NCBI GenBank assembly: GCA_003646405.1
Contig: QNFR01000012.1
Span: 1 to 38,591, forward strand
Reading direction: 5' to 3'
Length of the DNA: 38,591 nucleotides
DNA from: Gammaproteobacteria bacterium
Lineage (GTDB): Bacteria; Pseudomonadota; Gammaproteobacteria; Pseudomonadales; Halieaceae
Positions 1 through 38,591 of this stretch are shown here, piece after piece. How positions within the stretch are numbered: position 1 is the stretch's first letter; each line of letters starts with the position of its first letter. The notes under the pieces are model-generated. The model saw only the letters and a list, made by a program, of their open reading frames with translations. It did no database searches and was not told where the DNA came from. Made by a program: the position numbers and the translations under genes.

Positions 1-840
1 GAAATCGAAACCAGTGGCGGGCACCTGGAGGAACTGGAGGCACAACTACAGACCTTGCTGCTACCCAGGGATCCACAGGACTCCCACAACGTATTTCTGG
101 AGATTCGCGCTGGCACCGGTGGCGACGAGGCAGCGATCTTCTCCGGTGATCTGTTTCGCATGTATTCCCGCTACGCCGAAAACCGCGGCTGGAAAGTGGA
201 GGTGTTGTCAGAGCGCCACGGTGAGCACGGCGGTTACAAGGAAATTATCACCCGGGTCGAGGGGCGCGATGTGTATGCTCACCTGAAATTCGAATCCGGT
301 GCCCACCGTGTGCAGCGCGTACCCGAGACCGAGTCCCAGGGGCGCATCCATACCTCGGCCTGCACCGTGGCGATCATGCCCGAGGCTGAGGCGGTGGACG
401 AGATTGAGATCAACAAGGCTGATCTGCGCGTTGACACCTATCGCGCGTCGGGCGCGGGCGGCCAGCACGTGAACAAGACCGATTCAGCGGTGCGCATTAC
501 GCATTTGCCCACCGGCGTTGTGGTGGAGTGCCAGGACGAGCGCTCGCAGCACAAGAACAGGGCCCGGGCCATGTCACTGTTGCAGGCGAAATTACTCACC
601 AGCGCCCAGGACAAACAGGCTGATGAGCAGGCGGCGCAGCGGCGTAACCTGGTGGGCACAGGCGATCGCTCTGATCGTATACGTACCTACAACTTCCCCC
701 AGGGGCGTCTCACCGATCACCGTATCAACCTCACCCTGTACAAATTGGCCGAGGTGTTGGAAGGTGACCTGGACGCGGTGATCAGTCCCCTGCGCCAGGA
801 GTACCAGGCGGATCAACTGGCGGCACTGGCCGGCAACTGA
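1..840 (+). CDS. prfA: Peptide chain release factor 1 (5' truncated by window edge)
   Basis: RF1 recognises UAA and UAG stop codons and triggers peptidyl-tRNA hydrolysis on the ribosome. The frame is open from base 1, so the gene starts outside the window. 279 residues are visible; the family is about 360, so roughly 80 N-terminal residues are missing. The catalytic GGQ tripeptide lies at bases 457-465 in [15 protein letters not shown]. The stop-codon recognition tripeptide appears as PET ([15 protein letters not shown]), matching the PxT form of RF1 rather than the SPF of RF2. The TGA stop shares one base with the prmC start, so the two are translationally coupled. PrmC methylates the Gln of this GGQ, so the pairing is functional. 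Confidence 0.97.
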
Positions 841-1673
841 TGGCCACCGTGCGGGAGTTGCTGCGCGCAGGGGGCGATCTACCCACAGACAGCCCCAGGC
901 GCGACGCGGAAATTCTTCTCAGCCACTGCTTGCAGCAGTCCCGCACCTGGTTGTATACCTGGCCCGAAATCGAGGTGTCAGCAGACCGTGCGGCGCACTT
1001 CGACCACTTGCTGGCCCGGCGCAGAGAGGGGTTGCCGGTGGCTTACCTTACCGGGCACCGGGAATTCTGGTCGCTGCAACTACAGGTCAATGGCCATACC
1101 CTGATTCCACGTCCGGAAACTGAGATTCTGGTGGAGTGGGCGCTGGATTTATCCCTGGTGGATAACGCCGCGGTGCTGGATCTGGGGACGGGCTCCGGTG
1201 CTATTGCCCTGGCTGTGGCGGGCGAGCGCCCGCACTGGCAGGTGATGGCGGTGGATACCAGCGCGGCGGCACTGCAGGTGGCCCGAGACAATGCGACGCG
1301 AACAGGGCTGGAGCGTGTGTCTTTTTTTCAATCCGACTGGTATCAAGGCGTCCTCGACCGACGTTATCACCTGTTACTGAGCAATCCACCCTATATCGAC
1401 GGTGATGATCCACACCTGGGCCAGGGCGATGTTCGCTTTGAGCCCCACGCCGCCCTGGTGGCAGATGATGGCGGCCTCGCTGATTTGACCCGGTTGATCA
1501 AGGGGGCACCGTCGCAATTACACCCGGGTGGCTGGTTGTTGCTGGAGCACGGTCATCAGCAGGGTGCGGACGTACGGGAATTGCTGCACGACACGGGTTT
1601 TTGCCAGGTGACCACACGCGTCGATATGGCCGGGCACGAGCGCATCACGGGGGCTTGCCGCCGTGCTGAATGA
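840..1673 (+). CDS. prmC: Release factor glutamine N5-methyltransferase PrmC
   Basis: PrmC uses S-adenosylmethionine to methylate the Gln of the GGQ motif in RF1 and RF2, which speeds termination. The 277-residue length is typical. An N-terminal helical substrate-binding part is followed by a Rossmann methyltransferase domain with motif I LDLGTGSGAIALAVA and the catalytic NPPY motif (LLSNPPYIDGDDPHL). The ATG at 840 overlaps the prfA stop by one base. The 3' end overlaps moeB by 11 bases, so three genes read as one operon. Confidence 0.96.
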   Translation: MATVRELLRAGGDLPTDSPRRDAEILLSHCLQQSRTWLYTWPEIEVSADRAAHFDHLLARRREGLPVAYLTGHREFWSLQLQVNGHTLIPRPETEILVEWALDLSLVDNAAVLDLGTGSGAIALAVAGERPHWQVMAVDTSAAALQVARDNATRTGLERVSFFQSDWYQGVLDRRYHLLLSNPPYIDGDDPHLGQGDVRFEPHAALVADDGGLADLTRLIKGAPSQLHPGGWLLLEHGHQQGADVRELLHDTGFCQVTTRVDMAGHERITGACRRAE

Positions 1674-2418
1674 CGAGCAGTTAATGCGTTACAACCGGCA
1701 GATCCTACTGCACGATTTTGATGTGGCGGGGCAGGAGCGACTGCAACGGTCTCGCGTGCTGGTGGTGGGGTTGGGTGGCCTGGGCTGTCCGGCAGCCCTT
1801 TATCTGGCAGCGGCTGGTGTGGGTGAACTACTGCTGGCTGACGGCGATGATGTAGAGTTGAGTAATTTGCAGCGCCAGATTGCCCACGGTGATGATGACA
1901 TCGGGACTAACAAGGCGCAGTCCGTCGCAGCGGCGATCGGTGCCCTGAACCATGAGGTTAAACTCGAGGTTATCCCGCGGGCGTTGGTCGAAGACTCAAT
2001 GCCTGAATTGGTGGAGAAGGTCGACCTGGTGGTGGACACCACCGATAACTATCCAGTGCGCTTTGCCCTGAACCGCGCCTGTATAGCAGCGCGGGTGCCC
2101 CTGGTTTCAGGCGCGGCGGTGCGCACCGAGGGTCAGGTGGCGGTGTTCGATCCGGTGCGCGGCGGCCCATGCTACCGCTGCCTCTACGCAAGTGATGATG
2201 CCGCTACCGCCCTCAGTTGCAGTGAGAGCGGAGTGTTGGCGCCATTGGTAGGCGTTATCGGTTCCCTGCAGGCCATGGAAGCCTTGAAACTTCTCTCGGG
2301 TTTTGGTGAAACACTGCGCGGCAAATTGTTATTGCTGGACTTGCGGACCATGGATATTCGGCAGCTGACACTGCCGCCTCGCGCCGGGTGTCCCGATTGC
2401 GCGCATCTGCATCCCTGA
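1663..2418 (+). CDS. moeB: MoeB/ThiF/HesA-family adenylyltransferase
   Basis: The family activates the C-terminal Gly-Gly of a sulfur carrier (MoaD for MoeB, ThiS for ThiF) by adenylation. The 251-residue protein has the nucleotide-binding loop VVGLGGLGCPAALYLA, the ELSNLQRQ segment, and two CxxC pairs that should bind zinc (CYRC near residue 170 and CPDC at the C-terminus). There is no rhodanese domain, so it is the short bacterial form. The start is GTG at 1663, inside the end of prmC. MoeB is the usual name at this locus after prfA-prmC, but sequence alone does not exclude a ThiF role. Confidence 0.88.
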   Translation: MLNDEQLMRYNRQILLHDFDVAGQERLQRSRVLVVGLGGLGCPAALYLAAAGVGELLLADGDDVELSNLQRQIAHGDDDIGTNKAQSVAAAIGALNHEVKLEVIPRALVEDSMPELVEKVDLVVDTTDNYPVRFALNRACIAARVPLVSGAAVRTEGQVAVFDPVRGGPCYRCLYASDDAATALSCSESGVLAPLVGVIGSLQAMEALKLLSGFGETLRGKLLLLDLRTMDIRQLTLPPRAGCPDCAHLHP

Positions 2419-2455
2419 TCGGTGTAGCAAGGCTTACGTATTATTGTTCATGGTC

Positions 2456-2461
2456 TATACT
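2456..2461 (+). promoter_or_regulatory. Possible sigma-70 -10 box upstream of the secreted protein gene
   Basis: TATACT (5 of 6 to consensus) lies about 55 bases before the ATG at 2516, in the 97-base AT-richer gap after moeB. No strong -35 is seen; bases 2433-2438 match 3 of 6 at a 17-base spacing. The gene has a good AGGA Shine-Dalgarno 7 bases before its ATG. Confidence 0.35.
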
Positions 2462-2515
2462 GGTTCCGAGATTGGCCAATAGCTGGAAACAGCCTAATAA
2501 ATAAAAGGATTTAGT

Positions 2516-3685
2516 ATGAAAGGTAGCTCATTGATGGTGGCGACACTATTGCTGGCAGTCGCTCCTGCCGCCCTGTCGGATATCAGCTATGCCCAGCGTA
2601 TTAAAGTTGAAGCCGCGGGCGGCATGTCAATGTTCGCGTCAGAGGGGGATGTGTTGACCCAGATATCAGGTGATAAGTCCCGCACAGAGAGCACAATGAC
2701 GATGAAATCCAAACTAATGGGCGCGTTTTCCGGCGGTGGAAATACCGGCAATATTGTACGCCTTGATAAAGCGCTTACCTGGAATCTGTTGCCGGACAAG
2801 AAGCAATACTCACAAATGACCTTCGCTGCGGCAAAGGCGCAAATGGAAGAAGCCAGACTCGCCATGCAGAAATCCCAGGCCGCGGGGAACAGTAGTGGTG
2901 CAGCTTTACCGGTTTCAGCTGAAGGTTGTGAGTGGACTGATGGCAATCTGGAGGTCGAGCACCCTGGTGGCACGGAAAAAGTCGCTGATATCAAAACTAA
3001 AAAACACATCATTCGGATGCGCCAGTCCTGTACGGATCCAGACAGTGGAAAAACCTGTGATATTACCTGGCTAATGGAAACCTGGCTGGCAAAGAAAGTA
3101 CCTGCCGAAAAGGAAGTCCGGAAGTTTCGTGAGGCCTATGCCAAGGCGTTGGGCCTGGAGGGTGTCATGGGCCAGGTCGAGGGTCCCGGGCGGGGGTTGT
3201 TAGCCATGTTCGCGAATAACTGGGACGAGGTGGTAGATGAATTCGAGAAGATGAAGGGTTATCCGCTGCGTACGGCGATGCAGATGGGCATTGGCGGTGA
3301 ACAGTGCACAACGGCGTCGGGACAGCCGATTGCCATGGACAAAATATGGGCGGATGCATCCACTGCCGCTTACAATTCGGCACTTGATCAGGCAGGGTAC
3401 GAAGCGGGAAATGCGATGGGCCAGGCGGCTGGTAAGTCGCTGGGTGACAGTGTGGCCGGCTCCATCGGCGGCGCGGCGGTGGGCGCCGCAGCGGGTGAGT
3501 TGATAGGCGGCCTGACCAGCATGTTCAAAAAGAAGAAAACTGTTGAGCCCGAGCCGCAACCACAGGCTGTCACGGCCGAGGGGCAGATTACAGTGTTTCG
3601 CATCACCACAGAAGTCATCGATTGGAGCGAGATCACGATACCGTCGGAACGTTTTGACGAGCCAGTGGGCTGGAAGAAGTTATAA
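2516..3685 (+). CDS. Unrecognised exported protein with C-terminal glycine zipper
   Basis: I do not recognise a characterised homolog. The 389-residue product starts with a likely Sec signal peptide (MKGSSLMVATLLLAVAPAALS, possible cleavage after AYA or ALS-type residues near 22-26). Residues about 27-130 describe a basic, hydrophilic domain with an NLLPDKKQYSQM segment, loosely like DUF4412-type periplasmic proteins. Four cysteines (in EGCEW, RQSC, KTCD and EQCTT) could form disulfides. Residues 297-333 form a Gly/Ala zipper with GxxxG repeats, ended by KKKK at about 338-341, as expected for a membrane-inserting hairpin. A polar tail of about 50 residues follows. It stands alone, with its own possible promoter, and is convergent with the MATE gene. 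Location is probably periplasmic or outer-membrane associated; function is unknown. Confidence 0.8.
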   Translation: MKGSSLMVATLLLAVAPAALSDISYAQRIKVEAAGGMSMFASEGDVLTQISGDKSRTESTMTMKSKLMGAFSGGGNTGNIVRLDKALTWNLLPDKKQYSQMTFAAAKAQMEEARLAMQKSQAAGNSSGAALPVSAEGCEWTDGNLEVEHPGGTEKVADIKTKKHIIRMRQSCTDPDSGKTCDITWLMETWLAKKVPAEKEVRKFREAYAKALGLEGVMGQVEGPGRGLLAMFANNWDEVVDEFEKMKGYPLRTAMQMGIGGEQCTTASGQPIAMDKIWADASTAAYNSALDQAGYEAGNAMGQAAGKSLGDSVAGSIGGAAVGAAAGELIGGLTSMFKKKKTVEPEPQPQAVTAEGQITVFRITTEVIDWSEITIPSERFDEPVGWKKL

Positions 3686-3707
3686 TTGTCAGGAGGCGGG
3701 CTCTGCG

Positions 3708-3722
3708 CACCGCTATGCGGTG
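3708..3722. repeat. Short hairpin in the convergent gap
   Basis: CACCGC-TAT-GCGGTG is a perfect 6-bp stem 23 bases after the stop of the secreted protein gene. No T-run follows on either strand, so it is not a clear intrinsic terminator, though it lies where one is expected between convergent genes. Confidence 0.4.
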
Positions 3723-3737
3723 TCATGCTCAAGCTAA

Positions 3738-3772
3738 TTGAATGCTGGGGCTCTTTTTGAATACTGGGGCCC
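3738..3772. repeat. Two imperfect 16-base direct repeats
   Basis: TTGAATGCTGGGGCTC (3738-3753) and TTGAATACTGGGGCCC (3757-3772) match at 14 of 16 positions with a 19-base period. They lie in the 125-base gap between the convergent secreted-protein and MATE genes. A short CCCTT-AAGT-AAGGG hairpin begins inside the second copy. Confidence 0.55.
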
Positions 3773-3810
3773 CTTAAGTAAGGGCCATTCAAGCCCTGAC
3801 GCCAGGCATC

Positions 3811-5178
3811 CTAACTTACTGGCAGTGGTTTTTGCAGCCTGTAATACAGCCGCCAGATTACCAGTACGCCGCTGACAAAAATCCCCGCGATCATACTTTT
3901 CCAGAATCCTACGGTGCCATCGAGGGCATTGTCCGCGGCGACTATTCCCAGCCAGTATCCCAGCGGCAAGGTGATTAACCAGTACGCGATGCACAGTACG
4001 ACAAAAGGAAAGCGCGTATCCTTGAACGCGCGCAGGGAGAATGATGCGGCGACCTGTCCCGCGTCCAGCATGATAAACAGCGCGGCGAGGCGTATCAGCG
4101 TAATGGCCATACTGTGGATGGCCGTATCGGTGGTGTAAGCTTTAACGATGGGGCCGGGAGCGGCCAGCAGTATAACCATACACATCAGACCTACCAGTAA
4201 TGTCATCGAAGTACCGCAGATAATTGCCAGATTCACCTTTGCCTTATCGCCTCCACCGATAGCGTGGCCCACTCGTGTGGCCATAGCGGAGCCGATACTG
4301 ATCAGTGGCATAAACACCACGTCCCACACGTTGATGGCGATCTGATGAGAGGCCATGGCGGTGTTGCCCAGAGTCGCGATACACAAAGCGACAATCGAAA
4401 ATACGCTAATTTCCAGAAAAAAGGTAAGTCCCATGGGCAGGCCGAGACGCATAATCTCCTTGATGGTGCGGATATCAGGTGCCACCAGTTTCAGTGCCGG
4501 CAGATAGGGCTTGAGGGTCTCGGCCCTGGTCATATAAAAGCTGATCAATACAGGGCCCAGCCACATGGAGATAGCGGTGGCCCAGCCGCAGCCGGCCGCC
4601 CCCAGTTCGGGGAAGCCCCACTTGCCATAAATGAACGCGTAATTGAGGGGGATGTTGGCAATAAACCCCAATACGCTGGCCACCGCGAAAGGGCGCATGA
4701 TCCCGATACCCTGGGTATGGCAGCGCAAAGCCTGAAACACGGCGGCAGCGGGCATGCCGAAAGCCGTCGCCTGCAAATAGGCCAGGCTCTTGGTGTGTGT
4801 GGCGTCGTCCAGATCCAGCAGGGTGAGCAACGGCTCGGCGAAGTAGCACAGGGGCCCGGCGATCAGGCCCAGTGCCAGGGCGAGCCACAGGGCCTGGGGC
4901 AGGGAGTCGCGAATACGCTGTATCCGTCCGGCGCCAAAGTCCTGGGCGATGATAGTTGTCGCGCCCAGCATGACACCGATAAAGAGCAGGTAGATGGGCA
5001 ACCAGATGTTGTAGCCGATGGCGACAGCCGCAAGATCCATCGCGCTGTAGCGCCCCGCCATAATGGTATCGACCACACCCGTACCTATCTGTGCCAACTG
5101 GGCGATCATCATCGGTCCGGCAATTGCCAGCAGTGCGCGGCTTTCACCCAGGTAGGCGGGTAATCTCTTTAACGGCAT
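3811..5178 (-). CDS. MATE-family multidrug/Na+ (or H+) antiporter, NorM-like
   Basis: MATE exporters move cationic drugs and metabolites out across the inner membrane, driven by Na+ or H+. The 455-residue protein has the two-lobed pattern of about twelve hydrophobic segments. The first helix region carries the conserved PMMIAQLAQIGTGVVDTIMAGR signature and its pseudo-repeat partner LGLPMGLTFFLEISVFS begins the second lobe. The length is standard (about 450). ATG at 5178 is the only sensible start; its Shine-Dalgarno is weak. It is divergent from the DoxX-like gene with a 111-base gap. Substrate cannot be read from sequence. Confidence 0.93.
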   Translation of the reverse strand: MPLKRLPAYLGESRALLAIAGPMMIAQLAQIGTGVVDTIMAGRYSAMDLAAVAIGYNIWLPIYLLFIGVMLGATTIIAQDFGAGRIQRIRDSLPQALWLALALGLIAGPLCYFAEPLLTLLDLDDATHTKSLAYLQATAFGMPAAAVFQALRCHTQGIGIMRPFAVASVLGFIANIPLNYAFIYGKWGFPELGAAGCGWATAISMWLGPVLISFYMTRAETLKPYLPALKLVAPDIRTIKEIMRLGLPMGLTFFLEISVFSIVALCIATLGNTAMASHQIAINVWDVVFMPLISIGSAMATRVGHAIGGGDKAKVNLAIICGTSMTLLVGLMCMVILLAAPGPIVKAYTTDTAIHSMAITLIRLAALFIMLDAGQVAASFSLRAFKDTRFPFVVLCIAYWLITLPLGYWLGIVAADNALDGTVGFWKSMIAGIFVSGVLVIWRLYYRLQKPLPVS

Positions 5179-5218
5179 ACCGGGTCAGTCAAGTCAGTGT
5201 GAAATAAAAATATTCGAT

Positions 5219-5262
5219 GTGTCACCACTACGGAAACCTTTACACCCTTTCCGTTGTCACAC
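5219..5262. promoter_or_regulatory. Inverted repeat in the divergent matE-doxX intergenic region
   Basis: ACGGAAA (5230-5236) and TTTCCGT (5248-5254) form a 7-bp inverted repeat with an 11-base centre, flanked by GTGT (5219-5222) and ACAC (5259-5262) and by two copies of TGTCAC (5220-5225 and 5255-5260). It sits 28 bases before the doxX-like ATG and 41 bases from the MATE ATG. It may be an operator or a leader hairpin; no T-run follows. Confidence 0.4.
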
Positions 5263-5289
5263 TAAGCAGGTCTGAAGAGAATAATTCAT

Positions 5290-5877
5290 ATGAATGCGTT
5301 AGCCCGGTGTTATCACAGTATACACAATGCGATTTTTCCACGCCTGCAGTATCTCGATGGCCTGGCGCCACTGGCCATGCGTCTTTACCTGGTGCCGGTG
5401 TTTTGGATGGCCGGCACCCAGAAAATTGCCGGTATGGAAAACACCATCGAATGGTTCAGCAACCCCGACTGGGGTCTGGGTTTGCCTTTTCCGACCCTGC
5501 TGGCGCACATGGCAGCTTACACGGAGGCTGTCGGAGCACTGCTGTTGTTGCTGGGGCTGGCCACACGGTGGATTTCGGTGCCCCTCATGGTAACCATGCT
5601 AGTGGCTGCGTTCACGGTACACTGGGGTAACGGCTGGGCCGCTATCGCCGATTCATCTGCGCAGGAGGTTGCAGTGCGCCTGGGAGCTGCCAGGGAAATT
5701 CTACAGGAGCACGGTAATTATTCCTGGCTTACCGAAAAGGGTAGTTTTGTGATTCTCAATAATGGCATCGAATTTGCCGTGACCTATCTGGTGATGCTAC
5801 TCAGTTTGCTGTTCACCGGAGGAGGACGTTTTACCAGCATCGACTACTATCTCTCCAGGTTGTTTCCCGCGAAGTAA
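5290..5877 (+). CDS. DoxX-family membrane protein, HvfX-like
   Basis: DoxX proteins are small four-helix inner-membrane proteins. This 195-residue one has hydrophobic helices around LAPLAMRLYLVPVFWMAGTQK, YTEAVGALLLLLGLATR, VPLMVTMLVAAFTVHWGNGW and FAVTYLVMLLSLLFTGGGR. The long insertion between helices 3 and 4 with HGNYSWLTEKGSFVILNNG resembles the HvfX subgroup, which is linked to copper-binding RiPP (HvfA/B/C) loci. No hvfA-like precursor or hvfB/C gene is adjacent. ATG at 5290 follows a modest GAAGAG Shine-Dalgarno. Assignment to DoxX is firm; the HvfX subgroup call rests on recalled motif similarity. Confidence 0.85.
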   Translation: MNALARCYHSIHNAIFPRLQYLDGLAPLAMRLYLVPVFWMAGTQKIAGMENTIEWFSNPDWGLGLPFPTLLAHMAAYTEAVGALLLLLGLATRWISVPLMVTMLVAAFTVHWGNGWAAIADSSAQEVAVRLGAAREILQEHGNYSWLTEKGSFVILNNGIEFAVTYLVMLLSLLFTGGGRFTSIDYYLSRLFPAK

Positions 5878-5986
5878 TACAGGCGCGTCTTGCACAGGGC
5901 CTGCCCCGCTCTACCGGGTACCGCGCACCACAGAACAACAAGCGTTTGCCCAATTGGTAAATGCGCCACCTTTCCTGCCGTGAAAA

Positions 5987-5995
5987 TGGTAGACT
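5987..5995 (+). promoter_or_regulatory. Extended -10 promoter candidate for rhlB
   Basis: TGGTAGACT fits the extended -10 pattern TGnTAnnnT. It lies 35 bases before the proposed TTG start at 6030 and inside the longer ATG-started frame (5961), so if used it rules out that ATG as the start on its transcript. A GCGCG discriminator-like stretch follows. Confidence 0.45.
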
Positions 5996-6029
5996 GGCGC
6001 GTTTTTTGAGCCATTATAGGATTACAGAG

Positions 6030-7439
6030 TTGATCAAGAATATAGCAGGGCGCCTGGGGGGCAAGGGCGGCGCGATACAGAATCCCGGTCCGGCATCTTC
6101 CGGCCATGGCCAGCCTCCCCGGCAGGAACCCTCCCACAAAACCTCGCCGGACGGCAAACACGGTGATGAAGGCGGGGGGAATTCCCGGGACAGAGGTGGT
6201 AAGCGTCGCGGTCGCGGAGGCAAGGGAAAGGCGGCAGCCGCACCATGGTCCGTGGACGATTTCCCGGTGGAGCCCAGAGAGGGCGAAACCCGCTTTCATG
6301 ACCTGGGCTTGCGCGATGAGTTGATGCACGGCATTGCCGATCTGGGCTTCCAGTACTGTTCGCCCATTCAGGCCTCTGTGTTACCCCATACCCTGCAGGG
6401 TCACGACGCAATCGGCAAGGCCCAGACCGGCACCGGTAAGACGGCGGCATTCCTTGTGACCATTTTCAACGATCAGCTGTGTCACCCGCCAGAAGGCGAA
6501 CGTTTTGTGGGTGAGCCACGCGCTCTGGTTATTGCTCCCACCCGTGAGTTGGTGATGCAAATCGCCGCAGACGCGGAAGAGCTGGCCAGGTACACAGGCC
6601 TGAAAGTCGCCACACTGATCGGTGGCATGGACTACCAGAAACAGCTCAACCGCCTCACCAATCATGTGGTGGACCTGGTGGTGGCCACTCCGGGGCGCCT
6701 GCTGGACTTCATGGGCCGTCGCGATCTGTACCTGGATCATGTGGAAATCCTGGTACTGGATGAGGGCGATCGCATGCTGGACATGGGCTTTATTCCCCAG
6801 GTCAAGCGCATTGTGCGCGCTACCCCGCAGAAGGAAAACAGGCAGACACTGTTGTTCTCCGCCACCTTTACGCAGGACATCATCAATCTCTCCCAGCAGT
6901 GGACGTACGAGCCGGTTTCGGTTGAAATTGAGCCGGAAAATGTCGCCACCGACACGGTGGATCAAAAGGTCTACCTAGTCAGTAGCCAGCAGCGTTATAG
7001 GGTGCTCAATAACCTGCTGCGCAGTGAGGACACCACCAGTGTGATCGTCTTTGCCAATCGCCGTGACCAGGTGAGACGCCTGCACGAGCGCTTGCGAAAG
7101 TCTGGCGTGGCGGCTGGCATTTTGTCAGGGGAGATTCCCCAGGCCAAGCGCACACGCACCCTGGAACAGTTCAAGTCGGGCGCGATCAAGGTATTGGTGG
7201 CCACCGACGTAGCCGGGCGCGGCATCCATGTGGAGGGTGTCAGTCATGTAGTCAACTACAACCTGCCGGAAGACCCTGAGGATTATGTGCACCGTATAGG
7301 CCGTACCGGTCGCGCTGGTGCCACGGGTACATCCATCAGCTTTGCCAGTGAGGATGACGCCTTCCTGCTGCCCGACCTGGAAGCGCTGCTGGGCACAAAA
7401 CTCGATTGCACACACCCACCCAAAGAGCTACTGGTCTAG
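6030..7439 (+). CDS. rhlB: DEAD-box-type ATP-dependent RNA helicase RhlB (DEGD variant)
   Basis: RhlB unwinds RNA for the degradosome and mRNA turnover. I start it at TTG 6030 because AGGA lies 8 bases upstream and a probable promoter overlaps the earlier ATG at 5961. The first about 70 residues are a Gly/Arg/Lys-rich disordered extension. The helicase core follows: Q motif FQYCSPIQ, Walker A AQTGTGKT (about residue 131), [14 protein letters not shown], motif [15 protein letters not shown] and [10 protein letters not shown]. Motif II reads DEGD (residues 244-247) instead of DEAD. The protein ends soon after the core ([13 protein letters not shown]) with no long tail. The 3' end overlaps convergent cysZ by 12 bases. 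Confidence 0.93.
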
Positions 7440-8159
7440 CTCCTCGCACCACAGCAACGTGGCGCCCACCACCGCGGCGGGCACCACGAAAAAATTGACA
7501 ATGGGTATGCCGGTGCAAAGTGCTACCAGGCCCCCAAAGCCCATGCTGCTCAGGCGTCGGCTGCGCACTGCTTCTTTCACATCGGCAAAACTCAACTGGT
7601 GGTTATCCATAGGGTAATCCACAAATTGTATGCTCATCATCCATGCTCCCAGTAAAAACCACAGCACTGGCGCCACGGCGTTAACTCCCGGTATGAACGA
7701 CACCACCAGCACGAAAATCGCCATGGGCACGTAATACAACAGCTTGGACAGTTCCCGTAAAATACCCCTGGGCAATGCCAGAAAGGCTGCCCCCAGTCCC
7801 TCCAAGCCGTCCACCGGCCGGCCCGTGATCAGTTCCTCGACCTTTTCGGCCAGCAGGGCGTTAAAGGGTGAGGCGATAATCAGGGCGACTGCGGTGAACA
7901 GGTAACCGGTTATCAGGCTGACTGTGATCGCGATCAGCGGCCACAGAATCCATTGTATAAAACTCATCCAGTTGGGAATGCTTGCCAGCAACCAGGTCAT
8001 CAAGCTGTTGATATAGCTGAGCCCAACTCCAATCAGGGAGCCGAAAATCAGGATGTTGATCGCCAGCGGTATGATGACAAACAGACGTAGTGACGGGTGG
8101 TTTAACATGCGCACCCCTCGCGTTAAATAGCCGGCGCCGTGTGCGAAGTTACCTTTCAC
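7428..8159 (-). CDS. cysZ: CysZ-type sulfate permease (EI24 family)
   Basis: CysZ brings sulfate into the cytoplasm for cysteine synthesis. The 243-residue product has the family layout: [19 protein letters not shown], two long N-terminal hydrophobic segments, the [13 protein letters not shown] motif, further membrane segments, and a conserved [19 protein letters not shown] stretch. The GTG start at 8159 is supported by AAGGAG nine bases upstream. It is convergent with rhlB and follows the small CWC gene by 23 bases on the same strand, so the two could be co-transcribed. Confidence 0.92.
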
Positions 8160-8182
8160 TTACGGGATCTCCTTCTAGTTGA

Positions 8183-8416
8183 CTATTTTATTGGCTGCGG
8201 GCGCACTTTACCGGCCGCCGGCGCATCCAATCGGCCACAGGCGGGACAAAGGCAACGCACACCGACAGATTCCGCAGGAATAGCCGCTAGCGCCCCCGGG
8301 CTGAGGCTCACGTTCAGGCACCAGCAACTCTCAGTCGGCTGACCCGCCGCCATCGCGCATTGGTTGTCGGCGCCACATAGCGGGCAAATTTGTTGCTGGG
8401 CGTCCGGTTTAGTCAT
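8183..8416 (-). CDS. Small cysteine-rich CWC-family protein
   Basis: This 77-residue protein carries eight cysteines: CPLC (11, 14), C20, the signature CWC (31-33), and CLCPAC (55, 57, 60). This pattern fits the Cys-rich CWC family of unknown function and suggests zinc binding. The in-frame ATG at 8416 is preferred over the longer frame (to 8566), because the extra residues overlap the smrA promoter and start and look non-coding. It is divergent from smrA and upstream of cysZ on the same strand. Function is unknown. Confidence 0.8.
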   Translation of the reverse strand: MTKPDAQQQICPLCGADNQCAMAAGQPTESCWCLNVSLSPGALAAIPAESVGVRCLCPACGRLDAPAAGKVRPQPIK

Positions 8417-8446
8417 CGTCCTGTCAAAATCGTTCGTATCTGGCGC

Positions 8447-8452
8447 TATAAT
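8447..8452 (+). promoter_or_regulatory. Consensus -10 box for smrA
   Basis: A perfect TATAAT lies 22 bases before the smrA ATG, in the 58-base gap between the divergent CWC gene and smrA. No convincing -35 is present at 16-18 bases upstream. Confidence 0.5.
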
Positions 8453-8474
8453 AGCGAACTCAAGGCAGGGTGTA

Positions 8475-9089
8475 ATGATGGCCAGTGACGAAGATAAGGT
8501 ATTTCTGGATGAAATGTCCGACGTGGTGCCTCTGAAACGGGAGCCGCGGGTCGCTTTGCGCGGCAAACCACAAACTGACGGGGATTCCTCACTGGATCAC
8601 CGGCGCCGGGCTGCGGTACAGGGCAAGGCGCTGGATCGCAATACCCTCACTGACGGTGACATAGCCCCTCTGGACTCCTGGTTTGTCCTGGAATTCAAGC
8701 GCCCGGGTGTGCAAAACGGCGTATTCCGCAAGCTCAAGCAGGGCCGTTATGAAGCGGAGGCAAGGCTTGACCTGCATCGCATGACCGCAGCGGTCGCCAG
8801 GCAGGAGGTATTCGAGTTTGTACAGGAATGCCACAAGTTGGGTTTGCGCAGTGTACTGATTATTCACGGCAAAGGTGAGAACAGGGCGGAAAAAGAGCGA
8901 AGTTCCATCCTCAAGGGTTGTGTCGATCATTGGTTGCGGCAACTGGAGATCGTGCAGGCGTTCAGCAGCGCCCGGCCAGGGCACGGCGGTACTGGGGCGG
9001 CCTATGTCCTGTTGCGTAAGAGCGCGGAGAAAAAGCGGGAGAATCGGGAGAAGTTTTCGAAGGGGCGGGTTCCCTACGATGCGGATTAG
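8475..9089 (+). CDS. smrA: Smr-domain protein SmrA (YdaL-like)
   Basis: SmrA is a stand-alone Smr-domain protein; Smr domains are nucleases, and the related SmrB cleaves mRNA at collided ribosomes. The 204-residue protein matches the SmrA layout: N-terminal SDEDKVFLDEMSDVVPLKRE, a middle segment ending FKRPGVQNGVFRKLKQGRY, then the Smr domain with LDLHRMT, the HGKG loop (VLIIHGKGEN) and a C-terminal HGGTGAAYVLLRK. The catalytic-type DLH motif is intact. The start is ATG 8475 or 8478, both reachable from the AAGG/AGGG Shine-Dalgarno at 8462-8470. The frame is open further upstream but overlaps the divergent gene. Confidence 0.9.
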   Translation: MMASDEDKVFLDEMSDVVPLKREPRVALRGKPQTDGDSSLDHRRRAAVQGKALDRNTLTDGDIAPLDSWFVLEFKRPGVQNGVFRKLKQGRYEAEARLDLHRMTAAVARQEVFEFVQECHKLGLRSVLIIHGKGENRAEKERSSILKGCVDHWLRQLEIVQAFSSARPGHGGTGAAYVLLRKSAEKKRENREKFSKGRVPYDAD

Positions 9090-9130
9090 TACTTAATCAA
9101 ATTCGTTTTTGCTATCGGTGCGGCGTCGCA

Positions 9131-9210
9131 AGTGATGGGCTGCCATGCAGGACCGAGCCCGAGCGCACATGGATGTGCTTGTAGCGTGTCCAGCATGGCA
9201 GCCCATCGCT
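9131..9210. repeat. Composite palindromic element between convergent genes
   Basis: Arms GATGGGCTGCCATGC (9134-9148) and GCATGGCAGCCCATC (9193-9207) are perfect 15-base inverted repeats, extended outward by AGT/GCT (one G-T pair) to 18 bp and inward, after one mismatch, by GGAC/GTCC. Inside is a second palindrome GCACAT-GG-ATGTGC (9165-9178). It lies in the 206-base gap between smrA and the convergent PA4642-like gene. It resembles dispersed REP/MITE-like intergenic repeats; no second copy was seen in this window. It could also act as a bidirectional terminator, although no T-run follows. Confidence 0.75.
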
Positions 9211-9295
9211 CCCGCCGCCTCCGTGCTTCGTAGGATGGATAGCTCTAGAAATTCTGTTGATTTGGCACCGGGCATCGACCGGCGCTTATTCCAAC

Positions 9296-9586
9296 CTAAC
9301 CAGCCCCAGCCGTTTTCAGAATGCCAGCATACTCAGTACCATGGCGGTGGGTAGAGACGATATCAAGCAAAGTACGCCCATCCTTGCCCGTGGCATTGAT
9401 GTCACGATTCTCGTTACTGAAAAACCCCACAAACAGCTCAAAATCCGTGGCCCGCATACTCTGGTAGGCCTTTAGCAATATGTAGAAGTTCTCATCCGAG
9501 CCGTCGTGAGGGCGTACGTCCAGGAAACTTTTTACATGATCCTCAGTCCAGACCTCGTCGAGGACCTTTTCCTTGTCTTTTCTCAT
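9296..9586 (-). CDS. PA4642-family conserved protein of unknown function
   Basis: This 96-residue acidic, soluble protein starts MRKDKEKVLDEVWTEDHVKS and contains LLKAYQSMRATDFELFVGFF and a DINATGKDGRTLLDIVSTHR segment, as in the PA4642 family of Pseudomonas. The latter part reads like a single ankyrin-type hairpin. No enzyme motif is seen. ATG at 9586 has AAGGA nine bases upstream. It follows gatB on the same strand by 13 bases, so it is probably the last gene of the gatCAB operon. Function is unknown. Confidence 0.82.
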   Translation of the reverse strand: MRKDKEKVLDEVWTEDHVKSFLDVRPHDGSDENFYILLKAYQSMRATDFELFVGFFSNENRDINATGKDGRTLLDIVSTHRHGTEYAGILKTAGAG

Positions 9587-9599
9587 CGTTCTGCTTCCT

Positions 9600-11042
9600 T
9601 TATACCAGCTTTTTCGCCAGCAACTGGTTCACCATCTGTGGATTGGCCTGGCCTTTGGACAGTTTCATCACCTGGCCGACAAAGAAGCCTACCAGTTTCT
9701 TGCGCTTGGCTTCATCCGCCGCCAGATATTGAGCCACCTGGGCGGCGTTGCCGCTGATGACCTCGTCGACCATGATTTCCAATGCGCCGCTGTCGCTCAC
9801 CTGCTTAAGACCCCGCGCTTCGATGATCTCGTCGGCACTGCCCTCACCCTGGCACATCCCCTCGAACACCTGTTTGGCAATCTTGCCAGAGATGCTGTTG
9901 TCGAGAATACGCTGTATCAGTCCGCCCAGATTTGCGGCTGACACCGGACTGTCCTCGATGTCCAGATCACTGCGATTGAGCTGCCCCAGTAATTCCACCT
10001 GCACCCAGTTGGCGGCTATCTTGGCATCGCCGCAATCGGCCACCACTGCCTCGTAATAGTCGGCCAACGAACGACTGTCAGACAGGACGTTGGCATCGTA
10101 GTTACCCAGACCGTATTGTTCGGTAAAGCGGTGGTGTTTTTCCGCGGGCAGCTCGGGCAAGCCGCTACGAATTTCCTCGACATAGGCGTCGTCGATGACT
10201 ATGGGTAGCAGGTCCGGCTCCGGAAAGTAGCGGTAGTCGTTGGCGACTTCCTTGCTACGCATGGAGCGGGTTTCATCACGGTCGGCGTCGTACAGGCGGG
10301 TTTCCTGTACTACCTCGCCGCCATCCTCCAGAATATCTGCCTGGCGATCGATCTCGTGGTGAATGGCCTTTTCCACGAAGCGGAAGGAGTTGACGTTCTT
10401 GATTTCCGCACGGGTACCCAGGGTCTCGGAACCGACGGGGCGCAGGGATATATTGACATCACAACGCATAGAGCCCTCGGCCATATTGCCGTCGGAGATA
10501 CCCAGGTAAGTCACCAGACGGTGCAGGGTCTTGAGGTAGGCCACCGCTTCAGCGGCGTTGCGGATATCCGGTTCCGAGACGATTTCCAGCAGGGGGGTGC
10601 CCGCCCGGTTCAGGTCGATGCCGGTCTGGCCGTGGAAATCTTCGTGCAGGGATTTGCCCGCGTCCTCTTCCAGGTGGGCGCGGGTGATCCCGATTTCACG
10701 AATGCTGCCGTCTTCCATCAGTATCTCGAAACTGCCACGGCCGACAATAGGCGCCTCAAACTGGCTGATCTGGTAGCCTTTGGGCAGATCCGGGTAAAAA
10801 TAGTTTTTGCGGTCAAAGACCGAGCGCATGCCAATTTCTGCGCCTATGCCCAGGCCGAACTTTACCGCATAGCGCACCGCGAGCTCGTTCAGTACCGGCA
10901 ACATGCCTGGCATGGCCAGGTCCACGGCGCTGGCCTGCGTGTTGGGCTGTGCACCGAAGGTGGTGGGCGAGCCGGAAAAAATCTTGGAATTGGTGGCCAG
11001 TTGCAGGTGCACTTCCAGGCCGATAACGGTTTCCCACTGCAT
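9600..11042 (-). CDS. gatB: Asp-tRNA(Asn)/Glu-tRNA(Gln) amidotransferase subunit B
   Basis: GatB binds misacylated tRNA and activates the carboxyl side chain by phosphorylation; ammonia comes from GatA. The 480-residue length is typical. The start [22 protein letters not shown] is the conserved GatB N-terminus, with the ATG at 11042 overlapping the gatA TGA by one base. The signature [15 protein letters not shown] and DVNISLRP segments are present, and a C-terminal YqeY-like tail domain ends the protein. Longer upstream frame is inside gatA and is not coding. Confidence 0.97.
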
Positions 11043-12499
11043 CAGGATTGCCCTCCCGCCGGGTGTTGCAGATGCCAGTCGGTGGCCTGCTGGTAGCGGT
11101 GGGACACGTTGAGCAGTCGCGCCTCGTCGAAGTGGCGGCCTATCAGTTGCAGGCCCACCGGCTTGTTGTCCACGAAACCAGCGGGTACGGACATGCCGGG
11201 CAGCCCCGCCAGGTTGACCGCCAGGGTGTAAACATCTTCCAGGTACATGGCGATAGGGTCGTCGGACTTGGCGCCCAGGGCGAAGGCCGGGCCCGGGGTG
11301 GTGGGGCCGGCGATGATGTCCACCTGTTCGAAGCAATCCATAAAATCCTGTTTGATCAGGCGACGTACTTGCTGTGCCTTTTTGTAGTAGGCATCGTAGT
11401 AACCGGCGGATAAAGCGTAGGTGCCCACCAGGATACGGCGCTTCACTTCATCGCCAAAGCCCTCTTCGCGGGTGCGCGTGTAGAGATCATGCAGGTCGGT
11501 GGGGTTGTCGCAACGGTGGCCGTAACGCACGCCGTCAAAACGGGACAGGTTGGTGGAGGCCTCCGCCGGGGCAATGATGTAATAGGTCGGGATCGTCAGC
11601 TGGCTGTGGGGCAGCGACACGTCCACCAGCGTTGCGCCCTGGGCTTCGAGTTCCTTCAGCGCGACATTGATGCACTCCCCGGTGGCTTTATCGAGCCCGT
11701 CACCGAAGTATTCACGGGGCAGACCAATACGCAGGCCCTCCAGGCTGTTGTCGAGTCTGGCGCGGTAGTCCTCTACCGGCATCTCTGAGGAGGTGGAGTC
11801 CAGGGGGTCCAGCCCGGCCATGGTATTGAGCAGCAGGGCGCAGTCTTCGGCACTGTGCGCCATGGGGCCGGCCTGGTCCAGGCTGGAGGCGAAGGCCACC
11901 ATGCCCAGGCGCGACACACGGCCATAAGTGGGCTTGAGGCCGGTAATACCGCAGAAGGCTGCCGGCTGGCGAATAGATCCCCCGGTATCCGTGCCGGTGG
12001 CAGCCGGCGCCAGCAAGGCGGCTACCGCGGCCGCTGAGCCACCGGAGGAGCCCCCCGGCACGAGATCTGTATTCCAGGGGTTCTTCACCGGCCCGTAAAA
12101 GCTGTTTTCGTTGGATGAGCCCATGGCGAACTCGTCCATGTTGGTCTTGCCCAAAATCACCGCGCCGTCCCTTTTGAAGCGCTGGATCAGGGTGGCATCG
12201 TAAGGCGGTACGAAGTTATCCAGCATGCGCGAACCGCAGCTGGTACGCATGCCGTCGGTACAAAAGATATCCTTATGGGCAATGGGTATGCCGGTCAGGG
12301 TGGCGGCATCACCACCGGCCAGCTGCTTATCAGCGGCTTTGGCAGCGGCCAGGGCCGATGTTTCATCCACACTGATAAAGCTGTTGTACTGGCTATCGCG
12401 TGCCGCGATGCGGTCCAGGAAGCAGCGGGTTACTTCCACGCTGGAAAACTGTTTTTCGCGCAGCCCTTGTACTAAGTGGGCGACAGATTTGTTGTGCAT
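11042..12499 (-). CDS. gatA: Asp-tRNA(Asn)/Glu-tRNA(Gln) amidotransferase subunit A
   Basis: GatA is the glutamine-hydrolysing subunit that feeds ammonia to GatB. This 485-residue protein is an amidase-signature enzyme with the full Ser-cisSer-Lys triad: Lys76 (PIAHKDIF), Ser151 in [13 protein letters not shown] and nucleophile Ser175 in [15 protein letters not shown] at 12499 lies 29 bases after the gatC stop, and the 3' end overlaps the gatB start by one base. A genome with GatCAB normally lacks either GlnRS or AsnRS; this cannot be checked here. Confidence 0.97.
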
Positions 12500-12528
12500 T
12501 ATGGTAATCCTGGTACGGCGTCAGCCGC

Positions 12529-12816
12529 CTAATCGATAACTTTGGGAACGAGGTAGAGGCCGTCTTCGACGGCGGGGGCAATGGCCTGGAAGGCCTCGCG
12601 GCGGTCGCTTTCGGTGACTTCATCCGTGCGCAGGCGTTGGGTAGCGTCCAGCGGATTGGCCATGGGCTCGATATCGCGCGTGTCCACGGCCTGTAACTGG
12701 TCCACCATCTGCAGTATCTCGGTGATACGCTGGGTTACCTGGCCGATTTGCTCGCCAGATATATGGATACGCGCCAGCTCCGCTATCTTTTCAATCTCGT
12801 CTTGCTCTATAGACAT
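12529..12816 (-). CDS. gatC: Asp-tRNA(Asn)/Glu-tRNA(Gln) amidotransferase subunit C
   Basis: GatC is the small belt subunit that holds GatA and GatB together. From ATG 12816 the protein is 95 residues (MSIEQDEIEKIAELARIHIS), the usual size, with the C-terminal LVPKVID typical of the family. A GTG 12 bases upstream would add MVVN; homology favours the ATG, although its Shine-Dalgarno is weak. First gene of the gatC-gatA-gatB-PA4642-like operon, divergent from mreB. Confidence 0.94.
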   Translation of the reverse strand: MSIEQDEIEKIAELARIHISGEQIGQVTQRITEILQMVDQLQAVDTRDIEPMANPLDATQRLRTDEVTESDRREAFQAIAPAVEDGLYLVPKVID

Positions 12817-12833
12817 GTTCACAACCACAAAGA

Positions 12834-12849
12834 GCCGCCCTCGGGCGGC
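12834..12849 (-). promoter_or_regulatory. GC-rich hairpin in the gatC leader
   Basis: GCCGCCC and GGGCGGC form a perfect 7-bp stem with a 2-base centre, 17 bases before the gatC ATG. On the gatC strand it is followed by TCTTTGT. It could be a weak attenuator or a hairpin affecting ribosome access to gatC. Confidence 0.4.
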
Positions 12850-12878
12850 AGGGGGCGTAAACTTATCACATTTGCGCC

Positions 12879-12907
12879 TTGCCCAAAATCCCCGTGATTG
12901 ATACAGT
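12879..12907 (+). promoter_or_regulatory. Candidate sigma-70 promoter for mreB
   Basis: TTGCCC (12879-12884) and TACAGT (12902-12907) each match 4 of 6 consensus bases at the ideal 17-base spacing. They lie 131 bases before the mreB ATG in the 222-base gap shared with divergent gatC. The rest of the gap holds the gatC hairpin and no ORF. Confidence 0.38.
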
Positions 12908-13029
12908 TGTGGGAATTGTACAGCTCCAAAAAGAGACCATCTCCGCCCGCTTCCCGGCCGGGAATGCAGAGGAGCCCGGGAAGCATGCAGGACTCCCCAG
13001 AGGAGTTCCCCGTTGTCGTCATAAGGTAG

Positions 13030-14076
<1,047 letters not shown>

Positions 14077-14133
14077 CGGTGGAGCGCGCCGCTGCCAAAG
14101 AGGTAGATTAACCGGGAAAACTGAGGATCTGAC

Positions 14134-14970
14134 ATCAAGCCGTTATTCGTCAAAGAATCCTCCCTGGGCTTACGCGTGTTGTTGGCGGCGCTGGCAGTAG
14201 TGATCCTGATCATGGCAGACCTGCGTTTTAACCGCATGGAAACTATCCGGTCCCTGCTCGATACAATCGCGACTCCTGTCTATTGGCTGGCTGATCTGCC
14301 CACGCGCCTTGGCGATTGGAGCGAGGTCCACCTCCAGTCCAGGTCCCAACTGCTGGAGGACAACGAACGCCTGCTCCAGGAAAATCTGGTATTACAAGGT
14401 CGCTCTCTGCAGATGTCATCACTGCAGGCGGAAAATGTACGCTTGCGCGCTCTGTTGAATTCCGCCGCCCTGTTGCGCGATGATGTTCTGGTCGCTGAGC
14501 TTATAGGGATCTCTCCGGATCCTGTACGTCACCAACTGGTGCTCAATAAGGGTCGCAGCGATGGTGTTTTTGTCGGCCAGCCACTGATTGATGCAGCGGG
14601 TCTAATGGGGCAAGTTGTGGAAGTCAGCGCCGAGAACTCGCGCGCGTTGCTGATCACTGATGTCACTCACTCTATCCCGGTGCAGGTCAATCGGAACGGC
14701 GTGCGCGCCATCGCCGAGGGTACCGGCGCACTGGGAACGCTGGAAATACACCACGTATCAGCCACCACTGATATTCAGCGGGGCGACCTACTGGTGAGTT
14801 CTGGACTGGGCGGGCGCTTTCCTGTGGGATATCCGGTAGCGGTTGTCAGTGACATCGAGCGGGATCCCGGGCAGGCATTTGCCCGCATCCTGGCTATCCC
14901 CAGCGCGGCACTGGATCGCAGTCGTCACGTGCTGCTGGTGTTTACCGCCGACTCAGGCGAGGAAGGTTGA
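14134..14970 (+). CDS. mreC: Rod shape-determining protein MreC, apparent ATC start
   Basis: MreC is a bitopic inner-membrane protein that scaffolds the elongasome in the periplasm. Residues of the conserved N-terminus KPLFVKESSLGLRVLLAAL are encoded directly after an ATC at 14134. An in-frame TGA lies 12 bases upstream (14122-14124), and no ATG, GTG or TTG lies between. GAGGA (14123-14127) is spaced 6 bases before the ATC, ideal for initiation. From ATC the protein is 278 residues: TM helix, a coiled coil (SRSQLLEDNERLLQENLVLQ), then the beta domains with VLNKGRSDGVFVGQP and SSGLGGRFPVGYPVAVV. The next conventional start (GTG 14176) would cut off the cytoplasmic segment and start of the TM helix. 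Confidence 0.93.
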   Translation: MKPLFVKESSLGLRVLLAALAVVILIMADLRFNRMETIRSLLDTIATPVYWLADLPTRLGDWSEVHLQSRSQLLEDNERLLQENLVLQGRSLQMSSLQAENVRLRALLNSAALLRDDVLVAELIGISPDPVRHQLVLNKGRSDGVFVGQPLIDAAGLMGQVVEVSAENSRALLITDVTHSIPVQVNRNGVRAIAEGTGALGTLEIHHVSATTDIQRGDLLVSSGLGGRFPVGYPVAVVSDIERDPGQAFARILAIPSAALDRSRHVLLVFTADSGEEG

Positions 14971-14973
14971 TCC

Positions 14974-15462
14974 TTGGTAGGCGAGGAATCCCATGGCTAT
15001 TGGGTCATACTGCTAACTTTTGTCGCGGCCTATGTGCTGGCGGTGCTGCCGCTGCCCCAGTGGCTGTTGTGGGGCCGTCCCGAGTGGCTCGCACTGATGC
15101 TCATTTACTGGACCATCGCCTTACCGCATAAGGTAGGTATTGTGACCGGCCTGGTACTGGGTGTGGGGTTGGATGTACTGGAGGGGGCCGTGCTTGGACA
15201 GAATGCCTTCGCGCTTGTGGTGGTCGCCCTGCTGTCGCTGATCCTGTACCAGCGCTTGCGGGTATATGGCCTGTGGCAGCAGACGGGGGTGGTATTTGTC
15301 CTGATAGGAATCAATCAGTTGATTTGCCAGTGGGTGCAGAATCTGGAGGGGCTTGGTGCTCGTTCGTTGTTCTTTTTGCTGCCCGCTGTTTCCAGCGCAC
15401 TGTTGTGGCCGGTGGTGTTACACACCCTGCGCGGTTTGCGCCGCTATTATCGGGTGAGCTGA
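14974..15462 (+). CDS. mreD: Rod shape-determining protein MreD
   Basis: MreD is a small polytopic inner-membrane partner of MreC. The 162-residue protein has about five hydrophobic segments (WVILLTFVAAYVLAVLPLP, WLALMLIYWTIALP, GIVTGLVLGVGLDVLEG with the conserved GxxxDxxxG-like motif, AFALVVVALLSLILYQ, and the C-terminal pair). The TTG start at 14974 follows a GGAAGG Shine-Dalgarno by seven bases, three bases after the mreC stop. Confidence 0.92.
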   Translation: MVGEESHGYWVILLTFVAAYVLAVLPLPQWLLWGRPEWLALMLIYWTIALPHKVGIVTGLVLGVGLDVLEGAVLGQNAFALVVVALLSLILYQRLRVYGLWQQTGVVFVLIGINQLICQWVQNLEGLGARSLFFLLPAVSSALLWPVVLHTLRGLRRYYRVS

Positions 15463-15463
15463 T

Positions 15464-16063
15464 ATGACCGGTACTCGTTTGATATTGGCGTCCGCGTCCC
15501 CGCGCCGGCGGGAATTACTGAATCAGCTTGGCGTAAGTTATTTGTGTGATCCGGCGGAGATCGATGAGACGCCACTGGCAGGCGAGGCCCCCGAAGATTA
15601 TGTACGGCGTATGGCGCAGGAAAAGGCAGCTGCCGTGGCCGGTCGTTACCCGGCGCCGGAGTACGCGGTGCTGGCAGCCGACACCACTGTGGTTATCGAT
15701 GATGATGTATTGGGTAAACCGCGGGACCACTTCCACGCACTGGGTATTCTGGCTCGCCTCAGTGGTCGCCAGCATTCGGTATTAACGGCGGTGTGCCTGC
15801 ATAGCGCCTCCGGGTTGCGCTGTGAACTGGTGGAAACCAAGGTAGAGTTCACGCAGCTGAGCCGGGAGATATGTGAGGCCTATCTGGCCACGGAAGAGCC
15901 CTGGGACAAAGCCGGTGGCTATGGTATCCAGGGCCTCGGTGGTGCCTTTGTCAGGTCGATCCAGGGCAGTTACAGTAATGTAGTGGGTCTGCCCCTGTGC
16001 GAAACCTGGCAGCTACTGGCGGCTAACGGCATAGAAACCGCACTGGAGACAACGGGTGAGTGA
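15464..16063 (+). CDS. maf: Maf-family nucleoside triphosphate pyrophosphatase (YhdE type)
   Basis: Maf proteins hydrolyse dTTP, UTP or modified nucleotides to monophosphates. The 199-residue protein opens with the signature LILASASPRRRELLNQLG and has AADTTVVIDDDVLGKPRD, EPWDKAGGYGIQG and GSYSNVVGLPL. These fit the YhdE (dTTP/UTP) subfamily. ATG at 15464 is one base after the mreD stop. It overlaps the rng GTG by eight bases. Confidence 0.94.
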   Translation: MTGTRLILASASPRRRELLNQLGVSYLCDPAEIDETPLAGEAPEDYVRRMAQEKAAAVAGRYPAPEYAVLAADTTVVIDDDVLGKPRDHFHALGILARLSGRQHSVLTAVCLHSASGLRCELVETKVEFTQLSREICEAYLATEEPWDKAGGYGIQGLGGAFVRSIQGSYSNVVGLPLCETWQLLAANGIETALETTGE

Positions 16064-17534
16064 GGAAATCCTGGTCAATGTCACCCCCATGGAAACGCGG
16101 GTCGCTGTGGTGGACAACGGTGCAACCCAGGATATTCATATCGAGCGGGCAGCCAATCGCGGAATTGTGGGTAATATCTACGCCGGCAAAGTCGTGCGCG
16201 TTCTGCCCGGTATGCAGGCGGCCTTCGTTGATATTGGTACCGAGCGCACCAGCTTCATCCACGCGTCGGATATTATCAGCGTCGGTAACAATGGTAGGGG
16301 AGACAGGAATCGCCACGCACAAAGCATCAGGGATCATTTGCACGACGGTAAGAAAGTGATCGTGCAGGTTACCAAGGACCCGCTGGGCAGTAAGGGGGCT
16401 CGCCTTACCACCGCGTTGTCAGTTTCCACCCGTTATCTGGTGTTAATGCCACAGACTGACCATGTGGGTGTCTCCCAGCTTATCGAGGACCCTGCCGAGC
16501 GTGAGCGGTTACAACAGGTGCTGGCTGAAGGGCTGGCGGCGCAGGACATGGAAGGGGCGGGTGGCTTCATCCTGCGCACTGCGGCGGAGGGGGTTGGCGC
16601 TGAAGAAATCAGGGCGGATTTGCGCTTTCTCAAGCGTCTTTGGGCTGCAGTGTCCCGTCGCGCCAGGGGGGCGAGTGGCGCCGAATTACTGTATGAAGAC
16701 CTGCCTCTGTCCCTGCGCACTGTCCGCGACCTGGCACGCCCCTCGGTAGAGCGCATACTGATCGACAGTCGGGAGGGATTTACCATCCTGCAGGAATTTT
16801 GCGGGGAGTACGTGCCGGAGGTGTCGGGATTGCTGGAACATTACGCTGGTGAGCGGCCCCTGTTCGACCTGCATGGGATCGAGGATGAAATCCAGCGGGC
16901 ACTGGGTCGCAAGGTCGAACTCAAGTCCGGTGGCTATCTGATTATCGACCAGACCGAGGCCATGACCACGATAGATGTCAACACGGGGTCGTTTGTGGGC
17001 AGGCGGAATCAGGAAGAGACAGTTTTCAAGACCAACCTGGAAGCGGCCGCAGCGCTGGCGCGTCAGTTACGGGTGCGGAATCTGGGTGGCATTATTATCG
17101 TCGATTTTATTGATATGCAGGATGAAGAGCATCGTCGCCAGGTGCACCGAACGCTGGAAAAGGCCATGTCGCGTGATCCAGCTCGCAACAAAATCACCGG
17201 GGTATCCGACCTGGGTCTGGTCCAGATGACACGCAAACGCACCCGAGAGAGTCTGGAACACACGTTGTGTGAGGAGTGCGCGGTGTGCCAGGGTCGCGGT
17301 GTACTGAAGACGCCAGAGAGCATCTGCTACGAAATTTTCAGAGAGATTATGCGCGATGCCAGAGCCTATGAAAATGATAAGCTTATGGTGCTGGCTGCCC
17401 AGGCTGTGGTTGATCGCTTACTGGATGAAGAATCAGCCAATGTGGCGGATCTGGCGGAATTTAGCGGCAAGACGATCAGTTTTCGGGTAGAACCGACGTA
17501 CGCTCAGGAACACTTCGACATCGTACTACTGTGA
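16056..17534 (+). CDS. rng: Ribonuclease G
   Basis: RNase G is a single-strand endoribonuclease that matures the 16S rRNA 5' end and cuts some mRNAs. The 492-residue size matches RNase G rather than RNase E, with no long C-terminal scaffold. N-terminal ILVNVTPMETRVAVVDNGA leads into the S1 domain (GNIYAGKVVRVLPGMQAAFVDIG). The DNase I-like domain supplies the metal-binding aspartates in TTIDVNTGSFVG and IIIVDFIDMQDEEH. The zinc-link cysteines are in CEECAVCQGRG. The start is GTG 16056 inside the end of maf. Confidence 0.96.
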   Translation: MSEEILVNVTPMETRVAVVDNGATQDIHIERAANRGIVGNIYAGKVVRVLPGMQAAFVDIGTERTSFIHASDIISVGNNGRGDRNRHAQSIRDHLHDGKKVIVQVTKDPLGSKGARLTTALSVSTRYLVLMPQTDHVGVSQLIEDPAERERLQQVLAEGLAAQDMEGAGGFILRTAAEGVGAEEIRADLRFLKRLWAAVSRRARGASGAELLYEDLPLSLRTVRDLARPSVERILIDSREGFTILQEFCGEYVPEVSGLLEHYAGERPLFDLHGIEDEIQRALGRKVELKSGGYLIIDQTEAMTTIDVNTGSFVGRRNQEETVFKTNLEAAAALARQLRVRNLGGIIIVDFIDMQDEEHRRQVHRTLEKAMSRDPARNKITGVSDLGLVQMTRKRTRESLEHTLCEECAVCQGRGVLKTPESICYEIFREIMRDARAYENDKLMVLAAQAVVDRLLDEESANVADLAEFSGKTISFRVEPTYAQEHFDIVLL

Positions 17535-17540
17535 AGCAAC

Positions 17541-17573
17541 GTACTGCAATGCACATTTTATTTATTACAGTAC
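17541..17573. promoter_or_regulatory. AT-rich segment with short inverted repeat before yhdP
   Basis: GTACTG (17541-17546) and CAGTAC (17568-17573) flank an AT-rich centre in the 86-base gap between rng and yhdP. TACACT just inside the right edge resembles a -10 box. It may hold an extra promoter for yhdP. Confidence 0.25.
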
Positions 17574-17620
17574 ACTAGTGTTCCGACCATCAGTAAAATC
17601 ATCATAGCGCAGGATATTCT

Positions 17621-20600
17621 TTGGAAAACTCATTTTTCCACCGGCTGAGCAGCGTACTCTGGGGTGTTATTGTCACCCTGATGGTAGTGCTGGCGATCTA
17701 TGTCAGTCTGGGCCGTATGCTGGCCTTCAACCTGAGTGCCTATCAGGCGGATATTCTGCGCGAACTCAACAGTCGTGTGCCCTTTACGATTGAGGCGCGC
17801 GGGGTCAGCGGCGAGTGGCAATCCTTTACCCCCATAATCGTCTTGAAAGGCCTGAGCCTGAGTGCCCCGGGCAGTGTCGCGCCCCCCCTGGAATTGTCCG
17901 AGGGGCGCATTGGCGTGGATGTGTTCAACAGCCTGCGTATGCGCTCGCTGCAGATGACGCGTGTGGCCCTGGACGGTCTTAGTTTACACGGCGAACTCAC
18001 CGCCCAGGGCAAACTGCAGATCAGGGGATTCGACGGTGGCGGTGGGCAGATCGGAGAGTGGTTTCGGGGGTTTCTACTGAATGTCGAGTTGGTCGCACTA
18101 CGCGATAACTCGTTGCAGTTGACCATGCCCAACGGTGCAGTGCATGACCTGGCGCTGGACTTGCTCCTCTCGCGAGACGGCAGCCATCGGCGGGTGGAAG
18201 TGAACCTGCTGGCAACCGGAGGTGCTGATATCACCATACTTGCCGAGGGCGTGGGTGACCCGTTCGAGCCGGATTTGTTCAATGGGGAATTGTACCTGGA
18301 CATCCAGTCCACCAACCTGAGTGCGTTCAAGGATATGCTGGTTAACCCGCCGGCTGCCTGGGCCGACGGCACACTGGCACTGGAGCTGTGGTTGGACTGG
18401 AACAAGGGCAAGCCGACCGTAGAGGCGCGGCTCGAGGCCCGCGATTTGCTGATAGTGGGGCAGGACGGGTCCTGGCAGATACCACTGGATCGTATTGGGC
18501 TGGAAGCGCGACTGCTGGAGCGTAAGAAACACTGGACCCTGTTTGCCTCCGAACTGGAAGTGGCAAAAGACGGGGTGGCGCTGCAGCTACCCAGATTGCA
18601 ACTGGATGCCTGGGGTGGCGCGCTGCGCCTGCGCACCGCCGATGTTTCGCTGGCGCCGATCAATGCCATTGTGACGAATCTGCAAGCCATGCCGGCGGCA
18701 CTGGCAGATGTGTTCAGTGTGCTGCAACCGCGTGGTACGCTCACGTCCCTGCAGTTGGGTATTGGCGATATTGGTGCACCGGCTGAAGACTGGGAGGTCG
18801 AAGCCAACTTCGAGTCACTTGCCATAGACTCCTGGAAGGGTGCGCCGGGGGTGAGCTCTGCCAGTGGTTATGTACAAATGGCCCCTGACGGTGGTTTTGT
18901 AGTGCTCGATAGTCAGCAGTTGACCATGGATTTTCCCTCGATCTACCACCAACCCCTGTACTACGAGGACTTCCATGGAACGATAAATATCGATTGGGGC
19001 ACGGATACCTTGAGCTTGTCCAGTGGTCTGGTCACCGCGCTGGGCGAGGAGGGCACAGCGCGTGTGCTATTTGGCCTGAGTATTCCATTGGTGCCCACCG
19101 ATATTGGTATCGAGATGGACTTGCTGGTGGGCCTGGAGGATTCCCATCCCACACACCGGGTCAAGTATGTACCCGACGTGCTCAATCCAGCCCTGAGAGG
19201 CTGGTTGTCCGATAGTATCGGGGAGGGCCGCATAGAGCAGGGCGCATTCGCGTGGCGTGGCACTGTCCGGCCCAACACCGCACCGTTGCACACCATCCAA
19301 TTGGCATTCAATGTCGTAGACACCAGCCTCAACTATCATCCGCAATGGCCTCCCATAACGGTTTTGGACGGCATCATTCTGATCGATGATGTCGACGTCA
19401 GCGTGTGGGCCGATCACGCCAGTTTGATTGACTCATCGGTGGAACATCTGTCTGTGGAGACCTGGTTAAATGAAGCTGGTCAGATCATGCTGGCTGTCGA
19501 TGGCAGCGTGCGGGGGCCGGGGGCGGATGGTTTGGCCGTGCTGAATGACTCGCCGCTTACCCGAATACTGGGGGGCGTATTTGCCGACTGGGAATTGACG
19601 GGCGAGTTGCACACCGATCTCAAGCTACAGATGAATCTCACCGACAAATCCACACTTCCCAGAGTGGATGTCACAACCCGGTGGTATGACGTGGGCCTGG
19701 ACATTACCCCCGGGAATTTGCCTATTCGCAAGCTAAATGGGGAGTTTACCTACAGCACTACTGAGGGATACAGCTCCACGGACCTGACTGGAGAGCTGTG
19801 GGGTCTGCCCCTGAGTGTCAGTGTGGGACAGCGCAACCTGGCTTCGCATGACAGGTATGACCCGGGCACTTCTGTGGTGGAAGTCGCCATTGCCACCAAA
19901 GTGGATATGACGGATGTGCGGCAGTGGCTGAATCTGGAGCCCCTGGCGTTTGTCCAGGGGAAAACGGCAGCCGATATCAAAGTATTGGTCGCTCCCGGGG
20001 AGTCTCCGCTGCTCATTGTGGACAGTGCACTGGCCGGTGTCAGTCTGGATCTCCCGCAGCCCTGGCGCAAGTCCGCTGCAGGTGAAAGAAAGTTGCACCT
20101 GGAGGTGCCCCTGGCCGGTGGGAGCAATCGTTTATCGCTGGCACTGGGGGAGCAGTTAAAACTCGAGCTGGATGTGACGGATGGTGTGTTTCGCGCCGGT
20201 GCCCTGGCTATCGCTGCTGAGCCGGCCGCTCTGGAGGAGGGTGTATTGCGCATCCATGGTCATGCCCCATTGATACAGGGGGATGAGTGGCTGCGGTTTG
20301 TGGCAGAATATTTTGTCACGGGCTCGATAGGACAGGATGAGGAGGTGGCTATCCGGGAAAAAGCCGCCTCGGGAACGGCACCGATAGCAGACCCCGCCGC
20401 GGGGGCAGGCAGTGTCGCCGAAGATACCCAGAGCCGGGAGTTGGCGATTATCATCGACCAGTTGCAGGTGGATACCCTGGTGATCCGGGGGCAGGAGCTA
20501 CAGGATGTGCAGCTCAGCCTGGCACTTGAGCCCGCCTTATGGCGCCTGTCCTTCGATACGGCCTGGCTGCGGGGAACATTGCTCCTGGCGCGCGACGACA

Positions 20601-21643
20601 CCGTGTCACAACTGGAGATCCAATACCTTGATCTCTCGGTTCTGGACCAGTTGAACCTGGCTATTGATGAAGATCAGCCGGTGCTGGAACTGCCCACTAT
20701 AGATGTGACGATAAATGGCCTTTATCAGGCAGATCAGCGTCTGGGCGAACTCGCTTTTGACCTGCGCAGCCGGGGTGGCGTGCTGACGGCGAACAATATC
20801 ATCGGAGACCTGGCCAGCCTGCGCCTGCGCGCCGAAAATCCGGGGCGACTGGTCTGGCGGCAGGGACCGGACAGCCAGACCGAGTTGCGGGCCACGTTTA
20901 ACTTTGACGACCTGGGGCAGACCCTGGCCTATTTTGACTACCAGAAGATTCTGGAGACCAGGAAGGGAAAATTTGATGTCAACCTGCGTTGGCCCGGTCC
21001 GCCACAGGAGTTCTCTTTGGCGACGGGGCGCGGCTCAATGTTGATTGATATAGGCCGCGGGAGATTTCTCGAGGCATCCACCGGCGCGAGCGGCGCTCTG
21101 CGCGTGGTGAGTATTCTCAATCTTGCCGATATAGTGCAGCACCTTAGCCTGTCCCACATGTTCGAATCGGGAATCCCCTTTGACCGTGTGGATGGTGAAA
21201 TATTCCTGCACAGCGGCACCATCGAAGTTGCGCGGATGGATGTGAAAGGCGGCTCCAGCTTCCAGTTCAGTGGCGTCTCCGATGTGACGACTCGAAGCCT
21301 GCAGGGAGAATTGGTGGCAACGCTGCCGATGGCCAAGAATTTGCCCTGGATGGCGGTGCTGGCTGCCAGCCTGCCGGTGGCGGCGGGCGTGTTTGTAGTG
21401 AGTAAGATATTCGACAAGCAGATGAATCGCTTGTCCAGCGCTGTCTACAGTATCAGTGGCTCCTGGGATGACCCACAGGTGAAGTTTGACCATATCTTCG
21501 ATGCGTCATCGCAGCGCACTGGTAGTGCCGCTGTACAACAGATAAAGGATGAAGAGAAGCCGCAAGCGGCCCCTGCTGCGAGCGGGAAATTACCCGCTAG
21601 TGCTGCGGATCCCCAGACCCCGGCTCAGTCGGCGTCGCCGTAG
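17621..21643 (+). CDS. yhdP: YhdP-family AsmA-like envelope protein
   Basis: YhdP is one of the AsmA-like proteins thought to bridge the periplasm and move phospholipids to the outer membrane. The 1340-residue product has one N-terminal TM helix (VLWGVIVTLMVVLAIYVSLG) and a long beta-rich body. The early segment YQADILRELNSRVPFTIEA and the C-terminal SSFQFSGVSDVTTRSLQGEL followed by a hydrophobic stretch are typical. A TTG start at 17621 is supported by AGGA six bases upstream. The C-terminus is Ala/Pro/Gln-rich and low in complexity. It overlaps convergent yjgA by 19 bases. The usual tldD neighbour is not here. Confidence 0.92.
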   Translation: MENSFFHRLSSVLWGVIVTLMVVLAIYVSLGRMLAFNLSAYQADILRELNSRVPFTIEARGVSGEWQSFTPIIVLKGLSLSAPGSVAPPLELSEGRIGVDVFNSLRMRSLQMTRVALDGLSLHGELTAQGKLQIRGFDGGGGQIGEWFRGFLLNVELVALRDNSLQLTMPNGAVHDLALDLLLSRDGSHRRVEVNLLATGGADITILAEGVGDPFEPDLFNGELYLDIQSTNLSAFKDMLVNPPAAWADGTLALELWLDWNKGKPTVEARLEARDLLIVGQDGSWQIPLDRIGLEARLLERKKHWTLFASELEVAKDGVALQLPRLQLDAWGGALRLRTADVSLAPINAIVTNLQAMPAALADVFSVLQPRGTLTSLQLGIGDIGAPAEDWEVEANFESLAIDSWKGAPGVSSASGYVQMAPDGGFVVLDSQQLTMDFPSIYHQPLYYEDFHGTINIDWGTDTLSLSSGLVTALGEEGTARVLFGLSIPLVPTDIGIEMDLLVGLEDSHPTHRVKYVPDVLNPALRGWLSDSIGEGRIEQGAFAWRGTVRPNTAPLHTIQLAFNVVDTSLNYHPQWPPITVLDGIILIDDVDVSVWADHASLIDSSVEHLSVETWLNEAGQIMLAVDGSVRGPGADGLAVLNDSPLTRILGGVFADWELTGELHTDLKLQMNLTDKSTLPRVDVTTRWYDVGLDITPGNLPIRKLNGEFTYSTTEGYSSTDLTGELWGLPLSVSVGQRNLASHDRYDPGTSVVEVAIATKVDMTDVRQWLNLEPLAFVQGKTAADIKVLVAPGESPLLIVDSALAGVSLDLPQPWRKSAAGERKLHLEVPLAGGSNRLSLALGEQLKLELDVTDGVFRAGALAIAAEPAALEEGVLRIHGHAPLIQGDEWLRFVAEYFVTGSIGQDEEVAIREKAASGTAPIADPAAGAGSVAEDTQSRELAIIIDQLQVDTLVIRGQELQDVQLSLALEPALWRLSFDTAWLRGTLLLARDDTVSQLEIQYLDLSVLDQLNLAIDEDQPVLELPTIDVTINGLYQADQRLGELAFDLRSRGGVLTANNIIGDLASLRLRAENPGRLVWRQGPDSQTELRATFNFDDLGQTLAYFDYQKILETRKGKFDVNLRWPGPPQEFSLATGRGSMLIDIGRGRFLEASTGASGALRVVSILNLADIVQHLSLSHMFESGIPFDRVDGEIFLHSGTIEVARMDVKGGSSFQFSGVSDVTTRSLQGELVATLPMAKNLPWMAVLAASLPVAAGVFVVSKIFDKQMNRLSSAVYSISGSWDDPQVKFDHIFDASSQRTGSAAVQQIKDEEKPQAAPAASGKLPASAADPQTPAQSASP

Positions 21644-22164
21644 AAATCCTGCAACTCGCGCAGATAGCGAAATAATTTGCGGCTCGCCGCTGGTGGTTTT
21701 CCTCGCTGTATCTCCCGCTGGTGTTGTAACACCAACTGTCGTAGCTGTTGCCTGTCGGCCTCGGGCCAGCGCGCGGTTGCCAGTTCTACCCCGGATATCC
21801 CCGCCGCCAAAATATCTTCGCGCAGTCGTTCCAGGTGGTGGAGAGCATCGACATTTGTCTGTTTACCCTGGTGTATGGCCGCTATGGCGCGCTCTATCGG
21901 CTGCGGGTCGATATGGCGCATCAGCTTGCCGATGAGTTGCAGGTGGCGCTTGCGGGCGCTGTTACTTCGTATCTGGCGAGTTTCGCGCAGTGCCAGCAGC
22001 AGTTGTTCATCGGTGATGGGAATCTGCGTCAGTTGTTTATCATTCAGTTCAAGCAAGGATTCTCCCAGTCGCTGTAATGCCAGCATCTGGCGCTTTACTG
22101 CGCTTTTACTGGGGGCGAGATCCTGTTCAGGATCGGGGGAATTGTTGTCATTCGCGTCAGGCAT
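21625..22164 (-). CDS. yjgA: Ribosome biogenesis factor YjgA/DarP (DUF615)
   Basis: YjgA (DarP) associates with late 50S ribosomal intermediates. This 179-residue protein has an acidic N-terminus and the family core SKSAVKRQMLALQRLGESLL, RRHLQLIGK-type segment (RKRHLQLIGKLMRHID), and C-terminal RQLVLQHQREIQRGKPPAASRKLFRYLREL. ATG 22164 overlaps the end of mgtE by eight bases, so translation is probably coupled. The in-frame extension upstream to 22197 lies inside mgtE and looks non-coding. Confidence 0.92.
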   Translation of the reverse strand: MPDANDNNSPDPEQDLAPSKSAVKRQMLALQRLGESLLELNDKQLTQIPITDEQLLLALRETRQIRSNSARKRHLQLIGKLMRHIDPQPIERAIAAIHQGKQTNVDALHHLERLREDILAAGISGVELATARWPEADRQQLRQLVLQHQREIQRGKPPAASRKLFRYLRELQDFYGDAD

Positions 22165-23509
22165 AGAACAGTGTCGCAAGTCCAAGAAAGGAAACAAAGC
22201 CCATCACATCAGTGACGGTGGTGAGGACTACCCCACCGGCCAGGGCGGGGTCGATATTCATGCGCGTCATCAGCAGGGGCAGAACGGCGCCGGTAAGTGC
22301 CGCTGTCACCAGGTTGATGATCATGGCGGCGGCGATGATGAAACCGATATTCCAGTCGTCAAACCACAGGGAGGCAGCTATGGCTACCACCACGGCCCAC
22401 AGTAGGCCGTTCATCAGGCCGATCAGCAATTCCCGGTTAATCAGCCAGGACTGGTTGTTCCTGCCGATCTGGCCCATGGCGATACCCCGTACCAGCACGG
22501 TGAGCGTCTGGGTGCCGGCGATGCCGCCCATGGAGGCGACGATGGGCATTAGTACCGCCAGGGCTACCACTTTTTCGATAGTATCCTGGAACAGGTTGAT
22601 GACTGAGGCGGCAATAAATGCGGTGATGAGATTGATGCCCAGCCACACGGTGCGCCGCGGCGCGGCGCGGTAGAACGGGGCGAAAGTGTCCTCTTCTTCA
22701 TTCAGGCCGGCCATGGACATGAAGGAGTGATCCGCGTCCTCACGGATGACGTCAACCACGTCATCAATAGTGATCCGGCCCAGTAACCGACCGTTATTGT
22801 CCACCACTGGCGCCGATACCCAGTCATTGCGTTCGAACAATCGCGCCACGTCAGTGTCCGACATATCGACTGGAATGGGTTCCAAATCGGTGACCATCAT
22901 TTCACGTACAGTTGCCGACGGGTCCGATACCAGCAGTGTGCGCAGAGGTAGTATTCCGATGAACTGATCCGAGCGGTTGACCACGATCAGATTGTCGGTC
23001 ATCTCGGGGATTTCATTGAGGCGCCGCAAATAACGCAACACCACGTCCAGGGTCAGCCTGGCGCGGATGGTGATGGTATCCGTGTTCATCAGGCCGCCGG
23101 CGATATCGTCTGGATAATGTATCACCTGCTCCAGACGAGCCCGGTCCTGGTGGTCCATGGCGTTGAGCACTTCCCGGGTGACGCGGTCAGGCAGTTGCTG
23201 CAGGATATCGGCGACGTCGTCGTCTTCCAGATCCTCGGTAATAAGGGCGACTTCGGCGGCATCCATATCGCTGAGGAAGTGGGCCTGAAGTTCGTCGCTC
23301 AGTTCGCCAAGTACTTCACCTTCGCGCTCTACCTCGACCATCTGCCATAGGATGTGGCGGAATTTGGGCGGGGAGGATTCCAGCAGGTGGGCAACGTCGG
23401 CAGGGAGCAGGCCGTTCAACATGCGCTGTACATCCACCAGGGCGCCGCTGTCCAGAGCCAGGGACAGCTTGTCGAGAGTTCTTTGGGATGTCACTTGTGG
23501 CTGAGTCAT
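22157..23509 (-). CDS. mgtE: Magnesium transporter MgtE
   Basis: MgtE is a Mg2+-gated channel of the inner membrane. The 450-residue protein shows the standard order: an N-terminal superhelical domain (LLPADVAHLLESSP to about residue 130), two CBS domains (about 135-255, with GGLMNTDTITI and LLGRITIDDVVDVI), the plug helix, and five TM helices starting near WLGINLITAFIAAS and including the conserved MPIVASMGGIAGTQTLTV pore region. ATG at 23509 has a weak Shine-Dalgarno. It precedes yjgA. The long leader upstream has strong alternative stems. Confidence 0.96.
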   Translation of the reverse strand: MTQPQVTSQRTLDKLSLALDSGALVDVQRMLNGLLPADVAHLLESSPPKFRHILWQMVEVEREGEVLGELSDELQAHFLSDMDAAEVALITEDLEDDDVADILQQLPDRVTREVLNAMDHQDRARLEQVIHYPDDIAGGLMNTDTITIRARLTLDVVLRYLRRLNEIPEMTDNLIVVNRSDQFIGILPLRTLLVSDPSATVREMMVTDLEPIPVDMSDTDVARLFERNDWVSAPVVDNNGRLLGRITIDDVVDVIREDADHSFMSMAGLNEEEDTFAPFYRAAPRRTVWLGINLITAFIAASVINLFQDTIEKVVALAVLMPIVASMGGIAGTQTLTVLVRGIAMGQIGRNNQSWLINRELLIGLMNGLLWAVVVAIAASLWFDDWNIGFIIAAAMIINLVTAALTGAVLPLLMTRMNIDPALAGGVVLTTVTDVMGFVSFLGLATLFYA

Positions 23510-23526
23510 TGCAATTCTCGTAGGCC

Positions 23527-23642
23527 CCCTCAGAGCAGCCTCTGGTCTAAATGGACGTTACTTAAGGTCATGGTGGACACGTCCCGCTGCTGCCGGGAGT
23601 TTTCTGCCTTGCGCAGTGGAGATTACGCCAAATACCTGGCAT
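23527..23642 (-). promoter_or_regulatory. Structured 5' leader of mgtE, possible cis-regulatory RNA
   Basis: On the mgtE strand the leader can form, in order, GCCA/TGGC (23640-23627), CTGC/GCAG (23616-23604), TCCCG/CGGGA (23598-23582) and, 22 bases before the ATG, CAGAG/CTCTG (23544-23531). GGACGT (23553-23558) can instead pair with ACGTCC (23579-23584), which excludes the TCCCG stem. A TAGGTGA-like start near 23650 and CTACGA near the ATG loosely recall the Mg2+ M-box, but its conserved internal loops are not seen. The whole 219-base gap between npr and mgtE has no ORF. Confidence 0.35.
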
Positions 23643-23728
23643 CACCTAGGGAAGCGCCATTCGTCCCCAGTAGCAATTATCCGGAAAAGAAAGGGCCGCA
23701 ACAACGGGATTAGTAACAGATTTGACGT

Positions 23729-23998
23729 TTACTCGGCCTCGTCGAAGCGGTTTTCAATCAGTATTTTCAAGGCAGCCAGGGCCTCTTCTTCATCACTGCC
23801 GTGTATTTCAATGTCCAGTACTGTGTCCTTGCCCGCGGCCAGCATCATGACCGACATGATGCTCTTGCCATCAACCAGTTGGCCGTCCTTCCCGGCCTGA
23901 ATGCTGCTGGAATAAGAGGATGTACAGCTCACGAACTTGGCCGCCGCCCTGGCGTGCAGTCCGAGTTTGTTGATAATTATCAGCTGGGTCTGGATCAC
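23729..23998 (-). CDS. ptsO: HPr-family phosphocarrier NPr of the nitrogen PTS
   Basis: NPr passes phosphate from EI-Ntr (PtsP) to EIIA-Ntr (PtsN). From GTG 23998 it is 89 residues: MIQTQLIIINKLGLHARAAAKF, with active-site His15 in GLHARAA and the regulatory-type GKSIMSVMMLAAGK segment. An in-frame TTG at 24022 would add eight residues, but it lies inside a perfect 18-bp hairpin and the extra residues are not family-like. The nearby ATG (23999-24001) is out of frame. Last gene of the kdsD-to-npr run. Confidence 0.93.
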   Translation of the reverse strand: MIQTQLIIINKLGLHARAAAKFVSCTSSYSSSIQAGKDGQLVDGKSIMSVMMLAAGKDTVLDIEIHGSDEEEALAALKILIENRFDEAE

Positions 23999-24013
23999 AT
24001 GTTTATCTGCCCG

Positions 24014-24057
24014 GTGCTGCAACCACCTGATCCTGCCTTATCAGGTGGTTGCAGCAC
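24014..24057. repeat. Perfect 18-bp inverted repeat between rapZ and npr
   Basis: GTGCTGCAACCACCTGAT (24014-24031) and ATCAGGTGGTTGCAGCAC (24040-24057) are exact inverted repeats around an 8-base loop. The outer base is the last base of the rapZ stop codon, and the other arm ends 16 bases before the proposed npr GTG. No T-run follows on the operon strand, so a processing, stabilising or translation-control hairpin is more likely than an intrinsic terminator. Confidence 0.85.
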
Positions 24058-24926
24058 TATTGCAGTTCCCGGTGTCTTATATGTATGTTTGTAAATTGCT
24101 CCCGGTAGTGCCGGAACAGTCGGTCGGCCAGGTATACTGACCGATGTTGGCCGCCGGTACAACCCAGTGCCACGGTCATGTAACTGCGGTTGCCGTCTCT
24201 GTAGCGCGGCAGCCAGCTATCCAGATAGTGGCAGATGTCGCGGTACAACTCTGTCGTCATCGGTTGCGATTCGAGGAAGGATCGCACCTCGTCCTCGAGG
24301 CCACTTTGCGGGCGCAGCTCCTTTACCCAGTGTGGATTGGGCAGCATTCGCACATCGAAAACCAGGTCTGCATCCACCGGTACGCCACGCTTGAAGCCGA
24401 AGGACTGTAGCAGTATGGACATAGTGCCGGTGGTTGTTCCGAGTAACCGTTGCTTGATCGTGTCGCGTAATTCGTAAATGGTCATCTGGCTGGTATCCAG
24501 TGCCAGTGAGGCACTGCCGGCTATAACTTCAAGCAGTTGGCGCTCCTTGTCGATGGCTTCGGCCAGGGGCGTAACTTCACTGCTCAGGGGATGCCGGCGT
24601 CGAGTTTCGCTGAACCGTTTGATCAGGGTGGCATCCTGGGCGTCGAGAAACAGGATTTGAGTGTCCAACGAGTCAGGCAGAGAGTCGAGAATAGCGGTGA
24701 AGTTCTCCAGGTCTTTGCGGGCATTGCGAGCGTCGATGCATATAGCTGTACCCTGGAAGTGGTGAAACTGTTCACGGCCTGCCTCCGCCACCAGAGATGG
24801 CAACAGGGCCAGCGGGAGATTGTCGATACAGTAATAACCCTCATCTTCCAACTGGTGCAGTGCGGTACTCTTACCCGAGCCGGAACGGCCACTGATAATG
24901 ATCAGTTGCACGCCGTGGTCGCTCAC
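24057..24926 (-). CDS. rapZ: RNase adapter protein RapZ
   Basis: In E. coli RapZ senses glucosamine-6-phosphate and guides RNase E to the sRNA GlmZ, so it controls amino-sugar supply for the envelope. The 289-residue protein has Walker A GRSGSGKS (13-20), the YYCIDNLP motif, a middle FLDAQD segment, and the C-terminal domain GCTGGQHRSVYLADRLFRHY. The GTG start at 24926 overlaps the ptsN stop by four bases (GTGA). Confidence 0.95.
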   Translation of the reverse strand: MSDHGVQLIIISGRSGSGKSTALHQLEDEGYYCIDNLPLALLPSLVAEAGREQFHHFQGTAICIDARNARKDLENFTAILDSLPDSLDTQILFLDAQDATLIKRFSETRRRHPLSSEVTPLAEAIDKERQLLEVIAGSASLALDTSQMTIYELRDTIKQRLLGTTTGTMSILLQSFGFKRGVPVDADLVFDVRMLPNPHWVKELRPQSGLEDEVRSFLESQPMTTELYRDICHYLDSWLPRYRDGNRSYMTVALGCTGGQHRSVYLADRLFRHYREQFTNIHIRHRELQ

Positions 24927-25381
24927 GTAGCCTGGCTGCTGGCGATGTCGTACAGCGTCTGATGATCCGGCGCTGTGCGTAACCGCTGGCAGAACTCAGT
25001 CTGGCTGAACAGGCGGGCAATATCGGCCAGAATATCCAGATGTTGCTGATGAGCCTCTTCCGGCACCAATAGCACGAACAACAGGTCCACAGGCTCGTCA
25101 TCCGGTGCGTCGAAATCTATGGGGTCCGCCAGGGTGAGTAGAGCGCCCAGTGGATGGCTGCACTTGCTGGCCCGACAGTGGGGAATGGCAATGCCCTGGC
25201 CGAGCCCGGTACTGCCCAGTTTCTCTCTGGCAATCAGGTGGGCCAACACCGCATCATAGGGCAGGGACAACTGATCTTCACTGATAATCCTGGCGATGGT
25301 TTCAAGTAGTCTTTTCTTACTGACCACCGGGGCGTGACAGACAGTGCGTTCCGGCGTCAGGATCTGGCTTAGAGATTGCAT
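24923..25381 (-). CDS. ptsN: Nitrogen PTS EIIA component PtsN
   Basis: PtsN accepts phosphate from NPr and regulates potassium transport, carbon-nitrogen balance and other targets by protein contact. The 152-residue protein has the EIIA fold with phospho-accepting His68 in GIAIPHCRAS and a LLVPEEAHQQHLDILADIA segment. It begins 10 bases after hpf and overlaps rapZ by four bases. Confidence 0.95.
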   Translation of the reverse strand: MQSLSQILTPERTVCHAPVVSKKRLLETIARIISEDQLSLPYDAVLAHLIAREKLGSTGLGQGIAIPHCRASKCSHPLGALLTLADPIDFDAPDDEPVDLLFVLLVPEEAHQQHLDILADIARLFSQTEFCQRLRTAPDHQTLYDIASSQAT

Positions 25382-25391
25382 GGTGCGGGGT

Positions 25392-25679
25392 TTAGTGTCC
25401 TCTGTGTTTTTGTTTGTGCTTGATTAGTTGGCGGTCCAGCTTGTCTGCCAGTGCGTCGATTGCCGCATACATATCCTCCGACTCTGCGTGTGCGAAAAGG
25501 TCGGCGCCTGCAATGTGGACCGTCGCTTCGGCTTTTTGCACCATTTTCTCTACGGTCAGGATCACATGGGTGGTGGTAATCTGGTCAAAATGTCGTTGTA
25601 GGCGTTCGAATTTACTCTCAACGTATTCCTTCAATGGAGTTGTGACTTCAAGGTGGTGACCAGTGATATTCAGTTGCAT
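25392..25679 (-). CDS. hpf: Ribosome hibernation promoting factor HPF (short form)
   Basis: HPF binds the decoding region of idle ribosomes and promotes 100S dimer formation with RMF. At 95 residues it is the short gammaproteobacterial type, without the C-terminal dimer domain of long HPF. It reads MQLNITGHHLEVTTPLKEYV, then EATVHIAGADLFAHAESEDM and a basic tail LIKHKQKHRGH. Shine-Dalgarno AAGGAGC is six bases before the ATG. It lies between rpoN and ptsN as in E. coli. Confidence 0.95.
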   Translation of the reverse strand: MQLNITGHHLEVTTPLKEYVESKFERLQRHFDQITTTHVILTVEKMVQKAEATVHIAGADLFAHAESEDMYAAIDALADKLDRQLIKHKQKHRGH

Positions 25680-25703
25680 AAATAGCTCCTTTACTACGTT
25701 ACC

Positions 25704-25732
25704 CGGGCCGAGCCCGAGACCGGCAATGCCGG
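25704..25732. repeat. Two small tandem hairpins between rpoN and hpf
   Basis: CGGGC-CGA-GCCCG (25704-25716) and CCGGC-AAT-GCCGG (25720-25732) are adjacent 5-bp hairpins in the 69-base rpoN-hpf gap. No T-run follows. They could mark processing or differential stability within the operon mRNA. Confidence 0.4.
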
Positions 25733-25748
25733 GTTTCTACTACCAATT

Positions 25749-27299
25749 TTAGACTAGTCTCTTGCGCTCGTTCGATGGCGGTATAAATAATGTATCCCGG
25801 TATTTGGCAATGGTGCGTCTGGCCACTTTGATACCCTGTTCTTCCAGCAATAGAGTGATCTTGTTGTCGCTCAGTGGTTTGCGCGGATTTTCCGCCGCCA
25901 CCAGTTTTTTGATCAGGGCGCGGATAGCCGTGGATGAACACTCGCCGCCGGACGTGGTCGCCACGTGACTGGAGAAGAAATACTTCAGCTCGAAAATACC
26001 ACGGGGTGTGTGCATATACTTCTGTGTAGTAACCCTGGATATGGTGGACTCGTGCATTTCCACCGCTTCAGCGATGTCATGTAGTACCAGAGGCTTCATC
26101 GCCTCTTCGCCATATTCGAGAAAGTTTCGTTGGTGTTCAACGATTTTACTGGCTACCTTCATCAGTGTTTCGTTGCGGTTGTGCAGGCTTTTCAGGAACC
26201 AGCGCGCCTCCTGCAGATTGTTGCGCAGGTAGGTATTATCGGCGCTGTCGTCTGCCCTTTTGATAAGGCTGGCGTAGCTGCTGTTTATATGCAATTTCGG
26301 GGCGATGTCCGGGTTTAGTTCCACTCGCCAGCGGCCATTTTTCTTGCTGACAAATACATCCGGCACCACATATTCGATAGCGTCCGGTACGGCGGATTGC
26401 CCGGGATTGGGGTCCAGTGTTTGTATCAGGGCCAGCACTTCTTTCAACTCGGGTTCTTTGAGTCGGGTGCGCCTGAGAATCTGGCTGAAATCGCCACTGC
26501 CCAGTTGATTGATGTGGCGACTGAGAATCAATTTGGCCTGTTCCAGCCACGGTGTCGATGGAGGTAATTGCTGCAACTGCACCAGCAGGCATTCCTGCAG
26601 GTCGCGCGTGCAGACTCCGGCTGGTTCAAACTGCTGCAGGCGGTGCAGTACCGCGACCACTTCGTCCAGATCAATATCCAGGTCCGCGGATATAGAATCG
26701 TGAATTTCTTCCAGGCTCATAATGAGCCGGCCGTTACCGTCGGTGTCATCGATAATGGCCAGGCCGATCAAGCGGTCCGTGTCGGATAAGCGGGTAAGGT
26801 TTAGCTGCCACAGTAGTTGCTCTCGCAGGGTGTCGCTCGCGGAGTTGCGGCCCTCAAAATCCATATCACTGAAGTCATCGCCCGAGGGAGGAGGGGCTGA
26901 GGCAGAGGGCAGCAGATCTTCCCACTGGGTATCGACCGGAAGTTCATCCGGCAGGGTCATCTGTATGGTGTCTGAATCCCATTCGGTGCTGTCACCGGAG
27001 GCTGTCTGCTCCAGGCTCTGCAGCGGGCCGTCACTGGTTGTCTGCTCCGGTCTCTGCGGGTCGTCGACTGTCTGCTCCGGTCTCAGCGCGTCGCCACTGG
27101 CTGGCGTTTCGTCACGCTGCTCCGGGCGTGTAGCGGATTCCTCCTCTTCGGAGACCTCCAGCAGGGGGTTGCTCTCCAGGGCTTGCTGGATTTCCCGTTG
27201 GAGATCTATAGTGGACAGCTGCAACAACCGGATGGCCTGTTGCAGCTGTGGTGTCATCGTTAGCTGCTGGCCCAGTTTTAGCTGGAGCGTTTGTTTCAT
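25749..27299 (-). CDS. rpoN: RNA polymerase sigma-54 factor
   Basis: Sigma-54 directs RNA polymerase to -24/-12 promoters that need AAA+ activators. The 516-residue protein has Region I ([21 protein letters not shown], Gln/Leu-rich), an acidic Region II linker, the core-binding region, a helix-turn-helix ([20 protein letters not shown]) and the RpoN box ARRTIAKYR near the C-terminus. Region II (about residues 57-105) contains repeated RPEQT-type units encoded by imperfect 30-36-base DNA repeats and is variable-looking. The ATG at 27299 is preceded by a 151-base gap after lptB. A sigma-54-type promoter on the other strand lies in that gap. Confidence 0.97.
27003..27130. repeat. Imperfect tandem repeats inside rpoN Region II
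   Basis: TGTCTGCTCC starts at 27003, 27039 and 27069 (periods 36 and 30 bases), and the last two share 16 identical bases (TGTCTGCTCCGGTCTC). A decayed fourth copy begins near 27117. On the coding strand they encode SLEQT, RPEQT, RPEQT and RPEQR. Confidence 0.7.
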
Positions 27300-27399
27300 T
27301 TAGACGTCTGGAACTCTCTGGCGCTGCGGCAACACCGCGCTGCTACGTTAGGATTCATGTTCCCAGTGTAGCGCCGGCTAGCAGTGTCTGGCAACACTT

Positions 27400-27415
27400 T
27401 GGCGCGAATATTGCT
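27400..27415 (+). promoter_or_regulatory. Near-consensus sigma-54 (-24/-12) promoter facing away from rpoN
   Basis: TGGCGCG-N4-TTGCT matches the sigma-54 consensus TGGCACG-N4-TTGCW with one change, and the invariant GG (27401-27402) and GC (27413-27414) are correctly spaced. It lies 101-116 bases upstream of the rpoN ATG on the opposite strand. Transcription would start near 27426 and run antisense into the 3' end of lptB. The rest of the 151-base lptB-rpoN gap has a small AGTGT/ACACT inverted repeat and no ORF. Confidence 0.5.
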
Positions 27416-27450
27416 TATATAGATATCAGATGATGGCCGGCTATGAGGCA

Positions 27451-28176
27451 CTACATGCGGAACTGGTCGCCCAGGTAGACCTGGCGAACGTGCTCGTTCG
27501 TCAGTACATCTTCTGCTGTGCCGGCAGCGATGATGCGCCCTTCGCCGACGATATAGGCTTTTTCACAGATATCCAGGGTGTCGCGCACGTTGTGGTCGGT
27601 GATTAATACCCCAATATCACGATCACGCAGGTGATTGATAATTTGTTTGATATCGCTGACCGAGATGGGGTCTACGCCAGCGAAAGGTTCATCGAGCAGG
27701 ATGAAATCGGGTTCTGTGGCCAGTGCCCGGGCTATTTCAACGCGGCGTCGCTCCCCGCCGGACAGCGACTGTCCCAGGCTGTCGCGCAGATGCTTGACGT
27801 GGAGTTCCTCCAGAAGCTTGTCCCGCCTTGCCCGGCGTTGTTTTTTGTCGAGGTCGGAGCGAGTCTCCAGAATCGCCAGGATATTGTCGCCCACGGTGAG
27901 TTTCCTGAAAATAGAGGCTTCCTGTGGCAGGTAACCTATGCCGCGCCGGGCTCGCTCGTGCATGGTCCGCGCGGTTATGTCCTCGCCGTTGATAGTGATG
28001 GTGCCGCGATCCGCCCGGACGATACCGATGATCATGTAAAAACAGGTGGTTTTGCCGGCCCCGTTAGGCCCTAGCAAGCCCACGACCTGGCCACTGTCTA
28101 TCTGCAGTGACACATCCTGCACTACTTCCCTGCCACCGTAGGCTTTGGCCAGGTTATTCGCTATCAGTTGCGCCAC
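27451..28176 (-). CDS. lptB: LPS export ABC transporter ATPase LptB
   Basis: LptB is the ATPase of LptB2FG, which extracts LPS from the inner membrane. From GTG 28176 it is 241 residues, exactly the usual size, beginning [20 protein letters not shown]. Walker A is GPNGAGKT, the signature is [15 protein letters not shown], and Walker B is [12 protein letters not shown], followed by the H-loop [10 protein letters not shown]. It overlaps the end of lptA by 23 bases. Extending upstream to 28236 gives a basic, non-family N-terminus and is rejected. Confidence 0.97.
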
Positions 28177-28843
28177 TGGCGTCCTCTTCTCGTGTTGATT
28201 CCTGGGGCGGGGTAGCTTCTTCCTGCGGTGTGCCATCGGGTATGGCGCCTGCTGGCGGCAGAGGTTTGCCGGATGGGGAAGGTGCTTCGATTTTAGTGCT
28301 GTGGCCCGGTTTGGCGGTGTCGGATTGTGTACTCGGCGGAATCACCACATTGACCCTGTTGCCGTCCACGGATAGATCTGAATCTGCCTTGACCAGTTGT
28401 TCCTGGATAAAGTACTCGATGGAATCACCACTGACCACGGCACCATCCTGTTCGATCCGGGCGTCTGTTTGTAGATGCACCCTATCTTCACTTTTGAAAT
28501 ACTCGATGACAGCGGCATGGGCGTGCACCACGCCCTTGTCCAGCGCTGGCTGTTGTTGCATTTTGGCCGGCCGGCCTTCGGCCACGATCCTATTCACCTC
28601 TTCGGTGACGTGGTAAATGGTCAGCTTGTCTGCTTTCAGGCGCATGCTGCCCTGATCCATCTGTACGTTGCCACTGTAGATAGTGAGACCTTGCTTTTCG
28701 TCGCGCAGGGCTTTGTCCGCGCTGATGTGGATGGGCTGGTCGGAGTCGTCCGGCAGAGCCTGGACCAGGCCTGTCGGCAGGGTCAGCAGCAATAGTAGAG
28801 CCGTGAGGTGGCGGGAACGCCGGCTAGGGCTGCGGCTGGGCAT
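28154..28843 (-). CDS. lptA: LPS transport periplasmic bridge protein LptA
   Basis: LptA forms the periplasmic part of the LPS bridge between LptC and LptD. ATG 28843 has GGAG seven bases upstream, and the product is 229 residues. A signal peptide ([21 protein letters not shown]) is followed by the OstA beta-jellyroll domain ([39 protein letters not shown]). A C-terminal tail of about 60 residues rich in Pro, Ser, Thr and Glu looks disordered and is not part of the usual LptA fold. The preceding lptC gene, normally overlapping this start, is missing. Confidence 0.93.
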
Positions 28844-28926
28844 AGATGTTCTCCACATTGGTTTTTGGCAGAATTGTTTCTACCGCTAAATAGACAATCA
28901 TGCCATACGCCCGGGTATTACTGTAT
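28824..28926 (-). pseudogene. Possible remnant of lptC (gene otherwise absent)
   Basis: Between the kdsC stop (28927) and the lptA ATG (28843) only 83 bases remain where about 550-600 bases of lptC are usual. A 25-codon frame (28901 to 28824) ends [11 protein letters not shown] and overlaps the start of lptA by 20 bases, as a real lptC 3' end would. The frame just after kdsC stops after about ten codons. I read this as possible deletion debris; resemblance to LptC tails is weak. Confidence 0.25.
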
Positions 28927-29451
28927 TCATAAAGCGTAACCCGCCGCCACCGATGACCACTCATCCCTGGCGGACAGTATAAATTCGCAAGCCTCGCGCA
29001 CGGCGCCACAGCCACCATTGAGACTGCTTACCCAGTCGGCGGCTTCACGCACGGCAGCGCTGCCATCCGCCACGGTCATGCCCAGGCCTGCGGCTATAAT
29101 TGCCCCAAGGTCGGGTAGATCGTCGCCCATGTAGGCGCAGTCTTGTACAGTGAGTTCGCTGCCCTGGCACAATTCCAATAGGGCCTGGCGTTTGTCTTCG
29201 CGTCCCTGAATGACCTCGGTGATACCCAGTTCACGGGCACGCCTGGCGACAATCTCCGATTGGCGGCCGGTGATAATTGCCACACTGACCCCGGCGCCCT
29301 GCAGCAGCTTGATGCCGAGGCCGTCCTTGATATTAAAAGCTTTCAATTCTTCACCGTTGTTGCCGTAGTAGATGCGGCCATCGGTCAGGACGCCGTCCAC
29401 GTCCAGGACCAGTAAGCGGATGTGTGCGGCGCGGTTTTGGGCGGTAGTCAT
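28927..29451 (-). CDS. kdsC: 3-deoxy-D-manno-octulosonate 8-phosphate phosphatase KdsC
   Basis: KdsC removes phosphate from Kdo-8-phosphate to give Kdo for the LPS inner core. It is a 174-residue C0-type HAD phosphatase with motif I LLVLDVDGVLTDG (nucleophile Asp17, Asp19), ITGRQSEIVARRA, and MGDDLPDLGAI as the distal Asp motif. It lies 16 bases after kdsD on the same strand. Confidence 0.96.
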   Translation of the reverse strand: MTTAQNRAAHIRLLVLDVDGVLTDGRIYYGNNGEELKAFNIKDGLGIKLLQGAGVSVAIITGRQSEIVARRARELGITEVIQGREDKRQALLELCQGSELTVQDCAYMGDDLPDLGAIIAAGLGMTVADGSAAVREAADWVSSLNGGCGAVREACEFILSARDEWSSVAAGYAL

Positions 29452-29467
29452 TAGTGGCGATTCCGTA

Positions 29468-30448
29468 TCAGGCTATACCTGCGTGTAGCAGGTTTACAAG
29501 GTGAATGACCCCGGCCATCGCGCCGCGCTCGTCCAGTACCACCAGCGAGCTGATCTCATTTTCTTCCATAATGCGTAGGGCCTCTGCTGCCAACATGTCA
29601 GGCGTGGCCGTTTTCGCACCGGTATGCATCAGTTGTTCGATGGGTGTTTCGTTGATATCGATGCGTTCATCCAGGGTCCGGCGCAGGTCGCCGTCGGTGA
29701 AGATTCCAGCCAGTTCACCATCGGCATCCACCACGGTGGTCATTCCCAGCCCCTTGCCGCTGATTTCCAGCAATGCCTCGGAAAGCTTTGTGGCCAGCCC
29801 TACTCTGGGAATGGCGTCGCCCGAGTTCATGATATCTTCCACCTTGAGCAGGAGTTGTTTGCCCAGGGTGCCACCAGGATGGGAGAAAGCGAAATCGTCT
29901 GCGGTGAAGCCGCGGGCTTCCAACAGCGCAATGGCCAACGCGTCGCCCATCACCAGAGCTGTAGTGGTGCTGGAAGTCGGTGCCAGATCCAGTGGACAGG
30001 CCTCGGTCTCCACGCCTGTATCAAGGTGAACATCCGAGGCCAGAGCCAGGGCTGATTGCTGGTCCCCGGTCATGCTTACCAGTGGGATACCCAGTCTTTT
30101 CAGCAGGGGTAGCAGGGTGATGATTTCCGCCACGGTGCCGCTGTTAGACAGGGCGATTACCGCATCTACCGGGGTGATCATGCCCATATCCCCATGGCTG
30201 GCCTCGCCCGGGTGTACAAAAAAAGCGGGCGTCCCTGTGCTGGCCAGCGTGGCGGCGATCTTGCGTGCGATGTGTCCGGACTTACCCATGCCGGTGACGA
30301 TGACCCGGCCTTTGGTTTGGAGCAGGAGGTCGCAGGCGCGATCAAAATCCACACCGATACGCTGTTCCAGTGCGGCCACGGCGGCGGATTCCATTTTGAT
30401 GGTGCGTCGCGCCGAGCTTGTATAGTTGATGGAGCTTTGCTCCGGCAT
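29468..30448 (-). CDS. kdsD: D-arabinose 5-phosphate isomerase KdsD
   Basis: KdsD interconverts ribulose 5-phosphate and arabinose 5-phosphate, the first step to Kdo. The 326-residue protein has an N-terminal SIS domain (GRVIVTGMGKSGHIARKIAA, HPGEASHGDMGMI, ALSNSGTVAEI) and two C-terminal CBS domains (about 200-326, with GIFTDGDLRRTL and SSLVVLDERGAMAGVIHL). ATG at 30448 has AAGGAA upstream. It follows yrbG by 14 bases. Confidence 0.96.
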   Translation of the reverse strand: MPEQSSINYTSSARRTIKMESAAVAALEQRIGVDFDRACDLLLQTKGRVIVTGMGKSGHIARKIAATLASTGTPAFFVHPGEASHGDMGMITPVDAVIALSNSGTVAEIITLLPLLKRLGIPLVSMTGDQQSALALASDVHLDTGVETEACPLDLAPTSSTTTALVMGDALAIALLEARGFTADDFAFSHPGGTLGKQLLLKVEDIMNSGDAIPRVGLATKLSEALLEISGKGLGMTTVVDADGELAGIFTDGDLRRTLDERIDINETPIEQLMHTGAKTATPDMLAAEALRIMEENEISSLVVLDERGAMAGVIHLVNLLHAGIA

Positions 30449-30462
30449 AAAAAGTTCCTTTT

Positions 30463-31437
30463 CTATATGGTTGCGTGCAGCCAGTAATAATACAGTGCGT
30501 ACAATGACACTAACAAGGTCCCGACAGTGCGTCCCAGGTAGGAATGACCGGCGGTGGACTTAATGCGTTTGCGGCCGACGTAAATTGACACAGTGAGCAC
30601 CACCGTCATAAAAGCCATGATCGGGTAATCGCGCGATAGCACCGCGGGCTCCAATTGCTCTGACGTAACAATTCCCGGGATAGACATCACGGCCAGTAAA
30701 TTGAACGTGTTGGAGCCGATTATGTTGCCCAGGGCGATCTCAGTGTGTCCGCGCAGGGCACTGGTGACTGTGGCGGCCAGTTCGGGCAGGCTGGTACCTA
30801 CCGCGACAATGGTGAGGCCGATAACGAGTTCCGATACACCCAATTCTTTTGCTGTAAACACGGCACCCCAAACCAGCAATTTGGAGCTGCTCGCCAGTAA
30901 GAGGAGCCCGATCAGGAAGCTGAACCAGGCTTGTAGTGGTTGCATGTGGTGCGCGGGCTCCTCCACTATTTCTGTCAGCATGTCCAGGTTTTTTCTCTGG
31001 CCGCGTATCATTTGCGTCACGAGGAGTACCAGGGCGCCTATCATCAGCCAGCCGTCGAGTCTGGACAGCACACCGTCCAGGAGCAACATTCCGGCGGCAG
31101 CTGTGGTCAATAGTAGCAAGGGAATTTCTTTTTTCATGCAGCTTTGGTGCACCATCAGGGGTGCAATCAACAGCGTGACACCCAGCACGAGGCCGATATT
31201 GGCGATGTTGGAGCCGATCGCGTTGCCGATGGCCAGCTCGCCGGAGCCGGCCAGAGAGGCGGTGAGTGATACCAGAATTTCCGGTGCGGAAGTGCCCAGG
31301 GAGACAATGGTCAGGCCTATGACAATAGGCGACATACCCATGTTTTCCGCGATTGATGCGGCGCCTGCCACAAACCGGTCGGCACTCCATATCAGTACGA
31401 TGAAGCAAAGTAAAATGGTTGCTGCAGCTAACAGCAT
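30463..31437 (-). CDS. yrbG: Calcium/sodium antiporter family protein YrbG
   Basis: YrbG belongs to the Ca2+/cation antiporter superfamily. The 324-residue protein has two inverted halves of about five TM helices with matching alpha repeats: VIGLTIVSLGTSAPEILVS with GNAIGSNIANIGLVLG, and VIGLTIVAVGTSLPELAATV with GNIIGSNTFNLLAV. AGGAAA precedes ATG 31437. It begins the leftward envelope/sigma-54 run and is divergent from mlaC, matching the usual position next to mla genes. Confidence 0.95.
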   Translation of the reverse strand: MLLAAATILLCFIVLIWSADRFVAGAASIAENMGMSPIVIGLTIVSLGTSAPEILVSLTASLAGSGELAIGNAIGSNIANIGLVLGVTLLIAPLMVHQSCMKKEIPLLLLTTAAAGMLLLDGVLSRLDGWLMIGALVLLVTQMIRGQRKNLDMLTEIVEEPAHHMQPLQAWFSFLIGLLLLASSSKLLVWGAVFTAKELGVSELVIGLTIVAVGTSLPELAATVTSALRGHTEIALGNIIGSNTFNLLAVMSIPGIVTSEQLEPAVLSRDYPIMAFMTVVLTVSIYVGRKRIKSTAGHSYLGRTVGTLLVSLYALYYYWLHATI

Positions 31438-31506
31438 ATAGGCGAATTTCCTGTTAAAGTATGCGCCGCGCAGTGTATTGGAACCGCGGGAGCAAGCCCG
31501 TTGTCA

Positions 31507-31512
31507 TATAAT
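31507..31512 (+). promoter_or_regulatory. Consensus -10 box upstream of mlaC
   Basis: A perfect TATAAT lies 111 bases before the mlaC ATG in the 185-base divergent gap with yrbG. No good -35 is present. A second candidate, TATACA near 31570, lies closer to the gene. No ORF or remnant of mlaF, mlaE or mlaD is visible in the gap. Confidence 0.4.
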
Positions 31513-31622
31513 GTTGAGACAGCGTCTGCTGCCGGGGTGGCCGGTGTCACTTGTTTGCCGGGGCAGATTATACAGTGCATTGCAGGTCTGGGTAGTCACA
31601 AATTGGAGTTTAGGAGACGGGA

Positions 31623-32288
31623 ATGTTATTTCGCATACAGAGAGCTTGGGCGGTGAGTTTTTTACTGCTCGTATCGGGCGCCTGGGCGCAGCAGTCCACG
31701 GATGAATCGACCGCTTACGCTGTTGTGCAGAACACTACCGTAGCAGTGATGGATGTGGTGGCAGCAGCGGATGAGTATGTAGACGCGGACCCGGAACGCT
31801 ATTACCAGGCGGTACACGGTGTCCTCGATCCGGTGATTGACTATCGCGGCTTTGCCCGCAGCGTTATGGGACCCTACGCCAGCAGTGACCGCTATCGCTC
31901 GCTGGACACGGCGGGGCGCGCTCAGCTGCGAGAGCAGCTGGACCGATTTACCGAAGTGATGCGCGTGAGTCTGGTGCGTACCTATAGCAAGGGTTTACTG
32001 GCCTTCGGTGGTTCGCGTATCGAGGTCGTGCAGCCTGTAAGCGATGTATCCGGGGAGTCCCAAGTGTCCGTGCGCCAGCTCATTTACAATGAGAATCCAG
32101 ATCCCTATGTGATGATGTACCAGATGGGCCGTAGTAAGGCCGGCAGTTGGAAGCTGCGCAACGTCATTATCGAAAGCGTTAATCTGGGCGAAATTTATCG
32201 TAACCAGTTCCAGGCGGCTGCACGCAAGCACGAGGGTGACCTGGACAGTGTTATCGACAACTGGATCGCAGTGGCAGTGGAAGCCTGA
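31623..32288 (+). CDS. mlaC: Periplasmic phospholipid-binding protein MlaC
   Basis: MlaC carries phospholipids across the periplasm between the outer-membrane MlaA complex and the inner-membrane MlaFEDB transporter. The 221-residue protein has a signal peptide (AVSFLLLVSGAWA, cleavage near AWAQ) and the Ttg2/MlaC domain, including VIDYRGFARSVMG and a C-terminal SWKLRNVIIESVNLGEIYRNQF. AGGAG precedes the ATG at 31623. mlaF, mlaE, mlaD and mlaB, usually in one operon with it, are absent from the flanks. Confidence 0.93.
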   Translation: MLFRIQRAWAVSFLLLVSGAWAQQSTDESTAYAVVQNTTVAVMDVVAAADEYVDADPERYYQAVHGVLDPVIDYRGFARSVMGPYASSDRYRSLDTAGRAQLREQLDRFTEVMRVSLVRTYSKGLLAFGGSRIEVVQPVSDVSGESQVSVRQLIYNENPDPYVMMYQMGRSKAGSWKLRNVIIESVNLGEIYRNQFQAAARKHEGDLDSVIDNWIAVAVEA

Positions 32289-32352
32289 TTTTCTTCCCGC
32301 TTGCTCAATTACCAGCGATCAGGTAACAGTCGCTATCGAGCCGTTTTTCTCC

Positions 32353-32358
32353 TAGAAT
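32353..32358 (+). promoter_or_regulatory. Possible -10 box for ibaG
   Basis: TAGAAT (5 of 6 to consensus) lies 106 bases before the ibaG ATG, in the 175-base gap after mlaC, followed by a T-run. It suggests that ibaG has its own promoter and is not only read through from mlaC. No gene is seen in the gap. Confidence 0.35.
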
Positions 32359-32463
32359 GCCCGTTTTTTTGGGTAGCATGGGTGGTCATCGGACACTGTC
32401 AGGTAGTGGTCTTGCGGTGCGCGGCTGCGCACTGGCCTACCCGCCTATTTTGGAGAATTACTT

Positions 32464-32709
32464 ATGGACGCCGCCACAGTCAAAGTACTATTGCAGACCC
32501 ACTTGCGCGAGTGTGAATTCCATGTCCAGGGAGAGGGCAACCACTACGATATCGTGGCGATCGGGGCGGTGTTTGAGGGCCTGCGTCCGGTGCAGAAGCA
32601 GCAGCTGGTTTATGCGGCGCTCAATGAGCAAATTGCCGATGGCAGTATTCACGCTGTCAATATACGCACGTACACCCCGGCCCAGTGGCGTGCAAGTTCT
32701 CCATCTTAA
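32464..32709 (+). CDS. ibaG: BolA-family protein IbaG
   Basis: IbaG (YrbA) is a BolA-like protein linked to acid stress and, with monothiol glutaredoxins, to iron-sulfur handling. The 81-residue protein has the family core VQGEGNHYDIVAIGAVFEGL and RPVQKQQLVYAALNEQIADG, with the conserved C-terminal His in IHAVNIRTYTPAQW. GGAG lies eight bases before the ATG. murA, usually just downstream, is absent; hisG follows after 30 bases. Confidence 0.93.
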   Translation: MDAATVKVLLQTHLRECEFHVQGEGNHYDIVAIGAVFEGLRPVQKQQLVYAALNEQIADGSIHAVNIRTYTPAQWRASSPS

Positions 32710-32739
32710 GACGCGTGGCAAACCGGTGCGATACTTACT

Positions 32740-33390
32740 ATGAATAAAAAACTGACCATTGCCCTTACCAAGGGGCGCATTCTTAAAGAGACTCTGCCGC
32801 TGCTGGCCAGAGCCGGTATTGAGCCCCTGGAGGATGTCGGCACCAGCCGCAAGCTGGTGTTTGAAACCAGCCAGGATGATGTGCAACTGGTGATTATTCG
32901 GGGTACCGATGTGCCAACCTACGTGCGACACGGCGCCGCCGACATGGGCGTGGTGGGAAAAGATGTGCTGCTGGAGCACGGCGCCGAGGGTCTGTATGAG
33001 CCGCTGGACCTGGGTATCGCCCGCTGTCGGTTGATGACCGCCGGGCCGGTGGGCTGGCAGAGTACGGGAGCGCGCATCAGGGTGGCGACCAAGTTCGTCA
33101 ATATCACCCGTCGCTATTTTGCTCGCCAGGGGGTGCACGCCGAGCTGATCAAACTGTATGGTGCCATGGAACTGGCGCCCATTATGAACCTGGCGGACCT
33201 GATCGTGGATATCGTAGATACCGGTAACACCCTGCGTGCCAACGGCATGGCGCCGCTAGCGGAAATCGCCAGTATCAGCTCGCGGCTGGTGGTGAACAAG
33301 GCCGCCATGCGCTCGCGGTACTCGACCATACAGCGGGTTATCGAAGATCTGACGGAAATTGTTCAGGATAGTGACAATGCAACAGCTTGA
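32740..33390 (+). CDS. hisG: ATP phosphoribosyltransferase, short form HisG
   Basis: HisG joins ATP and PRPP in the first step of histidine synthesis. At 216 residues it is the short form, which lacks the regulatory domain and needs HisZ as partner; hisZ is not in this window. Conserved parts include [18 protein letters not shown], the [11 protein letters not shown] region, and the PRPP-binding loop [17 protein letters not shown]. Its end overlaps hisD by 14 bases. Confidence 0.96.
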
Positions 33391-34684
33391 TACCACTCAA
33401 GCGGACTTCGACCAGTGCTTGCGGCAACTGACGGCATGGCAGGAAGACCTGGATCCGTCTATATCAGATACGGTAGCAGCGATCATTGCCGAGGTGTCCA
33501 GGCGCGGTGACGCGGCTGTGCTGGAATACACGGCTCGTTTCGACCAACTGCAGGTGGCCGCGGTCGCTGAGCTGGAGATCTTCAGGGACAGACAGGTAGC
33601 GGCGCTGCGCAATATAGATCCGGTTCACCGCCAGGCCTTGGAGCACGCCGCCAATCGTGTGCGCAGTTATCATGAGCACCAGTTGCAGCACAGCTGGCAG
33701 TATCACGATGAGGCGGGCAATCTGCTGGGCCAGAAAATTACCCCCCTGCAGCGGGTGGGTATTTATGTGCCAGGGGGTAAGGCCTGCTACCCCTCTTCGG
33801 TATTGATGAACGCGCTGCCGGCCAAAGTGGCGGGCGTGTCAGAGATTATCATGGTAGTGCCGGCCCCGGCCGGTGAATTGAACGAGTTGGTGCTCGCCGC
33901 GGCGCATATAGCCGGGGTGGACAGGATGTTCACCATCGGTGGTGCCCAGGCTGTGGCCGCCCTGGCCTTCGGCACCGAGACTGTTCCAGCTGTGGACAAG
34001 ATAGTGGGACCGGGTAATATCTACGTGGCCACCGCCAAGCGGCAGGTGTTCGGCCGGGTGGGTATCGATATGGTAGCGGGGCCTTCGGAAATCCTGGTGA
34101 TATGCGATGGCAGCACCGATCCGGACTGGATTGCCATGGACCTGTTCTCCCAGGCCGAGCACGATGAGAACGCGCAGTCTTTGTTGCTGAGTCCTGACAG
34201 TGCGTATCTGGATGCGGTGCGCTCCAGTATAGAGCGCCTGCTGCCGGACATGGACAGGGCGGATATCATCCGCTCCTCTCTGGCAACTCGCGGGGCTATG
34301 ATAAAGACCCGTGACCTGGCCGACGCCATTGCTGTGAGCAACCATCTCGCGCCGGAACACCTGGAGCTGTCAGTGGCAGACCCCCAGAGCCTGCTGCCAC
34401 TGGTGCAGCATGCCGGTGCAATCTTTATGGGGCCCTACACCTCCGAGTCCCTGGGTGATTATTGTGCCGGCCCCAATCATGTGCTGCCGACCTCCGGCAC
34501 CGCCCGGTTCTCCTCACCCCTGGGTGTTTATGACTTCCAGAAGCGCAGCTCTGTCATCATGTGCAGTGAGCAGGGTGTACAGGAGTTGGGTAGGGTGGCT
34601 TCGGTGTTGGCCAGGGGAGAAGCACTGACCGCCCACGCGCGCAGCGCCGAGATGCGCCTAAAAGACGGCGCGGCGGAACATTAG
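33377..34684 (+). CDS. hisD: Histidinol dehydrogenase HisD
   Basis: HisD oxidises L-histidinol to L-histidine in two NAD-dependent steps and binds zinc. The 435-residue protein has [53 protein letters not shown], the Zn-ligand segment [20 protein letters not shown] with the general-base His, and [23 protein letters not shown] 33377 has AGGA eight bases upstream and is preferred to an in-frame TTG at 33359. It overlaps the convergent protease gene by four bases. Confidence 0.96.
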
Positions 34685-35799
34685 TGTCCTGCCGCGCTGG
34701 ATGACTGGCGCAGGACGCCTACCACTGCTCTCAGTTCGAAACTCTGCTCATCGCGTTGTACCGAAACAGCCACGGTGTCCCCGGGCCGCAGCAGGGCGAT
34801 GCGGTGCATGGTCAGCCTGCCGTCCCGCACCGGTTCGGCGTCGATATGGGTGATAACGTCGCCTCCCCGCATGCCGGCTTTCTGGGCCGGACCGCCGGGC
34901 GCCACCGCCACCACGCGCAGTGCCTGGTTCACCGTATCGCCTGTAGATGCAGTGCCAATGGGTTCTACACTAACGCCCAGCCAGCCCCTGACAACCTCGC
35001 CGTAATCGATCAGGTCCTGCATCACGAAAACCGCAAGATTCACCGGGATAGCCAGGCTGATACCAGTGCCCGTGGCGGTGTTTGTCGCCTGATTGGTGGC
35101 GGTATAAATGAGAGTGTTGATGCCCAGTAAACGTCCGCGGGTGTCAATCAGCGCGCCGCCGGAATTGCCCTGGTGAATGGTGGCATCGGTCTGGATATAA
35201 TCCTCGTAGGTGTTTTGCTGCAGGCCGTAGCGCCCCAGGGCGGAGACAATGCCCTGGGTTACCGAATGCCCAAATCCCAGTGGGTTGCCTATGGCCAGCA
35301 CCACATCGCCGACCCTGGCCGTATTGGAATCACCTAATGCAATGGGCTGTAGCTGGGACAACTCAATTTGCAGTACCGCCAGATCGGTGGCGGGGTCTGT
35401 GCCGATAACAACAGCATTGGCCGAACGACCATCGTGCAGGAGCACCTGTATGGCATCGGCTCCGGCAATTACGTGGTTGTTGGTCAGTATGTGGCCCCGT
35501 GTCGTCATAATGACGCCTGACCCGAGGGATTGTTCAATGCGTTGGCGTTGCGGTGGGGCAAACTTGCGGAAATATCTGTCCTCAAGCAGGGGTGTGTGCC
35601 TGGCGCTCACCAGCTTGGCAGTATAGATGTTGACTACCGCGGGTGTGGCATGGCGCACGGCGTGCGCATAACTGACGGGTTCCTGGTCTGGCTTGCCTGC
35701 GGCCGGGGTGTTGGGCAGCACCCAACGATCCAGGATTAGCAGGGCTGCCAGCAGGCCCGCAATTGCGGGCCATGTGATAAATTTCAGGCTGTCTTTCAT
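34681..35799 (-). CDS. algW: DegS/AlgW-type periplasmic serine protease with PDZ domain
   Basis: This membrane-anchored HtrA protease likely starts the sigma-E cascade by cutting the anti-sigma factor after sensing misfolded outer-membrane proteins. The 372-residue protein has one N-terminal TM anchor ([19 protein letters not shown]), a trypsin-like domain with catalytic His109 (TNNHVI), Asp139 ([10 protein letters not shown]) and Ser213 ([10 protein letters not shown]), and a single PDZ domain from about 270 with [10 protein letters not shown]. The single PDZ and membrane anchor fit DegS/AlgW rather than DegP. ATG at 35799 is divergent from the Nif3-like gene. Confidence 0.92.
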
Positions 35800-35906
35800 T
35801 GGGCGCCAGATGTGTTGTTTGCAGCTGCATTGTATATGATGCGGATTTAGTGTGCCTTGTTACCCTATGAGTGGCGAGCACACTGGTACGAACAGGCGGT
35901 GATTAC

Positions 35907-36668
35907 ATGAGTGTGGCCCTGATTGAAATAACCCGGTATCTGGAACTTTGTTTACAACCCGACCAGTTTCGGGATTACTGCCCCAACGGTCTGCAGGTTG
36001 AAGGTCGCCCCCGGGTTGCCCGGTTGGCCACTGGCGTTACGGCCAGTCAGAGTTTGCTGGATCAGGCTATCGACTGGGGGGCGGACGCCATCCTGGTACA
36101 TCACGGCTATTTCTGGAATGGCGAGGCGCCACAGGTCGTTGGCATAAAGCGCCGTCGCCTCACTGCGCTGCTGACCAACGAGGTCAGCCTGCTGGCTTAT
36201 CACCTGCCACTGGACGCCCATCCGCAGTTTGGTAACAACGCGCGGCTGGGGCAGTTGATGGGCCTGGTTGAACACCAGCCGTTGCAGCCGGGGGATCCTG
36301 GCAGTGTCGGTAATATTGGCAGTCTGGTCGAGGCTATGCCTGCGGGCAAACTGGTGGATCGATTAGAGCGGATTACCGGCCGCCCACCGCTGCATATCGG
36401 CGATGACGATGATCCCGTGCGCCGTATCGCCTGGTGTACCGGTGCCGCCCAGGGTTATATCGAAGCGGCTGTGGCGGCCGGGGCCGATCTGTTTGTGACC
36501 GGTGAAGTGTCAGAGCAGACAGTGCATATTGCCCGGGAGGAGGGCATCCACTTTGTCGCGGCCGGCCATCATGCTACCGAGCGCTACGGTGTGCAGGCCT
36601 TGGGAGAGCATCTGGCACAGAACTTTTCCCTGGAACACCGGTTTATCGACATCGATAACCCGGTTTAG
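35907..36668 (+). CDS. Nif3-like dinuclear metal-centre protein (YbgI type)
   Basis: Nif3/YbgI proteins are toroidal hexamers with a two-metal site; their role is unsettled. This 253-residue protein has the CPNGLQVEGR signature, metal-binding HHGYFW, YHLPLDAHPQFGNNARLG, and VTGEVSEQTVHIAREEG with GHHATERYGV. I start it at ATG 35907 (MSVALIEITRYLE), with GGCGG upstream, since the longer frame (35871) adds an unlikely N-terminus. It overlaps convergent yhcB by four bases. Confidence 0.93.
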   Translation: MSVALIEITRYLELCLQPDQFRDYCPNGLQVEGRPRVARLATGVTASQSLLDQAIDWGADAILVHHGYFWNGEAPQVVGIKRRRLTALLTNEVSLLAYHLPLDAHPQFGNNARLGQLMGLVEHQPLQPGDPGSVGNIGSLVEAMPAGKLVDRLERITGRPPLHIGDDDDPVRRIAWCTGAAQGYIEAAVAAGADLFVTGEVSEQTVHIAREEGIHFVAAGHHATERYGVQALGEHLAQNFSLEHRFIDIDNPV

Positions 36669-37165
36669 AGGCTGTCAGGCTTTTTCGGTTCTTCGGGGCT
36701 TTCGGGGCTGGACTCGGTTGGTTTCCGCTCCAGGCCAAACTCCTCGTTGAGCATGCCCTTTTCGTCGGGGGATGTCTTGGGAGCATAGTCCAGGGGGGGG
36801 TGAATGTCTGCCAGAATTGCGGGGATCTGCGCCGTGTCACGACTATCCTCAAGACGGTCCAGCGAGACCGGACCTTCACCCTGACACAGGGTGGCAGCAC
36901 CTTTAGCGAGGTGGTTGTGCACGTCCCGGTAGCTTTCAGTCAAGTTGTTGAGTAGTTTGGCGGTGTCTGTAAAATGCTCGACCACCTCATCCTCATAGGC
37001 CTTCTTGTCCTGTAGTATCTGGTCAAGCTTGCGTTCCACGTCTCGATATTTCTGGTCCGCCGGTGATGTTCGGCGACCCAACAACAGGCCTACTCCCAGG
37101 CCCACAATGAGCACGGCGACTCCCATCGCAATCAAGGTTTCCATGCTAATTACCGCTGATTCCAC
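36665..37165 (-). CDS. yhcB: YhcB/ZapG-family cell envelope and division protein
   Basis: YhcB is a single-pass inner-membrane protein connected with cell elongation, division and envelope synthesis. The 166-residue product has one N-terminal TM helix (TLIAMGVAVLIVGLGVGLLLG) followed by a coiled coil (YRDVERKLDQILQDKKAYED) and the conserved HFTDTAKLLNNLTESYRDVHNHLAKGA. The tail is Pro/Ser/Glu-rich. GTG 37165 is chosen because GGGAGGA lies seven bases upstream. An internal ATG (37144) is also possible. Confidence 0.85.
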   Translation of the reverse strand: MESAVISMETLIAMGVAVLIVGLGVGLLLGRRTSPADQKYRDVERKLDQILQDKKAYEDEVVEHFTDTAKLLNNLTESYRDVHNHLAKGAATLCQGEGPVSLDRLEDSRDTAQIPAILADIHPPLDYAPKTSPDEKGMLNEEFGLERKPTESSPESPEEPKKPDSL

Positions 37166-37200
37166 GTACAATTCCTCCCGCTGATACGACAAAGATGCGC

Positions 37201-37206
37201 AGTATA
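37201..37206 (-). promoter_or_regulatory. Possible -10 box for yhcB
   Basis: On the yhcB strand TATACT (5 of 6) lies 35 bases before the GTG start. No strong -35 is seen. It is in the 280-base divergent gap shared with zapE. Confidence 0.4.
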
Positions 37207-37261
37207 CCTCTAATGCAGCGGAGACTGTAGCGGCTAGTGTACTGCGGCGGACGAATTGGGT

Positions 37262-37294
37262 GGCTCCCTGAGGGCGAGCCTCCGGGTAAACCCG
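37262..37294. repeat. Two adjacent hairpins upstream of zapE
   Basis: GGCTC/GAGCC (37262-37266 with 37276-37280, and inner CCC/GGG) and CGGG-TAAA-CCCG (37283-37294) lie in the 280-base yhcB-zapE gap, about 150 bases before zapE. No T-run follows. The rest of the gap has no convincing ORF. Confidence 0.4.
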
Positions 37295-37445
37295 ACAATT
37301 ACATTAGATGCGCTACAAACATGCTTAGGCGAATCGCCCTTCATACTGTATTCAGAGTGGGTTGGATAATTATTATTGGCAAGTTAAGCAACCACTGGGT
37401 AAAGTGTGCCGCTGGCAAGTAATACGGGACTGGGCAACCCCTCAC

Positions 37446-38546
37446 ATGACGACACCCTGGCAGCGCTATCAGACAGACCTGCAGCGTGAGAACTTCTCCC
37501 ACGACCCTGCCCAGGAGCAGGCGGTGCGCCTGCTGCAGGATCTGTTCGAACGGCTGTTGGCGCGCCGCGCGCAGCGCAGCGGGGGCCTGCTGAGTTGGTT
37601 GCTTGATTTGCGCGGCGACAAGCCTGAGCCTGAGATAGGCCTGTATTTTTGGGGTGGTGTGGGGCGCGGCAAGACCTACCTGGTTGACACATTCTATGAC
37701 TGCTTGCCGTTTCGTCGCAAGATGCGCGTCCACTTCCACCGCTTTATGCAGCGTGTTCACGCTGAGTTGAACAGCCTCGAGGGCGAGAAAAACCCACTGG
37801 AAATCGTTGCGGAGCGACTCGCCGACGAGGCCACCATAATCTGCTTCGATGAGTTCTTTGTGACGGATATCGGCGATGCGATGATCCTGGCAGGCTTGAT
37901 GGAGGGACTTTTCGCCCGCGGTGTAACTCTCGTGGCGACCTCCAATATCGTGCCTGAAAAGCTGTACGAGAACGGCTTACAGCGCCAGCGCTTCCTGCCG
38001 GCGATTGCCCTGGTGGAGAAATACACCAAGGTGGTGAATGTGGATGCCGGCGTTGATTACCGGTTGCGCACCCTACAGCAGGCCGAGTTGTACCATTTTC
38101 CGCTGGATAAAGGCGCCGACGAGAGCTTGAACGATAGTTTCGTTCGCCTGGCGCCGCAGCCGGGCAAGCACTGGGAGCGGCTTCAGATCAACGGCCGTTA
38201 CCTGACTTGCCGTCGTGTGGCGGACGATGTGGCCTGGTTTGACTTCGCTGAACTGTGCGATGGCCCTCGTTCCCAGAACGACTACATCGAACTGGCCCGC
38301 ATATTCCACGCAGTGCTGATTTCCGGGGTACCGGAGTTTGTGCCGGACAAGGATGACCAGGCTCGCCGCTTCGTCAACCTGGTCGACGAGTTTTACGACC
38401 GCAACGTCAAGCTGGTGCTGGCCGCGGCCAAACCCCTGCTGGAGTTGTACGGCGGTGGCCGGCTGGAGTTCGAGTTTCAGCGCACTGTATCGCGGCTGCA
38501 GGAGATGCAGTCTTATGAGTATCTGGCTCGGGAGCACAAGCCTTAG
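37446..38546 (+). CDS. zapE: Cell division ATPase ZapE
   Basis: ZapE is an AFG1-like AAA ATPase that acts on the Z-ring in late division. From ATG 37446 (MTTPWQRYQTDL) it has 366 residues, the usual size. Walker A is GGVGRGKT (70-77), followed by RKMRVHFHRFMQRVH, Walker B IICFDEFFVTDIGDAM, the TLVATSNIVPEKLYENGLQR sensor segment, and C-terminal FVNLVDEFYDRNVKLVLAA. The Shine-Dalgarno is weak. An in-frame extension to 37362 lacks family similarity. Confidence 0.95.
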   Translation: MTTPWQRYQTDLQRENFSHDPAQEQAVRLLQDLFERLLARRAQRSGGLLSWLLDLRGDKPEPEIGLYFWGGVGRGKTYLVDTFYDCLPFRRKMRVHFHRFMQRVHAELNSLEGEKNPLEIVAERLADEATIICFDEFFVTDIGDAMILAGLMEGLFARGVTLVATSNIVPEKLYENGLQRQRFLPAIALVEKYTKVVNVDAGVDYRLRTLQQAELYHFPLDKGADESLNDSFVRLAPQPGKHWERLQINGRYLTCRRVADDVAWFDFAELCDGPRSQNDYIELARIFHAVLISGVPEFVPDKDDQARRFVNLVDEFYDRNVKLVLAAAKPLLELYGGGRLEFEFQRTVSRLQEMQSYEYLAREHKP

Positions 38547-38590
38547 TCCTTGTTAGTTGAGGTTTTGGCGGTCCGGCGACCGCTGCGTTG
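38543..38590 (-). CDS. Possible 3' end of a convergent gene cut by window edge
   Basis: A leftward frame open at the window edge reads QRSGRRTAKTSTNKD and stops at TAA (38543-38545), overlapping the zapE stop. The basic, polar sequence and the tight convergent overlap look like a real C-terminus, but only 15 codons are visible, too few to identify a product. Confidence 0.25.
   Translation of the reverse strand, partial: QRSGRRTAKTSTNKD
38568..38583. repeat. Hairpin downstream of zapE
   Basis: GCGGTC-CGGC-GACCGC is a perfect 6-bp stem 21 bases after zapE. The window ends too soon to see a T-run, so a terminator role is unproven; it may instead lie within a convergent gene. Confidence 0.4.
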
Positions 38591-38591
38591 C

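Follow-up and report, generated by a model that had tools for sequence, protein, structure and literature searches.

The mreC gene in the window, by which we mean the whole 38,591-nucleotide stretch of Halieaceae DNA analysed here, most probably begins at an ATC codon (14134–14136, + strand), a reading to which we give a probability of about 0.9. Comparative genomics gives this start site strong support, and what the initial annotation had recorded as the oddity of a single genome is, judging from the alignments, a clade-wide start-codon class. Isoleucine-type start codons (ATC, ATT or ATA, hereafter AUH) of mreC very likely form an old, selected class in the Gammaproteobacteria.

The mreC locus and its start context

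Read from the ATC, mreC (14134–14970, + strand) encodes 278 amino acids followed by a stop codon. Its identity is given by the barrel core domain (Pfam PF04085, E = 2.2e-39) and by NCBIfam TIGR00219 (E = 7.6e-63, above the 92.75-bit cut-off), a match in which residue 5 of the protein corresponds to model position 3. The gene order is the usual mreB-mreC-mreD, with mreB (13039–14076, + strand, 345 amino acids, ATG start; PF06723, E = 3.3e-143) as the 5′ operon neighbour and mreD (14974–15462, + strand; PF04093, E = 5.4e-21) as the 3′ neighbour. The start of mreD is a TTG, 4 nt past the mreC stop.

At the start of mreC the window reads AAACTGAGGATCTGAC ATC AAGCCGTTATTCGTC, with the ATC in frame and directly before KPLFVKESSLGLR. 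An in-frame TGA (14122–14124, + strand), which begins 12 nt upstream, closes the mreC frame on the 5′ side and is followed by GGA TCT GAC, the ATC itself and then AAG CCG TTA TTC (KPLF). A Shine–Dalgarno-like GAGGA (14123–14127, + strand) ends 6 nt before the ATC, and no ATG, GTG, TTG or CTG lies between the TGA and the ATC in the window. The initial annotation had proposed the ATC as the mreC start from this arrangement, and its placing of the TGA and the GAGGA proved correct. Folding of 14077–14180 was not above that of shuffled sequence (z = 0.03), and no RNA structure is claimed at the mreC start. The first conventional start 3′ of the ATC is a GTG (14176–14178, + strand) at codon 15, within the transmembrane segment; an ORF caller using standard starts picks this GTG and returns an mreC product of 264 amino acids.

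Conservation of the start codon

Genes for MreC were gathered at family, order and class level, and alignment located the start column in 313 of the 350 loci, the N-terminus being too divergent for placement in the other 37. Duplicates were removed before counting, and related sequences are not independent. Within the Halieaceae, AUH occupied the column in all 108 distinct mreC loci (ATC 84, ATT 16, ATA 8). Placement relied on similarity to IKPLF-type queries, hence the counts outside this family may be biased: AUH was present in 63 of 77 loci from other Pseudomonadales (ATC 30, ATT 26, ATA 4, and three more one codon upstream) and in 73 of 101 from other Gammaproteobacteria (ATC 30, ATT 26, ATA 15, and two more one codon upstream). 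The remaining Pseudomonadales loci had ATG (n = 6, with a further three one codon upstream), GTG (n = 2), TTG (n = 1) or other codons (n = 2), and the remaining Gammaproteobacteria had ATG (n = 12), GTG (n = 2) or TTG (n = 1), the rest showing ATG or GTG one to two codons upstream or being unclear. Most exceptions to AUH are thus ATG, GTG or TTG at or beside the same place, and in 21 and 9 loci outside the Halieaceae one of these codons lay at the column or one codon before it, with AUH absent or nearly so. From these tallies the column is therefore either AUH or a canonical start. The mreC genes of E. coli and Aeromonas carry ATG there, and the E. coli MreC structure (PDB 7eft) starts MKPIFSRGPS, its Met1 falling on the start column and aligning with the ATC of the window. 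In other classes of the phylum a clean MreC frame was recovered for only some loci, and an IKPLF-like N-terminus was absent from these.

In five loci (L164, L192, L196, L307 and L328) AUH is found one codon ahead of the usual column, the position shifting and the codon class staying the same. One genome of the family holds a second mreC (L091, G036:C7:1950-2765) on a 5.5 kb contig; this copy is 45% identical, is possibly a contaminant and was excluded from the counts.

The initial annotation had also allowed that the base might be a sequencing error for ATG, and the window does come from a fragmented assembly of 279 contigs. However, the comparison with orthologous mreC 5′ regions that it had suggested as a check found AUH at the column throughout the Halieaceae, where the named relatives of the window genome are Haliea, Halioglobus, Kineobactrum and Pseudohalioglobus. 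The single genus mate of the window has ATC too, and AUH stands at the same place in the independent genomes of Pseudohalioglobus, Kineobactrum, Marinobacter and P. aeruginosa (ATC in the last), which include the named isolates Kineobactrum sediminis and Pseudohalioglobus sediminis. These independent genomes refute a sequencing or assembly error, to which we assign a negligible chance.

Evidence that AUH is the first codon

Substitutions were counted in 60 close Halieaceae pairs, over the 39 nt upstream of AUH and over codons 2–15. Upstream, they were spread over the three codon positions (154/187/165) without periodicity in any phase, whereas codons 2–15 changed mainly at the third position (48/14/164). 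Codons with a single change gave 42 synonymous and 131 non-synonymous substitutions upstream, compared with 161 synonymous and 29 non-synonymous in codons 2–15. Periodicity and synonymous excess appear only from codon 2 on, and the boundary of coding constraint in the Halieaceae therefore lies at AUH. A Shine–Dalgarno match of at least 4 nt was detected within 18 nt of AUH in 87 of 108 Halieaceae loci, mostly at a spacing of 5–8 nt; the same match was found in 27 of 108 for a control window, and the first downstream canonical codon was preceded by one in 17 of 106.

These data bear on the alternative in which translation begins at GTG 14176 and the ATC lies by chance in non-coding sequence. 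Starting at GTG is conventional, and in the P. aeruginosa homologue an automatic annotation took such a codon, but a start at this position leaves unexplained the amino acid constraint on codons 2–15. The first downstream canonical codon is also scattered over codons 4 to 48 across the Halieaceae and, as counted above, rarely has a Shine–Dalgarno sequence before it. Starting at GTG 14176 would remove the conserved cytoplasmic segment, as the initial annotation had argued: 14 conserved residues would go, comprising the cytoplasmic segment with its positive charge as well as some of the membrane segment, and the hydrophobic segment would be shortened (best 19-residue hydropathy 2.04, versus 2.52 from the ATC). 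We rejected the downstream GTG on the constraint on codons 2–15 and the missing Shine–Dalgarno sequence, and regard it as very unlikely.

A start further upstream, reached in frame or by a frameshift and leaving the isoleucine codon internal, is also highly improbable. Long open frames of up to a few hundred nt precede AUH in some loci outside the Halieaceae, and an upstream in-frame canonical codon occurs in seven of 108 Halieaceae loci. Against this, the window has its in-frame stop directly upstream, an in-frame stop lies no more than five codons from AUH in 60 of 108 Halieaceae loci, and the column turns to ATG, GTG or TTG in other lineages. Among AUH loci, the stretch from stop to AUH lacked ATG, GTG and TTG in 101 of the 108 from Halieaceae, 51 of the 60 from other Pseudomonadales and 64 of the 71 from other Gammaproteobacteria. 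In the window the stop hence excludes an upstream in-frame start, and at the other loci such starts are rare. For the two other frames, a start followed by an open frame as far as AUH was present in only 41 and 31 of 118 loci, and a frameshift was rejected for want of a conserved upstream open frame and of upstream codon periodicity.

AUH as the first codon of mreC was further compared with its operon neighbour and with infC. In 147 related loci the first canonical start of mreB-like ORFs was ATG in 132, TTG in seven and GTG in five, with none in three; mreB being mostly ATG, AUH is therefore not typical of the operon in general. The infC genes of Halieaceae and other Pseudomonadales (L351–L376) begin with AUH, often as ATT/ATC AGT ATT AAR or ATT AAR. 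A PF05198 search did not find infC in the window’s own assembly, and this control comes from relatives, including one of the same genus (L368). The sequence features of AUH genes of the infC/pcnB type are all found in mreC, namely a homologous AUH with no canonical start able to replace it, the onset of constraint at AUH (in Halieaceae), a suitably placed Shine–Dalgarno sequence and conservation.

Evolution of the start codon and Shine–Dalgarno strength

For parsimony mapping of the start codon class, a tree was computed from 290 MreC proteins with the first residues left out. AUH was placed at the root, with approximately 21 changes from AUH to a canonical start and four reversals. Within the Halieaceae the third base of AUH switched between C, T and A approximately 17 times, a change to G never occurring. 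ATG would give the same protein if the initiator tRNA reads the codon, hence the missing change to G suggests that selection acts on initiation rather than on amino acid identity, although occupancy by AUH cannot by itself prove selection for weak initiation.

Predicted Shine–Dalgarno pairing was stronger at AUH loci (medians −6.8 and −7.2 kcal/mol) than at canonical-start mreC loci (−3.8 kcal/mol; raw p = 1.2e-8). With independent phylogenetic pairs this compensation was not significant in an underpowered comparison (3.3 versus 0.2 of 10 pairs, median p = 0.25). The stronger pairing is suggestive, as if overall initiation strength were held, and a strong Shine–Dalgarno sequence before AUH may partly compensate for the weak codon. 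At individual canonical-start mreC loci (e.g. L348, L349 and L208) pairing tends to be weak or absent, unlike at AUH loci, an observation that is only suggestive under control for phylogeny.

AUH could be the true start and still be a neutral relic, a strong Shine–Dalgarno sequence making the weak codon tolerable with no regulatory role for IF3; we consider this possible but doubtful. The stronger pairing at AUH loci is in keeping with such a relic, as are the lineages that switched to canonical starts, which imply that AUH is dispensable. However, a relic does not account for third-base changes that avoid G, ATG encoding the same initiator Met, nor for AUH having persisted in most of the families sampled from the class.

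Annotation of P. aeruginosa MreC

The annotation was checked in one annotated record and one paper. In P. aeruginosa CP123788.1 (L345) the mreC column reads TAG GAG CGG ATC ATC AAA CCG CTA TTC, with the ATC at 219, and mreC is annotated from a GTG at 267, 48 nt or 16 codons downstream. In a structural paper on P. aeruginosa MreC, the Pro-Phe pair of region 1 carries the numbers Pro114/Phe115, and the first 14 residues are taken to hold the cytoplasmic residues together with the membrane segment (PMC8137920). This proline is residue 114 counted from the GTG and 130 counted from the ATC, and the published residue numbers therefore follow the late start. The best 19-residue hydropathy is 1.46 from the annotated GTG, versus 2.34 from the ATC. 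Going by these sequences, the annotated and structurally studied P. aeruginosa MreC seems to be without its first 16 amino acids.

Gene callers limited to ATG, GTG and TTG deprive MreC of its conserved cytoplasmic tail and of a portion of its membrane helix. Studies of the contact between the cytoplasmic end of MreC and MreB, or those using ‘full-length’ constructs, may hence be working with an incomplete protein.

Comparison with known non-canonical starts

The textbook gene with an AUH start is infC, which encodes translation initiation factor IF3. It resembles mreC in its AUU/AUC/AUA start, strong Shine–Dalgarno sequence, frequent ATT or ATC followed by AAR, conservation over long distances and AUH in the Halieaceae. 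IF3 represses infC (PMC5472188), and the two genes differ in that infC is autoregulated by its own product, whereas mreC encodes a cell-shape membrane protein for which any link to IF3 would be one-way. The AUU genes named for E. coli are infC and pcnB (PMC4245954). In the account of Binns and Masters (2002) given in PMC13009471, the AUU start of E. coli pcnB limits a chromosomal gene that does not encode a translation factor, as would be the case for mreC; pcnB is reported for E. coli, whereas AUH in mreC spans the class and the mreC of E. coli starts with ATG.

Conserved non-canonical starts with an extended Shine–Dalgarno sequence and approximately 10% of AUG output are also known in S. aureus ccpN (AUA) and cvfC1 (AUU) (PMC13009471), although these were found by ribosome profiling in Staphylococci and are other genes in another phylum. 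Streptomyces sigR likewise has a non-canonical start that is repressed by IF3, sets the ratio to a partner encoded nearby and is misannotated in genomes (PMC5472188), but its codon is GTC rather than AUH and it belongs to a sigma/anti-sigma pair. On sequence criteria mreC joins infC, pcnB, ccpN, cvfC1 and sigR as an unusually widespread member of this kind. No report of an mreC with a non-canonical start was found in the searchable open literature, a scope outside which most subscription journals lie.

Possible role of the AUH start

IF3 represses starts other than ATG, GTG and TTG (PMC5472188), S. aureus reporters with AUU or AUA starts reached approximately 10% of the AUG output (PMC13009471), and in E. 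coli MreC activates PBP2 and is counteracted by MreD, the balance of the two being important (PMC7793260). From these observations we propose that AUH would cap MreC synthesis and make it sensitive to IF3. A strong GAGGA-type Shine–Dalgarno sequence would position the 30S subunit at AUH, where the initiator fMet-tRNA would pair imperfectly and MreC would still begin with Met (M-KPLFVKESS...). IF3 would then destabilise the AUH initiation complex, and the output of MreC would thereby be capped and would depend on the activity of IF3, in the manner of infC and pcnB, the strong Shine–Dalgarno sequence keeping the capped synthesis sufficient. The same message carries mreB with an ATG start, and the AUH codon would serve the balance of MreC against MreB, MreD and PBP2.

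A weak AUH start acting as a brake on MreC is plausible, and MreC may thereby be kept low relative to MreB, as the initial annotation had suggested; a role coupled to IF3 is offered tentatively. The wider possibility, which we rate as less than even, is that AUH is ancestral and maintained across most Gammaproteobacteria, coupling the supply of MreC, an activator of the elongasome, to the translation machinery via IF3; this would connect the status of the ribosome directly to cell-wall elongation.

AUH starts in bacteria have so far been counted in single genes. A cell-shape gene carrying AUH across most sampled families of a class would rank among the most widespread cases after infC, and the AUH start of mreC permits a clean test of the reasons for which a start codon with a cost in efficiency persists for so long.
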